This document shows, piece by piece, positions 1-64,000 of a stretch of DNA of 64,000 bases (positions are counted from its first letter, which is position 1; each line of letters begins with the position of its first letter). The notes beneath the pieces were generated by a model. It saw only the letters and a program-made list of their open reading frames with translations, had not been told where the DNA came from and searched no databases. This DNA is from Pseudanabaena mucicola str. Chao 1806 (GTDB lineage: Bacteria; Cyanobacteriota; Cyanobacteriia; Pseudanabaenales; Pseudanabaenaceae), in NCBI RefSeq assembly GCF_030323025.1, contig NZ_CP097329.1, positions 1,953,001-2,017,000 of the forward strand. Reading direction: 5' to 3'. Position numbers and translations under genes: made by a program.

Positions 1-2150
1 TAAGGACGATGCAATCTATGGGGATCATTCACAATTTTCTTAGTAGCTTCCAAACCATCCATCTCAGGCATCTGTACATCCATAAAAATTACATCATAGC
101 TGTGTTTATTCAATGCTTCTAAGACCTTTAACCCATTAGTAACAATATCAGCTTCATAACCTAATCTACTCAAAATTCTATGAGCAACTTTTTGATTAAC
201 AATGTTATCTTCAGCAATTAGAATTTTTAAGGGCAGCTTCTGTGATAGGTTTTGCTCAAAGACTGAGTTACCACCAATAATTGATACATTTGGTTTAACA
301 GACAAATTGGACTCAGGGACTTGGAACTTAACACTAAATTGAAAAATACTTCCAACACCAAGTTGACTGCTAACAACAATTTTACTACCCATCATTTTTG
401 CAATTTTTTGACTAATTGCTAATCCTAAGCCAGTACCCAGACTTTTTAAGTGTGTTTCACCAACTTGCTCAAAGGCTAGAAATATGGATTCTAATTTATC
501 TACAGAAATACCTATACCTGAGTCTTCAACCTCAAAATTAATCAATATATTTGTTGATGTTTCTGTTGTATCCACATCCACTTGAGGAAAATAGACGCGG
601 AAAATAATATGACCTTTATTAGTAAATTTAACAGCATTACTAAGTAAGTTCAATAAAATTTGTCTTAATCTTTTATTGTCAGTATGGACTATTCTTGGTA
701 AATCAGGGGAAAATGAATAAATGAATTCAATATTTTTTTGATTAGCTTGAACTCTGATAATTTCTACTAAGTCTTGTAATAAACTGAATAAGTAAACATC
801 TTGCAGATGTAGATCCATCTTGCCTGCTTCAATCTTAGAGATGTCGAGAATGTCATCAATTAAGTTAAGTAGATGTTTTCCTGATTGATATATTGTTTGA
901 ATATCTAATCTCTCTTGACGGTCAATATTTTTAGATTCTTGTAATAGCTGTACTAAGCCCAAAATAGCATTGAGAGGAGTTCTCAATTCATGGCTCATAT
1001 TCGAGATAAATTCTGTTTTCGTCCGATTTGCTTCTTCAGCCGCTTTTTTTGCTTCAGTTAATGCTAGATTTTGTCTTTCTAGCATTAAAGCTGTTTCGTT
1101 CAAACTTGTCTTACTACTTTCAAGCTGAATAGATTTATTGACTAGTCTTATTTTTGATTGCTGTAAACTAGCGATCGCTTGCTGTTTCTCTGCTAGTATT
1201 ACGATTAGGCTCAGAGTCGTGACAACCATAACCACAATAAAAGATTGCAAACCAATCAATGAATAGACGGATTCATCACCAAAAGCACCGAATCTCTTTA
1301 CAGTTCCTAAAATTGCAATCATTGTAATCACAACAATTAAATTTGTGGCTCCTAGGTGACCAAATCTTAGTACTGTCCAGACTAGGCAAGGAATTAACAT
1401 ATATTCCAAGTCGAATTCTTCATAGAAAGAAGCTAAGCTAAGACAAATCACAGTAATAATTAATGTGGTTGTCTCAAAAACTCGCCATAGATTTAATCGT
1501 GAAATTTGAATTTGAGCGCTAAATGGGAATTGCTTAGCATCTTGAATAGTATTGAGATGTTTTAAATAGAATTCATACCAGCTTAAAATTGCAGGCGTAA
1601 ATATACATATTCCTGCAACATTAGAAATCCACCAAGTTAGCCAAACTGTTCCAAAAACTGACCAACTAACTTTGCTTCCTAAGCATAAACAAACTACGCC
1701 AACGGTAGCGTTGATCATGGGTGGAATCAAGCCTATTAAGAGAAGAAACTTATAAACGTCATTCAAACGTCTAAATAGATTTCTCCTCTTCATGATTTGT
1801 CGAAACAAATAATTGCCAAAGCCAGTACCAAGCGTTGTCCCGATTGCAATTCCTACTACCTGAAGGACGGAAGCGATCGCCATATACCAGTTATCCGCAT
1901 TAAAAAAAGCCCAGATATTAGCAAGAAATGAGCCAATTAATACCCCTGGTAAAATCTGATAGCCAAAAATTAAAACTGCAGCCGAAGCAAAGCCATCAGG
2001 CGGCCAAATAGGCGTGACTGATTGAGGTGTGGTGGCTATATGACGGGAAATTTCTGCTATGCCATAGTAAATTAGTCCCAATATTACAATTGCTACAATA
2101 CGAGGGAGTGTCTTTAGTCGTTGCTGTGAAAGAACAAACTTTTTTCCCAT
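1..2150 (-). CDS. MASE1-type membrane hybrid histidine kinase (C-terminus cut by window edge)
   Basis: The frame is open from the ATG at 2150 to the window edge, about 716 codons without a stop. The first ~300 residues are hydrophobic with a MASE1-like stretch (PIWPPDGFASAAVLIFGYQ, then GSFLANIW), so the sensor sits in the membrane; its ligand is unknown. A short coiled-coil linker leads to the dimerisation/phosphoacceptor helix (FISNMSHELRTPLNAILG). The ATPase domain follows with N box NLLSNAVKFT, G1 DSGIGI and G2 GTGLGLAI. A receiver domain follows (ILIAEDNIVNQKVA, phosphoacceptor in FMDVQMPEMDG) and runs off the window, so further REC or HPt domains may exist. It probably phosphorylates an unlinked regulator. 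Confidence 0.92.
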   Translation of the reverse strand, partial: MGKKFVLSQQRLKTLPRIVAIVILGLIYYGIAEISRHIATTPQSVTPIWPPDGFASAAVLIFGYQILPGVLIGSFLANIWAFFNADNWYMAIASVLQVVGIAIGTTLGTGFGNYLFRQIMKRRNLFRRLNDVYKFLLLIGLIPPMINATVGVVCLCLGSKVSWSVFGTVWLTWWISNVAGICIFTPAILSWYEFYLKHLNTIQDAKQFPFSAQIQISRLNLWRVFETTTLIITVICLSLASFYEEFDLEYMLIPCLVWTVLRFGHLGATNLIVVITMIAILGTVKRFGAFGDESVYSLIGLQSFIVVMVVTTLSLIVILAEKQQAIASLQQSKIRLVNKSIQLESSKTSLNETALMLERQNLALTEAKKAAEEANRTKTEFISNMSHELRTPLNAILGLVQLLQESKNIDRQERLDIQTIYQSGKHLLNLIDDILDISKIEAGKMDLHLQDVYLFSLLQDLVEIIRVQANQKNIEFIYSFSPDLPRIVHTDNKRLRQILLNLLSNAVKFTNKGHIIFRVYFPQVDVDTTETSTNILINFEVEDSGIGISVDKLESIFLAFEQVGETHLKSLGTGLGLAISQKIAKMMGSKIVVSSQLGVGSIFQFSVKFQVPESNLSVKPNVSIIGGNSVFEQNLSQKLPLKILIAEDNIVNQKVAHRILSRLGYEADIVTNGLKVLEALNKHSYDVIFMDVQMPEMDGLEATKKIVNDPHRLHRP

Positions 2151-2250
2151 ATTTGCGTATTATAGAGATTGTAAATTTGATGACTTAATACACTCTTAAT
2201 CTTGCAGGAGTCTATCTGCATTAATAACTAATTACTTTAATTAGTTGTTT

Positions 2251-2910
2251 TTAGATCTCCTTGAAAGTATCCTTCAAAACTGTACGCGCTGCTAATTGAC
2301 TTCTTGTCGAAGATAATATTTCCGCCTCACGCTTCAATCTCGCCGCAGTATCACAAGTCTCTAGTAATGACTGTTGCTCTAGACTAGCTCCTTGAAAATT
2401 GCTCGCTACCCAATAGGACAGTTCAATGGGACCACGGGGAATTTTAGGTAATTCGATTTCTTGATCAGTGAGCTTTTGGGAGAGTCGGATCACATCATTC
2501 AGCAATTCACGGACTTCTGTAGCTAGTATATATGGTGCATCACTACTAGGCTCATCCTCAATCCATTCCACTAATCCCACACGATAAGGGGCTTCGCGGA
2601 CATACTCTAATACGCGAAAGCGCTGTTGTCCAATTGTTAACAGTTTAAAGCGATTATCTGGTAAACGGTGATATTGCAAGATCTGAGCAACACATCCAAC
2701 GTTTGCAGGCTTGCCTGTTTCTGAGTCCCACATGAGTACTCCAAACATGCGATCACTCTCCAACACCGTGTTGATCATCATACGATATCGATACTCAAAA
2801 ATGTGAAGCGGCAGAGACTGTCCCGGGAATAACACCAACTCAGGTAAGGGGAACAGTGGCAATTCTCTAACTGAAATCGATGATGAAGTCATGTTTGCTA
2901 AGCTTGGCAT
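2251..2910 (-). CDS. LON N-terminal (substrate-binding) domain protein
   Basis: A 219-residue stand-alone LON substrate-binding domain. The opening LPLFPLPELVLFPGQSLPLHIFE is typical of PUA-like LON domains, followed by RYRMMINTVLE and FGVLMW. There is no AAA+ ATPase or protease domain, so it is not the Lon protease. Such short proteins are widespread in cyanobacteria; a role in peptide binding or as an adaptor is inferred from the fold only. Another in-frame Met (residue 7) would also serve as start. It lies about 100 bp downstream of the histidine kinase start, on the same strand. Confidence 0.85.
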   Translation of the reverse strand: MPSLANMTSSSISVRELPLFPLPELVLFPGQSLPLHIFEYRYRMMINTVLESDRMFGVLMWDSETGKPANVGCVAQILQYHRLPDNRFKLLTIGQQRFRVLEYVREAPYRVGLVEWIEDEPSSDAPYILATEVRELLNDVIRLSQKLTDQEIELPKIPRGPIELSYWVASNFQGASLEQQSLLETCDTAARLKREAEILSSTRSQLAARTVLKDTFKEI

Positions 2911-3025
2911 TAGTTAAGTCGTTTTTCCTAGTTTAGCTTGTGTTTTCGATCTAGCGATCGCAATCTGATCGCACAATCATAAAACTCACAATTATGTCCT
3001 AAGCAAAACTTTGATCACTATAAAA

Positions 3026-3254
3026 CTATAAATTTGATTCAGTATTCAATAACTTATGGCGACTAGACATCCCCATCTGAATTGAAATGTGAGATTTTGG
3101 TACACCAAACTTTTTCGCCAAAAGTTCCACTAACTCTTTATTTGCCTTACCGTCAACGGTTGGTGATTTTAAATGTACCGTCAGACTATCAACATCATCT
3201 TCGATAATGGCTTGTTTTTTAGAATTAGGTTTAACTTTAAATTGACTTTTTCAT
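3026..3254 (-). pseudogene. DUF167/YggU family protein with frameshifted start
   Basis: Read on the minus strand from 3250 to the TAG at 3026, the frame gives a clear DUF167 protein: [31 protein letters not shown], then [14 protein letters not shown]. No ATG or GTG lies upstream in this frame, because a TGA at 3251-3253 closes it. The only sensible ATG (3252-3254) starts in a different frame and stops after five codons. Removing one A from the A5 run after that ATG would give M-K-S-Q-F-K-V-K-P, the normal N-terminus. This is therefore a one-base frameshift at codon 2-3: a recent mutation, a homopolymer sequencing error, or slippage. Full length would be about 75 residues, normal for the family. 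Confidence 0.8.
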
Positions 3255-3265
3255 AATCTTAAACA

Positions 3266-3292
3266 TTTAAACCGCGCATAGCGCGGTTTAAA
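3266..3292 (-). terminator. Perfect 12-bp hairpin after rnj
   Basis: TTTAAACCGCGC and its exact complement are separated by 3 nt, 9 bases beyond the rnj stop codon and just before the DUF167 gene. It is placed to stop or attenuate transcription leaving rnj. The stem ends in A/T runs but there is no long U tract on the minus strand. Confidence 0.55.
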
Positions 3293-3300
3293 AATTCAGT

Positions 3301-5181
3301 CTAAATGATTGCGGTAGTCCGTTTACGTCTACCAGTAGTTGCTGTAGCAGCAGCAGCTACTGGTGCTGCTACATTACCATTACTTGATGCATTGTCCTTA
3401 GCAACTGCTTTGACTGCTCCCGATTTGAGAGTCACTCCTAAAGCATTCGGTTTAGCCGCAGGTACAGGTGCGGATTGGATCGAATTTGGCGGAGTTTGTA
3501 AGAGGAAGACAATCATGGGTTTGCTTTGCATTTGCTGACGCAAGACACGAGTGAGATCGCGCTCAAGTTGACCACGCAAGCCGATCCAATCTATCTCCAA
3601 TGAACCAACGTTTCGGGCAAAGTTACCCCAGCAATTCGTCAAGGAGTTATCGATCGCCTTAGAAATCGCGGCGATAATTTGAGAACGTTCCATCGGCAAG
3701 ACCACGCCACTGAGTTGAATATCAGGATTAGTGGAAAGCTTACCATCGAGACCAACGGAGACAGCAATGGTAAAGATGCCATCGCCTGCAAGCTGTTGGC
3801 GATCACGTAAGACATCACCCTTGACCATGCCATCGCGAGAAGAATCAACTAGCTCTACACCAGAGGGAACCTTGTCCACAATCTTGATGTAATCTTGACA
3901 AACTTCGACGACATCACCATTTTCGGCAATCACAATATTTTCTGTGGGTATACCCATGTTTTCTGCCATCTTCGCGTGCTGCTTCAGCATTCTCAATTCA
4001 CCATGAGCAGGGAAAAAGAATTTCGGGCGTACTAGAGCTAACATCATTTTATGTTCCTCTTGAGAGCCATGCCCTGAAACGTGAATACCTTTTTCTTTGC
4101 CATAGATGACATTTGCACCTAGGGCAATCAACTTATCAATGGTACGCACAACAGGAATGGTATTTCCAGGAATTGGATTAGCGGAGAAGATCACGGTATC
4201 GCCTTGGCGGACTTCTAACTGCTTGTGGCTGCAATTTGCCATACGGGTTAAAGCCGACATTGACTCACCTTGAGAACCAGTAGTCAAAATTAAAATTTGA
4301 TCATCGCGATAGTGACGCAGGTTTTGCAAGGGTTGGAAGAGGTCATCACGGCACTTGATGTAACCCAAGTTTCTCGCATGAGCAATCACGTTGAGCATCG
4401 ATCGCCCGACCACGCCAACAACCCGACCTTGCTTATCGGCAATATCCAAAATCATATTTACGCGATGCACGGACGATGCGAAGGTGGTGATGATCACACG
4501 ACCAGTTGCTGCGCGAATATATCTTTCAAGGTTTGGATATACAGCCCGCTCAGAAGGTGTAATACCAGGAATCTCCGCATTAGTAGAATCACTTATCAAA
4601 GCTAGTACGCCTTTTTCGCCGTGTTCAGCGAGGCGATGCAGATCAAAGAATTCACCATCAACAGGGGTATGGTCAATTTTAAAATCACCTGAATGGATGA
4701 CTACACCCGCAGGAGTATTAATGGCGATCGAGAAACTATCGGCGATCGAGTGAGTATTGCGAATGAATTCTACAAAGAAGTTTGTACCCAAACGAACTAT
4801 GTCACGGGGCATAACCCGACGCAATTCGGTACGATTCAAGACCCCAGCTTCACGTAGTTTATCTTCGAGCAAAGCCATTGCTAAGCGCGGCCCATAAATT
4901 ACAGGGATTTCAAATTGCTTCAAATGGAAAGAAATTGCACCAATGTGATCTTCGTGACCATGAGTGACGATCATGCCTTTGATCTTATGTTTGTTGTCGC
5001 GTAGGTAGGTCATGTCGGGTAATACCACATTGACCCCAGGCATCATATTGTCAGGGAAGGATAAGCCCCCATCGAGGAGCATGATTTCATCGTTATATTC
5101 AAACACCCATGTGTTTTTACCGATTTCATGGAGTCCACCGAGGGCAATAATTTTAAGGGCAGGAGCTTTAGATGTAGTCAT
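3301..5181 (-). CDS. rnj: Ribonuclease J
   Basis: A 626-residue metallo-beta-lactamase/beta-CASP ribonuclease combining 5'-3' exonuclease and endonuclease activity in mRNA decay and rRNA maturation. The zinc motif VTHGHEDHIGA lies near residue 75, with HSGDFKID near 165 and the beta-CASP/KH motif SGHGSQEEHKMML near 370. The N-terminus carries the usual LKIIALGGLHEIGKN. The C-terminal 60 residues (Ala/Lys/Asn-rich, ending RRKRTTAII) are a low-complexity basic tail as in other cyanobacterial RNase J. It follows dapA and asd on the same strand, an order common in cyanobacteria, with about 215 bp between dapA and rnj. Confidence 0.96.
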   Translation of the reverse strand: MTTSKAPALKIIALGGLHEIGKNTWVFEYNDEIMLLDGGLSFPDNMMPGVNVVLPDMTYLRDNKHKIKGMIVTHGHEDHIGAISFHLKQFEIPVIYGPRLAMALLEDKLREAGVLNRTELRRVMPRDIVRLGTNFFVEFIRNTHSIADSFSIAINTPAGVVIHSGDFKIDHTPVDGEFFDLHRLAEHGEKGVLALISDSTNAEIPGITPSERAVYPNLERYIRAATGRVIITTFASSVHRVNMILDIADKQGRVVGVVGRSMLNVIAHARNLGYIKCRDDLFQPLQNLRHYRDDQILILTTGSQGESMSALTRMANCSHKQLEVRQGDTVIFSANPIPGNTIPVVRTIDKLIALGANVIYGKEKGIHVSGHGSQEEHKMMLALVRPKFFFPAHGELRMLKQHAKMAENMGIPTENIVIAENGDVVEVCQDYIKIVDKVPSGVELVDSSRDGMVKGDVLRDRQQLAGDGIFTIAVSVGLDGKLSTNPDIQLSGVVLPMERSQIIAAISKAIDNSLTNCWGNFARNVGSLEIDWIGLRGQLERDLTRVLRQQMQSKPMIVFLLQTPPNSIQSAPVPAAKPNALGVTLKSGAVKAVAKDNASSNGNVAAPVAAAATATTGRRKRTTAII

Positions 5182-5396
5182 AAGTTATCTCTATGATTTG
5201 AAGGAAAAAGTAAAAGTGAAAAAGTAAAAAATTGAACGTTGGGAATTAATTCAATTGATGGGTTATGGAAAAATCTGTGATTATTAGTACTTAAATAGAA
5301 TGACTAAAAGGTGTAATTCCCCCACAAGTTCATTCGTAACAGTAATAATCAAAAATAATCAAAACTCTGTGTATCTAGATGGGAATTGTCAAACGT

Positions 5397-6293
5397 TTAC
5401 TGGGCAATGATCCCCAAATTTATAAGGACAGCTTTAAGCTTTGCTTCAAGTTCATCGTTACCCACAACTAGAGGTGATCGCACTACGCCTGTATCTAATC
5501 CCACCAAGCGCAAAGCTAACTTGAGAGGGATTGGATTGGTGGTTAAGAATAAAGCTTTAAAGAGAGGGAAAAGCTGAAGATGAATTTGCAATGCTTCCGA
5601 AAATTTACCTGTGGCAAAAGATTGCATCATTGCTTGGAGTTGATTACCAACAAGATGTGAAGCAACGCTAACAACTCCCTTTGCACCTACTGCCATTAGA
5701 GGCAAGGTCAGAGAGTCGTCCCCTGAGTAGATCGCAAATTCGGTAGGTGTAAGCGCCCGAATGAGGCTAGCTTGATCTAAATCACCTGTGGCTTCTTTAA
5801 TTCCGATAATACTCGGAATTTCCGCTAATCTTGCCACAGTCTCAGGTTCTAGTTTACAACCTGTCCTTCCAGGCACGTTATAAAGCAGTATTGGTAACTC
5901 TGGGGCTGCCTTAGCGATCGCACGGAAATGCTGATACAGTCCCTCTTGTGGAGGCTTGTTGTAATAGGGAGTTACTTGCAATGTACCATCTAATCCTAAA
6001 TGAGCAGCTTTTTGAGTTGCAGATATAGCCTCAGAGGTAGAATTTGATCCCGTACCAGCCATGATTTTGGCTTTTCCAGCGATCTCTTGTTTGATTACTG
6101 TAAATAACTGATATTCTTCGTCCCAACTGAGGGTAGGTGACTCGCCTGTCGTACCGCACACGACAATTGTATCAGTCCCTGTTTCCACAAGATGATGGGC
6201 GAGCTTTTCGGCTTGGGCATAATCGACATTCCCTTCTTGATCAAAGGGTGTAATCATTGCTGTTAATAAACGTCCGAAATCGATTTCACTCAT
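5397..6293 (-). CDS. dapA: 4-hydroxy-tetrahydrodipicolinate synthase
   Basis: A 298-residue class I aldolase condensing pyruvate with aspartate semialdehyde in the diaminopimelate/lysine pathway, which supplies peptidoglycan. Visible motifs are MITPF near the start, [16 protein letters not shown] (residues ~44-59), the tyrosine in YNVPGRTGC (~137) and the Schiff-base lysine in [12 protein letters not shown] (~165). Length is normal. It is 57 bp downstream of asd, which makes its substrate, so the two are probably one operon. Confidence 0.96.
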
Positions 6294-6350
6294 AGATACT
6301 CATAAATAGAAGCTTGCTAACAATTTGGAGTGCTAAGCACTCTTAACTTG

Positions 6351-7367
6351 CTAGATAAAAGACTTGGCAATTAATAGTTCAGCGATTTGGACTGCGTTTA
6401 ATGCTGCACCTTTACGAATTTGATCTCCACATAGCCATAACTCCAGAGCATTTGGATGAGAGATATCTTGGCGAATTCTACCCACGAGGACATCATCTTT
6501 GCCGCTTGCTTCAATGGGCATGGGAAAATAATTTTTACTGAAATCTTCGAGCAACTGTACTCCAGGAGCTACGGCAAGAATTTCTCTAGCCTTGTCAGTA
6601 CTGAAAGGTTGGTCAAACTCTAGATTAATCGCTTCAGAATGTGCTCGCAATACGGGAACCCGTACACAGGTCGCCGTAATCCGAATATCATGATCGCCAA
6701 AAATCTTGCGAGTTTCATTGACCATCTTCATCTCTTCCTCGCAATATGAGTTATCCGTCATTGGTGAATTATGCGGAAATAGATTAAATGCGAGGGGATA
6801 GGGCAAAACCTCTGCGACAGCAGGCTCGCCATTGAGAATAGCTTGTGATTGCAGCTTTACTTCTTCCATCGCACGCGCACCTGCACCACTGGCAGACTGA
6901 TAGGTAGCCGCAACAATCCGCTTAATCGGTTGCACCTGATGGAGGGGATAAATCGCCACACTCAACAAAATAGTTGTGCAGTTAGGGTTAGCGATGATGC
7001 CTTTATGATTTGCAGCAGCTTCAGGATTGACTTCTGGCACAATCAGAGGCACATCAGGATGCATCCGAAAGGCGCTGGAATTGTCAATGGATACTGCTCC
7101 CGATTTGGTAGCGATCGGTAACCACTTTTTGGAGATGCTACCCCCTGCCGAAGCCAAGACAATATCTACATCATCGAAGGATGATTCTGTCACGGCTTCA
7201 ATGATTAAATCTTCGCCTGCGAAGTTAACCGTCTTACCTGCCGATCGCTCTGAGGCAAGCACCTTTAAATTCCCTAAAGGAAAATTTCTTTCTTCTAGTA
7301 AATCTAGAAGTTCTGTGCCAACTGCGCCTGTTGCTCCGAGAATGGCAACGTTAAATTTTCTACTCAA
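6351..7367 (-). CDS. asd: Aspartate-semialdehyde dehydrogenase
   Basis: A 338-residue NADP-dependent enzyme that reduces aspartyl phosphate to aspartate semialdehyde, the branch point to lysine/DAP, threonine and methionine. The NADP loop is VAILGATGAVGTELL at residues 6-20. The catalytic Cys is in IIANPNCTTI (~129) and the substrate motif is YQSASGAGARAMEE (~155). The later VPVLRAHSEAINLEF is also typical. It heads the asd-dapA gene pair. The 286 bp upstream (7368-7653) show no further gene and presumably hold the promoter. Confidence 0.96.
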   Translation of the reverse strand: MSRKFNVAILGATGAVGTELLDLLEERNFPLGNLKVLASERSAGKTVNFAGEDLIIEAVTESSFDDVDIVLASAGGSISKKWLPIATKSGAVSIDNSSAFRMHPDVPLIVPEVNPEAAANHKGIIANPNCTTILLSVAIYPLHQVQPIKRIVAATYQSASGAGARAMEEVKLQSQAILNGEPAVAEVLPYPLAFNLFPHNSPMTDNSYCEEEMKMVNETRKIFGDHDIRITATCVRVPVLRAHSEAINLEFDQPFSTDKAREILAVAPGVQLLEDFSKNYFPMPIEASGKDDVLVGRIRQDISHPNALELWLCGDQIRKGAALNAVQIAELLIAKSFI

Positions 7368-7653
7368 TGAACCTCCAAAATAAATACATCAAATATAGGG
7401 TGGCAAACTTGTATATAGCCAGCAATCGCCAATAAACAATGACGTATGTGTAGATTTGTCATCAGTGATAGGCAACTGGCTGTAACTAACTGTTATTAAT
7501 CTGTGGAAACCATGACTTATTTAAGCATTATCTCAATAACTTAGATGTGAATAACTATAAGCCTGATTAGTTTAACCACATATTAACAAACTTTACTCAC
7601 AAACTTGTGTGATATCGCTAATTTTTGGACTGAATTTGTAGTTATGGGCTTAA

Positions 7654-7926
7654 CTATGGACCCGTAAAAATTGCATCTTCTACATCTTGGCGGCTGAGAG
7701 AGTAGGGAAAAGCCCTTTGAATTTCTTTGCCGCCATAAGCATCTTGAATATAGCGCACCCTGATATCTTCAACATCCATTATGATTTCAGCTTGCCATAA
7801 TGGGCGGGTAACCCGCCAAACAGTGGGATTTGACTGATCCTGATAACAACCTTGCTCATCTAACCATGCTTCGAGTGCTGGCAAAGGGTGATTGTAAAGC
7901 GGGGTAGTTGGTGATGGAAGCGCCAT
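7654..7926 (-). CDS. DUF3143 family protein
   Basis: About 90 residues starting MALPSPTTPLYNHPLPALEAWL and containing GCYQDQSNPTVWRVTRPLWQAEIIMDVEDIRVRY, a pattern typical of the cyanobacterial DUF3143 family; function unknown. A longer reading from 8037 would overlap the J-domain gene by 64 bp and add a low-complexity Asn/Ser stretch, so the internal ATG at 7926 was chosen. It lies 47 bp downstream of the DnaJ-like gene on the same strand, a pairing that suggests co-transcription. Confidence 0.8.
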   Translation of the reverse strand: MALPSPTTPLYNHPLPALEAWLDEQGCYQDQSNPTVWRVTRPLWQAEIIMDVEDIRVRYIQDAYGGKEIQRAFPYSLSRQDVEDAIFTGP

Positions 7927-7973
7927 AGGTGACGAATTACGATTGTTTGAATTATTTGAATTATTTATGGTGG

Positions 7974-8519
7974 TTAACGAAAAACAATTGATAAAGGTGT
8001 GATCGCTTCTGGTAAAAGGCGATCGCCCCGCAGCCAAGCAACTAAGATCGCTAAAACTAGACAGGCAACTAGCGTAGCACCAATTAACAAGAGTGAAAAT
8101 AGTTCTCCCCCAGATAGGGGGCGTTCTGTAGGCAGTCCATCATCATCAATTGTTTGAAGATTACTTGGTGCTTGATTTTGTGATTTTACACCATTGTTTG
8201 AATTTGTATATTGAAATCGCGAAAATTGGATGAGACGATCATAGGCAGTACGGCGATCTGCATTACTAAGGGTTGCATAAGCTTCATTGATTTTTTGGAA
8301 ATTTTCGGTCGCCACCTCTTTAGATAGCTGGGTCGTGTCAGGATGATAAAGCTTGCTGAGATCGCGATAGGCTCGGCGAATTTCAATTTCACTAGCCCAA
8401 GGGCTGATACCTAACAGAGCATAGTAAGTTTTGTCTGCCTTAGTAGTATGTTGGGGATTATTTGGTGATTCATTACTGCTATTTGCTGTTTGGCTAGATG
8501 GTGGCTTAGAGTTAGACAT
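7974..8519 (-). CDS. Membrane-anchored J-domain protein
   Basis: After a Ser/Asn-rich start, a canonical J domain spans residues ~30-95: [30 protein letters not shown] with the HPD tripeptide, then [16 protein letters not shown]-terminal hydrophobic segment ([24 protein letters not shown]) anchors it in a membrane, and there are no Gly/Phe or zinc domains. It should recruit a DnaK/Hsp70 to the membrane; the client is unknown. The start at 8519 (MSNSKPP) is preferred over the ATG at 8558, which adds 13 residues outside the domain. It is about 170 bp from the divergently read cdsA. Confidence 0.88.
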
Positions 8520-8687
8520 GGACTTCCCAAATTTGCATAACGATTTTGTTGCTGGCACATTTGATGGGAGTATGCTGAAAGTGCAAGTTATTAATGAATA
8601 TGAAATCTTAATCTCCTAATCTTAAGTATCATATTGCCTAACTTTGTGTAAATTGCCCCTGTCCACTTTTTTATTTGTGCCATTTCC

Positions 8688-9593
8688 ATGCCTTCTTGGA
8701 CTCGCATTATTAGTGCTTTATTAGTCGTTCCACTTGCATTAGGCGCGATCGCGCTAGGTGGTTGGGCATTCACAGCCGCCTTTGCTCTGTTAGTGGTTTT
8801 GGGACAAATTGAATATTTCGCACTAGTAAGGGCTAAAGAGATTGTTCCTGCCAGCAAAATTACAATTTTTGTCAGCTTAGTGCTGCTCATTACATCGCAA
8901 TTACAGGTTGGGCTAGCGGATGCAATGATCCCAATTGCAGGTACATTTATTTGCTTTTATCTCCTCTTTCAGTCTCGCATTGCTTCTATCGCAGATATAG
9001 CTGCTTCGATTTTAGGTTTATTTTATGTTGGCTATTTACCCAGCTTCTGGATTCGGATTAGGGGTATTGATGAGGGTGTGCTTTTTCAAGTAAGCGATCG
9101 CCTTACAAGGTTTGATATTTTTAATTATTTACGCAACATCGAGTTTCTAAGCTGGTTGCGAATTACTTTTCCCGTCACCAATGGCAGTATTTATGTGCTG
9201 ATGGGATTTTGTTGTATTTGGGCTTCAGATGTGGGTGCTTATATCTTTGGCAAGATCTGGGGACGGACGCGCCTTTCGGAGATCAGTCCGAAGAAAACGG
9301 TCGAAGGGGCGATCGCTGGTTTATTGTGTTGCTGTGCCACAGCGATTATTTGGGCTTTTAGTGTGGGTTGGCATAACTGGTTGTTATCTGGATTAATTCT
9401 AGGGCTACTGATTGGGATCGCAGGTCTGCTTGGTGATTTAACGGAATCAATGATGAAACGTGATGCTGGTGTCAAGGATTCTGGACAAATTATGCCTGGA
9501 CATGGTGGCATTCTTGATCGTGCTGATAGCTATATGTTTACTGCCCCTTTGGTGTATTACTTCTTTACTCTAATTTTGCCTCTTGTTAGCTAA
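8688..9593 (+). CDS. cdsA: Phosphatidate cytidylyltransferase
   Basis: A 301-residue integral membrane enzyme that makes CDP-diacylglycerol from phosphatidate and CTP, the precursor of phosphatidylglycerol, which thylakoids need. Several membrane helices precede the C-terminal signature, seen as SPKKTVEGAIAG, GDLTESMMKRDAGVKDSG and MPGHGGILDRADS. Length and motif order are normal. It is read divergently from the J-domain gene, and a strong palindrome starts inside its stop codon. Confidence 0.95.
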   Translation: MPSWTRIISALLVVPLALGAIALGGWAFTAAFALLVVLGQIEYFALVRAKEIVPASKITIFVSLVLLITSQLQVGLADAMIPIAGTFICFYLLFQSRIASIADIAASILGLFYVGYLPSFWIRIRGIDEGVLFQVSDRLTRFDIFNYLRNIEFLSWLRITFPVTNGSIYVLMGFCCIWASDVGAYIFGKIWGRTRLSEISPKKTVEGAIAGLLCCCATAIIWAFSVGWHNWLLSGLILGLLIGIAGLLGDLTESMMKRDAGVKDSGQIMPGHGGILDRADSYMFTAPLVYYFFTLILPLVS

Positions 9594-9638
9594 TAATTCA
9601 GAAAGACTTGCTAGGCAAGTCTTTCTGAATTATTAGCT
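9588..9638. terminator. 24-bp perfect palindrome at the cdsA stop
   Basis: Arms 9588-9611 and 9615-9638 are exact complements with a 3-nt loop; the left arm contains the cdsA TAA. It sits between two convergent genes (cdsA and the VIT/VWA gene), so it can work as a bidirectional terminator. The length and perfection are more than a terminator needs. Confidence 0.7.
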
Positions 9639-9670
9639 AAATGGCGACGCTTCGCGCCGCCATTCTCTGT

Positions 9671-12181
9671 CTAGCTATTTACTTGGAGTGTGAGCCTCAT
9701 TGTGCCTTGTGCAGATGCGGGTAGGACTACATTCTGTAGCGATCGCTTGAGCAATTCCACAAGATTCTGCTCCTTTAAACTGGAAGTGACATCATCAAGA
9801 ACGAATCTGGTCAATCTGCCATTTTGAATTGGCATTTCTAGGACAACAATTCCATTAAAACCAGCAGGAACTTGAAGTGATCGCAATTGTTGCTCAATTG
9901 CTTTTTGAGCAGTTACAAGATCAACGCCAGTCAGTCCAGTAATGCTCACCACTTGCACTTGAGAATTAGAAACCTGATAATTTACTGTCTTATCGGTAAA
10001 GGTACCCAAGTCAGTACGACCGCTCACATTTGCGTCTTTGGATGCTTCCGCAGTATTGATATTACCAGAGCCAACTCTCCTCGATCTTAACATTGGGGCA
10101 TTAGTCGGTGATGATTGATATACGGCACTAGGAGCAGGTTTTGCCGACTGATTAGGATCGCCACCAAAAATACCGTCATAGCTGACACCTTCAGGAATTA
10201 AGACAGGAACTTGGACTGTTACCTTGCCACCTTTAGGATCAACACGCACTTCTTCACTGACGGCAACAAAGGCGGTGTATTGTGATAATAAGCGATAGTT
10301 GAGAGCAGTTTGGGTGACCGCATCAACTAGAGATTTGACTTCACCACCAAACATCTGATTCATCAGATTCTTGATACGGGCGCGTCCCCAGAGTTGGGCA
10401 ATGCCAAGGTTGCTATTCTCACCATTGAAATTGACATCAAGGGTTTGCTCGTAAGGTTCACCCCCTGCGGCGATGCCTGTGATTTTCAGTTTGCCATTGA
10501 TGCGATCACCTTTTTTACCAAACAGAACTAAAGGCTGTTCCGCAAATAAATCAGGGGCATTGCTGGGATAGATGTCTGGTGCAGATCCTTCGCCTTCCCA
10601 TTTAACTTGAATATTTGTGAGCACAGGATTATTAATTTGACGGAAGAATTTTTCGGTGACTTCTTGGGTGGGTTCATCTTGACGCACGACCCGCGATGTT
10701 CCCCGACCAACTTCAGCAATGCGATCAAGTAAATAGCGATTAACCGAACTGCCAACTCCAAAACTATAGAGGCGATTTCCTGATTTAAGATTTTTCTGCA
10801 CTGCCGCAATGACTTCATTATCATTGCCAATATAGCCATCGGTAATTAGGACAACACTGCGAATCCGTCCATCGCTAGCCGCAGGGAATTGCATTACCGC
10901 ATTGATGCCATTCATCAGTTCCGTACCGCCATTAGCATCGAGTTTATTGATATAGTCCAGAGCCTTCCGACGGTTAGCGGCAGTATTTGGCAAGGGATAG
11001 CTAGAGAGTTGGCGGGTGGTGCTAGCAAAGTCAATAATCGTGAAGGTATCGTTAGGATTCAAGCCATTAATGAAACGACGCATTAGTTCCTGTGATTTCA
11101 AGAGGGGATCTCCCGATTGGGAACCTGATGTATCCATCAAAAAGACGACATCCTTCGGCACAATTTGATTGGATTGATAGGCGATCGCAGGAATTAGATA
11201 AGTCGCAAAGTGTGCGCCTTGGTCAGTAGTCGTGGTGAGAACGGTGGGCGCAGTACGATCGCCACTAACTTTGTAGCGCACAATCAAATCTTTATTGGGA
11301 ATATTATCTCCATTAGCAAGTTTTAGCTCCACCTTTTCGCCATTGTTTTTCACATCAAGACGATGGGAAGTGGAATAGAGATTGCGAATGGGAACCCCTG
11401 CATCAATTTGTAAACTGACACTAATATCATTACCTGATCGCATTTCAGGACGAAGGACTGGCGGCGTAATTCTTGAAGCATCGGGAACTTTATTAGTATT
11501 GCCTTCAGGATCGATCACTTGTCCAGGGATATAGCGAGGACCTACGACCATCGGAAATACAAATTCATAATCCCCTTTCTCAAATTTCAGGCTTTCAGTA
11601 TAACGAATCGTCACCTTGATCTGTTCCCTTGGTTTAATATTCGCGAGGGACTGTGTAAAAATATTATCGCGTTCTTGTTCGAGCAAACCTGCGGTGCGTC
11701 CCTCTTGACGAGCGCGTTCATAGATTTCTTTGGCTTCTTCGCGCTTTTTTATTTGCCCCTTAATTACGCGATCGCCAATTCTAATTTCCATGTCATCGAC
11801 AGCAGCTTGATCGGGAAGAGGGAATACATAAATTGCTTCTAGAGGTTTATCATAGGGATTTTGGAAAGTCTGAGTAACTTCCACTCGCGAGATATTACCT
11901 GAGATTTTGCCCTTGACATCGGTATTGGTGAGGGTAAAAGGTTGCTGCTGTTGGCGATCGCGAGTTTGTACATACAGACCACTGACAGGACGCTCTTTAA
12001 GATTTTGCTTAGGCACTGAGTGATCGCTAATTGGTTCCATAATTCCTGAAGTAATCACAGAGGTAGGAGTATTTAGAGGTTTGTTGAAAGAATTGGACTG
12101 GGCTAGAGAGCGATGAGCAATCACTCCTACAATGGCGATCAAAACGGGAATAGCAATATAAATAGGCTTAATCGGTTTCAT
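9671..12181 (-). CDS. Exported VIT and von Willebrand factor A domain protein
   Basis: An 836-residue protein. It starts with a signal peptide or anchor (IYIAIPVLIAIVGVIAHRSLAQS). A VIT domain follows (residues ~65-200: LTNTDVKGKISGNISRVEVTQTFQNPY, YVFPLPDQAAVDDMEI), then a VWA domain with the MIDAS metal site VVFLMDTSGSQSGD (~345-358) and TDGYIG. The last ~80 residues, after a disordered stretch, resemble a TonB-type energy-transducing fold by pattern only. VIT-VWA proteins act in extracytoplasmic adhesion or scaffolding; no partner is evident here. Length is normal for bacterial VIT-VWA proteins. Confidence 0.85.
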   Translation of the reverse strand: MKPIKPIYIAIPVLIAIVGVIAHRSLAQSNSFNKPLNTPTSVITSGIMEPISDHSVPKQNLKERPVSGLYVQTRDRQQQQPFTLTNTDVKGKISGNISRVEVTQTFQNPYDKPLEAIYVFPLPDQAAVDDMEIRIGDRVIKGQIKKREEAKEIYERARQEGRTAGLLEQERDNIFTQSLANIKPREQIKVTIRYTESLKFEKGDYEFVFPMVVGPRYIPGQVIDPEGNTNKVPDASRITPPVLRPEMRSGNDISVSLQIDAGVPIRNLYSTSHRLDVKNNGEKVELKLANGDNIPNKDLIVRYKVSGDRTAPTVLTTTTDQGAHFATYLIPAIAYQSNQIVPKDVVFLMDTSGSQSGDPLLKSQELMRRFINGLNPNDTFTIIDFASTTRQLSSYPLPNTAANRRKALDYINKLDANGGTELMNGINAVMQFPAASDGRIRSVVLITDGYIGNDNEVIAAVQKNLKSGNRLYSFGVGSSVNRYLLDRIAEVGRGTSRVVRQDEPTQEVTEKFFRQINNPVLTNIQVKWEGEGSAPDIYPSNAPDLFAEQPLVLFGKKGDRINGKLKITGIAAGGEPYEQTLDVNFNGENSNLGIAQLWGRARIKNLMNQMFGGEVKSLVDAVTQTALNYRLLSQYTAFVAVSEEVRVDPKGGKVTVQVPVLIPEGVSYDGIFGGDPNQSAKPAPSAVYQSSPTNAPMLRSRRVGSGNINTAEASKDANVSGRTDLGTFTDKTVNYQVSNSQVQVVSITGLTGVDLVTAQKAIEQQLRSLQVPAGFNGIVVLEMPIQNGRLTRFVLDDVTSSLKEQNLVELLKRSLQNVVLPASAQGTMRLTLQVNS

Positions 12182-12580
12182 GACAATGCGCTCCTCAGTA
12201 CCTACTGCGTCCTTGGAATTTAGACCGTTGGTAATCTGTTAATTTTTCCTGATCTTGATTTTCCCAGCATTAGCAAGGCATGGTTAACCAGTTTCATTTT
12301 TGGTAACAAGAAAAGATTGCGCGATTACTCAAAAGCCAACTAAAGCCTACATCAACTTCGTTGCCGAGCACGAGAAAAAACTATTCAATGAGCTAAAATC
12401 AATTCATATCTAAAAAAGTAAATCACTAATGAATAAGTAGCTCCAGCATAAATAACCCAAAATCAGAGCTACATACCTAGCTTTCTAATGCTTGTATATC
12501 TGATATTGTATAAAGCTATTGGCTAATCTGAAGATAGACTTCCATAGTATTGTTGTGTTTGCAATATATGTACTTTAAAC
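12182..12580. other. Intergenic stretch with a possible gene remnant
   Basis: No complete gene is seen. On the plus strand 12315-12413 reads as 33 codons (including QKPTKAYINFVAEHEKKLF) ending in TAA; it looks coding-like but has no start and no recognised relative, so it may be the 3' end of a lost gene. Near 12430 the short segment AATAAGTAGCT resembles the end of repeat copies at 49340 and 58080. Confidence 0.3.
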
Positions 12581-13633
12581 ATGAAATACAAGAAACTTGG
12601 TACAAGTAAACTGTTGGTATCAGAAATATGTCTAGGGACAATGACCTATGGGCAGCAAAATACGATCGCTGAAGCCCATGAGCAACTAGACTATGCGATC
12701 GCTCAGGGGATTAATTTTATTGATACTGCGGAAATGTATCCAGTACCGCCAAATGCTGCCACACAGGGTAGAACTGAGCAATATATTGGCGAATGGCTAG
12801 CCCAACCACACATTAAGCAACAAAGAGATAAATTAATTATTGCCACTAAAATTATTGGCACGGGCCGTAACTACAGTTGGATGCGCGATGACTCGATCGC
12901 GGCGCTTAGTCGTAAAAATATTTTGCAAGCAGTCGATGATAGCCTCAAGAGATTGCAGACTGACTATATTGATCTTTATCAAATTCATTGGCCTGATCGC
13001 AATGTACCGATGTTTGGGCAGGTCATATTTGAACCTCAAAATGAACGGGAAATGGTGGTGATCTCTGACCAATTAAACACCTTTGCAGAACTAATTCAAG
13101 CAGGAAAAATTCGTCATTTAGGAGTCAGCAATGAAACCCCTTGGGGACTTTGCGAATTTAGCCATACTGCTAAGCAATTAGGTTTACCGAAAATTGTTTC
13201 GATTCAGAATGCCTATAACCTAATCAATCGCACCTTTGAAATGGGGTTGAGCGAAGCTTGCTTTCGTGAGCAAGTGGGGCTACTAGCCTATAGTCCCTTG
13301 GGCTTTGGGCATCTTTCAGGCAAATATATCCAAGGTTCGCCTAGTAATACCCGCATTACCCTATTCCCCCATTTTGGACAGCGTTATAAAAAAGTAAATG
13401 TGGAGGCGGCGACTGCGGAATATGCAGCGATCGCTCAAAAATATGATTTATCCCCAACCCAATTGGCGCTAGCATTTGTGCGAAGTCGTTGGTTTGTCAC
13501 CAGTACAATTATTGGCGCAACCACGATGGAACAACTCAAGGAAAATATCGATAGTGCTAAAGTACAGCTAAACTCCGATATTTTGGCAGAAATCGACCAA
13601 GTTCACGCCCGCTATTTTAATCCTGCTCCATAA
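12581..13633 (+). CDS. Aldo/keto reductase (Tas/YajO type)
   Basis: A 350-residue NADP(H)-dependent TIM-barrel oxidoreductase. The family tetrad is visible: Asp and Tyr in FIDTAEMYP (~48-56), Lys in KLIIATKIIG (~88) and His in LYQIHWPDRN (~127). The NADPH-binding end is STIIGATTMEQLKENI (~305). The long loop after PPNAATQGRTEQYIGEWL is typical of the Tas-like subgroup; the physiological substrate cannot be deduced. It stands alone, 60 bp before the next gene on the same strand. Confidence 0.9.
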   Translation: MKYKKLGTSKLLVSEICLGTMTYGQQNTIAEAHEQLDYAIAQGINFIDTAEMYPVPPNAATQGRTEQYIGEWLAQPHIKQQRDKLIIATKIIGTGRNYSWMRDDSIAALSRKNILQAVDDSLKRLQTDYIDLYQIHWPDRNVPMFGQVIFEPQNEREMVVISDQLNTFAELIQAGKIRHLGVSNETPWGLCEFSHTAKQLGLPKIVSIQNAYNLINRTFEMGLSEACFREQVGLLAYSPLGFGHLSGKYIQGSPSNTRITLFPHFGQRYKKVNVEAATAEYAAIAQKYDLSPTQLALAFVRSRWFVTSTIIGATTMEQLKENIDSAKVQLNSDILAEIDQVHARYFNPAP

Positions 13634-13693
13634 ACATCGAAATCTACTAAAAATACAGTTTTTAATAGATTAAAACTACTCTTAGTTAGCATC

Positions 13694-15505
13694 ATGAAAA
13701 TGACATACCGTAAAACGCTAATCTCTTTTGTTGCTGTCAGTTTTAGTCAATTTCTCATTGCGGATAGTGCTCCTTCCGCACCAGTACCTGAGAGCGGCAA
13801 TGTAATCCAACTCAATGGACAACCTTGGTCAGGACGTTGGATTAGGAGAGTGGAACAGGGACAGCAAAATCTGTATGTGCAGGAAGATTGGCTGACGGGT
13901 GGCTTAGGTGTGCAGATGATGGATTCTGAAAAAGCTGATCGCCAAAGGGTGCGCTGGTTTTCTAGTCCTACCTTTTCGCGAGTAGCTTTTGACAAAACAG
14001 GGAGATCTCGCTATCTCGAACTCACTCCCTTTGCCGAGCAATGGCGGACAGAAATTATTGGCAATTCCCTTAATATCTACACTCCTGACACGAAAATACA
14101 GTCATTACGTCGCAGTAAGCAGGCTTGGGGCGATCGCCTTGTAATTGATCTCAATCGTCGCACTCCTTGGCGAATTAGCCATCAGGGTAATGTGATTAAT
14201 GTCTTGGTGTCAGCCGAGATAGCTGCCGATCAACCGATTGGCACAAATACTATCGCAGGCAATCTGGTGAAATCGGTAACGGTACAACCGCAGGGCAAAT
14301 TGACGCAAATTCAGGTTGAAACTAAAGAATCAATTCAACCTGCGATCGAGCTTTTGAGCAATCCTACACCTCGTATGGTAATTGATCTGCGCCGTGATTA
14401 TGTGCCACCAAGTCTAACAGTGCAATGGGCGGAGGGATTACGAAGGATTGAAAAAATTGTCGAAATTCCCAATAAACCGAAAACAAATAAAGATCCTAAA
14501 ACAATTAAGTTCTCGGTTACAGCTTTGGAAGTTGATCTCAAGCAACCAAGGTTAAAATTGCGTCCAATTTGGAGCAATCCTGATGGATCACCTAATGGCA
14601 TTCTCGGTCTATTACCAGTTCCGCAAATGGTGGAAAAGGCGCAAGCATTAGGGGCAATTAATGGCGGTTTCTTTAATCGGATTCGTCAATTGCCTGTTGG
14701 TGCAATCCGTGAAGGTAATCGATGGATTGCAGGAACGGCTCTAGTTAGAGGCGCGATCGCATGGAATGAGAAGGGAGACACCCTGATCGATCGCCTCAAT
14801 TTTACTGAAGAAATTACTACTGCCAACCAAACTAAAATCACGCTCACCAATCTCAATAGTGGCTATGTCCAACGCGGAATCGCTCGTTATACTCCCCACT
14901 GGGGCAGTGGCTATACACCATTAACGGAAAATGAATTGCTGATTGTTGTCCGTGGCGATCGCGTAGTTGCTCAGTACCAAGGTGGTGCAGTCGGTGTGGG
15001 ACAGGTTGCCATTCCTAGTGATGGTTATGTTTTAGTGGCAAGACAAGCTCCTGAAGCAGCAAAACAATTACCTGTGGGGATGACTGTGCGCGGTCGTCAA
15101 GGCTATATTCCAGAGAAGTTTTCCAACTTCCCTAACTTGGTTGGTGCAGGTCCCCTGTTACTGAAGAATGGCAATATATCCCTAGATGGTAAATTAGAAA
15201 ATTTCCAAGCAGGTTTTGATACCCAATCTGCTGATCGCAGTGCGATCGCTACTACCAAAGAGAAAGGGAAACTACTCCTCGCTACAGTGCAAGCCGCTCC
15301 TGAAGGAGTTGCTCCCAATCTTTTGCAAACTGCGGAAGTTCTCAAAAAGATTGGTGCAGTTGATGCATTGAATCTCGATGGAGGTAGTTCTTCGACTCTA
15401 TTTCTGGGCGGTAATGTCCTCAATCGCTCGATTACGGAAATAGCCCCTGTCCACAACGCGATCGCAGTTTTCATTACCCCACCTCCCGTAAAACCCCAAT
15501 TTTAA
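13694..15505 (+). CDS. Exported phosphodiester glycosidase (NAGPA/DUF2233) family protein
   Basis: A 603-residue protein. A signal peptide (LISFVAVSFSQFLIADSAPSAP) opens it. The first ~250 residues contain an AMIN-like beta region (WRISHQGNVINVLVSAEI). The NAGPA domain fills the C-terminal half: GAINGGFFNRIRQLPVGAIREG, then FPNLVGAGPLLLKNG and the conserved end GAVDALNLDGGSSSTLFLGG. The family cleaves N-acetylglucosamine-alpha-1-phosphodiesters, and in bacteria acts on cell-wall or exopolysaccharide linkages, so a periplasmic envelope role is inferred. It is 28 bp upstream of the nucleotidyltransferase gene, but the two are probably unrelated. Confidence 0.86.
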   Translation: MKMTYRKTLISFVAVSFSQFLIADSAPSAPVPESGNVIQLNGQPWSGRWIRRVEQGQQNLYVQEDWLTGGLGVQMMDSEKADRQRVRWFSSPTFSRVAFDKTGRSRYLELTPFAEQWRTEIIGNSLNIYTPDTKIQSLRRSKQAWGDRLVIDLNRRTPWRISHQGNVINVLVSAEIAADQPIGTNTIAGNLVKSVTVQPQGKLTQIQVETKESIQPAIELLSNPTPRMVIDLRRDYVPPSLTVQWAEGLRRIEKIVEIPNKPKTNKDPKTIKFSVTALEVDLKQPRLKLRPIWSNPDGSPNGILGLLPVPQMVEKAQALGAINGGFFNRIRQLPVGAIREGNRWIAGTALVRGAIAWNEKGDTLIDRLNFTEEITTANQTKITLTNLNSGYVQRGIARYTPHWGSGYTPLTENELLIVVRGDRVVAQYQGGAVGVGQVAIPSDGYVLVARQAPEAAKQLPVGMTVRGRQGYIPEKFSNFPNLVGAGPLLLKNGNISLDGKLENFQAGFDTQSADRSAIATTKEKGKLLLATVQAAPEGVAPNLLQTAEVLKKIGAVDALNLDGGSSSTLFLGGNVLNRSITEIAPVHNAIAVFITPPPVKPQF

Positions 15506-15533
15506 CTACATAAAATCGGTATGAATTAATAAC

Positions 15534-16385
15534 ATGCCAATATTAGACAAATTCACGATATCGACATACCGTCCACAGGCAATTGATACGACTGTGGAAA
15601 TGGATCTATTTGAGTTCCAGCAATTGCGTCAGCTTTCTAATCTTGAACGGTTACAGATGGCGGCGATGTTGACTAAGAGTGCAAGGAAATCATCTTTGAG
15701 AGGATTGAAATTTAGATTTCGATCTTTGCCAAGTATGGAATTTAGGCAAAAAGTTTTACAGGCTTGGCTCCAAAATGATTTCTTTCCCAACTTCATTCTC
15801 CCAAGTTCAGAAACTATGTGGATACAAGATCCGCTAGAAATAGCTTTACAGTTACATGACCTCTTGATTGCTTTGCAAGTGGATTATTACATTACTGGTG
15901 GTGCTTCTGCGGTCGTTTATGGTGAGCCGCGCACGACTAGAGATATTGATCTAGTCTTAGCAATCTCTTTATCAAAAATTGAAGCTTTAGCGATCGCTTT
16001 AGAGCAGGCTGGTTTTCATATTGCGGGAATGGAAGATGTAAGATCTGGTCAATCGAAGATTTTGCAAATAATCCATATGGAATCTATATCTCGTGCAGAT
16101 TTGATAATTGCAGGGAACCAACCTTTTGATTTGATCCAGTTTCAACGCAAACAGGCGATCGAGGTGATGGAGGGTAGAATTTTATATTATGCCTCACCTG
16201 AGGATGTCATTCTGAATAAGCTGGTCTGGAGAACACAAAGTGTTTCTGAAAAGCAATGGCGCGATGTTTTGGGGATTCTAAAGGTACAAATGGAGTTATT
16301 GGATTTGGATTATTTGCGCCAATGGGCAGGTTATTTGGAAGTTCTAGATGATCTCGATTTGGCGATCGCACAGGTTAAGATATAG
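15534..16385 (+). CDS. Nucleotidyltransferase (AbiEii/MNT-like) fused to a small helical N-terminal domain
   Basis: A 283-residue protein. Residues ~105-230 form a minimal nucleotidyltransferase: YYITGGASAVVYGEPRTTRDIDLVLAIS, where GG-Y-RxTxDID supplies the catalytic aspartates, then RADLII and EDVILNKLVW. The first ~85 residues (MDLFEFQQLRQLSNLERL, LRGLKFRF) resemble a small protein that elsewhere in cyanobacteria is often encoded separately upstream of such enzymes, so this looks like a fusion of two partners; that comparison is from memory. The family includes toxins that modify tRNA or proteins. No separate antitoxin is visible. A 22-bp palindrome overlaps its stop. Confidence 0.75.
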   Translation: MPILDKFTISTYRPQAIDTTVEMDLFEFQQLRQLSNLERLQMAAMLTKSARKSSLRGLKFRFRSLPSMEFRQKVLQAWLQNDFFPNFILPSSETMWIQDPLEIALQLHDLLIALQVDYYITGGASAVVYGEPRTTRDIDLVLAISLSKIEALAIALEQAGFHIAGMEDVRSGQSKILQIIHMESISRADLIIAGNQPFDLIQFQRKQAIEVMEGRILYYASPEDVILNKLVWRTQSVSEKQWRDVLGILKVQMELLDLDYLRQWAGYLEVLDDLDLAIAQVKI

Positions 16386-16426
16386 CAGTTTTCATTTTGC
16401 CTACGGCAAAATGAAAACTGCTATAT
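16380..16426. terminator. 22-bp perfect palindrome over the nucleotidyltransferase stop
   Basis: Arms 16380-16401 and 16405-16426 are exact complements with a 3-nt loop, and the left arm contains the TAG of the nucleotidyltransferase. It also marks the truncated 5' end of the CHAT pseudogene. Confidence 0.65.
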
Positions 16427-16428
16427 CC

Positions 16429-16920
16429 TCGCTGGGGCTTTTGGCGGTAAAGAGGGAGAGCACAAATTTGGACAAACTGCCTTACCTGCGACGATTAGAG
16501 AATTTATTTGCCGCCCATGCCGAATTTAATACAGGTACGCCCGATAACTCCTTCATCATCTTTGGCAATGGTGACAAGCTCCGTTTGAATTAACTGACTG
16601 ATTGGCAAATCCCTAATGTGAATTTAATCGTACTCAGTGCTTGTCAAACTGGTTTAGGTACTCTTGGCTCTGGTGTGGAAATTTTAGGCTTTGGCTATCA
16701 AGTTCAGAAGGCAGGGGCAAAACAAGCGATCGCTTCGCTCTGGGCTGTCAGTGATGATGGGACTCAAGCTTTGATGGCAGATTTTTATCGGGAATTGCAA
16801 AAAGGTGATGTCACACCGATTGAGGCTTTGCATAGAGCACAAGTCACTTTGATTAAATCAGACAGGTTTAATCATCCGAGTTACTGGTCAGCGTTTTTTG
16901 CGATCGGTAATGGCTTGTAG
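16429..16920 (+). pseudogene. CHAT-domain (caspase-like) protein remnant
   Basis: One frame from 16429 to the TAG at 16920 encodes the C-terminal part of a CHAT peptidase domain: FGNGDKL, LTDWQIPNVNLIVLSACQTGLG with the catalytic Cys, then GAKQAIASLWAVSDDGTQALM and SYWSAFFAIGNGL. An in-frame TAA at 16591-16593 interrupts it just before LTDW, where relatives have Glu or Gln, so one base change explains the stop. The catalytic His region and any N-terminal TPR repeats are missing. It is a dead fragment, possibly left by the rearrangement that also hit recJ next door. Confidence 0.85.
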
Positions 16921-16928
16921 CATTTAGT

Positions 16929-18953
16929 TTATGCCGCAAGAATTGCCGCAAGCTTTCCTATGGAAATCCCATACCACTTTTGCATTCTCAACAATTCGCC
17001 TTCAAGAGATAGCGTGTCTGGGAAATCGCAGCTATAGCCTAGTTCTCGCAATGCAGCAACGATCGCACTCGGAGAAATCCACCATTGCTGTGCTAAATCT
17101 AAGAGATTGAGAGTATGCAGATTCTCGATGTCAAGGGATTGGATTTTAGCGCGAAATTCTTCAATCGAAGGTATAGATGGGATATGAGAACCGAGATAAA
17201 TGTAATTTGGCTTGGCGATCGCAATTAGCCATTGCAAATGCGTAAAGGATGGCGGCAAAGTCCATAGTACAACTGCTTGATAGTCGCGATCGCGAATAGG
17301 TCGATCATAATCAACATCACCTTGAAACTTATCGGCGGGGCGATCGTAACCATAGAGTAATAATGGTCTGGGTAATGGTCGCGGTGCTTCATTCAGCTTT
17401 TGCCACTGGGGCAATTTAGTAATTGCAGGCGCAGTTTTGTATTGCAATTTAATTTGCTGCGGTGAATTTGGAGAGACTTCTATCATACTACTTGCCTCAC
17501 GAATGCCAACGATTTCCAATTCTACGGAAGTTGTATCTTGCCACTGATTCGCCCGTAGTTTGTAAGCAATATCCACACGATCTGGAATTGGACAATATTC
17601 TCCCCATCGCCATGCGATCGCTTTAATCTTGCCATTACCTGTATCCAGTTCTAGGGATAGATGCTTGACTTTATCCTTTCCGCGAGTTTGTTGAGCCAGC
17701 ACCCGCACATTTTCGCTATAGAACACAGGATCGGGATTGCCAATCCCACAAGGCTGAAGGCGATCGCATTCTTGCAGCAGGGTCATGGAGACATCACTGA
17801 GGTCAATACGCACATCAATATTAATTAGGGGGCTAATGTGGCTAGGCAGAATATTCTCACGATCAGCAAATTCCCGCAGCCCTTGCCGCAGTTTCTCCAA
17901 ATTTGCCGCAGGCATAGTAAAACCTCCCGCCGCTCTATGTCCGCCACCTTTAGAGCGAATAGTCTTTATCGGTTCATATTCGATCGCCTGAAAAACATGA
18001 AATTCAGGAATGCCCCGCACTGAGAAGCGGATAGAAGGCTCTGCTGTTTCGCCATCATTTGCGGGATCATTAGCGTCTTCATAACTGCCAATAAATACAG
18101 GCGCACCATAACGTTCCACCAACCGCGAAGCGACAATACCTATCACCCCATGATGCCATCCCTTTCTTTTGCGCTCCTCTTTCTTACTCCCCTCTCCCCC
18201 TTTGGTAGAGGATCTGGGGATGAGGTCTTTTTTCCCTTCAGATGAGGGAGTGATATTTGGGGCGGCAATTAGTGGTTGCTCAGGGACATCTACAGGTATT
18301 TCAGAAATGGCGATTGGTGATTGCTCAGGGATTTTCTTTTCTGGCTTTTGTTTTGTTTTGATTACCCTCTTTTTAGGTCGTTTCTTGCCTAATTTGGCAA
18401 CGAGATCTTTCAATCTCTTGATTTCGTCGTTCAGTTCGGCAATTGCATCAATCTTGTCTGCTTCTGTTGTATTAACAGTCTCTATCAGTCTATCGATTTC
18501 GGCTTGCAGTTCGGTGGTGGGATCGGTGGGTACAGCAGGTAGCACAAATGGTCTTGGTCTAAAATTGCTGTCATTACCAAATTCGCTATGAAACCAGATG
18601 CCTAACTCACACGCATTTTTGAGGAGGGTGAGGGCTTCGCGTCTGTCATCTTTGACTGTATGAGCGACATTGTTGCCTCCTTTGCGAATGCTATGGAAAA
18701 GTTTAGCGACTTCTCTAGAAATGATGCCTTCTGTTTCAAGTCGTCTTAGCAACTCTACCTGTGCTTCACCTTGTGCTTGATATTGCCCTGTCTCGTCGGC
18801 GATGTGTTGGGCAAGGCGCTCTGCAAATTGCCGCAGTTTAAAAATACAGGTATTACTATCGCTATGGAAATAATGTTCAGCACGGGCAGCAAGATTTACC
18901 AATTGTGGATCATGCTCGCGCAAAAAACTAAAATTTGCTGAATGTATTTCCAT
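16929..18953 (-). CDS. Chimera: DUF4145 domain and coiled coil fused to the C-terminal half of RecJ
   Basis: A 674-residue protein of two unrelated parts. Residues ~1-130 are a DUF4145 domain of the type at the N-terminus of type I restriction HsdR/helicase proteins (ARAEHYFHSDSNTCIFKLRQ, KLFHSIRKGGNNVAHTV). A coiled coil and Lys-rich linker follow (~150-265). From Trp266 the sequence is the RecJ DHHA1, OB-fold and C-terminal region: WHHGVIGIVASRLVERYG, then IRSKGGGHRAAGGF. The matching RecJ N-terminal half lies 1.4 kb upstream (20308-21483). The linker (SSTKGGEGSKKEERKRK) is encoded by a dispersed repeat related to the one at 35790. The chimera is open and in frame, so it may be made and complement the N-half, or may be a failed gene. 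Confidence 0.85.
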   Translation of the reverse strand: MEIHSANFSFLREHDPQLVNLAARAEHYFHSDSNTCIFKLRQFAERLAQHIADETGQYQAQGEAQVELLRRLETEGIISREVAKLFHSIRKGGNNVAHTVKDDRREALTLLKNACELGIWFHSEFGNDSNFRPRPFVLPAVPTDPTTELQAEIDRLIETVNTTEADKIDAIAELNDEIKRLKDLVAKLGKKRPKKRVIKTKQKPEKKIPEQSPIAISEIPVDVPEQPLIAAPNITPSSEGKKDLIPRSSTKGGEGSKKEERKRKGWHHGVIGIVASRLVERYGAPVFIGSYEDANDPANDGETAEPSIRFSVRGIPEFHVFQAIEYEPIKTIRSKGGGHRAAGGFTMPAANLEKLRQGLREFADRENILPSHISPLINIDVRIDLSDVSMTLLQECDRLQPCGIGNPDPVFYSENVRVLAQQTRGKDKVKHLSLELDTGNGKIKAIAWRWGEYCPIPDRVDIAYKLRANQWQDTTSVELEIVGIREASSMIEVSPNSPQQIKLQYKTAPAITKLPQWQKLNEAPRPLPRPLLLYGYDRPADKFQGDVDYDRPIRDRDYQAVVLWTLPPSFTHLQWLIAIAKPNYIYLGSHIPSIPSIEEFRAKIQSLDIENLHTLNLLDLAQQWWISPSAIVAALRELGYSCDFPDTLSLEGELLRMQKWYGISIGKLAAILAA

Positions 18954-18960
18954 TTGCTTT

Positions 18961-19323
18961 TTAAATAGGTAAATTTCTCAACCTGTAGCTTTCATCAGAA
19001 ACAATTATGACTGCGCCCATTGTTAGCTCATCAGCACAATTTTGTAGAACATTTACGAGTCTGTTAAACACAAACTGAGGTGATGTATTTTTTAATCGAA
19101 AGATAATCACACTTGGAAGCTCATCTTTGCTTGCGGCTATCAAGTCACCAAAATCTAGATCGAAGGTAAGAATAACTCGCGCTTCATTCTTAGCTTTTTC
19201 AATAATTAGCATATCTGACAAACATTGCAAACCCTCTTCTCGCAAATGTTTTGCATCATAGTCTATTACTCACAACGATTTGACGACTGTTTGCGAAACT
19301 CCCATATCTGCTAGTAGCTTCAC
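18961..19323 (-). pseudogene. DUF5615 PIN-like toxin with an early stop codon
   Basis: The full reading starts at the GTG at 19323, which overlaps the TGA of the DUF433 antitoxin gene by GTGA. It gives VKLLADMGVSQTVVKSL, then TGA at 19270-19272, then YDAKHLREEGLQCLSDMLI and ILTFDLDFGDLIAASK. The DUF5615 catalytic-type acidic residues (LLADMG, TFDLDFG) are present, and relatives usually have Arg (CGA) where TGA stands. Only the 94-residue piece downstream could be made alone, from a TTG at 19245, and it lacks the first acidic residue. The toxin is therefore likely inactive unless the stop is read through. Confidence 0.8.
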
Positions 19324-19559
19324 GCGCTCATCCCAGCAAAACTACGCACTTCTTCATTAGCTAAAAATGCAGCATATAAAAGGCTTGCTTTTATATCTTC
19401 TAGTTCAAGATCAGGGTACTCCTCAAGAATTTCCATGGGTGTTAATCCATTAGCGATCAGACTGAGTACAAGGGAAACTGTAATTCTCATTCCACGGAGA
19501 CAGGCTCTGCCTCCCATGATTTGTGGGTTGAATGTAATTCGTTCAAATATTTTCTGCAT
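19320..19559 (-). CDS. DUF433 antitoxin-like protein
   Basis: A 79-residue protein: ERITFNPQIMGGRACLRGMRITVSLVL, then GLTPMEILEEYPDLELEDIKASLLYAAF. This is the DUF433 winged-helix pattern, normally the antitoxin and repressor partner of a DUF5615 toxin. The toxin frame overlaps its stop codon by 4 nt, the standard arrangement. The antitoxin is intact while the toxin is interrupted, the usual direction of decay in such pairs. Confidence 0.85.
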   Translation of the reverse strand: MQKIFERITFNPQIMGGRACLRGMRITVSLVLSLIANGLTPMEILEEYPDLELEDIKASLLYAAFLANEEVRSFAGMSA

Positions 19560-19606
19560 ATTTTACATCTCAATATATTCAAGATTTTCAAGTATCTTAA
19601 TTCATC

Positions 19607-20257
19607 CTACCCTTGAAACTGCTGCATTAGCCATGCGGTGACGGTGGATTGATTAGCTTGGCGACTGCGTTCGAGAGCTTGTTCTAAGATTTCGAGTTTG
19701 AGTCCAGAGAGAACTAGGGATTGGCGAATATGATGACTGCTTCCATCTGGGGCGATCGCAAAGACGTAGATTTTCATAGTTTGGACATTGACAATCCAAT
19801 ATTCTTTGATGCCTAGTTCTTCGTATTGCAGGCGTTTTGTACCTAGGTCATCGTTGAAGGTGGTGTCAGATATTTCGATAACGAGATCGGGTAAGGGATA
19901 TTGCTCAAGATCAATGATGCGCGTTCCCCAAGCGATCGCATCGGCATTGTCCCCAATGTAATAGGAGACATCGGGCTGAAATTCAGTTTTTCCGCTTTGG
20001 CGATAGGAACAGCAATCATGTCCATTGAGTGGAATGCCTTGTATTGAGGCAAACAGCCCCACACTCATAATGACGATCATGTGAACTTTGGCGTGATCGG
20101 AACCTGTGGATATATCTTCAAATCTCATTTGCTGTTTGTAATAGTAGCTTTTGCATTTGGCACTATCGGGCGCATCGCAGATCTCCACAAATTCTGTCCA
20201 AGGGGCGCTAATCCATGTGTTTAGATGATTTGAGGCTGGTTTGAGTAATGTATTCAT
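19607..20257 (-). CDS. Uma2-family PD-(D/E)XK endonuclease
   Basis: A 216-residue Uma2 (DUF820) protein. The core reads TEFQPDVSYYIG (~90-101), LPDLVIEISDTTFNDDLGTKRLQYEELGIKEYW (~122-154), with Asp, Glu and Lys in the nuclease arrangement, and IVNVQTMKIYVF. Uma2 genes are numerous in cyanobacteria and are thought to be mobile or selfish nucleases; targets are unknown. It lies inside the segment that separates the two halves of recJ. Confidence 0.88.
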   Translation of the reverse strand: MNTLLKPASNHLNTWISAPWTEFVEICDAPDSAKCKSYYYKQQMRFEDISTGSDHAKVHMIVIMSVGLFASIQGIPLNGHDCCSYRQSGKTEFQPDVSYYIGDNADAIAWGTRIIDLEQYPLPDLVIEISDTTFNDDLGTKRLQYEELGIKEYWIVNVQTMKIYVFAIAPDGSSHHIRQSLVLSGLKLEILEQALERSRQANQSTVTAWLMQQFQG

Positions 20258-20307
20258 AATGACTTTGCCTATCTTAAGCTTTATAATAGCAACTTAAAAA
20301 AGGGTGA

Positions 20308-21483
20308 CTATACTTCTGTTATTTGGTACTCTCCCCCCTTGGAAGAAGTATAGAGAGTATCTTGCACCTCCCGATCAACAATTACTAAAACTCGCTCTTG
20401 CGTAATGTCAAAACCTTCTGATTTCCGTTTTCGCATATAGGCGATCGCCTCCTGTTCAATTTCTTGGCAGAGTTTTTGACGCTCTTTATTAGTCGCTTCA
20501 CATTCTTGTGCCAAGGCGATCGCTTGCCCCATATCATCATTGGTTAAAAGGTCTATTACCGTCTGCGGATTGCCAATTCTGCCGATCGCATTAATTCGAG
20601 GGCCTAAACCAAAGCCGATTGCTTCAGGTTTTAGCCCAGTTTGTTTATCCTTAGCAATGCCTGTTTCGTTGATTAGGGCAATAATGCCGATTACCTTCGA
20701 TTGCGATAGCAAGCGCAAACCTTTTTTGACCAAACGACGATTGATGTCTGTGAGTGAGGCAAGATCAGCGATCGTGCCAAGGGTAAATAATTCTAATAAT
20801 GGATTTTCTAGCTCGGCACGTTTACCAAAGCGATCGCTTAATTCCAATGCCAGCACATAGGCAACGCCCACCCCCGCGATCGCTGCGTAGGGAGAATTGG
20901 GATCGACTTGGTACTTAGGATTGAGGATTGCCGTCGCAGGAGGGATTTTGCTGGGGTCTTCGGGGACTTCATGGTGATCAGTGACAATTACAGAAATATT
21001 TAAGGAATTTGCTAAAGCGATCGCATCATAAGCGGCAATGCCATTATCCACAGTAATTATTAATTTCACATCACGTTCATGGCAATCTCGGACAATGCGT
21101 GGATTGATCCCGTAGCCCTCAGACATCCGACTGGGAATTTCGTACTCCACATTTGCCCCTAACAACCGTAAAGTCCGAATCAACAAAGCCGTACTCGTCA
21201 TACCATCGACATCATAATCACCGCAGATGGTAATGCGATCTCCATTTTGAATAGCCTGCTCAATTTGATCAATACTAATCATTAAGTCAGGAAATTCCTG
21301 TTTAGGATCTGGTAACTCCTCTAAATCAGGATCAAGGAATATCCTCGCAGCTTCAGGGGTATTGATACCACGATTTAGTAAAACCTGTGCGACTATGGGA
21401 GAAAGTCCTGTAGCATTGGCGATCGCTTCCGATAAATCTGGTTGTGAAGCGGAAATCTGCCATCGTTGTTGAGGTAAACTCAT
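20308..21483 (-). CDS. recJ: RecJ single-strand exonuclease, N-terminal half only
   Basis: 391 residues covering the RecJ DHH domain: ICGDYDVDGMTSTALL (~86-101), IITVDNGIAAYDAI, VIVTDHHEVPEDP (the DHH motif), IAGVGVAYVLALEL and FGLGPRINAIGRI. The RecJ homology ends at VLVIVDRE near residue 372. In intact proteins WHHGVIG follows almost at once; here 19 unrelated residues (VQDTLYTSSKGGEYQITEV) lead to a stop. The missing DHHA1/OB/C-terminal part is encoded at 16929-18953 in a chimera. RecJ is a 5'-3' exonuclease in recombination and mismatch repair. DHH catalytic residues are complete, but DHHA1 normally helps grip DNA, so this half alone is probably weak or inactive. Confidence 0.9.
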   Translation of the reverse strand: MSLPQQRWQISASQPDLSEAIANATGLSPIVAQVLLNRGINTPEAARIFLDPDLEELPDPKQEFPDLMISIDQIEQAIQNGDRITICGDYDVDGMTSTALLIRTLRLLGANVEYEIPSRMSEGYGINPRIVRDCHERDVKLIITVDNGIAAYDAIALANSLNISVIVTDHHEVPEDPSKIPPATAILNPKYQVDPNSPYAAIAGVGVAYVLALELSDRFGKRAELENPLLELFTLGTIADLASLTDINRRLVKKGLRLLSQSKVIGIIALINETGIAKDKQTGLKPEAIGFGLGPRINAIGRIGNPQTVIDLLTNDDMGQAIALAQECEATNKERQKLCQEIEQEAIAYMRKRKSEGFDITQERVLVIVDREVQDTLYTSSKGGEYQITEV

Positions 21484-21541
21484 GGGAACAATAATATAAT
21501 TGTTAAGAATGTCTTAAAATTCGTTGCGAGTCCGATAACTA

Positions 21542-22657
21542 ATGAGGACTATTCCAACATTACCTGAATCAACCCTCCAACTCCTACTATTCATTGACGA
21601 TCGCCCTAAGGCAAAGGATTTAGTCAAGGAAGTAGAGGAATTTTTGCAAAGAGAAAAAGCTTGTCCATCGGAACTACAAATCATCAATGTCGCAGGGCAA
21701 CCACAATTAGCAGAGCTATTTAAAGTGGTAATGTCGCCTGCATTGCTTAAGCTATCACCTTTACCGCGACAAACGATCGCGGGCAAAAATCTCATAAAGC
21801 AATTAGAAAACTGTTGGGATACATGGAAACAACAGGTACTAGAACAATCTGCCCATAATTATCCACCTGAGCTATCCCAAAATATTGAATATATGACTGA
21901 GCTAGCACATTTAGCGGATGATGTTTTTCGTTTGTCACAGGAAAAAGCCGAAATCGAGGAGCAATTGCGCTTTAAGGATCGCGTCCTTGGCATGTTGGCG
22001 CATGATTTACGCAATCCTTTAACAGCTATTTTATTAGCGATCGATACGATCGAAAAAAGTGGGGAAAAGATTGATCCGCAAATGGTGTCGCGTTTACTCA
22101 AACATGCCCGTAATAAAGCGCGAGATGCAGACAATATGATTACCGATATTCTCGAGGCAGGAAGGGGAGCTAATGCACAATTTCGGACTCAACGCCAAAA
22201 AATTCAGTTTGATCAGCTTTGTCATAGTGTCATTAGTGATTTTTATTTCAACAAATGTTTAGAGGGGAAAATGCAAAAGCTTATCAAGGATATCCCCACC
22301 GATCTTCCACCTGTCTATATCGATCAGGAAAAAATTCGACAAGTTTTAATTAATCTTTTAGGTAATGCCACCAAGTACACACCTGAGGGCGGCAAAATTG
22401 AGATCACTGTGATGCATCGTACGGCTCAAAAAATTGAAGTTAGTATTACTGATAATGGACCCGGAATTCCTGCGGAATTGCGCGATCGCGTTTTCGAGGA
22501 GCGTTATCGCCTAGAACGCGATGATGATGCAGATGGTTATGGTATTGGTTTATCTCTCTGTCGGCGGATTATTACTGCTCACTATGGTCATATTTGGGTT
22601 GATGATGCGATCGGTAAAAAAGGCAGTTGTTTCCGCTTTACGCTACCTGTCTACTAA
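21542..22657 (+). CDS. sasA: Adaptive-response sensory kinase SasA
   Basis: A 371-residue clock-output histidine kinase. The N-terminal ~95 residues are the KaiB-like thioredoxin fold that binds KaiC (LQLLLFIDDRPKAKDLVKEV, KLSPLPRQTIAGKNL). The dimerisation helix follows (LGMLAHDLRNPLTAIL, phospho-His ~155), then the ATPase domain: NLLGNATKYTPEGG, DNGPGIP and YGIGLSLCRRI. In cyanobacteria SasA phosphorylates RpaA to convey circadian time. The kai genes are not in the window. It is read divergently from recJ with only 58 bp between the starts. Confidence 0.95.
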   Translation: MRTIPTLPESTLQLLLFIDDRPKAKDLVKEVEEFLQREKACPSELQIINVAGQPQLAELFKVVMSPALLKLSPLPRQTIAGKNLIKQLENCWDTWKQQVLEQSAHNYPPELSQNIEYMTELAHLADDVFRLSQEKAEIEEQLRFKDRVLGMLAHDLRNPLTAILLAIDTIEKSGEKIDPQMVSRLLKHARNKARDADNMITDILEAGRGANAQFRTQRQKIQFDQLCHSVISDFYFNKCLEGKMQKLIKDIPTDLPPVYIDQEKIRQVLINLLGNATKYTPEGGKIEITVMHRTAQKIEVSITDNGPGIPAELRDRVFEERYRLERDDDADGYGIGLSLCRRIITAHYGHIWVDDAIGKKGSCFRFTLPVY

Positions 22658-22662
22658 AAGCT

Positions 22663-23388
22663 CTACCAGTTCACATTTGCCGAAGCAGTAATAACGATGG
22701 GATGCAACCAGCGAAATAAGACAACGGTGATGGCAACACCAATATAAGCAGGACGGATAAATTCTTTTAAAACTAACTGTTGACGACCTTGGGCGATCGC
22801 TAGAAATGGCACAACAGAAGTCCGTTCCTTGAGCGCTAGAAATGCATCCCCATGACGCTTAAATAAACGATGATCCCCATGCCAAACTGCAAATGAATGG
22901 TAACTAACTAGAGCGATCGCTGTGGTCAGAGCAAAAGATGTACCGAGCCAGAGCGTATGGGCAAAGCACCAAAGAGTCATCCCAATTAGCTGGGGATGGC
23001 GACTGATGCGCGTGATCCCCGTCTCAAATAAATGCACCTGTGGCTTTTGGATCGCCGCAACTTCTCCTAGATTGAATGTCGCTGGATAGAGAAATAAAAA
23101 GGCGATCGCCGATACGCCTAAAACAAACTCATGAATTCCTGAAATCCCTTGCACATTCCACAACTGCACCCCGTCATAGCGGTGGTTGAAGTAAAAAATA
23201 AATAGGACGACTGCAAGGGGAATACTTACTAAGGCAAACAAAACTCGGTATAGCCTCTCTCCAATCTTTGACTCCGCCCAAATCCGTAATGCGGCAAGCC
23301 CACTATGGGCGATCGCAAAAGTCAAAATCAAACTCAACATCACAAAATGAGTGGCATAGCTAGAAAAGAAAGTGCTAAAAGAGGTCAT
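22663..23388 (-). CDS. NnrU / 15-cis-zeta-carotene isomerase (Z-ISO) family membrane protein
   Basis: About 241 residues with five to six membrane helices. The family pattern is visible: HSGLAALRIWAESKIGERLYRVLFA, then the haem-ligand region GITRISRHPQLIGMTLWCFAHTLW and AVWHGDHRLFKRHGDAFLALKE. In plants and some cyanobacteria this family is Z-ISO, which converts 9,15,9'-cis- to 9,9'-cis-zeta-carotene; other bacterial NnrU proteins are linked to nitrogen-oxide metabolism. Cyanobacterial context favours Z-ISO. The start at 23388 (MTSFSTFF) is preferred to 23418. Its stop is 5 bp from the convergent sasA stop. Confidence 0.8.
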   Translation of the reverse strand: MTSFSTFFSSYATHFVMLSLILTFAIAHSGLAALRIWAESKIGERLYRVLFALVSIPLAVVLFIFYFNHRYDGVQLWNVQGISGIHEFVLGVSAIAFLFLYPATFNLGEVAAIQKPQVHLFETGITRISRHPQLIGMTLWCFAHTLWLGTSFALTTAIALVSYHSFAVWHGDHRLFKRHGDAFLALKERTSVVPFLAIAQGRQQLVLKEFIRPAYIGVAITVVLFRWLHPIVITASANVNW

Positions 23389-23451
23389 GTTAACTGAGTT
23401 GAAAATTATAAAAAACAAGTCCTGCGTAATAAATTTTAACTTTTATTGCAG

Positions 23452-23706
23452 CTAGCCATACTTTAGTTTGAAGCGTAAAATTGTGAGATTCAAAACAAGT
23501 GTCACTCCATTTGCAATGTAAATCGGCTCAGCCTTGACCAAGAGCCCATAAACTAGCCAAAGAGTGATCCCCGCAATGAAAGTAATTAACATTGGTAAAG
23601 AAATATCCTTAGTCGATCGCGATCGCCAGACTTGGATTACCTGAGGTAAAAATGCAAGGGTTGTTAAAGTCGCAGCCGTAAATCCAAGAATATTAATAAA
23701 GTTCAT
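23452..23706 (-). CDS. SemiSWEET-type PQ-loop sugar transporter
   Basis: An 84-residue three-helix protein with the PQ motif in LTTLAFLPQVIQVWRSRSTKDIS (~17-39), the Trp/Asn-containing helix TLWLVYGLLVKAEPIYIANGV and a final hydrophobic helix. SemiSWEETs work as dimers and move sugars across the inner membrane. Length is normal. It is read divergently from coaE, and the shared leader contains a large palindrome. Confidence 0.9.
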   Translation of the reverse strand: MNFINILGFTAATLTTLAFLPQVIQVWRSRSTKDISLPMLITFIAGITLWLVYGLLVKAEPIYIANGVTLVLNLTILRFKLKYG

Positions 23707-23713
23707 AAGTCAC

Positions 23714-23774
23714 TTAAATAGGCTAATTTGAGAATGTTTAGCTTTGTCAAAGATTCTCAAATTAGCCTATTTAA
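23714..23774. promoter_or_regulatory. 22-bp perfect inverted repeat between divergent semiSWEET and coaE starts
   Basis: Arms 23714-23735 and 23753-23774 are exact complements; the 17-nt loop contains a second small stem (CTTT/AAAG). Both neighbours start outward from here, so it is not a terminator. The right arm ends 4 nt before the coaE ATG at 23779 and covers the place where its ribosome binding site would be. In RNA it could block or time translation of coaE. It may instead be a repeat copy that landed here. Confidence 0.6.
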
Positions 23775-23778
23775 ACAC

Positions 23779-24399
23779 ATGACCCAACGCATTATCGGCA
23801 TCACAGGAGGCATTGCCACAGGTAAAACTACGGTTTCTGATTATCTGCACGATACCTATGGTTTACCGATTCTGGATGCAGATATTTACGCTAGACAAGC
23901 TCTAACAGGCGATCGCCTCGCAAAACTTAGCGATCGTTACGGCAAGTTAATCCTAGATCAACAAGGCAACCTTGATCGCCGTAAACTAGGAACAATTGTT
24001 TTTGAGAGTGTGAGCGAACGTAAATGGCTCGAATCCTTAATTCATCCATATGTTCAAGAATGCCTATTAAATGAGTCGCATCGCCTTGCCCCAGCAACTG
24101 TCATCATGGTGATCCCTTTACTATTTGAGGCAAAAATGGAGAACTTAGTCACCGAAATTTGGACAATCACCTGCGATCCCAAAGAACAACTCCAAAGACT
24201 CATGAAACGTAATCATTTATTAGAATCCGAAGCAAAACAAAGAATTTCTAGTCAAATGTCTCAATCGGAAAAAATCGAACTTGCAGATGTGGTGATTGTT
24301 AACTCTGACAATACCCAAGAATTATTCTTTCAAGTTGATCAGGCATTGTTTAATTCTCCACTTGAAGTACAGTTTTCATTAGCTCATTGTCACGCTTGA
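23779..24399 (+). CDS. coaE: Dephospho-CoA kinase
   Basis: A P-loop kinase for the last step of coenzyme A synthesis. MTQRIIGITGGIATGKTTVSDYL gives the Walker A motif, followed by LPILDADIYARQAL, and VIMVIPLLFEAKME at ~115. The C-terminus has the lid residues (RNHLLESEAKQRISSQM) and ADVVIVNSDN. The ATG at 23779 is chosen because the upstream ATG at 23728 would add 17 residues encoded by the palindrome. Length (206 residues) is then normal. Confidence 0.94.
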   Translation: MTQRIIGITGGIATGKTTVSDYLHDTYGLPILDADIYARQALTGDRLAKLSDRYGKLILDQQGNLDRRKLGTIVFESVSERKWLESLIHPYVQECLLNESHRLAPATVIMVIPLLFEAKMENLVTEIWTITCDPKEQLQRLMKRNHLLESEAKQRISSQMSQSEKIELADVVIVNSDNTQELFFQVDQALFNSPLEVQFSLAHCHA

Positions 24400-24552
24400 C
24401 AAATTAACACATGAAAAATTAACGCATTTTTATCCAAATCACAGCGATCGCCAAATATGTTTCCCATCGAATGGAATAGATGGCAACAATATCTGATGAC
24501 TGTTGCGATCGCTGGATTTAGTTAAAGTTAACGTCATGACACCTTCATGTTA

Positions 24553-24891
24553 TTACTCAGGCTTTTCAGGAGTTGTCGCAGGTAAATTCAGGGGAATGGG
24601 CTTAGCATCAGGAATATTCTTGGTTGATGGAGCAACCTGAGGGACTGGGGCTGTTACGGCTGTTGGGGCTGTGAACCAACCACCACTAAGGACAACGGTT
24701 AAGCCTAAAAATGCTGCTGTCAGGAACCAAGTCACTCGATTGAGAGTTGTTTCTGCACTCTTGGTACTTGAAAATAGTTGTGCCTGACCACTAAAGCCAC
24801 CTAGACCATCACTTTTAGGGCTATGCAATAAAATTAAAACTACTAGGCATACTGCAACCACTGCCCAAACTGCTTTTAAGGTTCCGTACAT
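24553..24891 (-). CDS. secG: Preprotein translocase subunit SecG
   Basis: A 112-residue SecYEG accessory subunit with two membrane helices. The first is AVWAVVAVCLVVLILLHSPKSDGLGG, with the typical PK-DG motif, followed by AQLFSSTKSAETTLNRVTWFL and a second helix. The 40-residue Pro/Thr/Ala-rich tail is longer than in Escherichia coli SecG but common in cyanobacteria. It stands alone between coaE and ntcA. Confidence 0.93.
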   Translation of the reverse strand: MYGTLKAVWAVVAVCLVVLILLHSPKSDGLGGFSGQAQLFSSTKSAETTLNRVTWFLTAAFLGLTVVLSGGWFTAPTAVTAPVPQVAPSTKNIPDAKPIPLNLPATTPEKPE

Positions 24892-24968
24892 TTTAGATAT
24901 GTTTCTTAAAGTATTTGTCTATAAACAGCTTAACGCATTAGCAATTACATTTAGAAATACATAGCATT

Positions 24969-25043
24969 CCTAAATCATTTATAGATTTTTTGGTTTGAGG
25001 AAGCTTAGCCCTAATGGGTGCGTTTCCTCAAACCATTTAGGAT
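24969..25043. repeat. Short palindromic repeat with TCCTAAAT/ATTTAGGA ends
   Basis: TCCTAAAT (24969-24976) and ATTTAGGA (25036-25043) bound an inner palindrome GGTTTGAGGAA/TTCCTCAAACC (24993-25003, 25025-25035). The same ends and inverted structure recur at 34287-34403 and 49189-49276, with different inner sequence. It lies between secG and ntcA and may also end ntcA transcription. Confidence 0.65.
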
Positions 25044-25138
25044 TACTATAAAGCAGTGTTAGATGGTTTCAGAAGGTGTTATCCCTCAAACCATTGAGAC
25101 ACAATAATTTTCACTAAGTAGATAGATATATATTGAAC

Positions 25139-25801
25139 TTATGCAAACTGTTGACCTAATTCGATGGGGTTGTGCACAGTGATGCGTTTTTTAGAAATAG
25201 CAATCATCTTTTGTTTGCGAAGATCTCCAAGTAGTCTAGTAACAGTTACCCGTGTTGAGCCGATCGCCTCCGCGATCGCCTGATGCGAAAGCTTTAAGTC
25301 AATCGTCACACCATCTGAGGAAGGCGTACCAAAGTCACGACAGAGAATTAATAAAAAGCTCACTAGCCTTGATCCCATATCACGATGAGCCAGTGTCTCG
25401 ATCATCATCTCCGTCTGCAAAATCCGTGATGATAAACCGCGCAATAGCACCATCGGTAACTCAGGATCTTCTTTGAGCGCTTTCTCGACTTGATCAATCG
25501 GTACAGAAAGCAACTCCACAGGCGTAAAGGCAACCGCATGATAAAAGCGATCGGAACGATTACCTGTAATTAAGGACAAAACGCCAAAAACACTATTTTC
25601 ACGCAATAGAGCAACGGTGATTTCTTCACCTGCTTCGTAAACTCTCGACAGTTTAACTGCGCCTTTAACCAAAAAGTAAAAACGCTCCGCAGGATCACCA
25701 GGAAAGAAAATTGTCTTACCGCGTTCAAACGTTTCTGTCATGGGTGGAAACATTCCCCCATTCATTTCGCGAAAGACTTCAACAAGAGCACGGTCAGCCA
25801 A
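25139..25801 (-). CDS. ntcA: Global nitrogen regulator NtcA
   Basis: A 220-residue CRP-family activator/repressor that senses 2-oxoglutarate. The cNMP-like domain has [42 protein letters not shown]. The long C helix is [26 protein letters not shown], and the helix-turn-helix is [25 protein letters not shown] (~170-194). The C-terminus ([14 protein letters not shown]) diverges slightly from other NtcAs. It binds GTA-N8-TAC sites; I found no perfect one in the 520 bp upstream. Confidence 0.97.
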
Positions 25802-26321
25802 TCTTATACACCCTCTTTAACCAAAAATAAGAAATAAAAAATGAACTAAAGCAGAGTACAACTAATCGTTGGAGAGTTTACCAAAATAATGGTAGGCATT
25901 GCCTTGAGGCTAAATAACTACCATCTTTATACCTCACCAGCCACATTGAAAGATTTGGTATGGTTTGTTAGGAAAGTATGCCAGCACACAATCAACTTAA
26001 TTTGTTTATGTTAGCTTTCATATACTTTGAAAGTAAGCATTAGCAAAAAGCTAATCTGTACGTATAGCGTAAATGTCTATATCTTAAAAAAATTCTGTAA
26101 AAGTTAAAAATAAACGGTTAGAGCTATTCTTAACTTATTTAGAATTCATCAATATATAGATTCAACCTAGATAAAGTATCTAAAATAATAAGCGATTATT
26201 TCCACTTAAACTTACTACATCATTGTAGTTTGTATCGTGATGCACATTTTTTTAATTAAATATAATTCCGAAATGCAAGCTTTCCAGTTAGAACCATACC
26301 AGAGGTAATTTTTGGGGATCT
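25802..26321. other. Long leader region upstream of ntcA
   Basis: 520 bp without a gene between ntcA and prs, which both read leftward, so it holds the ntcA promoter and the 3' end of prs. It is about 68 % A+T. Small inverted repeats occur at 26014-26032 (CTTTCA/TGAAAG) and 26040-26056 (ATTAGC/GCTAAT). No perfect GTA-N8-TAC was found; GTA-N8-CAC at about 26234 is the closest. Confidence 0.4.
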
Positions 26322-27320
26322 CTACCGAAACATACTACTTACAGAAGTATCTTCATGCACACGCCAAATCGTTTCACCCAATAGGTCAGCAACTGATAAA
26401 ACCCGCAGTTGAGTAAAATAGTTCTCCTGTCTTACAGGAGTGGAGTTAGTCACGATGACTTCTTCAAATACTCCACTGGAAAGTCGCTCGATTGCTGGTG
26501 GTGAAAAAATCGCATGGGTAGCACAGGCATAAACTTGTCTAGCCCCCTCTTTTCTAAGCAGCTTGGCGGCCTCATAAATAGTGCCTGCGGTATCGATCAT
26601 GTCATCGACAAGTACAGCAGTTTTACCCGAAACATCCCCAATTACATTCATCACTTCAGCCACGTTGTGAGTTTGGCGACGCTTATCAATGATGGCTAGG
26701 GGAGCATCATTGAGCTTTTTCGCAAAGGCGCGAGCACGAGCTACGCCTCCCACATCGGGAGAAACCACCACTAAATCGGGGAGTCTCTTTTCGCTGAGAT
26801 AGTCTAACAAAACGGGAGCGCCATAGACGTGGTCACAGGGAATATCAAAATATCCCTGAATCTGTGCTGAGTGCAAATCCATAGCAATAACGCGATCAGC
26901 TCCAGATTGCACAATCAAGTTAGCCACTAGTTTTGCGGTGATCGATTCACGTCCTGCGGTTTTGCGATCAGCGCGAGCATAACCGTAATAGGGCATCACG
27001 GCGGTAATTTGCCTTGCCGATGCACGACGGCAAGCATCAATCATAATTAACAATTCAGTCAAATTGTCATTAACAGGGCGACAGGTAGGTTGGAGCAAAT
27101 AAACATCACAACCCCGAATCGATTCCTGTACTTGCACATAGACTTCCCCATCGGCGAAATTTTTTCGCACCATAGGACCGAGTTCTATACCTAAATAACG
27201 GGAAATCTCTTGGGCAAGTGGTAAGTTTGCCGAGCCAGCAAACAGCCTCAGTCGATCTTCACCACTATTAAGAGATGGTAATCTGTGAAGTCCGTGCCTA
27301 GTAGTCGTTAAGTGTGTCAC
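26322..27320 (-). CDS. prs: Ribose-phosphate pyrophosphokinase
   Basis: A 332-residue enzyme making PRPP from ribose 5-phosphate and ATP for nucleotides, histidine and tryptophan. Motifs: LRLFAGSANLPLAQEI, VRKNFADGEVYVQVQESIRG, VMPYYGYARADRK, the metal/ribose site AMDLHSAQIQGYFDIPCDHV, and the PRPP loop VLVDDMIDTAGTIYEAA (~230). The first 20 residues extend past the conserved core, as in other cyanobacterial Prs. It stands alone, with ntcA downstream and ftsZ upstream. Confidence 0.96.
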   Translation of the reverse strand: MTHLTTTRHGLHRLPSLNSGEDRLRLFAGSANLPLAQEISRYLGIELGPMVRKNFADGEVYVQVQESIRGCDVYLLQPTCRPVNDNLTELLIMIDACRRASARQITAVMPYYGYARADRKTAGRESITAKLVANLIVQSGADRVIAMDLHSAQIQGYFDIPCDHVYGAPVLLDYLSEKRLPDLVVVSPDVGGVARARAFAKKLNDAPLAIIDKRRQTHNVAEVMNVIGDVSGKTAVLVDDMIDTAGTIYEAAKLLRKEGARQVYACATHAIFSPPAIERLSSGVFEEVIVTNSTPVRQENYFTQLRVLSVADLLGETIWRVHEDTSVSSMFR

Positions 27321-27513
27321 TGCAATTTATTGGGAGGTAACATAGCCATCTACTTACTATTGTCACGCCTAATCCGCTATTCTCAGCATCTGTTTACGAT
27401 TAAATTAGATTATTTTTTGCGGGTTGAGATCGCTTATCCGGATAAAAAACTATGTCAAGCATCATCTGTTCATGATTAGGATTGCTAAGTTACAGGGATT
27501 GGCAATGAATTGA

Positions 27514-27572
27514 AATCACAGAAAACTTTTGAAAGCTTAGCAAAGAGAAGCTTTCAAAAGTTTTCTGTGATT
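27514..27572 (-). terminator. 25-bp perfect hairpin after ftsZ
   Basis: Arms 27514-27538 and 27548-27572 are exact complements with a 9-nt loop, starting 10 bp past the ftsZ stop. It is well placed as the ftsZ terminator, and its length resembles the other 20-25-bp palindromes of this window. Confidence 0.75.
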
Positions 27573-27581
27573 ATTAGATTG

Positions 27582-28874
27582 TTATTTTGGTGGGCGACGA
27601 CGCTGTAAAAAGTCGGGAATATCTAATCCAGGCTTACTGATCTTAATTTCTGATTGCGAAGTACTTTGTGAGGTACTAGTCGGAGGAGCTAAAGTTGACT
27701 TTGAAGAGGATGTTAGAGACTGAGGCGATCGCTTAGAAATTTGAGGTGGGATCGCAGGGTGTGTCTTTGGAGCAAACCCCGTTGCAATTACAGTAATCCT
27801 AATTTCACCATCTAGCTTAGGATCAATCACTGCACCAAAAATAATATTGGCATTTGGGTCAACAACTTCATAGATAGTTTCCGCTGCTGCATTGACTTCA
27901 TGAAGGGTCATATCTTCGCCACCTGTGATGTTAAAGACAACGCCACTAGCTCCTTCAACTGATGTTTCTAATAATGGCGATGAAATTGCCGTCATCGCAG
28001 CTTCTCTGGCTCTAGATTTGCCTGAACCAATGCCAATACCCATCATCGCTGAGCCTGCATCTGCCATTACTGCGCGAATATCGGCAAAGTCCACGTTAAC
28101 TAATCCAGGAATCATGATGATGTCAGAAATTCCCTGTACACCTTGACGCAGAATGTCATCGGCAACTCGAAAAGCCTCTTGGACGGGGGTTTGTTCAGAG
28201 ATCACCGATAACAATTTATCATTGGGGATCACAATGAGCGTATCGACTCGACTCTGTAAACCAGCAATCCCTTCTTCAGCTTGTTGTCCGCGTCTTCTAC
28301 CTTCAAAGGTAAATGGGCGAGTGACAATCCCTACGGTCAATGCACCTGCTTCTTTAGCTACTTCGGCAATAATTGGTGCGGCTCCAGTGCCTGTGCCACC
28401 ACCCATACCTGCGGTAATAAATACTAAGTCGGCTCCTTCAACGGCAGCAGCGATGTCATCACGGGACTCTTCGGCAGCTTTTTGACCGATCGCAGGGTTG
28501 CCGCCAGCACCTAAACCTCTGGTCAGCTTTTGCCCCATTTGAAAGCGTTTAGATGCAGAGGATTGGAGAAGAGCTTGGGCATCGGTATTAAATGACCAAA
28601 ACTCTACGCCAACTACATCACTCGCAATCATGCGATTTACAGCGTTGCCGCCGCCACCACCAACACCAATTACTTTAATTTTTGCAACACTGCCCAACAT
28701 GATATTATCCGCTCTTGCATCAACGCCTAACTGCTGCTTCATACGATTGTGAGAGTGACTTAGATTTGATCTAGAGTTATTTGAAAACTCAGAAAGTTCA
28801 TCTATTTCCACGTCTACTTCTCCGTTTCCTGAACCATTTGAGTCCAAATCTGACCAGTTGTTTTGAGATATCAT
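27582..28874 (-). CDS. ftsZ: Cell division protein FtsZ
   Basis: A 430-residue tubulin-like GTPase forming the Z ring. An acidic, Asn-rich N-terminal extension of ~55 residues precedes [19 protein letters not shown]. The GTP signature [20 protein letters not shown] is at ~155-174, and the T7 synergy loop is [13 protein letters not shown] Ser/Thr/Pro-rich linker leads to the C-terminal peptide [14 protein letters not shown] that binds membrane tethers. The N-terminal extension is common in filamentous cyanobacteria. It is downstream of ftsQ (140 bp), as in most cyanobacteria. Confidence 0.98.
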
Positions 28875-29013
28875 TTATCGAGGGATGTCATAAATTGAAT
28901 CGTTTGTACTGATACTCTTTAGATTTCGCTAAGCTTAAACCCCTTTCGAGTTAGAAATCCGATTTATAATTTAAATCTAACAGAAAAAACAATAATAGCC
29001 TTAAAATGGCTAT

Positions 29014-29826
29014 TTAATATCTTGTTTCCGAAAATTTATCCTTGGGTTGGATATGCATTTCTAAAATTGGGTTAGCAGGTTGGCTTAAATCAATATAGTT
29101 GAAACTTTTAGATTTCAACTGTTCAGGTAAGATTCTAAGTCGATCAAGTGTATCTAACTGTGTGCTAAATAGTGAGGGTTTGTATGTGCCAAAATATACT
29201 AAGCCTAGCTCAGTATTTAAAATTAGATTTGATTCATCCCTAATATCCACATGCGATATTTTGACCTGACTTTGGCTAACTTGTCGATACAAAGTTGACC
29301 ATTGTTCAAATCTCCGATTAGTTGACTCTAGAACTGTAAGATTTGGCTTAGTAATATTAGATGGATATACCTTAGCGGGCATCCAAACTCCCTCAGCATC
29401 GAGAAAGCCTTGCTGATTGTTGCGTGTGGAGTTAGCGATTGGCAGACGCTCTTGGACTTGGATAGTTAACTTTGATGGGAAAATAGTACGAGATACTGAA
29501 ACTTTGGAAACGGGTGCTGACGCTTCTAGCTGAGCGGCTATTACCTGTGGCTGAATCTGAAAAATTGATTGTGGGTATTGAATCGACAGGGATTTCTTAA
29601 TAGTTTCTTTAGAGAGTAATTTATTACCCTCAATTTCAACCTGATTTGAGCTACGCAATTGCCATTCTGGCAGTACGGCAACCCACAACATTCCACCTGT
29701 CAGCCCTGTGATAAATACTAATTGCCACACACGTTGAAAAATGCGAAGGCGGCGTTGTTTTCGCAGTTGTTTGCGGCGAGCCACATAGTCTGCCTCTCCA
29801 CTGGAGATCGGGAATTCAAGCGTCAT
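29014..29826 (-). CDS. ftsQ: Cell division protein FtsQ/DivIB
   Basis: A 270-residue bitopic protein. A short basic cytoplasmic N-terminus is followed by one membrane helix (WQLVFITGLTGGMLWVAVLP, ~33-52). The POTRA domain follows (VEIEGNKLLSKETIKKSLS, IFQIQPQVIAAQLEASAPVSKVSVSRTIFPSKLTIQVQER), then the FtsQ beta domain ending LSQPANPILEMH. It links FtsB/FtsL to the divisome. It is 24 bp downstream of a small membrane protein gene and upstream of ftsZ. Confidence 0.92.
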   Translation of the reverse strand: MTLEFPISSGEADYVARRKQLRKQRRLRIFQRVWQLVFITGLTGGMLWVAVLPEWQLRSSNQVEIEGNKLLSKETIKKSLSIQYPQSIFQIQPQVIAAQLEASAPVSKVSVSRTIFPSKLTIQVQERLPIANSTRNNQQGFLDAEGVWMPAKVYPSNITKPNLTVLESTNRRFEQWSTLYRQVSQSQVKISHVDIRDESNLILNTELGLVYFGTYKPSLFSTQLDTLDRLRILPEQLKSKSFNYIDLSQPANPILEMHIQPKDKFSETRY

Positions 29827-29850
29827 CTTTGCCCTTACCTACTTGTGCCG

Positions 29851-30090
29851 CTAGGAGTCAGATGATGGGCTACTAGCAAATTGCCGTTCCAGCATAGCAA
29901 TGATTTCTTCTCGTTGGCTAGAAATAGCTAAAGGATCTTTGTCATTAGGGCGTAAAAACATGACTTGATCATTATGATCAGATACTGATTTCTTTGATAT
30001 TAAAGACTGGATAGCTTTAACAAAGAATATACCTGCACTAATTACTAAAATTACAGATATCGATATGTAGATGATTGCTGCGCTCGCCAT
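29851..30090 (-). CDS. Small single-pass membrane protein upstream of ftsQ
   Basis: About 79 residues from the ATG at 30090 (a longer reading from 30150 gives 99). One membrane helix (AAIIYISISVILVISAGIFFVKAI) is followed by a polar tail ending in a helix (PLAISSQREEIIAMLERQFASS). I do not recognise the family. It lies 24 bp upstream of ftsQ on the same strand, so a role in envelope or division is possible but only inferred from position. Confidence 0.6.
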   Translation of the reverse strand: MASAAIIYISISVILVISAGIFFVKAIQSLISKKSVSDHNDQVMFLRPNDKDPLAISSQREEIIAMLERQFASSPSSDS

Positions 30091-30215
30091 ATCTATACGT
30101 TTAACTAAAAATATTGATATCACAATAGATGAGGGAGTTAGGTTTTTCAATAAGAGTTCTAAAAATGTATAGATTTGCTTTGCAAAGCTTCACATAATGC
30201 CCTTCTAAAAAAATA

Positions 30216-30260
30216 ATAAACATCTAAATAAAAGGTACTTCGCCTTTCTTAGATGTTTAT
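30216..30260 (+). promoter_or_regulatory. Two-part hairpin in the htpG upstream region
   Basis: ATAAACATCTAA (30216-30227) pairs with 30249-30260, and inside it AAAGG pairs with CCTTT around the loop TACTTCG. It lies 120 bp upstream of the htpG ATG. It may be a leader structure or a remnant terminator; no CIRCE element (TTAGCACTC-N9-GAGTGCTAA) is present. Confidence 0.4.
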
Positions 30261-30380
30261 AGGTACGGTGAACGCGACAACATCTTGAGATTGGCTGGAC
30301 GTTGGATTCGATATAATCAGAATCATCAGGTTTAGTTAATACTTAGTAACATTTAGTAATATTCAGGAGCTTTGCAAGAT

Positions 30381-32276
30381 ATGCACGAGCAGGGAACGAT
30401 CAGCATTCATACCGAGAATATCTTTCCCATTATCAAGAAGGCTTTATATTCAGAACGTGATATCTTCTTGCGGGAGTTGATTTCTAATGCAGTTGATGCA
30501 ATTAGCAAACTCAAGATGGTGTCCTATGCGGGCGAGACTACGCATTCTGCTGATCCTGAAATTGTTGTCACAATTGATAAAGACAAAAAGACGATCGCGA
30601 TCGCCGATACAGGCATCGGGATGACGGCAGATGAAGTTAAAAAATATATTAACCAAGTTGCTTTTTCCAGTGCACAAGAATTTGCCACAAAGTACGCTAA
30701 TAGCGGTGCTGGCGATCAACAAATTATTGGTAATTTTGGTTTAGGTTTCTATTCGTCATTTATGGTGGCGAGCAATGTGGAGATCGATACGAGATCATAC
30801 AAAGAAGGTGCTGAGGCTGTACATTGGTCTTGCGATGGCTCCACGACCTTTACCCTTGATAGTAGCGATCGCGCCAATGTGGGTACAACGATCACGCTGA
30901 CTTTGCAAGAAGATGCGGAAGAGTATTTAAATGAATTTGAAATTAAGCGGATGATTCGCAACTATTGCGACTTCATGCCCGTACCGATCAAGCTCAATGA
31001 TGAAGTGATCAATAAACAAACTGCTTTGTGGGACAAATCACCCAAATCAGTTACCAATGAAGAATATCTAGAATTCTATCGTTATCTCTATCCTTACCAA
31101 GATGATCCTCTATTCTGGATTCATTTGAATACGGATTATCCCTTTGTAATTAAGGGTATTCTCTATTTCCCCAAGATGAAGGCGGATATAGACCCCAATC
31201 GTGGACAAATCAAACTATTTTGCAACCACGTTTTTGTCAGCGACAATTGCGATGATGTGATTCCCAAGTTTTTGATGCCTTTGCGTGGGGCGATCGATAG
31301 TACTGATATTCCTTTGAATGTATCGCGTAGTTTCTTGCAAGGTGATCCCAAGGTTCGCAAGATTCAAGACTTTATTGCTAAGAAAGTAGGCGATCGCTTG
31401 ACCTCTCTATATAGTGACTCTCGCGAAGAGTTCTTGAAGTGTTGGCAAGATATCAGCATCTTCATGAAGTTTGGTTCGATGAATAGTGATAAGTTCTACC
31501 AACAGGTCAAGGAAATCCTAGTCTATCCCACCACTAGCGAAGATGAGAAAGTCAAGAGTGAAAGCGGCAACTACACTACTCTCCAAGAGTATCTAGAGCG
31601 CAATAAGGCGGAACATGAAAACCAAGTGTTCTATACTTCTGACCCCATTGCTCAAGGGACTTATGTAGAACTTCATAAAAACCAAGGTATTGAAGTGCTT
31701 ACCTTTGATTCCTTTATTGATAGTCACTTCATCAACTTCCTTGAACGCGAATTTAAGGATATTAAGTTTGCGCGTGTGGATGCAGAAATCGACGATCGCC
31801 TCGTTGATAAGGAATCAAAAACGGAAATCGTCGATCCTAAGACCAACAAAACCAAGAGCGATCATCTCCAAGATATCTTCCGTGCGGCTCTGAATAAGCC
31901 CAAACTCACAATCCGTACTGAGGCAATCAAGGCTGAGGATGCGGCTTCAGCACCACCTGCGATTATTCTCTTGCCTGAATTTGCCCGTCGGATGCAGGAG
32001 ATGACTGCTGTACTGCAACAGGGTTCAGTTAGCTTCCCAGAAGACCATATCTTGTTGGTAAATACTTCTCATCCTTTGATGGAAAAGTTGATCAGTTTAG
32101 ATGCCAGTCAAATTCTTGTTGATGGTAAATCAGAATCGGCAAATCTCGCGAATTTGATTTGTAATCATGTCTACGACTTAGCCTTGATGGCGCAAAAGAG
32201 CTTTGATGCTGACAGCATGAAGGGCTTCTTGCAGCGTTCTAATCAATTACTAACTACGTTGACTAGCAAAATCTAA
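30381..32276 (+). CDS. htpG: Chaperone protein HtpG (Hsp90)
   Basis: About 631 residues. The N-terminal ATPase domain has EQGTISIHTENIFPIIKKALYSERDIFLRELISNAVDAISKL, DTGIGM and GNFGLGFYSSFMVA. The middle domain includes YLYPYQDDPLFWIHLNTDYPF and IPLNVSRSFLQGD, and the C-terminal dimerisation part ends QRSNQLLTTLTSKI. The frame is open from a TTG at 30372, but the ATG at 30381 is chosen: CAGGAGC at 30364-30370 is a good ribosome binding site 10 nt before it and too close to the TTG. In cyanobacteria HtpG protects against heat and assists phycobilisome and tetrapyrrole proteins. Confidence 0.96.
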   Translation: MHEQGTISIHTENIFPIIKKALYSERDIFLRELISNAVDAISKLKMVSYAGETTHSADPEIVVTIDKDKKTIAIADTGIGMTADEVKKYINQVAFSSAQEFATKYANSGAGDQQIIGNFGLGFYSSFMVASNVEIDTRSYKEGAEAVHWSCDGSTTFTLDSSDRANVGTTITLTLQEDAEEYLNEFEIKRMIRNYCDFMPVPIKLNDEVINKQTALWDKSPKSVTNEEYLEFYRYLYPYQDDPLFWIHLNTDYPFVIKGILYFPKMKADIDPNRGQIKLFCNHVFVSDNCDDVIPKFLMPLRGAIDSTDIPLNVSRSFLQGDPKVRKIQDFIAKKVGDRLTSLYSDSREEFLKCWQDISIFMKFGSMNSDKFYQQVKEILVYPTTSEDEKVKSESGNYTTLQEYLERNKAEHENQVFYTSDPIAQGTYVELHKNQGIEVLTFDSFIDSHFINFLEREFKDIKFARVDAEIDDRLVDKESKTEIVDPKTNKTKSDHLQDIFRAALNKPKLTIRTEAIKAEDAASAPPAIILLPEFARRMQEMTAVLQQGSVSFPEDHILLVNTSHPLMEKLISLDASQILVDGKSESANLANLICNHVYDLALMAQKSFDADSMKGFLQRSNQLLTTLTSKI

Positions 32277-32282
32277 ACTCAA

Positions 32283-32307
32283 AAAGGCGGCTCAAAAAGC
32301 CGCCTTT
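32283..32307 (+). terminator. Rho-independent terminator of htpG
   Basis: AAAGGCGGCT and AGCCGCCTTT pair around a 5-nt loop 6 nt after the htpG stop, followed by a T-rich run (AGTTTCTT). This is a compact GC-rich terminator. Confidence 0.85.
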
Positions 32308-32365
32308 AGTTTCTTAAGTAAAGTGAATGCTAAGCTATGAGTGATACTCATTAGCCATAAAACCA

Positions 32366-33622
32366 ATGTTTACTGAAGTTCAAATCGAGAACTACAAGTC
32401 TATCCAAAGTCTCAAGATAAATTTGGGACGGGTTAATGTGTTTATCGGGGAAAATGGTTGCGGAAAGAGCAATATTTTAGAGGCGATCGCTTTAGCTGGT
32501 GCAGCAGCAGGTAACAAGTTAGATAATGAGTTTTTAGCGCCTAGAGGGATTAGAGTTACTGAGCCAGAATTTATGCGATCGGCTTTTGATAAAGAGAATA
32601 TTACAAAAGCAATCAAGGTAAATCTAAATAACAGCAATGATATTCCACTAAATATTGAAATGCAGAATGATAACCATACTTATTCTAGTTGGCATATTGT
32701 CAACAAAAATTTAGTTGATATCTTTCAGCGATTACCTAGTTCTGAGAATTTTTTAATTGATAATGTCCCAGATTTTGAAAACAATGTTAAACAAATAGCT
32801 GAGGATATAATTAAAACAAGATTAAAAGAGATAAGTATAGATATTCCTAATAATCAAGAAATCATTGATTTATTTGAAAATATTGTTAGAGATGCCGCTT
32901 TAAATTTGTCGAATTTTGCTAAAGATACTACTTTAAGTTTTTCAAATATTGTAAGTCAAGATGTTTTACGGCTAAGAGAGTTTTTAATATTTGCACCTGA
33001 ATATTCCTCGTTGCGAACTTTTGAACAAGAAGGACAAATTCAGCCACTGGGAAATAATGGACAAGGATTACTCAAGCTTCTACAAGTTTTAAATAACAAT
33101 TCAGATAAAATCAATGAGATTAGGCAAAGGCTTGAGCTTATTGATTGGTTTGATGATTTTAAAGTTCCTAACTCTGATTTAGAAAGAGTTATTCAAGTTA
33201 AGGATCGATATTTAGATAAAGATTTACCATACTTTAATCAAAGAAGCTCGAATGAAGGCTTTTTATTTTTAATGTTTTATTTTGCATTGTTTGTTAGCGA
33301 TGACACGCCAAAGTTTTTTGCAATTGATAACATTGAAAATGCACTAAATCCTAAGTTGTGTACAAAACTAATCCAAGAATTAGTAGAGCTAGCAAAAAAA
33401 CATGATAAGCAAGTTATCTTCACAACTCATAATCCTGCGGTCTTAGATGGGCTAGATTTAAACGATGATGAACAAAGACTATTTACGATTTATCGAAATA
33501 TTTATGGTCATACAAAAGCAGAACGTATATTTGCACCGCAACCCTTAGAAGATGAAGATCCTGTTCCATTATCGGAGGCTTTTATGAATGGTTACATTGG
33601 AGGACTACCAGATAATTTCTAA
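32366..33622 (+). CDS. OLD/RloA-like AAA ATPase of a two-gene putative defence cassette
   Basis: A 418-residue SMC/ABC-like ATPase: FTEVQIENYKSIQSLKINLGRVNVFIGENGCGKSNILEAI has the Walker A motif at residues ~27-35. The C-terminal half has a modified Walker B (FFAIDNIENALNPKLC, with Asp-Asn in place of Asp-Glu) and the D/H-loop region QVIFTTHNPAVLDGLDL. The middle is an AT-rich helical insert. There is no transmembrane segment. Its stop is 1 nt before the start of a TOPRIM-like gene, so the two are translated together. ATPase plus TOPRIM pairs of this form (OLD, PARIS AriAB, RloAB) are phage-defence or nuclease complexes. The A+T content is clearly above the flanking htpG and truB genes, suggesting transfer. 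Confidence 0.82.
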   Translation: MFTEVQIENYKSIQSLKINLGRVNVFIGENGCGKSNILEAIALAGAAAGNKLDNEFLAPRGIRVTEPEFMRSAFDKENITKAIKVNLNNSNDIPLNIEMQNDNHTYSSWHIVNKNLVDIFQRLPSSENFLIDNVPDFENNVKQIAEDIIKTRLKEISIDIPNNQEIIDLFENIVRDAALNLSNFAKDTTLSFSNIVSQDVLRLREFLIFAPEYSSLRTFEQEGQIQPLGNNGQGLLKLLQVLNNNSDKINEIRQRLELIDWFDDFKVPNSDLERVIQVKDRYLDKDLPYFNQRSSNEGFLFLMFYFALFVSDDTPKFFAIDNIENALNPKLCTKLIQELVELAKKHDKQVIFTTHNPAVLDGLDLNDDEQRLFTIYRNIYGHTKAERIFAPQPLEDEDPVPLSEAFMNGYIGGLPDNF

Positions 33623-33623
33623 C

Positions 33624-34280
33624 ATGAAAAAGCGTACTTTTGCTGGAATTGCTGAGGGTGTAACTGATAAGAGAGTAATTACTAATATCTTAGCTGGATA
33701 TTTCAATAACCCTGACATCAAAATTACTTGGCTTCAACCAAGAGATACTATTGCTAATACTAAAGAGCCACCAGCAGGTTGGACAAGAGTTATTACATAT
33801 TGTCAGAAAAAACAATTTAAAGACTCCTTTCAAGAGAATGAATATGTCATTATTCATATAGATACTGATGTCTCACCAAAGAAAAATTTCGATATCCCTC
33901 ATTATGATAAAAATGGAGAACTCCTGACAACTGAGCAATTAATCGCAACCGTAGTAAATAAATTTAGATCGTTAATTGGTGAAGATTTTTACGATCAATA
34001 CGCAGATAAAATTATCTTTGCGATCGCAGTTCACTCGATAGAATGTTGGCTATTACCTTTATGTCTTCCAGAGAAAAAAGTAGAAACTGATGATTGCATC
34101 AATATTTTAAAGCGAGATTTACCAGATTTCAAAGAAAAAGATCATAGATATTATCAGAGAATTTCTATGGAATATGCTAACCAAAATTCCTTGTTAAAAC
34201 TTTATCCAGAAAATCCTAGCTTGAAGATTTTTATTGAAGAACTTGCAAGCAAAAATATTGAAATTCTTGAAGAATCATGA
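33624..34280 (+). CDS. TOPRIM-like (DUF4276/DUF4435/RloB-type) effector partner
   Basis: 218 residues from the ATG at 33624, which directly follows the ATPase stop; an ATG at 33588 would overlap it. Acidic motifs fit a TOPRIM fold: FAGIAEGVTDKRVI (Glu), VIIHIDTDVSPKK (DxD) and FAIAVHSIECWLLPLCLP, where H-E-WLL resembles DUF4276/RloB proteins. In OLD-like and PARIS systems such a partner is the nuclease released or activated by the ATPase; here that is inference. Very A+T-rich, like its partner. Which exact family it belongs to cannot be settled by eye. Confidence 0.7.
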   Translation: MKKRTFAGIAEGVTDKRVITNILAGYFNNPDIKITWLQPRDTIANTKEPPAGWTRVITYCQKKQFKDSFQENEYVIIHIDTDVSPKKNFDIPHYDKNGELLTTEQLIATVVNKFRSLIGEDFYDQYADKIIFAIAVHSIECWLLPLCLPEKKVETDDCINILKRDLPDFKEKDHRYYQRISMEYANQNSLLKLYPENPSLKIFIEELASKNIEILEES

Positions 34281-34286
34281 ATAGGT

Positions 34287-34403
34287 TATAGCAGTCCTAA
34301 ATCATTTGTGAACACCATTGGCTTCGACTTCGCTCAGCCATCGGTTTATAGGTGGCTGAGCGAAGCCGAAGCCACTTACAACATTTCATTTAGGATAGCT
34401 ATA
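34287..34403. repeat. MITE-like repeat with TCCTAAAT ends and a TTCGCTCAGC palindrome
   Basis: The ends (TATAGCAGTCCTAAAT and ATTTAGGATAGCTATA, imperfect complements) bound a central palindrome CTTCGCTCAGCC / GGCTGAGCGAAG at about 34327-34364. The central palindrome recurs at 38250-38302 and 62053-62098. It lies between the defence-like pair and truB, which converge on it. Confidence 0.75.
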
Positions 34404-34415
34404 GCAGTGAGCTAG

Positions 34416-35342
34416 CTAATTAATGGGGTGTAAAACTACGATTGGTTGGAGATCGGAGCCGATCGCCTCGCTTACACCAAGAAATTGATGATCTTCAGTA
34501 TAGGTACGGACGTAATTATGAGTTTCTAGTTTTGCTGATTCTTCAAGGGAGTTAACGGTGAGAGCAAATCCATCCTTAATTGTTTGTCCCATGCACCAAC
34601 GTTTTGTCTGATCGACATCGATCAAAACTTCGGGTAAAAAGTGCAAACCATGATCGGGGGCGAGAACTTTGAGGCTTTGCGATCGCATAAGTTCAGCAAC
34701 TTGTTCAAAGGTCAAACTCGCTTCTAAGGCAAACCCGTTACTATAAGTGCGTCTTAGTGAGGATAAAGTCGCTCCATAACTGAGCTTCTCTCCTAAATCT
34801 CTGGCAATGGAGCGAATATAGGTTCCTGAACCACAGGAAATCGCCACATCTAATTCTGGATAGAGTCCCTCAGTCCAGCCTAACACCTTAATTTCTGTAA
34901 TTTCCACCTCACGCATGGGAATATCTGATTCATTAATTTCACCTCTTCGGGCGAGTTCATACAGGCGCTTCCCATTAACCTGAATCGCGCTAAAAGCAGG
35001 TGGGCGCTGCGTAATTTTGCCTTGAAAAAGAGTTAGATATTTCACAACTTCAGTAAGAGTTAAATTTGGACAAGGGCGATCGCTAAGTATCTCACCCGTA
35101 ATGTCATCAGTATTAGTCACAATTCCAAAGCGAATTTTGGCGTTATAAGCTTTCCCTTCAGGTAGAAATCGTAAAAGCCTAGTCGCATTGCCAACTGCGA
35201 TCGGTAAAACTCCTGTAGCCATGGGATCGAGCGTACCTCCATGACCAATTTTTTTCTGTTTGAGCAGCTTTCGTAAATTACTCACACAGTCATGGGCTGT
35301 AATTATAGGCGGTTTGTTGATACTTATAAATCCATTGAACAT
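34416..35342 (-). CDS. truB: tRNA pseudouridine(55) synthase
   Basis: A 308-residue enzyme that makes pseudouridine 55 in the T loop of tRNAs. The catalytic Asp lies in KKIGHGGTLDPMATGVLPIAVG (~31-52), preceded by FISINKPP. RPPAFSAIQVNGKRLYELARRGE and CGSGTYIRSIARDLGEKL are family motifs. The C-terminal ~100 residues are the bacterial PUA-like tail, ending in a divergent segment. Length is normal, and the start MFNGFISINKPP is standard. Confidence 0.96.
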   Translation of the reverse strand: MFNGFISINKPPIITAHDCVSNLRKLLKQKKIGHGGTLDPMATGVLPIAVGNATRLLRFLPEGKAYNAKIRFGIVTNTDDITGEILSDRPCPNLTLTEVVKYLTLFQGKITQRPPAFSAIQVNGKRLYELARRGEINESDIPMREVEITEIKVLGWTEGLYPELDVAISCGSGTYIRSIARDLGEKLSYGATLSSLRRTYSNGFALEASLTFEQVAELMRSQSLKVLAPDHGLHFLPEVLIDVDQTKRWCMGQTIKDGFALTVNSLEESAKLETHNYVRTYTEDHQFLGVSEAIGSDLQPIVVLHPIN

Positions 35343-36022
35343 AGGAATTTAGACCGATTTATAAATTGATTAGACTAGTTTTCTATAACTTGAAATTTCT
35401 AAAGAACTGGCAATACATAGTACTTAATGTCCAATGATACGGATTATTTCGGCAAGTTTTATGGTCAAGTACAGTCCATTAAGGCTTTGAGTAGTATCGA
35501 AATACTTTTGAAGGTATGGCTTCGTGTCACTTTCAAAAATATTTCTGGGTTTAAACCAAGGTCAAAGCAATGGAAGGTATTTTCTCTAAGTGAATGGAAT
35601 GTAAGCAAAGAAAATTTGTCATAAAATAGACAACGTAGATATATCAGTAGCCAGTCATGTTAGGACAAAAACAAAAACCAAAAGAGATTCGCAGTGCGAA
35701 GCACCGCAACTCTCTTCTGGTTTTATAGCTATACGAGACTAATTTGGCAAAAGTTATATCACTGATGTTACGTGGAAGTTTCTAAGACCCTCACCCCTAG
35801 CCCCTCTCCCATTAAGGGAGAGGGGAACAAGAAATTAGTCTAGCTCCCTCTCTCCCTTGATGGGAGAGGGGGCAGGGGGGTGAGGGTGATATTTGTTCCA
35901 CGTAACATCAGTTATATCAGCCTCAAAACCTGTTAAACTAACAGACCTTATGGAATGTTTATCGCTATCCTTAATTTTTGTATTTTTTTACCTTCATCAT
36001 TAGTGATACTGGGTGAGATAAG
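35343..36022. other. Intergenic region between truB and the phosphatase gene, with two repeat elements
   Basis: No convincing gene. A palindromic stretch at about 35677-35726 (AACCAAAAGAGA..TCTCTTCTGGTT) is followed by the larger MITE-like element at 35761-35912. A 65-codon frame at 35427-35624 was judged not to be real: it has no family pattern. Confidence 0.6.
35761..35912. repeat. 152-bp MITE-like element with 17-bp perfect terminal inverted repeats
   Basis: ACTGATGTTACGTGGAA (35761-35777) and its exact complement (35896-35912) enclose two GC-rich palindromic blocks rich in CCCCTCTCCC/GGGAGAGGGG (35790-35826 and 35844-35886). The inner motif matches the repeat that encodes the linker of the RecJ chimera (about 18165-18235). 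No coding capacity. Confidence 0.8.
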
Positions 36023-36805
36023 TTGACTCGATTTGTATTTGGCGATATTCATGGTCAATTCGATGGCTTAATGAAGCTTTTAGACTTTATTAAGTACAGA
36101 ACAAGCGATAAATTATTTTTTCTTGGCGACTTAATTGATCGTGGTGATCGTAGTGCTGATGTTGTGCGTTGGGTAATGGAAAATGGTCACATTTCTCTCA
36201 GGGGGAACCATGAACAAATGTGTCTTGATGCCTTTGAGAGTAGAGAAGGTTCACTGATTTGGAAAGGTTGGTTGCTTAATGGGGGAACAAATACATTGGA
36301 AAGCTATGGCAAGGAAGGCTTACCCTTAGAGCATTTAAAGTGGATGCAGCAATTGCCACTTTATCTAGATCTAGGTGATTCTTGGTTAGTCCATGCGGGG
36401 CTTAATCCTAATATTCCTCTTGAGTTACAAGGTGCTGCTGAGTTTTGTTGGATTCGTGAGGAATTTCACAGTTCTACTGAGCCTTTTTTTGATAACAAAA
36501 TCATTATTACAGGACATACGATTACCTTTGTTTTTCCAGGGGTAAAACCTGGAAACTTAGTTTTAGGTAAAGGATGGTTGGATATAGATACTGGAGCTTA
36601 TCATCCAAAAAGTGGTTGGCTATCAGCATTGGATCTTGACTCGGCAATGGTTTACCAATGTAATACCTTTACCAATGAATTAAGATCAAATCCATTGGCA
36701 GAAATTACAACTGTAATTGAACCAATGCCAATGCGATCGCAAAGAAGATCAGATCTGAAAAGGTCTAACGTACCAAAACGCCTGTGGTCTTGGGTATCGC
36801 GATGA
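36023..36805 (+). CDS. PP1-like metallophosphoesterase (serine/threonine phosphatase family)
   Basis: A 260-residue protein with all metal motifs of the PPP family: FVFGDIHGQFDGL (~4-16), FFLGDLIDRGDRSADVV (~33-49), LRGNHEQMC (~58-66), WLVHAGLNPN (~120) and ITGHTIT (~161). The start is TTG at 36023, since no ATG lies upstream in frame; GGGTGAG at 36011-36017 may be its ribosome binding site. Bacterial relatives (PrpA/PrpB-like) dephosphorylate proteins or small substrates such as diadenosine tetraphosphate. The target here is unknown. It converges with the amidase gene 26 bp away. Confidence 0.88.
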   Translation: MTRFVFGDIHGQFDGLMKLLDFIKYRTSDKLFFLGDLIDRGDRSADVVRWVMENGHISLRGNHEQMCLDAFESREGSLIWKGWLLNGGTNTLESYGKEGLPLEHLKWMQQLPLYLDLGDSWLVHAGLNPNIPLELQGAAEFCWIREEFHSSTEPFFDNKIIITGHTITFVFPGVKPGNLVLGKGWLDIDTGAYHPKSGWLSALDLDSAMVYQCNTFTNELRSNPLAEITTVIEPMPMRSQRRSDLKRSNVPKRLWSWVSR

Positions 36806-36831
36806 TCTTTACTTACCAAAGACTTTCGCTT

Positions 36832-37686
36832 TTATGGTGATAGTAAGACTTGATATAAGTCAGGTCGGCGATCGCGAAAGAAACCAAAGGAAGCACGATT
36901 CAGTTTTACTTGAGCAAGATCAAATTCAGCTAGAATTACACCCTCTTCGGTATCATTTAGTTCGGCAACCTTATCACCACGGTGATTAGCAATAAAGGAA
37001 TGACCATAAAAAGTTTGATTGCCCTCTAGCCCAATCCGATTTGCAGCAGCTACAGGAATAACATTACTAACGGCATGACCGATCATGGCGCGTTGCCAAG
37101 GATCTTTAGTATTAAGATTAGGTTCCTCTGGCTCTGAACCAATCGCAGTGGGATATAGCAAAATTTCTGCTCCCATGAGTACCATAGCTCTGGCACATTC
37201 GGGAAACCATTGATCCCAGCAGATCCCCACACCAATTTTACCAAAGGTCGTATTCCAGACCCTAAAGCCTGTATCCCCATTACGGAAATAAAACTTTTCT
37301 TCGTACCCTGGACCATCGGGAATATGACTTTTGCGATAAATGCCTAGCAATGCTCCATTGGCATTTATCATCGCCAAACTGTTGTAGTACACTTGTTCTG
37401 ATCGCTCAAAAAATGACACAGGAATGACGACATTAAGTTCCTGAGCTAGTTTTTGGAAATGGGCAATCGTCGGATGATTTTCTACAGGTTGAGCCCAACT
37501 AAAAAAGAGATCGCGCTCCTCGCGACAAAAATAAGAACCTTCAAATAATTCAGGTGGCAAAATTATTTGTGCGCCTTGATAGGCAGCTTTGCTTACCAAA
37601 TCAGAAATTTTCGCAACATTGGTGGCGATATCTGCATTCAAAGATGCTTGAATAACAGCGATCGTGACAGTTTTAGATGATGACAT
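36832..37686 (-). CDS. aguB: N-carbamoylputrescine amidase
   Basis: A carbon-nitrogen hydrolase of ~284 residues. The Glu-Lys-Cys triad is visible: ILPPELFEGSYF (Glu), YRKSHIPDGPGYEEKFYF (Lys) and GVGICWDQWFPECARAM (Cys ~158). The GPGYEEKFYF and CREERDLFFSWA sequences match AguB, which releases CO2 and ammonia from N-carbamoylputrescine to give putrescine in arginine-to-polyamine conversion. The start at 37686 (MSSSKTVTIAV) is preferred; 37722 would add 12 residues. The agmatine deiminase partner is not in this window. Confidence 0.92.
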   Translation of the reverse strand: MSSSKTVTIAVIQASLNADIATNVAKISDLVSKAAYQGAQIILPPELFEGSYFCREERDLFFSWAQPVENHPTIAHFQKLAQELNVVIPVSFFERSEQVYYNSLAMINANGALLGIYRKSHIPDGPGYEEKFYFRNGDTGFRVWNTTFGKIGVGICWDQWFPECARAMVLMGAEILLYPTAIGSEPEEPNLNTKDPWQRAMIGHAVSNVIPVAAANRIGLEGNQTFYGHSFIANHRGDKVAELNDTEEGVILAEFDLAQVKLNRASFGFFRDRRPDLYQVLLSP

Positions 37687-37760
37687 CAGCAGATTGGTAT
37701 TATTTGACGACAGCTTGATCAATAGACTACCGCAGCAAGCAAAAATTCGTTAAAAAAAGC

Positions 37761-37991
37761 ATGAAAAAACTTATCATTTTATTGATTCAGTTTTATCGAT
37801 TATTTATTTCGCCTTTGTTTCCACCGAGGTGTCGATTTCAGCCAACATGTTCGCAATATACCTTAACTGCAATTGATCGCTTTGGCTTAATTAAAGGCGG
37901 TAGGCTAGCTGTAAAGAGAATTTGTAGTTGTCATCCTTGGAATATGGGTGGTTATGATCCAGTACCTGAATTACTCCAAACCAAAGATTAA
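37761..37991 (+). CDS. yidD: Membrane protein insertion efficiency factor YidD
   Basis: A 76-residue DUF37 protein: [38 protein letters not shown], then [18 protein letters not shown]. Cys and HPW motifs are complete. It assists YidC-dependent membrane protein insertion. Elsewhere it often sits near rpmH-rnpA-yidC; here it stands alone, divergent from aguB with 74 bp between the starts. Confidence 0.95.
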
Positions 37992-38390
37992 TCTCTATAA
38001 AAATATTCTCAATTCAACAAACGTAAAACTTGGGAAGAGCGCCAAGAAATTCCTACCAAGTTTTGTAGTTTACGTCATGCAAAGCAAGTCACAAACTGCG
38101 ACATCGAAAGGATGAAAACACATTACTGCGCTTTGCACTTACTTAAAACTAATAAATACTTTGAAAGTGGCGCAAAGTTCCACTTTCAAAGTATTTATTT
38201 ACTACAAATAGCATCAATGGGATGTATCTATATAGGATAGGATGTAAGCTGCTCCGACTTCGCTCAGTCATCTATAAACTATAGCTGAACGAAGTCAAAG
38301 TCAATGATTTCTACAACTGGTTTAAGATTGCTATAACAAAGAAAAATGACTAAATTTTAGGTATTACAACTAAGAGGCAATTTCTAGAAT
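37992..38390. other. Repeat-bearing intergenic stretch after yidD
   Basis: No gene seen. A 20-bp perfect palindrome (38151-38170 / 38180-38199, 9-nt loop) may end yidD or the comFB-like gene. From about 38235 to 38335 is a repeat with GACTTCGCTCAGTCAT / ATAGCTGAACGAAGTC, related to those at 34327 and 62053. Confidence 0.6.
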
Positions 38391-39473
38391 TTAGGTACAC
38401 TTAGTTAAGAGTAAATCCTGCACAATTGATACGATATTATCTAGTGAAATATCTTCGCGGTTAAAGAATTTTCTTAATAGCTGCATTGCTTGTCTATATT
38501 CGTTATCAAATTGATAGGCGTAGATTGGCACAACATCCTCACGAGAAGCCTGTAAAACCTTCATCGCCCCAGTACGCACAGCAGCAACTAATTCGCGGGA
38601 AAATTCATTTACTACTTTTTGCCTTAGTTGCTTAAATCCGCGATCGCTAGTTGCGTACATTGGAGGTAATCGATTTAGGGCATAGGCTGCAACCTCAGCT
38701 CGGTTAATTTGATTGTATAGCTCTGGTTTCATAGTTTTCTCCATAGTACGCAATACAATGTGATCTAAAACATTAACCAGTCCTAACTGTGCTTGCAAAA
38801 TATAACATTGTAGCGCCCTATGTTCCATTTCTGCGGCATCATTGGCTTTCTTTTCAACCGACCAAGAAGGACTTTCATATGATTGCTGTTTAGATACTTG
38901 TTCTTTTTGCTTTGCTATGCGCTTTTCCCTAAACCGTTTTGTACTAGAAAGTAATGCTTGTGTATGCTTACTCAAATAACTTTCATCCTGTAAGACAGTT
39001 TCTTCATCTGATTGGGTTATCGCTTGATTATAAATTTTGGTTGAAAAGGTAGATTGCATAGCAATTGCTTCAACTAGGGCGGGAACATCTCGCCAGCGTA
39101 AGTATTTGCGTCCTAAAATTTGGCTTAGCTGATAAAGTACACCTGCACTATTGGTAAATAGATGATCAGGTAATGGTGTTAAATCATGAAGAGGATCACC
39201 AGATAAGACATTTTTTATGCCCTGTCGTACTAATTGTAAAATTTGAGGTTTTAACTCATTGACAGCATAGACATACTGGTAATCCCATCCACTCATTGAT
39301 GTAACAAACAATGGTGGTAAACGGTTAAGAGAATAGGATAACACCTCTGAAACTCTAATTTTAGACTGTATTTCTGGTCGCAGTTCGTCAATTTGACGAT
39401 AGGTTTCTCTGACTAGAATTTCTTCCAAAACGTTGACGTATCCAAGCATCGCTTTATACCCGCGCTGAATCAA
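38391..39473 (-). CDS. Tandem ComFB-domain protein (putative cyclic dinucleotide receptor)
   Basis: 360 residues with two ComFB-like domains. The first (~8-110) has NVLEEILVRETYRQIDELRPEI, VLSYSLNRLPPLFVTSMSGWDY. The second (~215-330) has GLVNVLDHIVLRTMEKTMKPEL, VAAYALNRLPPMYATSDRG. A charged linker (KRFREKRIAKQKEQVSKQQ) joins them. ComFB proteins in cyanobacteria and Bacillus have been described as c-di-GMP/c-di-AMP receptors affecting competence, pili and motility. Two domains in one chain could form an internal dimer. The start is TTG at 39473, overlapping the stop of a small upstream frame (TTGA); an ATG at 39449 is the alternative. Confidence 0.82.
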   Translation of the reverse strand: MIQRGYKAMLGYVNVLEEILVRETYRQIDELRPEIQSKIRVSEVLSYSLNRLPPLFVTSMSGWDYQYVYAVNELKPQILQLVRQGIKNVLSGDPLHDLTPLPDHLFTNSAGVLYQLSQILGRKYLRWRDVPALVEAIAMQSTFSTKIYNQAITQSDEETVLQDESYLSKHTQALLSSTKRFREKRIAKQKEQVSKQQSYESPSWSVEKKANDAAEMEHRALQCYILQAQLGLVNVLDHIVLRTMEKTMKPELYNQINRAEVAAYALNRLPPMYATSDRGFKQLRQKVVNEFSRELVAAVRTGAMKVLQASREDVVPIYAYQFDNEYRQAMQLLRKFFNREDISLDNIVSIVQDLLLTKCT

Positions 39474-39595
39474 GGATGGAATGTATCAAAATCTAATAAA
39501 GCAAACAATACTTCTAAATGGGTACGATAGTCAATAGATTTGCTTAGTTTCTGATTAATTAAATTCTCTACTTTTTGACAGTTAACTTCTTTCAC
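39470..39595 (-). CDS. Possible small protein upstream of the ComFB gene
   Basis: 41 codons from a GTG at 39595 to a TGA overlapping the ComFB TTG start (TTGA). The predicted peptide (KEVNCQKVENLINQKLSKS, IDYRTHLEVLFALLDFD) is helical and looks coding-like. There is no clear ribosome binding site and no family is recognised. The 4-nt overlap suggests translational coupling; it may equally be a displaced N-terminal part of the ComFB protein. Confidence 0.35.
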   Translation of the reverse strand: MKEVNCQKVENLINQKLSKSIDYRTHLEVLFALLDFDTFHP

Positions 39596-40344
39596 GATTT
39601 TGGAATTTGTAGTTTTGGATACTAATCTCTATTAATCTATTGATTTATACGCTCAATCTACACTCCTATGAATGACATGGATTCGCAAAGAAAGTCTCTA
39701 GTTACAATCTCTCAGATGGCTTCTCTTTTTCACAGAATTCTCTCCCACTATCAAAAAAATGTATGGGTATAGCGTTTTTCAAGCAAGCGAGTTACATAGC
39801 CTTGTTTCTCTGCCAAATGCAGAGAAACAAGGCTGAACTTTACTGGACTGGTAAACGCTGTATAGCCGATTACAATATTACTAAATTCCCTAGATCTGAA
39901 TTTAAATTGGTATCTGCATTATCTGGTAGTTAGCCGATCTGTTTCTCATCTTTGTTCTGCAATTTATCCTTGTGATTCTATTGAGGCAAAGATCTCTACG
40001 TGTTGCATTTCATCCTTAGAATTAGCGAACAATTCTTTGTACTTCAATAGAATGGAAAAGGCTATAAAAGGCAAAAACATGCAAATTCTTGTTATCTTGA
40101 ACTTACGTTCGATAACATCATTTTCTGTCTTCGTCCAAGTGAGTTTAACCCGATAGAATTACTTCACTTCGTACAACTCTAAAAACAGGGAAATTTTTGG
40201 AAGTACATATGCACTTCCAAAAATTTCCCTATGCTAAGTAGCTTGGCAAAATTAAAATCCAAAACCATAGCAAGGGTCGCTCGCTAGGCATGCGACCCTT
40301 GCTTCTGTTGTTGAAGATGATTCATACACAGCTACTTAATTCAA
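39596..40344. other. 750 bp without a gene, holding three palindromic repeats
   Basis: At 39766-39863 a MITE-like unit has imperfect ends (ATAGCGTTTTTC and AAACGCTGTAT) around the palindrome AGCCTTGTTTCTCTGC/GCAGAGAAACAAGGCT. At 40187-40230 an 18-bp perfect palindrome surrounds an 8-nt loop. At about 40234-40338 a unit bounded by TAAGTAGCT/AGCTACTTA contains GCAAGGGTCGC/GCGACCCTTGC. Nothing coding was recognised. Confidence 0.6.
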
Positions 40345-40461
40345 ATAGGACTTACGCATTGGGTAGATGTAGTGCGGGCGAAGCCCGCATCACATCTACC
40401 TCAAGCCAAATAAATTCGTTCGGTTTGCGTAAGTCCTATCAAACTTAAACTGGTTACAGAA
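40309..40461. repeat. Left copy of a 153-bp direct repeat flanking the IS66-derived element
   Basis: Identical to 41699-41851 except for two transitions in the central hairpin. It comprises the right part of the TAAGTAGCT repeat plus a complete 95-bp MITE (40345-40439) whose ends are ATAGGACTTACGCA / TGCGTAAGTCCTAT. The repeat stops exactly where the element's inverted end begins. Confidence 0.9.
40345..40439. repeat. 95-bp MITE, copy 1 of 3
   Basis: Terminal inverted repeats of 14 bp (ATAGGACTTACGCA) enclose a hairpin with the GCGGGCGAAGCCCGC core. Other copies lie at 41735-41829 (same orientation) and 60059-60153 (opposite). The flanking sequence inside the left end differs from the right one (CAAGCCAAATAAATTCGTTCGG), so orientation can be assigned. 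Copy 1 has two mismatched stem positions that are paired in the other copies. Confidence 0.9.
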
Positions 40462-40465
40462 GTAA

Positions 40466-41110
40466 CTACTCAGGCTGGAGATTTGGGAAGAAATGGTTTC
40501 CAAGAAACACTTGTTTGAGAGACGCCAGAACATTAACACCTTGCTTTCTGAGAGTCGAAATATAGCCACGAATGCGACAGAACATTTGAGCGCCCTCAAG
40601 AGAGCGAAAAGTGCCAGATACTTTCTGTTTGAGTTTCATCATACGTAAATCACGTTCCGCCTGATTGTTATCAAAAGGAACACGAAAATCATACATAAAA
40701 GCTAAAACAGCCGATTGATTTTTTTGAAGACGGTCGAGTAAGTTCTTGGCTGGACTTTGTTTAAGACGACCTTTCCTTGGTGGGATATCTGGATCTATGG
40801 GAGGCGGCGGATTAGCTTTAAGTCCTTGGTCAATTAGTTCCTGATAACGTCGCTCAAAATCTGCTGATTTTTCTGAGGGTAAAGCGCTGAGTCCATCAGT
40901 TTTGGCAACTCCTATCTGGTCTTTGATTTCAACCAATAACGAGAGCATCAACTCTGCCCATGGCTGTTGGTAACGTTCAACGATAAACGTCAATTCCCGT
41001 AGATGATGTGCATTGCACAAAGCATGTTTACAATCATATTGGGCATAACTAGATAAACCATCATGGACACTGATACCGTCAAAGTTGGGCAGAATATCCA
41101 TCGCATCCAT
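40466..41110 (-). pseudogene. IS66-family transposase, C-terminal part
   Basis: The IS66 catalytic region is recognisable: MDILPNFDGISVHDGLSSYAQYDCKHALCNAHHLREL (with DG and CNAHHLREL), then the Pro-rich KANPPPPIDPDIPPRKGRLKQ, FMYDFRVPFDNNQAERDLRMMKLKQKVSGTFRS with the final Glu, and GYISTLRKQGVNVLASL. The open frame continues to 41194, but residues before about MDAMDIL are unrelated, so the N-terminal half (zinc finger, first catalytic Asp) is lost. Non-functional. Confidence 0.88.
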
Positions 41111-41160
41111 GAAGCGGTCGCTCAGTTTGCTTAAAGACTTAACAGAAAGTTTAAACATCA

Positions 41161-41525
41161 TGGACACCGTTATCGCCCTATTCATCATTAGCATTTACTG
41201 GCTGCTGATTCTTTTGCCGCCCGTAGCTGTGTGGCTCTATGTATTGCGGCCATCCTCTAGGCGATCGGCATGGCTTCAGACCGCACTTGCATTGATCGGT
41301 CCCTTCATAGTCGTCTTTGTCTTGGGCGTTCTGGTGTGGCTCCCAGCCTATTCAGGTCGATGCGGTGGCTGGCTGGGCGAGACTAGCCCATGTGGTTTCA
41401 GACAATATGCGATTGAAACTATGTACTGGGCTGCAATTAGCATGGCTATACCTGCGCTTATGGGGATGCTACTTGGTGTCGTTGTCCTGATCGTTGGCTT
41501 GATCAGGCGCAAGAAGTCCCGATGA
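41161..41525 (+). CDS. Passenger membrane protein in the IS66-derived element
   Basis: 121 residues from the ATG at 41161 with three predicted membrane helices: VIALFIISIYWLLILLPPVAVWLYVL, TALALIGPFIVVFVLGVLVWL, and AAISMAIPALMGMLLGVVVLIVGLI before a basic end RRKKSR. Cysteines flank the middle loop (RCGGWLGETSPCGF). I do not recognise the family. Base composition is clearly richer in G+C than flanking genes, and the 3' region to 41640 is also atypical, pointing to a source outside this genome. The start touches the truncated transposase remnant on the other strand. Confidence 0.6.
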
Positions 41526-41698
41526 AGCCGCTACGGTAGGTTCGCTTACTCACCCACCTTCGCTACCGCCAATCTTGCCAAGTTGCCGACCGTTCGTTCC
41601 GTTGCGATCGCTGCGTTTGTTTCGTTACGCCGTTCGCCAGTCCTGATATCAAAGGTTACTTGCGATCGCTACATTAAAATTTAAGCCTGAGTAGTTAC

Positions 41699-41851
41699 TG
41701 TTGAAGATGATTCATACACAGCTACTTAATTCAAATAGGACTTACGCATTGGGTAGATGTGGTGCGGGCGAAGCCCGCACCACATCTACCTCAAGCCAAA
41801 TAAATTCGTTCGGTTTGCGTAAGTCCTATCAAACTTAAACTGGTTACAGAA
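41699..41851. repeat. Right copy of the 153-bp direct repeat (with MITE copy 2 at 41735-41829)
   Basis: Same order and orientation as 40309-40461, offset 1390 bp, with two base differences. Its first base is the last base of the element's right inverted end. In this copy the MITE hairpin is fully paired (GTGGTGCGGGC / GCCCGCACCAC). After it the sequence continues TCAGTTTGAG, unrelated to what follows the left copy. Confidence 0.9.
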
Positions 41852-41918
41852 TCAGTTTGAGTTAAGCTCACAAGTTTTCTATCATATCCTGTTTTCAACT
41901 AGCCTGACCTTGCATGAA

Positions 41919-42647
41919 TTAGCCAAGACGATAACCAAATCCACGTACAGTGACAATATGTTTAGGGTCGCTAGGATCAATTTCAATTTTTTCGCGTAAC
42001 CAGCGAATATGCACATCAACAGTTTTGCTATCACCAACAAAGTCTACTCCCCAGACCTTTTCTAGTAATTGTTCCCGTGACCAAACACGACGGGGGTGAC
42101 TCATAAACAAATCGAGCAGACGAAATTCTTTAGGAGAAAGGTTAATCTCTAAATCATTAATCGTGACTCGACATTCATCGGGATACATGGTGATATCACC
42201 AAACTTATACACTGTGGCATTGGTTGCCACAAAATCACGACGACTGCGACGAAGTAAAGCTCGACAACGGGCGACAAGTTCACGCATCCCAAAGGGTTTA
42301 CTGAGATAGTCATCGGCTCCTACCTCTAAACCCACAATACGATCAGACTCATTTCCCTTGGCACTAATCATCAAAACAGGAACATTGTTACCTTCATGTC
42401 GCAAGATCCGACAGAAATCTAAACCATTTATGGAAGGCAACATCACATCTAAAATTACCAAATCTAGTCTCATCGCAGTTTTGGCAATCTGTAAAGCTGT
42501 ATAGCCATCTTCCGCAAGGAAAACGTTATAACCTTCTTCTCGCAAAGCCAGAGCGATCGCCTCTTGAATAATCGCTTCATCTTCCACTACTAAGATACAA
42601 CCAACAGTGTTTTTAGAAGCTGAGACAGGCTGTTCTGTTAAGAGCAT
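41919..42647 (-). CDS. OmpR/PhoB-family response regulator
   Basis: 242 residues. The receiver domain (residues ~15-130) has GCILVVEDEAIIQEAI, the phospho-Asp in LVILDVMLPSINGLDFC (~66), MISAKG and VGADDYLSKPFGMRELVAR with Lys ~116. The winged helix (~145-242) has LSPKEFRLLDLFMSHPRRVWSREQLLEKVWG and VDVHIRWLREKIE with TVRGFGYRLG. It most resembles the SphR (PhoB-like) group of cyanobacterial regulators, but NblR-like proteins are close too, so no symbol is given. No kinase gene is adjacent. Confidence 0.88.
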   Translation of the reverse strand: MLLTEQPVSASKNTVGCILVVEDEAIIQEAIALALREEGYNVFLAEDGYTALQIAKTAMRLDLVILDVMLPSINGLDFCRILRHEGNNVPVLMISAKGNESDRIVGLEVGADDYLSKPFGMRELVARCRALLRRSRRDFVATNATVYKFGDITMYPDECRVTINDLEINLSPKEFRLLDLFMSHPRRVWSREQLLEKVWGVDFVGDSKTVDVHIRWLREKIEIDPSDPKHIVTVRGFGYRLG

Positions 42648-42772
42648 AAAAAAGTTGTATTAGGCTTGGGATAACCGTATCTAATTTTACATTGATTACT
42701 AACTAATTGTGTTTTTCAGTTTTTGATTTTCAGTAGCATCATCTCTAAAAGTCGGAAACTTAATTCACTATC

Positions 42773-44269
42773 CTAAGAAAAGCTAGGAATCAGAGATTTT
42801 GCCAGATTTCTTAGGTTTTGATTGAGTGATCGCGCTATTCGGATGTGAGGTTCATCTGCTTCAATTGGGAGGATTTGAGCCATATTTCCGTGACTAAATT
42901 GTTGTATCACTAAATTAGCTGCTTCTAAACCTGTGACGTAGGCTTTTTCCTGTGACCATGAACCATGATTCGTAATAATCCAGTCGCCACTCATATACAG
43001 GTTCGGGTAACTAGTAATAGGACGCAACAGATGCTGATAACTTCCAGGGGCGAAGTGGGTCACTGCACGAGGCAACCGAATGACACTGCTATCAACAACT
43101 TTTGCATTCTTGAATTCTTGCAAACAAGTAGCCAGATATTCTTGAACAATTGTTACGATTTCTTGGTTGTCAAGGGGCAAGAATTGGTTTGCGTGATAAA
43201 AATCCACTTCGATTACCGATCCCGTTTCGCCCGTATATTCATCATGGAGAGCATTGAGATCAAAGAATGTCCAGCCAGTAGTTGCATCAAACCCAAAGCA
43301 GGCATTTGAAGGACGGGGGATATTAATTTTGCGATCGCACCATAGGCGAACGGCTAAGACATCGATCGCCCCTAAATTCATTAAGTTGCGAAATTCACGA
43401 CGTTTTTGCAAAGCTGCACTATTTGAGACAATTTTCTGCATTCCTGAAATGCCCACTGAGAAAATCACGGCATCAGTATCAAAGGTTTCGGAATCACAAA
43501 TTACGCCTGTGACTTTACCTGAATCATCGACACGCAAATCGCTAACCCTTTTATTAGTGAGGATTTTGCCACCTAAATTAGTAATGCGATCGCACCAAGG
43601 TTTAAAGATTTTTTCGCCCACCGTGCCACGACACCAGACTACATCAAAATCTGCTTGATGCGCCAAGATGAAGTAGTACAACATTCCTAAAGCCGCCGCC
43701 GCCGAGCATTGCTCCCCTGGGGCAAATAATCCGACTAATAGCATTGGCTCAAAAGATTCACGATATAACCGCTCCGATACACCATACTGACGAAATAATT
43801 CGCGTGCAGTAATCCCGTCGTAGCGTTTCCATGCCTCATCGGAATTGTCAAAGTCCACCACTGCATACATGAGCGGTAATGCTGACAGGCGATCGCTAAG
43901 AGGTAATCTCTTAAATTGGGTATAGGCAAAAGTACCAAGAGGCGAAGGCAATCGCGGCAAGTCTTGAAAAATTGGTGACTCCACTTCTAAGCCTGCGGGA
44001 GAATATTGTGCTGATCGTGTCCAAGGTGTGAAGGGATCAAGCTCTAGCTCTTTGACTAAAGAAAAAATATTGCGATAGGGATACCAAAAGCCATGAATAC
44101 CTGCTTCAACTGATCGCCCCCCTGCGGTTTTCCAACCTGCGACTAAGCCCCCTGCTTGCGCTCCTGCTTCTAGTAAGGTCACATCATAGCCCTGCTTAGT
44201 CAGTTGATAGGTTGCACCTAAACCAGCCCAACCTGCACCAACAACTGTTACTTTTGGTTTATCTATCAT
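42773..44269 (-). CDS. FAD-dependent desaturase-like oxidoreductase (CrtQ/CrtP/CrtH relative)
   Basis: 498 residues with an N-terminal dinucleotide fold VTVVGAGWAGLGATYQLTKQGYDVTLLEAGAQAGGLVAGW (~8-47). The region GRSVEAGIHGFWYPYRNIFSLVKEL, FDNSDEAWKRYDGITARE and CRGTVGEKIFKPWCDRI resembles plant-type carotene desaturases and isomerases. The FAD tail is NLYMSGDWIITNHGSWSQEKAYVTGLEAANLV. It is divergent from CrtQ and CrtP proper, so a carotenoid or related isoprenoid substrate is inferred. It lies 64 bp downstream of a PHP phosphoesterase gene on the same strand. Confidence 0.84.
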   Translation of the reverse strand: MIDKPKVTVVGAGWAGLGATYQLTKQGYDVTLLEAGAQAGGLVAGWKTAGGRSVEAGIHGFWYPYRNIFSLVKELELDPFTPWTRSAQYSPAGLEVESPIFQDLPRLPSPLGTFAYTQFKRLPLSDRLSALPLMYAVVDFDNSDEAWKRYDGITARELFRQYGVSERLYRESFEPMLLVGLFAPGEQCSAAAALGMLYYFILAHQADFDVVWCRGTVGEKIFKPWCDRITNLGGKILTNKRVSDLRVDDSGKVTGVICDSETFDTDAVIFSVGISGMQKIVSNSAALQKRREFRNLMNLGAIDVLAVRLWCDRKINIPRPSNACFGFDATTGWTFFDLNALHDEYTGETGSVIEVDFYHANQFLPLDNQEIVTIVQEYLATCLQEFKNAKVVDSSVIRLPRAVTHFAPGSYQHLLRPITSYPNLYMSGDWIITNHGSWSQEKAYVTGLEAANLVIQQFSHGNMAQILPIEADEPHIRIARSLNQNLRNLAKSLIPSFS

Positions 44270-44333
44270 TGTTTTCTGTAATACAAATTTTCTGTAACCA
44301 ACCTCACGGATTCAGGCTGATAGCAATAAATAT

Positions 44334-45032
44334 TTAAAGTCTCTTACTAATTTTAAAACCATGAGAGTCAGTTCCACAGGTGTGCATAAGTCCGTGAATA
44401 TCTGCAAGATGGCGAATTTCTTCGGTTTGCCTAGGGCTAGGTTTCCAAGGATCGCTATTGTCATAGCCATAGTAGGTTTCTACACCATCAATCCCCAAGG
44501 CGGCAGCAGCAGGAATTAGATCTTCAGGCGATCGCCGATAACGGGCAGGATGGGCAAGTACCGCTAATCCCCCCGCCGAATGAATAGCTTTGATGACACT
44601 AATTGCTTGATAGTCTAACCCTGCTGTGGTTTTGCCTTGTAAATAAGGGTGCATTGCCCCATGTTTAGGATCAAAGCCGTAGCCAAGAATATGCACTTCA
44701 GTAAAAATCAAACTGGCATTTACTTCAATCCCTGACCAAAGGGTGGGGAGAGTTACTGGCTCATTGACTTGGCTAGCAAAACTATCAAGATATTGTTTGG
44801 CAACGTAATAACCACCGATCGCATGGTGATCGGTAATTGCCAAATCGGATAGACGCAAAGCGATCGCCTGCTGGATGAGCTCAACAGCCTGCATCTTGCC
44901 ATCGGAATGTACCGTGTGTAGATGAAAGTTCAGCCTATGTGGACAACTCATAGCATCGACAGACGCAAAAATTTTTCGCAATTTACCAGCTGCGCTCGAC
45001 TTTGAGATCAATAGTTGAGTTTGAGTTACCAT
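44334..45032 (-). CDS. PHP-domain phosphoesterase
   Basis: 232 residues. PHP metal motifs: RLNFHLHTVHSDGKMQAVEL (~33-52), LAITDHHAIGGYYVA (~71-85), GIEVNASL, LAVLAHPARYRRSPEDLI (~157) and TCGTDSHGFKIS at the C-terminus. It is a TrpH/YciV-type trimetal phosphoesterase; relatives cleave 3',5'-nucleoside bisphosphates or 5' ends of short RNAs. Substrate here is unknown. Length is a little short but all motifs are present. Confidence 0.88.
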   Translation of the reverse strand: MVTQTQLLISKSSAAGKLRKIFASVDAMSCPHRLNFHLHTVHSDGKMQAVELIQQAIALRLSDLAITDHHAIGGYYVAKQYLDSFASQVNEPVTLPTLWSGIEVNASLIFTEVHILGYGFDPKHGAMHPYLQGKTTAGLDYQAISVIKAIHSAGGLAVLAHPARYRRSPEDLIPAAAALGIDGVETYYGYDNSDPWKPSPRQTEEIRHLADIHGLMHTCGTDSHGFKISKRL

Positions 45033-45217
45033 GACACATCTCTACATAAGCAGATCTTTAACAATTCTTAATTTCTTAATCACAATTTTACCCAAATTAG
45101 GGTGGACAGCTTAACTTTTTATTGATACTAATTCTCAGATACAAAGACATTGATACAACGATTTTGTTCGCTTACGCGATGAATAAACTGAACAATAGGC
45201 ATCTCAATCAATGAAAT

Positions 45218-45451
45218 TCAGGACTGTTGGTTGTTATGACCATAATGAGATTGCACAATCTCATTATGGTCAAGACTTTGTTCAGAATTCTCGTAATAAT
45301 TAGATAATAATTCGCGAGATTCGACTTTGCCCAAATTTGACTCAATTTCAGCAGTAATTGCGACGCATTCACCACCAGATATGTCAATCGCACGCTCAAC
45401 GACTTTGCCATCTTTCCCGATTAAGTACTCGATTCGTTGATATTGCGACAT
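45218..45451 (-). CDS. DUF2997 family protein
   Basis: 77 residues: RIEYLIGKDGKVVERAIDISGGECVAITAEIESNLGKV matches the cyanobacterial DUF2997 family (short, with GxC after the beta hairpin). Its function is unknown; elsewhere it usually lies beside a DUF1257 gene and ferredoxin- or AAA-related genes, absent here. The polar tail (ENSEQSLDHNEIVQSHYG) is variable. Confidence 0.8.
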   Translation of the reverse strand: MSQYQRIEYLIGKDGKVVERAIDISGGECVAITAEIESNLGKVESRELLSNYYENSEQSLDHNEIVQSHYGHNNQQS

Positions 45452-45631
45452 AATCTATAAGTTTTTCCTAACAATAACAATTGATAATATTCTAGCGTTT
45501 ATAAATCAAAATGATCAAAAACCTAAAATGTAAGCTAGCGCTTTGAGCAAACTTTTACAGTGATATGACTAGCTGACTAAGGATCTGACTAAGAGATTAA
45601 AAATTTGCAGCACTAGATACAAATGGTTTTC

Positions 45632-45672
45632 GGTAGCCATGCCGCGTAATGTAATTACATGGCATGGCTACC
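45632..45672 (-). terminator. Nested palindrome after the SLH lipoprotein gene
   Basis: GGTAGCCATGCC (45632-45643) and its exact complement (45661-45672) enclose a second palindrome ATGTAATTACAT. It is about 20 bp past the lipoprotein stop. Flanking TTTGCAG / CTGCAAA at 45604 and 45683 suggest it is part of a small repeat. Confidence 0.6.
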
Positions 45673-45692
45673 CTTATTTAAAGCTGCAAATA

Positions 45693-46745
45693 CTAGCGAT
45701 CAAGTTCTATGACTTTGTTCGCTGAGATACCATCAATCTCTGTGCCAAAATACCAGAGAGTAGCAGCAGCTTCAGCACGAGTGACAGGCTTTTGAGGTTG
45801 TAATAATGTGGTAAATCCAAAGCTACGGCGAATGTTAGACAGATCCCGCAATTGAGCATCGGCAAAAATCGCACCCAAAGCATTTTCACTAATGAGATCG
45901 CTATCTTTAAAGCCCCATGTTTGCCTAATACTATCCCATGTAGCATTAGGCAAAGACTGTCGGAGATCAAGGGGGATTTTCCATTGCACCAATTCTTCGC
46001 GCAGGAGGGGATCATTAGGACGAAAGCGTTCGCCTGTAGCAATTAGCCCTGCATTTGCTAAGCCTTGAATGATGGTAAAGTCAGGATGATTATTTGGAAT
46101 ATCCGTAAAACTTGCCGTGTCATTGGGTTGCGCGAGACGAATCTGGCGACTTGGTTGATTTTTATAAAGGCGATTATTCGTTTGCAGTAGCCATCTAGCA
46201 TATTCCCGTCTTGAGACTAAATGATTCGGCTGGAACTGAAGTCCTGTTTTTGCAGTAATCGTCCCTAATTTATTGAGATCTTTGATCCAAGGTCTTAAGG
46301 CAACGGGAGCTTGCTCGATATCACTAAATCCCTCAGTTTGAGGTGGGACATTAGCAAAATTGATGTAAAAAAAAGTTTTGAGAGAATTAGGATTTTTGGT
46401 GTTTGAAGAATTAGGTAATGCTTGTAAAGCGATCGCTACCATTTGATTAGACAAACTTTCATTTTTACCAGTTTGTAAATTTGGGCGATCACTAAAGTTT
46501 GGAATCAAGCTTGGCGAGCTAGAAGGAGGTGGAGTAGTTACAGGCTCAGCTGATTTACTGGGGGTTACAGTTGGACTTGCCGAGGGAACAGGTTTACTTT
46601 GTTCATTAATCGCTTTAGGGCTAGAGTCACTGTTAGGGTTTGCTGGAGCGATCGCCCCTTCTAAGGAATTGCCAAGATTTGACCCTTGGCAAGCAGTAAG
46701 GGAACAAGTAATTAGTCCTAGAATTAATCGAAATGTGAACTTCAT
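45693..46745 (-). CDS. SLH-domain lipoprotein
   Basis: 350 residues. A lipoprotein signal (FRLILGLITCSLTACQGSN) has the lipobox LTAC with Cys at 19. A Pro/Ser-rich linker (~25-100) leads to S-layer homology repeats: FSDIEQAPVALRPWIKDLNKLGTI, LVSRREYARWLLQTNN, FTDIPNNHPDFTIIQGLANAGLIATG, NDPLLREELVQWK and a third ending VTRAEAAATLWYFG. SLH domains attach proteins to peptidoglycan-linked polymers, and in cyanobacteria such lipoproteins link the envelope layers. Its start overlaps the stop of the DUF29 gene (TAATG). Confidence 0.9.
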   Translation of the reverse strand: MKFTFRLILGLITCSLTACQGSNLGNSLEGAIAPANPNSDSSPKAINEQSKPVPSASPTVTPSKSAEPVTTPPPSSSPSLIPNFSDRPNLQTGKNESLSNQMVAIALQALPNSSNTKNPNSLKTFFYINFANVPPQTEGFSDIEQAPVALRPWIKDLNKLGTITAKTGLQFQPNHLVSRREYARWLLQTNNRLYKNQPSRQIRLAQPNDTASFTDIPNNHPDFTIIQGLANAGLIATGERFRPNDPLLREELVQWKIPLDLRQSLPNATWDSIRQTWGFKDSDLISENALGAIFADAQLRDLSNIRRSFGFTTLLQPQKPVTRAEAAATLWYFGTEIDGISANKVIELDR

Positions 46746-47194
46746 TAAAACTCCACATCAATATCATCAGGAAAGCTCAATTCCAGCAACTGCTCAAAGC
46801 CATAGGGACATTCATTAGGCGATAGATTTTTCTTAATTGGTGGCTCACTCAAAACTAATGCTAATCCGAAGCGAAAACCTCTAGGCAAAGCTTTATCTAA
46901 ATAGGATTTGAGGCTCGGATTATCTGCTAACAAATCCTGAGTTTCTGCTCTCTGTAACTGAATTGTTACTTGCCAACTAGGCGATCGGCTTTGAGGTTGG
47001 TATTGCCATTTTAGAAAATGTCCAATCATTACTCCTATCTGATTAGATAACTCTTGTTGCTTTTGCTTGCCCAAAGACTCAATTTTCTCAACTAGGTTAG
47101 CGATATCTAATCCATCTAACTTACCTAGCGCCAAAAGTTTAGACTGCTGCATTGTCCAACCATAAAAATCTGTCTCATATAAACCTGTTTCCAT
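46745..47194 (-). CDS. DUF29 family protein
   Basis: 149 residues with the DUF29 pattern: YETDFYGWTMQQSKLLALGKLDGLDIANLVEKIESLGKQKQQEL, then LKWQYQPQSRSPSWQVTIQLQR and CPYGFEQLLELSFPDD. A common cyanobacterial family of unknown function, often in many copies. It overlaps the SLH lipoprotein start by one base and so is co-translated, but a functional link is doubtful. Confidence 0.92.
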   Translation of the reverse strand: METGLYETDFYGWTMQQSKLLALGKLDGLDIANLVEKIESLGKQKQQELSNQIGVMIGHFLKWQYQPQSRSPSWQVTIQLQRAETQDLLADNPSLKSYLDKALPRGFRFGLALVLSEPPIKKNLSPNECPYGFEQLLELSFPDDIDVEF

Positions 47195-47293
47195 ACTGCG
47201 ATTGGTAATAATTCAGTATTGATTAGGGTAATTTATAGCGCTTTTCAAACAAGCTAGGATATAAACATCCTACCAATACTTTACTGTGCATAA

Positions 47294-49093
47294 TTAAGAA
47301 ACCTGATCCATCTCAACGAGATTAAGGTTAGATGGTAGTAAAAGTGCTGTGGGAATTACGCAGGCAATCTCAGGTCGGAGATTGGCATAGCGGCTACGGC
47401 GGATACCGATTAATTCGGCTTGGATATCCATAGCACTTTCACCCAAACAAATCAGTAAATGTGTAGTCAGTTCTAAACTTGCCTCAAAAGTTGGATGTAC
47501 AACCTCCTTAGCTCCTAATTGATACAGCGTATCGATATCCGCATCTTTTTCGGCTCTAGCGACGATATCTATTTCTGGCGAAATACTCACCGCCCTCTGA
47601 ACACATAATCTCGTAGCGATCGGGTCTGAAATAGCAATCAGCATCGATTGAGCATGGTCAATTGCCGCTTTTTCGAGGACTAGGGGACTGGCACAATTGC
47701 CATATAGGTAAGGGATATTTTGCGATCGCAGGATTTCTACCTTCGACTCGGCATCTTCAATTACTAGTACAGGATAGCCCTTTGATTGCAGCAAAGCCAC
47801 AATGCCCTGTCCGATCCGCCCATAACCACAGACCACCACGTGATCTTTCAATTCAGCATTGCCAGAAAGTTCTTGAGGCATATCCAGCTTGTTCATCCAT
47901 GCCTTCAGGAACGGTACTTTTTCCAGTAATTGCAAAATCTGTGGGGTTGCCTTTAGTAAGAAGGGCGTAACCATTAATGTGACAGCAGTTGTTCCTAAAA
48001 TCAGTAAGTATACGCGGCGGGAAACTAATCCTAATTTTTGACCTTCACTGGCAAGTACAAAGGAAAATTCCCCAATTTGAGCAAGTCCTAAACCAGCAAA
48101 AATGGCAACACGCAATGGATAACGGAAAATGCTCACCAATGGCACGACGATCAGGAATTTACCCAACATCACGATCGCCACCAGACTAAGAATCAATTCC
48201 CAGTTTTGCAGTAAAAATGCAGGATCGATCAGCATTCCGATCGCTGCAAAAAATAAGGTGGCAAACACATCGCGCAGGGGTTCTACATAGGTAAGTGCTT
48301 GATCGGCATATTCCACCTCAGAAATCATCAAACCTGCAACGAATGCACCCATTTCAATCGATAAGCCTAAATGCTCAGTTAATAGAGCAATGCCTAGACA
48401 TAGCACGATCACGCTTAGCAAAAATAACTCGCGGCTCTCGGTACTGGCGACCCAACGCAAAAATGGTGGAATAATCCAAATACCCACAGCGATCGCTGCT
48501 CCTGCAAAGAGGGCAGTTACAGCTAATGCTTTGATCACCTCAATACCAACAGATTCAGGATGATCGAGCGCAGGTAATACTGCCAACATTAATCCCAAAG
48601 CCAAATCTTGGATGATTAACACCCCCAACGTTACCTGTCCTTGAGCCGACTCAGTTTCGTTGGTTTCCATCAAACTTCGCAGTACTACCGCCGTAGACGA
48701 GAGTGACAAAATCCCACCAAGAAAAACGCCTTGAGTTGGTGTTTCCACCCATCCCACTAATACAGATACTCCTGTAGTGAGAGCGATCGTCAATAAAATC
48801 TGTAAAGTACCACCACCAAGGGCGATCGATCTCACTTTATTTAACTGCTTGAGGGAAAACTCAACGCCAAGGGCAAACAGTAAGAAGGCAACCCCAAACT
48901 GGGCAAGGGTTTCTACTTGGATCAATTCTTTGATCAGTCCTAAGCCCGTAGGTCCAACGACGATACCACCAAAGATGTAGCCCAATAAAACTGGTAATCG
49001 CAGTGCTGCCGCCAATAATCCGCCAAAAGAGGCTGCTGCAAGAACCGTTACCAAATCAACAATTAACCGAAAATCTTCTTGCACAGAAATCAA
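47294..49093 (-). CDS. CPA2-family cation:proton antiporter with RCK domain (KefB-like)
   Basis: 599 residues. About 12 membrane helices (~5-385) include the antiporter features GGIVVGPTGLGLI, FLLFALGVEFSL, LSLSSTAVVLRSLMET and FFAAIGMLIDP. A TrkA-N domain follows (VVVCGYGRIGQGIVALLQSKGYPVLVIEDAE, ~417-447), which binds NAD or nucleotides. It should exchange K+ or Na+ for protons at the plasma or thylakoid membrane; ion choice cannot be read from sequence. A TrkA-C domain is absent. Confidence 0.9.
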   Translation of the reverse strand: MISVQEDFRLIVDLVTVLAAASFGGLLAAALRLPVLLGYIFGGIVVGPTGLGLIKELIQVETLAQFGVAFLLFALGVEFSLKQLNKVRSIALGGGTLQILLTIALTTGVSVLVGWVETPTQGVFLGGILSLSSTAVVLRSLMETNETESAQGQVTLGVLIIQDLALGLMLAVLPALDHPESVGIEVIKALAVTALFAGAAIAVGIWIIPPFLRWVASTESRELFLLSVIVLCLGIALLTEHLGLSIEMGAFVAGLMISEVEYADQALTYVEPLRDVFATLFFAAIGMLIDPAFLLQNWELILSLVAIVMLGKFLIVVPLVSIFRYPLRVAIFAGLGLAQIGEFSFVLASEGQKLGLVSRRVYLLILGTTAVTLMVTPFLLKATPQILQLLEKVPFLKAWMNKLDMPQELSGNAELKDHVVVCGYGRIGQGIVALLQSKGYPVLVIEDAESKVEILRSQNIPYLYGNCASPLVLEKAAIDHAQSMLIAISDPIATRLCVQRAVSISPEIDIVARAEKDADIDTLYQLGAKEVVHPTFEASLELTTHLLICLGESAMDIQAELIGIRRSRYANLRPEIACVIPTALLLPSNLNLVEMDQVS

Positions 49094-49550
49094 CTTAAGA
49101 ACATTGCCTTCTCTACTTTAAACCCATATCCGACAAAGGTAACAGACATTGCTCTTTTTTCTTTCATCCCAATAATTCATTTACTGTCATATAGCAATCC
49201 TAAATGGTTTGTGGAAGCGCACCCTGAAGGGGTGCGCTTCCACAAACCCCGAAAATCTACAAATGATTTAGGACAGCAAGAAGGAAAGCTTTGAGGCAAA
49301 GTCGGCAAATTGCCATACAAAGCAAAAAGGATTGTCAGTTAATAAGTAGCTAGACATAAGTAAGCTAAAAACCGAGAGTTTTGATCCGCCCGCTACGCGG
49401 GCGGATCAAAACTCTGGTTTGGGTTTTAATTAAGTTTAGCTACTTACTTTCACTACTTTCTCTACTTTCACTACTTTCACTATTTACAGCAAAAAATATT
49501 TTTTGCTTGTCAAGATTGCTCAGTATGTTATTATTGGATTCGCGAGTTAA
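49094..49550. other. Repeat-rich intergenic region before tRNA-Arg
   Basis: Two elements are seen. At 49189-49276 a TCCTAAAT-type repeat holds the palindrome GTGGAAGCGCACCC/GGGTGCGCTTCCAC. At 49342-49446 a unit with ends TAAGTAGCTA / TAGCTACTTA has a 19-bp perfect palindrome (49375-49393 and 49397-49415). No gene. The AT-rich 100 bp before 49551 probably holds the tRNA promoter. Confidence 0.65.
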
Positions 49551-49624
49551 GGGCTTGTAGCTCAGTGGACTAGAGCACGTGGCTACGGACCACGGTGTCG
49601 GGGGTTCGAATCCCTCCTGGCCCG
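49551..49624 (+). tRNA. tRNA-Arg(ACG)
   Basis: 74 nt folding as a cloverleaf. The acceptor strand is GGGCTTG with GCCC at the 3' side; the D arm is GCTC..GAGC. The anticodon stem is CGTGG/CCACG with loop CTACGGA, giving anticodon ACG; the T arm is GGGGG TTCGAAT CCCTC. No CCA is encoded. Codons CGU/CGC/CGA are read after A34 is deaminated to inosine. The acceptor stem appears to have one T:T mismatch (position 6:67). Confidence 0.93.
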
Positions 49625-49627
49625 TTC

Positions 49628-49674
49628 AAAAACCATTAAGAAGCAGCACATAGTGCTGCTTCTTAATGGTTTTT
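49628..49674. terminator. 22-bp perfect palindrome between tRNA-Arg and the LCP gene
   Basis: Arms 49628-49649 and 49653-49674 are exact complements with loop ATA; the sequence begins with A5 and ends with T5. It therefore works as an intrinsic terminator in both directions, for the tRNA from the left and the LytR-type gene from the right. Confidence 0.85.
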
Positions 49675-49685
49675 TATTGGTTCTC

Positions 49686-50762
49686 TTATTTAGTCTTAAA
49701 CTTTCCTGTGATTGCTTGATCAACATCTTCAGGACTGACAATCCAATAGCTATAGCGAAACTCATTGGCTCCACTAGGTCTACCCTTGAGACTCATAGTT
49801 TGAATTTGATCAGGCTTTAAAGTGAGGCTAAATGTGGCGATCGCCATCATTTCGTCAAAACTCAGATTAGAATTGACGTGTTTTTGCATGATATTAATCA
49901 GATCGGGAAGACTTAGTAAAAATGAAGGGCTAGAAATTTTTGCCTTAAGTGCTTTTAAAACAATTTGCTGGCGTTCAATGCGTCCGATATCACCCTCTTC
50001 ATCATGGCGGAATCGGACAAAACCTTCAGCCTGCTCTCCATTGAGAACTTGTACACCCGCATAAAGATCAATATTTAGCTTTTGCGTTTTATCTACGTAT
50101 TTCATTCGCTTAGGCACATTTACTTCAATGCCTCCAAGTGCATCGACTAAAGCTGATAGTCCAGAGGTATCTAAGCGGACATAGCGATCAATTTCCACAT
50201 CATTGAGTTTTTCAGAAACTATTTCCTGAGCTAGCTCAGCGCCACCATAGACATTAGCAGCATTAATCTTGGTTACGCCATAATTGGGGATTGGGACTTG
50301 TGTATCACGAGGGATTGAGAGAATTTTCACTGATCGATCATTTGGGTCAAAGCGGATCAGTAACATACTATCGCTGCGACCGTTAAAAGATTCTGGTGAC
50401 CCTAGGGGAGCTTCAAGGACACGATCTACTCCCATCACGAGAATTTGGTAAGGGCGCTCTAGCTTCCGCCCCAAGCCTTCCATCAATACTTCTTCAGGCT
50501 TGCGACCAGATATTAAACCACCCCAGTCTAGGGCATTAATCGGGATAATTCTTCCTATAAAAGCCCCAGCACCAACTGAGATCAGTAAAGAGAGAATAAA
50601 TCCAATTTTTGCAAAGGGAATGCGCTTAATTTGGGAGATGGTTTGTGCCACATTGACTTGCATTTGTTCTGGCGTGTTACTAGGCAAATCAGAACGATTA
50701 ATCATATCGTCTGACCGAACTTTGGATGCGGTAATCGGTCTATTGGTCACACACCACTCCAT
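49686..50762 (-). CDS. LytR-CpsA-Psr (LCP) family ligase
   Basis: About 358 residues. A cytoplasmic N-terminus is followed by one membrane helix (IGFILSLLISVGAGAFIG) and the extracytoplasmic LCP domain: YQILVMGVDRVLE, RSDSMLLIRFDPNDRSVKILSIPRDTQV, YGVTKINAANVYGG and FVRFRHDEEGDIGRIERQQ, with the Arg/Asp residues that bind polyprenyl pyrophosphate. LCP enzymes transfer glycopolymers to peptidoglycan. The ATG at 50762 is chosen since upstream codons would run into the divergent neighbour; 50705 is another option. The next gene, which makes an activated sugar, starts 48 bp away in the other direction. Confidence 0.9.
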   Translation of the reverse strand: MEWCVTNRPITASKVRSDDMINRSDLPSNTPEQMQVNVAQTISQIKRIPFAKIGFILSLLISVGAGAFIGRIIPINALDWGGLISGRKPEEVLMEGLGRKLERPYQILVMGVDRVLEAPLGSPESFNGRSDSMLLIRFDPNDRSVKILSIPRDTQVPIPNYGVTKINAANVYGGAELAQEIVSEKLNDVEIDRYVRLDTSGLSALVDALGGIEVNVPKRMKYVDKTQKLNIDLYAGVQVLNGEQAEGFVRFRHDEEGDIGRIERQQIVLKALKAKISSPSFLLSLPDLINIMQKHVNSNLSFDEMMAIATFSLTLKPDQIQTMSLKGRPSGANEFRYSYWIVSPEDVDQAITGKFKTK

Positions 50763-50810
50763 ACTTCTATAATGCTCAACAAACAACATATACCGCAAGT
50801 CAACAACTCT

Positions 50811-51767
50811 ATGCAAGCTGTAATTATTGCAGGTGGGAAAGGCACGAGGCTCAGACCCTTAACCTATGACTGCCCAAAGCCAATGCTACCTTTGGTTGAT
50901 CGCCCATTCTTAGAATGGATGATTAATCGCTGCCGTGAAGCTAGTGTGACCGACATTTTGTTAAATGTGCAGTATCACTCGCAACAAGTAATCGATTATT
51001 TTGGAGATGGCGATCGCTTCGGCGTAAAAATTCGTTATGTTGAAGAATCTACGCCACTAGACACCGCAGGGGCAATTAAGCTTGCCGAGACATATTTTAC
51101 GGGTGAATCATTGATTGTCTTCAATGCTGATATTCTCACTAATTTAGACTTGAATGGCTTGATAAAGTTTCATCAAGAGACTAAAGCTGATGCAACTTTG
51201 ACCTTAACCAGAGTTTCTGATATTACGCCATTTGGTTTAGTAGAGCTTGATAAGCAAAATCAAGTACAGGCTTTCCGCGAGAAACCAAATGCAGAGCAAG
51301 CGCTAACATTTCTCGCGCAAGGAATCAATACGATTAATGCAGGAACCTATGTTCTGGAACCAGAGATTTTTGATATCTATCCTACAGGTGAACCTTTGAG
51401 TTTTGAGCGCACAGTCTTCCCAAATGTGCTAGAGCGTGGTTTGAAGATGATGGGCTTTGTCTGGGACGGCTATTGGATGGATATGGGAACACCTGAGAAG
51501 TATTTCCAAGCCCAGGTTGATGTGTTAGAAGGAAAAGTTCCCTATGACTTTGATGATCGCTCTGAGCAGAGAAGTACAGGTGTATGGGTTGCCAAAACGG
51601 CAAATATTGCTGAGGGCGCGGTTTTAGAATCCCCTTGCTATATAGGAGATGCGGCTGCCATTGGTAAAGATGCTCTTATTCCTTCTCAAACTTTAGTGGG
51701 AGCAAATTCTCTTATTAACAAGGCAATTGCTTCAGGTATGTATAGTGCAGGCTCACTAATTGTTTAG
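50811..51767 (+). CDS. Mannose-1-phosphate guanylyltransferase / sugar-phosphate nucleotidyltransferase
   Basis: 318 residues from the ATG at 50811 (MQAVIIAGGKGTRLRPLTYDCPKPMLP, the nucleotide-binding signature). The site IVFNADILTN binds metal, and GFVWDGYWMDMGTPEKYFQA is conserved in this group. The last ~70 residues have left-handed beta-helix hexapeptides (CYIGDAAAIGKDALIPSQTLVG). The likely product is GDP-mannose for polysaccharides; other sugars are possible. An earlier ATG at 50772 is rejected since the extra 13 residues are not conserved. Confidence 0.87.
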   Translation: MQAVIIAGGKGTRLRPLTYDCPKPMLPLVDRPFLEWMINRCREASVTDILLNVQYHSQQVIDYFGDGDRFGVKIRYVEESTPLDTAGAIKLAETYFTGESLIVFNADILTNLDLNGLIKFHQETKADATLTLTRVSDITPFGLVELDKQNQVQAFREKPNAEQALTFLAQGINTINAGTYVLEPEIFDIYPTGEPLSFERTVFPNVLERGLKMMGFVWDGYWMDMGTPEKYFQAQVDVLEGKVPYDFDDRSEQRSTGVWVAKTANIAEGAVLESPCYIGDAAAIGKDALIPSQTLVGANSLINKAIASGMYSAGSLIV

Positions 51768-52178
51768 AAAAAAGACCCATCAAGGAAGTCTTCAATTGCA
51801 AATCCTTTCTTTGTTGACGTTTGAGCTAATAGGAAGGATGGGAACTCAAGCATATTACACCTCAAATCTGAACAATTAAGGAGTATCCTCTTCAGTAATT
51901 TAGCAGCAAAGTAATTTTTTTAGTAATTGTGTTGCGGGTGCGAAGCGCCCGCAACACAATTACATTGCTTGACTACCAGTTTTTCTTTATGGTGTTTTCC
52001 AGTCTAGAGAATTATTTTCCCGCCGAAGTAGGGGAAATAATCCTGTACCTCGCTTGTTTGGAAAGCACTATATGTTTATGAAAAGCCTTAATTCTTTGAG
52101 TCTTTTAAGTGTTTCAATTGTTTTAAGAATATGAATATTACTTAGCAGATTAAAGGGATTTCCGAAAATTTAGTAAAA
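51768..52178. other. Intergenic stretch with a compound palindromic repeat
   Basis: Within about 51911-52076 are TAATTGTGTTGCGGG(T)GCGAAGCGCCCGC.. and its complement around a GCGAAGCGC core, then a unit containing GTCTAGAGAATTATTTTCCC..GGGGAAATAAT and CTTGTTTGGAAAGCACTATA. The last motif recurs at 47234, 53605 and 39770 in variant form. No gene. Confidence 0.6.
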
Positions 52179-53183
52179 CTAGCGATTCTTTTTACCTTTG
52201 GTTACATTTGTTAGCTCTGCTTGAGCAATTTCAGCATCAAGAATTGTTTGCCCTGTTGCCGCTAAAAAAACATCATCGAGGCTGGGGCGGGATTGCGACA
52301 AGCTAAATACTTCTATATCAACGGCGGCGAGTATATTTTGGATCTCACTAATGGCATTAGCATCAGGTTTGACAAAGAGGTTAACAGCATTGCCTTGAGC
52401 AGCATTGATGGTAATGCTTTGGACGATGGGTAATTGCTGCAAAATCTTTTGAGCCTGTTCCGCTTCATGGCGTTCAGCAAATTCACGAATCCTGACTGTG
52501 ATGCGATCACCACCGACTTTAGTTTTTAGCTCCGATGTCGTGCCTTCAGCAATGATTTTGCCTTTATCGATAATGGCGACGCGATCAGCAAGGGCATCAA
52601 TTTCTTCGAGATAGTGACTACTGATCAAGATAGTGACACCCGATCCTCTTAGCTTGCGTAAAAATTCCCAAATCGCAAATCGACTTTGAATATCTAAACC
52701 CACTGTTGGCTCGTCAAGGATCAGTACCGATGGCTGATGCAATAGTCCTGCGGCTAAGTCTAGACGCTTTTTGATCCCACCTGAGTAAGTACCTGAAAGT
52801 TTATCAGCATAGTCTTTGATCAGGAGTAACTCTAGAACATAGTCAATGCGATCACTAATTTGGTTAGCAGGAAGATGATACAAAGCCGCCTGAAATTGTA
52901 AAAGTTCCCGACCTGTCAAAACCTTATCGAGAGCAACTTCCTGTGCAATATAGCCAATGCGATCGCGGATTTCCCTAGGTTCTGTTGCCCCAGCTACCTC
53001 AATTAAACCTGAGTCAGGGGTAGTTAGAGTACAGAGACAACGCATTGTTGTAGTTTTGCCTGCTCCGTTCGGACCGAGCAAACCATAGATTTGTCCCTGT
53101 GTAACATTTAGAGAAATTCCATCTACGGCAATAGTTGTGCCATAAGTTTTCTTGAGATTTTCAATTCTTACTGCCGACTGCAT
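52179..53183 (-). CDS. ABC transporter ATP-binding protein (DrrA type)
   Basis: 334 residues. Walker A GLLGPNGAGKTTTMRCL (~34-50), Q loop YIAQEVALD, signature YSGGIKKRLDLAAGLL, Walker B VLILDEPTVGLD and H loop ISSHYLEE are complete. The C-terminal ~80 residues with IEVFSLSQSRPSLDDVFLAATG match the drug/ABC-2 exporter group. No ABC-2 permease lies nearby, so the partner is encoded elsewhere; the substrate is unknown. Confidence 0.92.
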   Translation of the reverse strand: MQSAVRIENLKKTYGTTIAVDGISLNVTQGQIYGLLGPNGAGKTTTMRCLCTLTTPDSGLIEVAGATEPREIRDRIGYIAQEVALDKVLTGRELLQFQAALYHLPANQISDRIDYVLELLLIKDYADKLSGTYSGGIKKRLDLAAGLLHQPSVLILDEPTVGLDIQSRFAIWEFLRKLRGSGVTILISSHYLEEIDALADRVAIIDKGKIIAEGTTSELKTKVGGDRITVRIREFAERHEAEQAQKILQQLPIVQSITINAAQGNAVNLFVKPDANAISEIQNILAAVDIEVFSLSQSRPSLDDVFLAATGQTILDAEIAQAELTNVTKGKKNR

Positions 53184-53836
53184 GGAGGTATCTAATTATT
53201 ACGTTCTGTTAACTTAGCATTTTAACCGTGACTCTCTTCACATCGCAATAAAATCTTGCATGAACAAATTTACCAAATTTACAAATTTGTGGTATTTCTT
53301 TTAGCCACGCAACAAAAAATCTGATCTCTTAATTTTGCGACCCTTCTCTAAATTAACATCACTTCTTGTTTAGCTAATAAAGCTTGTGGCACACGCAGAG
53401 CGTATATCACAGATTTTTGCTCTGATTTTCTTTGCTCTGATTTTCATTGATGCATATCTACTTACAGCACTTTACGCGGTAGTCCTAAATAAGGAAAGAA
53501 TTTATTGTAGTAAGGATGGGCGGCGCTTTGCGCCAGCAGCACAATTACATTGTTACATTGTATGACTACTGAGGTTTCCAATCTAGTGAAGTACAGAGAA
53601 TTGTTTGAAAAGCACTATGGGCATTATGTCGAAATATATTTTAAAATTAACTTTAATTTCGTACTTAAAATAGAAGCGCAAACATAACTTTATTCTTTGA
53701 TCTATTTAGGGATCTATTTAGGGATCTATTTAGGGATCTATTTAGGGAGAGTTGTCGGGGGATGTGTCATTCAATATTCGGCTGAAAATCGCAAAAATAT
53801 AATGTCTACAGTAGTTAATTGAGTGGTTAAAAGATT
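53184..53836. other. 653-bp intergenic region upstream of the phycobilisome-fold gene
   Basis: A repeat related to those at 51911-52076 lies at about 53475-53625 (AGCAGCACAATTACATTG, TGTTTGAAAAGCACTAT). A 12-bp tandem repeat occurs at 53699-53746. The region from 53750 to 53836 should contain the promoter. No gene is seen. Confidence 0.6.
53699..53746. repeat. Four exact tandem copies of GATCTATTTAGG
   Basis: Four identical 12-bp units in direct order, with no spacers, 90 bp before the start of the phycobilisome-fold gene. Such short iterated units can bind a regulator or vary in number by slippage. Confidence 0.9.
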
Positions 53837-54307
53837 ATGCTAACTATGAACCGCACTTTAGATGAGAAGACGAGTGAAGTTGAACATGTTTATCTCACTG
53901 ACATTGACATTTTTAATTTAGAGTGTTTTGCCAATACCTTTTCATTGCGTGTTATGACCTATGGTCTATTGCGCGATCATGCTGAAGAAATCACGATCAG
54001 GACTCTTAAACTCTTGGCACAGCAATATCCTGTGTTGGTAAACAAGCAATTAGCTCGTTGCGAATATGACATGAACAGTGTGATTCGATACATATCACTA
54101 TCCATCTTGCGTGATGACGAGCTGTTCTTCCGAGAAACCTTGATGGATTGGTTGGCAAATATCATTAATTCCTATCAAGTTGCGAAAGAATGCTGTACTT
54201 GCTATCGGCTAATGCAAACGGTTGTTGGTGAGGTGCTTCCTTCTGAATGTGCAATGTTAGTTAAACCCTATTCTGATCTAGCTATTTCCGCATTAATAAA
54301 CGCTTAG
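53837..54307 (+). CDS. Divergent phycobilisome (phycobiliprotein-fold) domain protein
   Basis: 156 residues, close to the 161 of allophycocyanin subunits. The pattern fits PF00502: helices around ITIRTLKLLAQQYPVLVN, the bilin site LARCEYDMNSVIRYISLSIL (Cys75, Asp78, Arg84), then FFRETLMDWLANIINSY and LPSECAMLVKPYSDLAI. In known subunits the motif is C-x-R-D-M; here Cys and Asp remain but the Arg is Tyr. Three more cysteines (119, 120, 122) cluster later. It could be an accessory phycobiliprotein, an ApcD/ApcF paralogue, or a bilin-associated globin. No other phycobilisome gene is near. A 12-bp tandem repeat lies upstream. Confidence 0.72.
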   Translation: MLTMNRTLDEKTSEVEHVYLTDIDIFNLECFANTFSLRVMTYGLLRDHAEEITIRTLKLLAQQYPVLVNKQLARCEYDMNSVIRYISLSILRDDELFFRETLMDWLANIINSYQVAKECCTCYRLMQTVVGEVLPSECAMLVKPYSDLAISALINA

Positions 54308-54378
54308 TAAGTAAACGCTTAGTAAGACACTTCATTTTTGTTATATATTGGGATTCTCAACATTGTGTTAACTTCCCC

Positions 54379-55245
54379 ATGGAACGAGTCTTACAGGAAA
54401 TTGGGAGATCGCCTTTAATTATTGCCGAGATTATCGTTAGCTTTATCTTGTTTTGGATTGGACAATTTGTTTATCAAAGGTTCTTTCGACGCAAACTGGA
54501 ACTCAATGTTGAGCTATTTGTGCGCGACAATTCAGCAGTTGCTGTAGCACTAGTTGGTTACTATTTAGGCATTGCGATCGCTCTTAAAAGTGCACTCACC
54601 AAATCAGTCTTAGGCTGGCAAAATGTAGTTGTTAATCTGGTGCTCTATGGAATATTGGTTATTGGCTTGATGTGGGTCGGTGCTGTAGTATGCGATCGCC
54701 TAATTTTGCAACGCTGTGATAGTGCTAGAGAAATTCTGGAAGAACGTAATTTCGGTGCAGCAGCCCTCGAATCAGGTTGTCACATTGCTAATGGCATTAT
54801 TATTAGTTCAGCGATGGGGGGAGATTCGGGAACTTGGTTAGTGGGCTTGGTTAGCTATGCGATCGGTCTAGCCACATTGGTAATGGCTAGTTTTTGTTAC
54901 TCAGTGATCGCAGGTTATAGGGTATTTAAAGCAATTCAAGAACATAATAATCCTGCGGCTGGAGTTGCCTTTGCGGGTATGCTAGTGGCGATCGGTAATG
55001 TCGTGCATTTTGCCTTCTTACCTGAGTTTGAGAATTGGGGCATTAGTTTTATTTTGTATGGCTTATCTATCCCTTTTGGAATATTGATGCTCATTGCAAT
55101 TCGCTGGATTGCCGATCTTATTCTTGTCCCAGGGGTCAAAATTTCCGATGAAATCGTGAGGCAGGAAGTTCCCAATCTTGGTGCAGGATTAATTGAAGCT
55201 TTTGCCTATATTGCAGGCTCATTGCTGATAGTGTGGAGTATTTAA
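54379..55245 (+). CDS. DUF350 family membrane protein
   Basis: 288 residues with about eight membrane helices in two similar halves. Motifs of the DUF350 (YjfL) family: DNSAVAVALVGYYLGIAIAL, then EHNNPAAGVAFAGMLVAIGNVVHFAFL in the second half. Function is uncertain; some relatives are implicated in envelope stress. It starts 71 bp after the phycobilisome-fold gene on the same strand, so they may share a transcript. Confidence 0.85.
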   Translation: MERVLQEIGRSPLIIAEIIVSFILFWIGQFVYQRFFRRKLELNVELFVRDNSAVAVALVGYYLGIAIALKSALTKSVLGWQNVVVNLVLYGILVIGLMWVGAVVCDRLILQRCDSAREILEERNFGAAALESGCHIANGIIISSAMGGDSGTWLVGLVSYAIGLATLVMASFCYSVIAGYRVFKAIQEHNNPAAGVAFAGMLVAIGNVVHFAFLPEFENWGISFILYGLSIPFGILMLIAIRWIADLILVPGVKISDEIVRQEVPNLGAGLIEAFAYIAGSLLIVWSI

Positions 55246-55294
55246 CCCTAAAGAAGAGTGGCAGAATTTTGCACCATCACTCTTCTCTAGGGTT
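55244..55294 (+). terminator. Hairpin over the DUF350 stop codon
   Basis: AACCCTAAAGAAGAGTG (55244-55260, containing the last stop-codon bases) pairs with 55278-55294 with one mismatch around a 17-nt loop. It probably ends the DUF350 transcript. Confidence 0.6.
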
Positions 55295-55548
55295 CTGGGA
55301 GTAGGTTATTGTTGGTAATCGAGAATATGGGTCTAAATTTATTGAATGCTAATAATTGTGGCATCTATAGAGAGGCTAGAAATAACCTTATATTTTCTAT
55401 GTGTTTGTAGAAGCTTCTATCTCTCTCAGATTTATGCTTTTAGAGCTAATTTTGGACTGTCTCTGTTTTGAGTCAACATTCTCAAATGTTTTGGCATACG
55501 CAACTTAATTGCTGACAATCAATTAATCAACACTAAGTGATAGGTGAG

Positions 55549-55833
55549 TTATTTAGAATTTGCAGTTTCGCGTACTGGAATTACGGTAACAGACTTAACA
55601 TCTTTACTCTTGTTGCGAGTATCGTTAATACTTACAACTGTATAGGTTTTAGTATTGCCAGCACGGAATACGTCACCGACTGCTAGAGGTTTGTTATAGT
55701 TCAATGAGCCGATGAAACGCTGATGAAGATCTGACATTAAGTACTGCATAAACTCCTCGTTGTAATTATCAAAGTAATAGTCAATTTGGTATAGCGCTCG
55801 CAATATGTGGTAAGCATATATTGCTGCTGCCAT
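55549..55833 (-). CDS. Conserved hypothetical protein (94 residues)
   Basis: I do not recognise the family. The N-terminal half is helical and aromatic-rich (AYHILRALYQIDYYFDNYNEEFMQYLMSDL); the C-terminal half is beta-like (FIGSLNYNKPLAVGDVFRAGNTKTYTVVSIND), suggesting a small barrel. No signal peptide. The 303 bp after the DUF350 gene contain only the hairpin. The sequence composition looks coding, and a 145-bp gap separates it from queA, which is divergent. Confidence 0.6.
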   Translation of the reverse strand: MAAAIYAYHILRALYQIDYYFDNYNEEFMQYLMSDLHQRFIGSLNYNKPLAVGDVFRAGNTKTYTVVSINDTRNKSKDVKSVTVIPVRETANSK

Positions 55834-55978
55834 CTGTATACCATTGTTTACGCGATTGGTATATAAAATTTCTTATATTTTTTTGTAACTTAGTCACTTT
55901 TTATCAAACACTAGAAGAATGCTACAAGATTTAGCTAAAAATCTTGAGTAAGTCGATGTTCTAAAATGTAATCTTTCT

Positions 55979-57040
55979 ATGACTTCATTGCCTGTAACCG
56001 ACCTTGAGCCTGACTATACGTTAAGTGCCTATGACTATGATTTACCTAGCGATCGTATTGCTCAAGATCCAGTTACACCGAGGGACTCGTCGCGATTGTT
56101 GGTAATTGAACAAAATCGTGTATTACAACATCACCACTTTTACGATCTTCCCAAGTTTCTAAAGTCTGGAGATTTATTAGTTTTTAATAACACCAAAGTT
56201 ATTCCTGCTCGAATGTATGGACATAAAATATCGGGAGTTCCAGTGGAGATTTTGTTGATGGAACCAATAGGACATGATCGATGGCTAGCTTTAGTGAAAC
56301 CTGGTAAGCGCTTGCCAATAGGTAGCACAATTATATTTGCGGAAAATGTGAAGGCAACGGTTGAGGGAATTGATACAACCACAAGGGCGAGAGAATTACA
56401 ATTTCATATTCCTGCGGATGCGGATTTGGACAAAATTATTGATCAGCTAGGTCAAATTCCTTTACCACCCTATGTGACTGATTCTCATACGGAGCCTGAG
56501 CGCTATCAAACTATTTATGCGGAGATATCAGGGGCGATCGCTGCACCTACGGCGGGACTACATTTTACGGATCGACTATTTGAGGAATTACAAGCTCAAG
56601 GTATTGACAAGGCTTTTATCACATTACATGTGGGAATAGGTACATTTCGTCCTGTAGAGACTGAGGACATTACTCAACATGTGATGCATAACGAGTGGTG
56701 TGAAGTATCTGAGGACACGATCACCAAAATTAAAGCAACAAAAGCGCGAGGCGGACGAGTGATTGGTGTGGGCAGTACAGTAGCACGTTCGCTAGAAAGC
56801 TCAAATTATGAAGCGTTAAGGGGGAAAACTAATTTAATGATTTATCCTGGCTATGAATGGAAAGTGCTAGATGGCATGATTACAAATTTCCATTTGCCAA
56901 AGTCTACTTTATTGATGATGGTGTCATCATTTTTAGGTAAAGATGGGCGTGAATTTTTAATGTCAATTTACCAAGAAGCGATCGCTAAAGAATATCGTTT
57001 TTATTCCTTTGGCGATGCCATGTTGATGTTAAACAAGTAG
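55979..57040 (+). CDS. queA: S-adenosylmethionine:tRNA ribosyltransferase-isomerase
   Basis: 353 residues; forms epoxyqueuosine in tRNAs with GUN anticodons by transferring the ribosyl of SAM. Motifs: LSAYDYDLPSDRIAQDPVTPRDSSRLLVI, DLLVFNNTKVIPARMYG, GAIAAPTAGLHFTDRLFEEL, ITLHVGIGTFRPVETEDI and the C-terminal LMIYPGYEWKVLDGMITNFHLPKSTLLMMVSSF. All conserved segments are present and the length is normal. It stands alone, divergent from the 94-residue gene. Confidence 0.96.
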   Translation: MTSLPVTDLEPDYTLSAYDYDLPSDRIAQDPVTPRDSSRLLVIEQNRVLQHHHFYDLPKFLKSGDLLVFNNTKVIPARMYGHKISGVPVEILLMEPIGHDRWLALVKPGKRLPIGSTIIFAENVKATVEGIDTTTRARELQFHIPADADLDKIIDQLGQIPLPPYVTDSHTEPERYQTIYAEISGAIAAPTAGLHFTDRLFEELQAQGIDKAFITLHVGIGTFRPVETEDITQHVMHNEWCEVSEDTITKIKATKARGGRVIGVGSTVARSLESSNYEALRGKTNLMIYPGYEWKVLDGMITNFHLPKSTLLMMVSSFLGKDGREFLMSIYQEAIAKEYRFYSFGDAMLMLNK

Positions 57041-57068
57041 ATTCAGGTCAGCACTTTGTGCTGTAAGA

Positions 57069-57911
57069 CTATAAATACATTGTGTAGTTGATATTGGTTG
57101 GAGCGAGTGCTAGTAAAAATTTTTGCGTAATTCTGATCAGCAATAAACGCCGCCAAGCAATGTCACGGTTAACTCCGTAAATGCGACATTGGTCATAAAA
57201 TTGCAAAAACACATCTGCTAGTGATCGCGATAATTTATCTTGTTTTTCCTGAGTTTTCTTGTGATTTCTTTCCGTACAATTTTCTTGAGCTGACATCAAA
57301 TAATCAGCGATCGCTAAATTCTGGACTAATAAACTGGTTTCTACAGGTTCCGCTTCAGTAAAGATAGTTTTGAAATTTTTTTCTAAAACCAAAGGTAATA
57401 AATGCTCACGATATGCCAATCTGATTAAGGCACAGCATCGAGCATAAGCATAATTGTCTTCGATTATATATTGATCTGAAATAAGAAATCGCTTTTGCCA
57501 AATTCCATTAGTATCTTCAATTGCTGCTATTCGTAATTTTTCTAATAGTAATAGAATCTCGCCTAGATATTGTTCGGTAAAGTTAATATTCAGCCAGCCT
57601 TTACCCACTGCTTGAATCTGCCACTGTGAATCTATATCTCGATTTTCAGAAGAATTATCCAAAGAAATTCCATAAGAGCTTTTTAGACGAGTTTGAATAC
57701 AAAGTTTGATGATTTCCTCAGCAATAGTTAGAGAGTCTTGTGCTAAACGAGGGCAAAGAGCGATCGCTACTGATGATGTAAAGTGGGCAGAGTATTTGGG
57801 AAAGCTAGCTTCGAGGACAATTTCATGGCATTTTAGGCGAATCCCAAAGCCTGCATATATTGCCTCTGCGATCGCCACTCGGATGATCTGTAATGGTGAA
57901 ATAAACTGCAC
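57069..57911 (-). CDS. Stand-alone DALR anticodon-binding-domain protein
   Basis: 280 residues with no synthetase catalytic domain. The C-terminal half is like the all-helical DALR domain of ArgRS/GlyRS beta: YARCCALIRLAYREHLLPL (~152-170), AIADYLMSAQENC and LADVFLQFYDQCRIYGVNRDIAWRRLLLIRITQKFLLALAP. The N-terminal half (IIRVAIAEAIYAGFGI, AHFTSSVAIALCPRLA) looks like an ArgRS-derived N domain. Proteins like this are widespread in cyanobacteria; the role is unknown. It converges with queA 28 bp away. Confidence 0.8.
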   Translation of the reverse strand: MQFISPLQIIRVAIAEAIYAGFGIRLKCHEIVLEASFPKYSAHFTSSVAIALCPRLAQDSLTIAEEIIKLCIQTRLKSSYGISLDNSSENRDIDSQWQIQAVGKGWLNINFTEQYLGEILLLLEKLRIAAIEDTNGIWQKRFLISDQYIIEDNYAYARCCALIRLAYREHLLPLVLEKNFKTIFTEAEPVETSLLVQNLAIADYLMSAQENCTERNHKKTQEKQDKLSRSLADVFLQFYDQCRIYGVNRDIAWRRLLLIRITQKFLLALAPTNINYTMYL

Positions 57912-58248
57912 AAACTTATTTACTGGACTTTAACATTGTTATTGGTGTTGGGATAATTAAAAGTAATAATCGTAGCGGATTTTAGCGTCAGCATAACGTA
58001 TGATTTTTGCACATTAGATTAAGGGTAAGTTAATGAAATGTAACTCGCCCTACTGGATAAAGTTTAATGATGAGCAATGCTAAGTAGCTAGGCATAAGAA
58101 AACTCAAAATAAGAAGTATCAAAGCCAAGAGAATCGTAACGGGAAAGAAGAGCGTCTTCGATACCCCACATTAAATAATCCCTCTTGGAATTTAGACTAA
58201 ATAAGGAAAGAAAGACAGAGTAAAAGAGATACAAACTGTCTAAAGTAG
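57912..58248. other. Gene-free stretch leading into IS remnants
   Basis: AT-rich, no open coding frame. At 58078-58112 the sequence CTAAGTAGCTAGGCATAAGAAAACTCA matches the end of repeats at 49342 and 40234, so a degraded repeat lies here. Confidence 0.5.
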
Positions 58249-58740
58249 ATGAAAAGTAAAGAGATATCTACAGCCATGATTATTGATAAACTACAGGACT
58301 TTCGTCAACAGGCATATAGATTTTTAGGGAACGGACAGGATGCAATATTTGACCTGATGGATGCAGTATTAACCAGTCCAAGTGTGAAAATCATTTGTGG
58401 AATGATCATTGTCAGCAGTGTATCGGCAGAAATGGTCAAGCTTGCATGAATCACTAAAAGACAGTCGTCCCAACCGAGGATATTCCCGCAGACTTACTTC
58501 GGCAACTTTGAGCTTAGAGAGGGTGAGACGGTTGGACATTTGTGGTTAGGTGGGTGAGCAAATGCCTTCTTTAGAGCAGATTTGGAGACTGTACTTACGT
58601 CGTTTTGCCATACGATTTCATAACGAGTTCGATGCATCGCATTGTTTAGGATTTTCTCCAAATCCACTGAGATTCAAGGTGCATCCCAGATCTTCAACGG
58701 GAAACATTGAAATTACGGGCTTGGATAGAAGTTAGCTTTG
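58249..58740 (+). pseudogene. Degraded IS701-like transposase
   Basis: The first part (MIIDKLQDFRQQAYRFLGNGQDAIFDLMDAVLTS, 58276-58374) is the conserved N-terminus of cyanobacterial IS701/IS4-type transposases. The frame shifts after about 58380. ESLKDSRPNR occurs near 58450 in another frame, and PSLEQIWRLYLRRFAIRF (58565-58618) resembles the late region of such transposases. The middle, including the catalytic Asp residues, has been deleted. It cannot be functional. Confidence 0.65.
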
Positions 58741-58749
58741 GCATTTTCT

Positions 58750-59136
58750 GGTGAAACCTTACAATTCAATAAAATCAGTTTTTTCAATCATGTTCTCAGC
58801 ATCACGGGGTAGTGATCATATGTTACGGTTTGTGGTTTAAGAAAGAGGTATATTCTATCAGCATGTGAGCACATATTGACTCAATACAAAAGTATCATAA
58901 CTGTCCGCTCCAATGATTTGTTATACCTCGATTGCTTAGAAATTCTTGATATATTGCGATCGCAAGTATCCTCTCGGAATTCAAAAATGCGGCAAAATCC
59001 ATTATATTGATTAGTCTCAGACAAAAAAAGACAACTTTAATAGACTTTCGTTTCGGTATAACGCTCAGCACTAGTGGAAGGCGAAGAAAGCCGCCGATGA
59101 TGCTGAGTGTTACGTAGTATTTGTTTTTCAATTGCT
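58750..59136. other. Junction region between IS remnant and esterase gene
   Basis: No gene. It contains TGTCCGCTCCAATG at 58902-58915, which is exactly repeated at 60219-60232, and an imperfect hairpin (59060-59070 with 59101-59111) close to the end of the esterase gene. GTTATACC at 58920 and GGTATAAC at 59055 form an inverted pair. Confidence 0.5.
59060..59111 (-). terminator. Imperfect hairpin after the esterase gene
   Basis: In gene orientation the arms are AACACTCAGCA and TGCTGAGCGTT, with one G:T-type mismatch, separated by 30 nt that contain GGCGGC..GCC. It lies 26 bp past the stop. It may be a simple terminator; the AAC...GTT ends also recall an integron cassette site. Confidence 0.5.
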
Positions 59137-60042
59137 CTATTTAACCCGACGTTGAGTCTTGAAGAAAGACCAGACCTTCTCTGCGCCATTGAAGGACATG
59201 ATCGGAGTATTGCCCCTGCGTCCAAGATCAATGCCAGGCCACCCGTGCCCGCCAGCCGTATCGACAATGGAGATGGTAATAGCGCCGTTTCCCGTCGCGG
59301 GGTATGTCGTCGTGGTCATAGTGCCCTCAGTCACGACATTTCCCATTTTCTGCGAACGATTTGCCGAGACCCAAAAAGCCACTGTGTCATCAAGAGAACG
59401 GTATTGCGCCTGTTGTACTCTGCGAACTATCGGATTACGGCTCATACCGCCTTCAATCGGAACCTCGTCGTCCTGCTGACCATTGATCATCAGGATGGGC
59501 AGAGGAACTGATGGTTTTTTCTCAAATGTGAACATTGCACCGACGACAGGCGCAATAGCCGCCAGCTTTTCAGGACGCTTAACTGCGTAGACGAAAGTCA
59601 TCATTCCGCCATTCGATCCACCAGTCATGTAAATGCGTTGACGGTCAATATGGTGGTCTTTGACCAGAAGATCGATCAAAGTATCGAAATATCCAATATC
59701 ATCAGCTTTGCCAACCTGTTGGCGCTGAAGATATCCAGTGTTCCAGGCATGGAAACCCCTGCCCCAGGTTGTTCCCTCCGCATATATGACAGAGAAGTTT
59801 TCTGCCACAGCAATTGCATCAAAGCCAGTTCGCTTGCGCATTTCCTCAGCGCTCCCTTTCCCACCATGCAATACAAGCACTGCAGGACGAAGGCTCTGAT
59901 TGGTGCTTTCGTTCACGAGAATAGCTCGGCGCTTAATGCCTCTAACTGCAAACGTCAATTCTGTGGCAGAGATTTCCGTCGCCATAGTTGGCTCTATCCA
60001 AGAAACGAGTAATAGTAAAGACAGAATTGGTAGACGCATCAT
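59137..60042 (-). CDS. Secreted LpqC/poly(3-hydroxybutyrate) depolymerase-type esterase
   Basis: 301 residues. A signal peptide (LPILSLLLLVSWIEPTMATE) precedes an alpha/beta-hydrolase: PAVLVLHGGKGSAEEM (oxyanion hole), MTGGSNGGMMTFVYAVKRPEKLAAI with the nucleophile Ser, ILMINGQQDDEVPIEGG (Asp) and TAGGHGWPGID (His). This is the esterase_phb/LpqC group, which includes feruloyl and polyhydroxybutyrate-type esterases; the substrate is not determinable. It has about 50 % G+C, almost no HIP1 sites, and lies inside IS remnants, so it was probably acquired by transfer. Confidence 0.85.
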   Translation of the reverse strand: MMRLPILSLLLLVSWIEPTMATEISATELTFAVRGIKRRAILVNESTNQSLRPAVLVLHGGKGSAEEMRKRTGFDAIAVAENFSVIYAEGTTWGRGFHAWNTGYLQRQQVGKADDIGYFDTLIDLLVKDHHIDRQRIYMTGGSNGGMMTFVYAVKRPEKLAAIAPVVGAMFTFEKKPSVPLPILMINGQQDDEVPIEGGMSRNPIVRRVQQAQYRSLDDTVAFWVSANRSQKMGNVVTEGTMTTTTYPATGNGAITISIVDTAGGHGWPGIDLGRRGNTPIMSFNGAEKVWSFFKTQRRVK

Positions 60043-60058
60043 TCCTCCTTTCTTATAC

Positions 60059-60153
60059 TTAGGACTTACGCAAACCGAACGAATTTCTTAGGATTGAGGC
60101 AGATGTGGTGCGGGCTTCGCCCGCACCACATCTGCCCAATGCGTAAGTCCTAA
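60059..60153. repeat. 95-bp MITE, copy 3 of 3 (reverse orientation)
   Basis: Ends TTAGGACTTACGCA and its complement (60140-60153) with inner hairpin GATGTGGTGCGGGC/GCCCGCACCACATC. It corresponds to the copies at 40345 and 41735 read on the other strand. It lies 16 bp upstream of the esterase start, where it could supply or disturb a promoter. Confidence 0.88.
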
Positions 60154-60234
60154 TACTCATAACGGCTTAATTGAGAAGCAATAGATTCCGTTCAACTAAG
60201 CACAAATTACTCTGATATTGTCCGCTCCAATGTA

Positions 60235-60622
60235 TCGATGATGCTGGACAAAAAAGGTAACTCCTGCACCAAAGAGCTTTGTCAATCATAGCATCGTTTC
60301 TTAGAAATATTTGGAGATCGTAAAATCGACTTTTTGAGCGCCGACCGAGAGTTTGTGGGTGAGCGTTGATGGGCTGAAACAACTACGCGCTGACATCTGT
60401 TTCCAAGATCTCCAAGTTAGTCAATCCAAATTCCTCTCCAAACTGAGACTAGTTTGAGGACATTTGCTTTATATTACGGCGCTGCGTCTGGAGGATGGCG
60501 ATTTATTAATTATCCCTACTGCTCACGATCCTGATACAGCTATTAATGACAGGGTTATTGGTAAGTTCAATGATATTGATAGTTGCTATGTGCTAGACAT
60601 GAGTGTTGCTCGATACAGGTGA
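60235..60622 (+). pseudogene. Degraded IS4-type transposase fragment
   Basis: Three pieces in different frames match one transposase: MLDKKGNS (60242 on), FLEIFGDRKIDFLSADREFVGER (60299-60367, containing a catalytic-type Asp) followed by a TGA and WAE, and ALRLEDGDLLIIPTAHDPDTAIND (60479-60550). The last piece continues to a TGA at 60620-60622. Deletions and frameshifts leave no usable gene. This identification is by motif recall. Confidence 0.65.
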
Positions 60623-60750
60623 AAATAGAAGTAGTTGAAAGATGCTTACAGTTGTTGTATTAGCCTGATATCAAGACTCATAGTAATAGCGATCGCCTTT
60701 AGGAGATTGATTGCTGATGCGATCACCAACTCTTCGGCATAAGGTGAATA
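60623..60750. other. Short gene-free gap before ackA
   Basis: The gap holds the 3' flank of ackA. GCGATCGCC occurs at about 60690; no terminator is clearly seen. Confidence 0.3.
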
Positions 60751-61962
60751 TCAAGTCTGAATATGCCAACATTCTCTAGCAATTTCCCAATCTTCTTGAG
60801 TATGGATCACTAAAACCCGCACAGCAGAATCAGGAGCTGAAATCTCAACGTCGATCGCCCGTTGATGATTTTTCTCTAGGTCTAGGTTGAGTCCTAAAAA
60901 CTCAAAACCCTCACAGGTAGCGGCTCTAATATCTGGCGAATTTTCACCAATGCCTGCGGTAAAAACTAGGGCATCCAAACCGCCAAGACTGGCTAACATT
61001 GCGCCAATATGCGATCGCAAACTATGCACATAAACATCAAAGGCAAGCTGAGCGTGGGAGTTACCCTCTGTGATCGCTTTCAGAATTGGACGTAAATCCG
61101 CAGAAATTCCTGAGATACCTAATAGCCCTGATTCACGATTGAGTAGACGGTCTAATTTCTCCACATCCATATCGGGCTGACGCAGTAAATGAATGAGAAT
61201 TCCTGGATCAATGGAACCAGCACGACTGCCCATAACCAAACCTTCAAGAGGTGTAAATCCCATCGTTGTATCAATACTATGACCATCACGAATCGCGGCT
61301 AAGGAACAACCATTTCCCAAATGACAGCTAATCAAGCGTAAATCATTAACAGGGCGATTGAGAATTTGGGCAGCGCGATTGCGACAATATTGATGACTAA
61401 TGCCATGAAATCCATAACGCCGAATTCCTTGCTCAGCATATTTACTTGGAATAGCGTAGGTGTAGGTGGCTGGTGATAAGTGAGCGTGAAATGCAGTATC
61501 AAATACAGCAACTTGGGGAATCTTCCCAAATACATTTTCCGTTGCAGTCATACCTTCTAAATTCGCAGGATTATGCACAGGGGCATAGACTGAGAGTTTT
61601 GCGATCGCCTCTTTGACCTCAGTATTAACTATAGTACTTTGGCGATATTCGGCTCCACCATGAACCACTCGATGCCCGATGATATCTACATCTGAAGGCT
61701 CTTTAATCACTGCGGTTTCTCCATTCCACAGAGTCTCTAGCATATGCGCGATAATCTCTGGGCGTGAAGTTGCCGCAATTTCTTCTTGGAGAACTTTACC
61801 GTGATGAGTTTTAACTTTGATTTCCGCAAATCCCGTATGGTTTGTCCAATCTACCATTGCTTCCCAAATTGGTTCAGGTGATATGTCAGGCAATACATTT
61901 CCTAAATCATACAAACAACTTTTTTGGCTACTCGATCCTGCATTGAGAACTAATATTTTCAT
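60751..61962 (-). CDS. ackA: Acetate kinase
   Basis: About 403 residues. Family motifs: MKILVLNAGSSSQKSCLYDL at the N-terminus, HRVVHGGAEY, VFDTAFHAHLSPATYTYAIP, RRYGFHGISHQYC, and CHLGNGCSLAAIRDGHSIDTTMGFTPLEGLVMGSRAGSIDPG. The ATG at 61962 is chosen; 62022 would add 20 residues outside the ASKHA fold. It interconverts acetyl phosphate and acetate with ATP, used in dark fermentation. The phosphotransacetylase partner is not next to it. Confidence 0.96.
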   Translation of the reverse strand: MKILVLNAGSSSQKSCLYDLGNVLPDISPEPIWEAMVDWTNHTGFAEIKVKTHHGKVLQEEIAATSRPEIIAHMLETLWNGETAVIKEPSDVDIIGHRVVHGGAEYRQSTIVNTEVKEAIAKLSVYAPVHNPANLEGMTATENVFGKIPQVAVFDTAFHAHLSPATYTYAIPSKYAEQGIRRYGFHGISHQYCRNRAAQILNRPVNDLRLISCHLGNGCSLAAIRDGHSIDTTMGFTPLEGLVMGSRAGSIDPGILIHLLRQPDMDVEKLDRLLNRESGLLGISGISADLRPILKAITEGNSHAQLAFDVYVHSLRSHIGAMLASLGGLDALVFTAGIGENSPDIRAATCEGFEFLGLNLDLEKNHQRAIDVEISAPDSAVRVLVIHTQEDWEIARECWHIQT

Positions 61963-62271
61963 GATTATTGGAATGATTATTTTTAGATAAGTACATCTCT
62001 CAAAGAAGCTGATTCGCCCCATTAGGGACTTGCTATTAATTAAAGTACCTATAGCTTCAACTTCGCTCAGCCAGAGTTAGCTGAGCGAAGTCGAAGCTAG
62101 ATAACTTTGGTGGGACAATTTTTATCCGTAAGCCTTAACAGGCGAATCAGCTTCTTTGGGTTTTGATGGATAAGCACAACTGAGCAGATTTTGAAAATTG
62201 AGGTTAGGTCTGCTATATATTTATAACAAGTCCTACCGACTGAGAGTTGTTATAAATTACTCGTTTTACGG
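61963..62271. other. Intergenic region between ackA and the broken cutA, with a TTCGCTCAGC palindrome
   Basis: At 62053-62098 a 19-bp palindrome (one mismatch, 8-nt loop) with the AACTTCGCTCAGC core is a third copy of the family at 34327 and 38250. ATAACAAGTCC..GAGTTGTTATA lies at 62221-62255. The cutA promoter should lie before 62272. Confidence 0.6.
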
Positions 62272-62281
62272 ATGAAACTTT

Positions 62282-63299
62282 CGCTCATCTGGGGAAGCAG
62301 GTGAAATGGCAAAATAATAGGAAGTCGTATTGATTAATCATCTGAGATGTCATGATCAAGTTTCCCCTAACTGAATTGCTAGATGAGCAAGCCTGCTATG
62401 AATGGCTAATGAAGATCCTCCATCCGCAGGGACTGAATTGTCCAAGTGGACACGCATTACCAGCAGGACAAGCGCCGCATGATCGTAAACGCTCACCTAT
62501 TGTCAAATATAAGTGTCGGGAATGTGGCAGAGTGTTTCACATTTTTACAGGGACGGACTTGTCAGGAAGCCACTACAACTGTAGTCAGATCGTGTTGATA
62601 TTGCGTGGATTTTTACAAGGGCAAACGACCCAACACATAGCAGAAGAATTAGGACTTGACTATGGAACGTTATTGAGTTGTCGGCATCGTATCCAGCGCC
62701 GAGGATTTGCTCATTTGATTACTACGGCTCTACCCGATGATGAAGCAGAGATGGACGAGATGTTTCAGAATGCAGGGGAAAAGGGCGCAAAAAAAGACTC
62801 GATTACCGACCCACCACGACAGCGAGGGAATCAACGCAAAGGCAAGGGGACAATGGCGAATGATCGTCCACCCATTGTTGGTACTGTTGGGCGGAGCAGT
62901 GCTCAGATCCGCCTGAAGGTCTGTGATAATACCCAACAAATCACGATTCAACCGCAGGTAGAGTCAACGACTTTACCGACCACCACAGTCTTTACCGATG
63001 AATCTGATGCTTACAATCGCATACCTGCTTCTGGTCGTGAGCGTCAGACCGTTTGTCACTCTCAAGGTGAGTATGCTCGTGATGATGATGGCGATGGCTT
63101 TTACGAGGTACATTGCAATACTATGGAAGGGATTTGGGTCGGCTTACGCAATTTCCTGCGTCCCTTTCGAGGTATTCACAAAAAGTATTTGTATCTCTAT
63201 GTAGCCATGTTCGAGTGGTCACACAATCTACGTTGGATTGATTTTGATTTCCTGCGTCGTCTTCTTTTCCCCGCTTCCACCTATTTCCCTACATGAGCG
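62282..63299 (+). mobile_element. Complete IS1595-family insertion sequence (1018 bp)
   Basis: Imperfect terminal inverted repeats of ~23 bp: left CGCTCATCTGGGGAAGCAGGTGA, right (complement) CGCTCATGTAGGGAAATAGGTGG. The 8-bp duplication GAAACTTT lies on both sides (62274-62281 and 63300-63307), the usual length for IS1595. It contains one transposase gene whose stop lies 3 bp before the right end. The exact duplication shows a recent, intact insertion. Confidence 0.92.
62352..63296 (+). CDS. IS1595-family (ISXO2-like) transposase
   Basis: 314 residues. The N-terminus has a zinc-ribbon-like part (CPSGHALPAGQ..YKCRECGRVFHIFTGTDLSGS). A helix-turn-helix region follows (TTQHIAEELGLDYGTLLSCRHRI). 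The DDE core has AEMDEMFQN (Asp), TVFTDESDAYNRI (Asp) and CNTMEGIWVGLRNFLRPFRGIHKKYL, where the third position carries Asn/Glu as in ISXO2-like enzymes. Length and frame are intact, so the copy may be active. Confidence 0.92.
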   Translation: MIKFPLTELLDEQACYEWLMKILHPQGLNCPSGHALPAGQAPHDRKRSPIVKYKCRECGRVFHIFTGTDLSGSHYNCSQIVLILRGFLQGQTTQHIAEELGLDYGTLLSCRHRIQRRGFAHLITTALPDDEAEMDEMFQNAGEKGAKKDSITDPPRQRGNQRKGKGTMANDRPPIVGTVGRSSAQIRLKVCDNTQQITIQPQVESTTLPTTTVFTDESDAYNRIPASGRERQTVCHSQGEYARDDDGDGFYEVHCNTMEGIWVGLRNFLRPFRGIHKKYLYLYVAMFEWSHNLRWIDFDFLRRLLFPASTYFPT

Positions 63300-63611
63300 G
63301 AAACTTTATTACGTTACCCTGAATACAGCAGACGAAGCCCGACAGATTGGGCGATCGCTACTAGAGCAGCAGTTAGCCGTATGTGTAAATTGGTTTCCGA
63401 TTACCTGTGCCTACCGTTGGGAGGGGGAAATTACGGAAGAACCTGAGGTTGTATTGATGATCAAAACCCAATCAGGATTACAAACAGAAATTGAACAAGC
63501 AATTCGCGATCAAATTAGCTACACTAATTTTATTGCCGAGATTTCACCGACCTATGTAAATGAGGGCTTTTTAGGTTGGTTAAGTCGAGAAGTCCCTCAT
63601 CAAGAGGCTCA

Positions 63612-64000
63612 ATGACTCGTATAGTATTCTGCGATTTCGATGGCACAATTACGGCAGTAGAAACCTTTGTCGCAATCCTGAAGGAATTTGCTCCAGAGAT
63701 TTCGCAGCAGCTACTACCACAAATTTATGATCAGACTTTGACACTACGAGAAGGAGTGCGTCAAATTCTCGAATCCATTCCTTCGAGTCTCTATCCTGAA
63801 ATTCTCGAATTTACGCGATCGCAACCGACACGAGCGGGCTTTGTCGAGCTGCTCGATTTTCTAGATGCCGAAAAAGTGCCTTTAATTGTGGTTTCAGGCG
63901 GATTGCAAGGAATGGTGGAAGTAGTCCTAGGAGATCTCAAGCATCGTGTTCATGCTATCCATGCGATCGCCATTGATCCTAGTCAGGAATATTTACAAAT
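63612..64000 (+). CDS. HAD-family phosphatase (MtnX-like), truncated by window end
   Basis: The ATG at 63612 overlaps the cutA stop (ATGA). The 129 residues present start TRIVFCDFDGTITAVETFVAIL with the DxDGT nucleophile and include the motif II serine in VPLIVVSGGLQGM. It resembles 2-hydroxy-3-keto-5-methylthiopentenyl-1-phosphate phosphatase of methionine salvage. The motif III/IV part lies beyond the window. It probably forms an operon with cutA, so the IS insertion upstream may affect its expression. Confidence 0.85.
   Translation, partial: MTRIVFCDFDGTITAVETFVAILKEFAPEISQQLLPQIYDQTLTLREGVRQILESIPSSLYPEILEFTRSQPTRAGFVELLDFLDAEKVPLIVVSGGLQGMVEVVLGDLKHRVHAIHAIAIDPSQEYLQ

Follow-up and report, generated by a model that had tools for sequence, protein, structure and literature searches.

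Sequence comparison places the small globin encoded at positions 53837-54307 of the window (the whole 64,000-nucleotide stretch of Pseudanabaena mucicola DNA analysed here) in a distinct, non-antenna subfamily of cyanobacterial bilin-type globins that, in unrooted trees, groups with the BBAG-type globins. In relatives, conserved gene order and co-occurrence show a dedicated phycobilisome linker, encoded just downstream, with which the globin would normally work. The linker gene has been cleanly deleted in this species, while the globin remains under purifying selection. The subfamily, here called family A, is a widespread and apparently undescribed branch of phycobiliprotein-like globins outside the antenna proteins. 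The features of the globin locus are:

53837..54307, + strand: family A bilin-type globin (PF00502), 156 aa (profile match, alignment, AF2 model, Foldseek)
54059..54070, + strand: C75-E-Y-D78 motif, counterpart of the bilin-attachment C-x-R-D (alignment and counts over 65 relatives)
54191..54202, + strand: C119-C120-T-C122, of which only C119 is a family-wide feature (counts over 65 relatives)
53699..53748, no strand: 12-bp tandem repeat GATCTATTTAGG x4.2 upstream of the globin (repeat search)

The 156-residue protein matches PF00502 over nearly its full length (E 2.3e-13, 50.8 bits, cut-off 22.2). Its AlphaFold2 (AF2) model is entirely helical (pLDDT 86.7, pTM 0.81), and the top solved matches to this model in Foldseek are allophycocyanins and other phycobiliproteins, with TM of about 0.8. 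By sequence only, the match to solved structures is weak (best E 6e-4, allophycocyanin beta-18). The phycobiliprotein-like fold proposed in the original prediction, which had been made from the DNA letters, is borne out by both the profile match and the helical model. The bilin-site motif reads C75-E-Y-D78-M and is followed by R84, so that the Cys, the Asp-Met pair, the Arg and the Tyr replacing the motif Arg are all as predicted. R84 aligns with an Arg that we take, from phycocyanin structures, to lie at the alpha-beta interface and not at the bilin. An identical protein is encoded in a metagenome-assembled genome (MAG) of the genus Pseudanabaena. The GATCTATTTAGG repeat ends about 90 bases 5' of the globin start; a second assembly of the same species (L041) has one copy fewer, and the related locus L085 has none.

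Profile scores across 291 cyanobacterial genomes are graded between globin groups. Family A was defined as scoring at least 160 bits (76 genomes) and its sister group A2 as scoring 120-160 bits; most V4R-cluster (BBAG) and WKxD (class C) globins score lower still. All such counts depend on these thresholds and on a sample that includes MAGs; beyond the window, the gene calls are simple ORFs. Orthologs of the window protein are 68-87% identical across most of the genus and about 30-45% identical in many other cyanobacterial families, and they are mostly encoded in single copy, without a paired alpha/beta partner gene. Cys75 and Asp78 are present in 65/65 family A proteins, and R38, Y42, W105 and Y123 are likewise invariant. 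Residue 77 is Tyr in 60 of these proteins; 4 have Phe and 1 has Arg, whereas 17/18 A2 globins have Arg at this position. The Tyr that had been read as an oddity of one protein is therefore a family signature, C-x-Y-D-M, which the window globin carries; peculiar to the window protein among 65 relatives is the Glu at the second motif position. The CCxC residues noted earlier at 119-122 are present, but only the first is conserved (C119 62/65, C120 2/65, C122 3/65), and a metal-binding cluster was dropped, C120 and C122 being lineage quirks. No PHROG match pointed to a phage family for the globin. The A2 globins (L120-L123, L126-L134, L080, L073) keep C-x-R-D, have no conserved neighbour and reach two copies per genome in the family coded f13.

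In an 81-row tree, a long branch (support 100/100) parts the antenna phycobiliproteins from all non-antenna globins. Family A forms one clade (100/94), as do the V4R-cluster globins (100/99), which were recognised by their V4R and 2Fe-2S neighbour genes, as for slr0144-slr0149; the grouping of A with A2 is weakly supported (81/69). The antenna/non-antenna split recurs in a larger, quickly built tree to which the phycobiliprotein domain of ApcE was added. Both trees are unrooted and cover cyanobacterial globins only. The window globin falls outside the antenna clade, on the side of the BBAG-type (slr0149-like) globins, though outside the slr0149-type clade itself. A terminal emitter akin to ApcA-F, one of the roles suggested originally, is contradicted by this 100/100 branch from all sampled antenna phycobiliproteins.

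Family A can be set against two known groups. With antenna phycobiliproteins such as allophycocyanin it shares the fold, the bilin Cys and Asp, an acidic residue and a Tyr near the N-terminus, and the Arg after the motif. It differs from them in the Tyr that replaces the motif Arg, in its separate clade and in having neither a PGGNAYTTRR-type loop nor a paired subunit gene. With the cyanobacterial BBAGs of slr0149 type (Rockwell et al. 2023, PMC10151467) it shares PF00502, a place on the non-antenna side of the tree and a short loop before the motif. However, slr0149-type genes lie beside V4R and 2Fe-2S genes, as in the slr0144-slr0149 cluster (PMC10151467), and their products have lost the Cys, whereas family A has retained C-x-Y-D, stands as a clade of its own and has a linker partner. 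No V4R/2Fe-2S cluster surrounds the window globin gene; that cluster lies elsewhere in the genome, at 2.18 Mb, with a BBAG-type globin of its own, a second odd PF00502 protein. The bilin Cys has been lost in both the WKxD and the V4R-cluster clades, so bilin binding is not universal on the non-antenna side of the tree.

The next same-strand gene in most of the family A loci fetched encodes a protein of 225-450 aa with a PF00427 domain, and this globin-then-linker order is seen in loci of 14 family codes. The protein has one PF00427 domain, or two in some Pseudanabaena, and a tail with the pattern C-x2-G-x-C, in which C180, G183 and C185 (numbered as in the L059 protein) are invariant; the Cys pair is absent in a few members outside the alignment, e.g., L068 and L070. 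The model is confident in the domain, whose fold matches phycobilisome linkers, and moderate in the tail. Domain and fold are shared with ApcE, CpcN, CpcC and CpcG, and CpcN and ApcE are the nearest solved sequences. However, the domain forms its own clade (100/99) against the ApcE repeats, CpcG-like and rod linkers of this genome, and the linker is further set apart by its unique tail and by its usual place beside a globin. Searches of open-licence papers found no description of the globin-linker pair. The two-domain form (430-450 aa) arose by duplication in several Pseudanabaena, e.g., L085 7810-9120, while others have the single-domain form.

Scored with a tail-only profile, the linker is present in 85/291 genomes. 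Globin (A or A2) and linker occur together in 83 genomes, the globin only in 12, the linker only in 2 and neither in about 195 (Fisher 7e-57, the counts being partly dependent on ancestry). Within-family tests, done to limit the effect of shared ancestry, gave p values of 1e-5 to 9e-10 for the families f13 (both 21, globin only 2, linker only 0, neither 18), f16 (16, 1, 1 and 19) and f24 (10, 1, 1 and 15). Co-occurrence also holds where the two genes are unlinked, and f13 genomes that have A2 only retain the linker at an unrelated site. Four genomes have an unlinked linker close to phycobilisome genes: near cpcB with rod linkers and/or cpcD (L203 and L204), near cpcB (L208) and near cpcB with pebA/pebB (L202). 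Together, co-occurrence and these locations connect the linker to phycobilisomes and, by way of the linker, the globin too. Because the globin co-occurs with a linker of this kind, a role in association with phycobilisomes is favoured over the bilin sensor or carrier put forward earlier. The linker is not indispensable, since 12/95 globin genomes, including that of the window, are without it; some of these are real exceptions, as G152 is a single contig. The genome behind L207 (G104) is one of only two with a tailed linker and no A/A2 globin over threshold. Two associations were considered and dropped: one with phycoerythrin, as at least three FDBR genes are if anything rarer in genomes with the linker (20/85 vs 82/206), and one with replacement of OCP, as only G007, G039 and G048 among the 85 linker genomes are without a Carot_N match.

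In the close relatives L085, L091, L092, L042 and L043, the gene order is globin, linker, DUF350, while in the window the DUF350 gene starts 71 bases past the globin stop. An intact terminator follows the linker in L085 (9118-9164), and window positions 54318-54400 align by BLAST with L085 from 9139 onward, that is, from the middle of the terminator hairpin. An alignment that starts there indicates that the deletion removed the linker and left one arm of the terminator. The junction has two features:

54297..54326, no strand: 15-bp tandem duplication (TAAACGCTTAGTAAG x2) where the linker was deleted, spanning the globin stop codon (repeat and junction comparison)
54318..54345, + strand: terminator remnant of the linker gene, right arm and T run (BLAST to L085)

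What is missing between the globin stop and the terminator remnant is the linker gene, about 1.4 kb with its flanks. The junction recurs in L041, the other assembly of this species, with 5 differences over 1409 bases. Relocation of the linker was rejected: a genome-wide profile search left no linker of the C-x2-G-x-C type, and only ApcE and ordinary linkers were found. The globin had been described as an orphan, but its family has a dedicated linker partner, which this species and a few other lineages have lost. That no other phycobilisome gene is near holds for the window (the nearest PF00502 gene is about 43 kb off, outside it) and fails for the family, in which the usual next gene is the linker. 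Similarly, the adjacency of the DUF350 gene was correctly observed, but it is an unlikely partner, because it became the neighbour through the deletion and stands behind the globin-linker pair in just a few close relatives.

In comparisons with the window, the dN/dS of the globin is 0.05-0.14. From pairwise values, the dN of the window branch is about 0.046 for the globin, compared with 0.026 (DUF350) and 0.018 (the ABC gene), i.e., about 1.6-2.6x that of neighbouring genes, and any relaxation of constraint in this lineage is mild at most. Deletion of the linker together with purifying selection on the globin would imply either a linker-independent role or a recent loss of the partner. That the gene is simply widowed and heading for loss in this genome seems unlikely: the clean deletion, the raised dN and the private Glu in the motif speak for it, but the ORF is intact in two assemblies, dN/dS is still low and every invariant residue is kept.

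The reading that best fits the data, and which we judge to have about an even chance of being right, is that the protein is a globin outside the antenna group, probably carrying a bilin, which attaches to the phycobilisome via its dedicated linker and persists here without it. The PF00427 domain of the linker would insert into a phycocyanin or allophycocyanin disc, and the linker, through a putative direct contact, would recruit the globin to rods or core. The globin would carry a bilin attached covalently to Cys75 and held by Asp78, and Tyr77 would change the contact that the Arg makes in antenna proteins. The unit may then act as a phycobilisome accessory, in assembly, repair or local quenching, rather than as an antenna pigment. 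Characterised BBAGs bind bilins, attach them without lyases and fluoresce weakly, with a yield of 3-7% (PMC10151467); this low fluorescence makes a quencher or non-emitting accessory plausible. A role in assembly or repair is about equally plausible, because the products of the slr0144-slr0149 cluster reportedly form a complex that acts in photosynthetic repair (PMC9880817). More specifically, and only tentatively, the pair might be an undescribed accessory module in which the Cys-pair-tail linker brings the non-antenna bilin globin to rods or core; there it could serve as a quencher or assembly checkpoint that depends on bilin but neither on OCP nor on phycoerythrin.

The same resemblance to the slr0149-type globins, with which family A groups and whose cluster has the reported repair role (PMC9880817), is what recommends a phycobilisome or photosystem assembly or repair factor that no longer uses bilin, like the photosystem-associated Slr0144-Slr0149 proteins. 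It is nonetheless an improbable account, as Cys75 and Asp78 are absolutely conserved in family A, whereas the Cys is gone from the slr0149-type and WKxD clades. A genuine minor antenna subunit, which would assemble around its own linker and pass excitation on as a terminal emitter or as a phycobiliprotein capping rod or core, is quite unlikely. The fold, the invariant Cys and Asp and a phycobilisome-type partner, in some cases encoded among phycocyanin genes, would suit it; the position outside the antenna clade, the missing loop and motif Arg, and the mostly single-copy gene without an alpha/beta pair would not. Absence of the linker from 12/95 globin genomes and lyase-independent bilin attachment by characterised BBAGs (PMC10151467) would be expected of a soluble bilin sensor or carrier working without phycobilisomes, but the protein has no output domain, and genomes in which the two genes lie far apart still retain the linker, which makes this explanation very unlikely.

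With the phycobilisome-docked globin as the preferred reading, family A would add a testable accessory component of the phycobilisome in about a third of the sampled cyanobacterial genomes, and the natural deletion of the linker in this species offers a ready-made comparison. It has been proposed that antenna phycobiliproteins evolved from bilin globins found in non-photosynthetic bacteria (PMC10151467). Lying outside the antenna clade, keeping the bilin Cys and being tied to a linker, family A could represent an intermediate or a parallel recruitment of globins to linkers.

Further globin forms were seen among the loci compared. Some Pseudanabaena carry a second, linker-less globin lineage (L084 and L088, from G008 and G017), about 49% identical to the window protein; this second form is without C119, and G017 carries both forms. 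The V4R/2Fe-2S cluster often holds two PF00502 globins, one of slr0149 type without the Cys and one of W-K-x-D type (L138 4928-7001, L137 and L139), and in L079 (7295-8262) the second cluster globin keeps C-I-Q-D.
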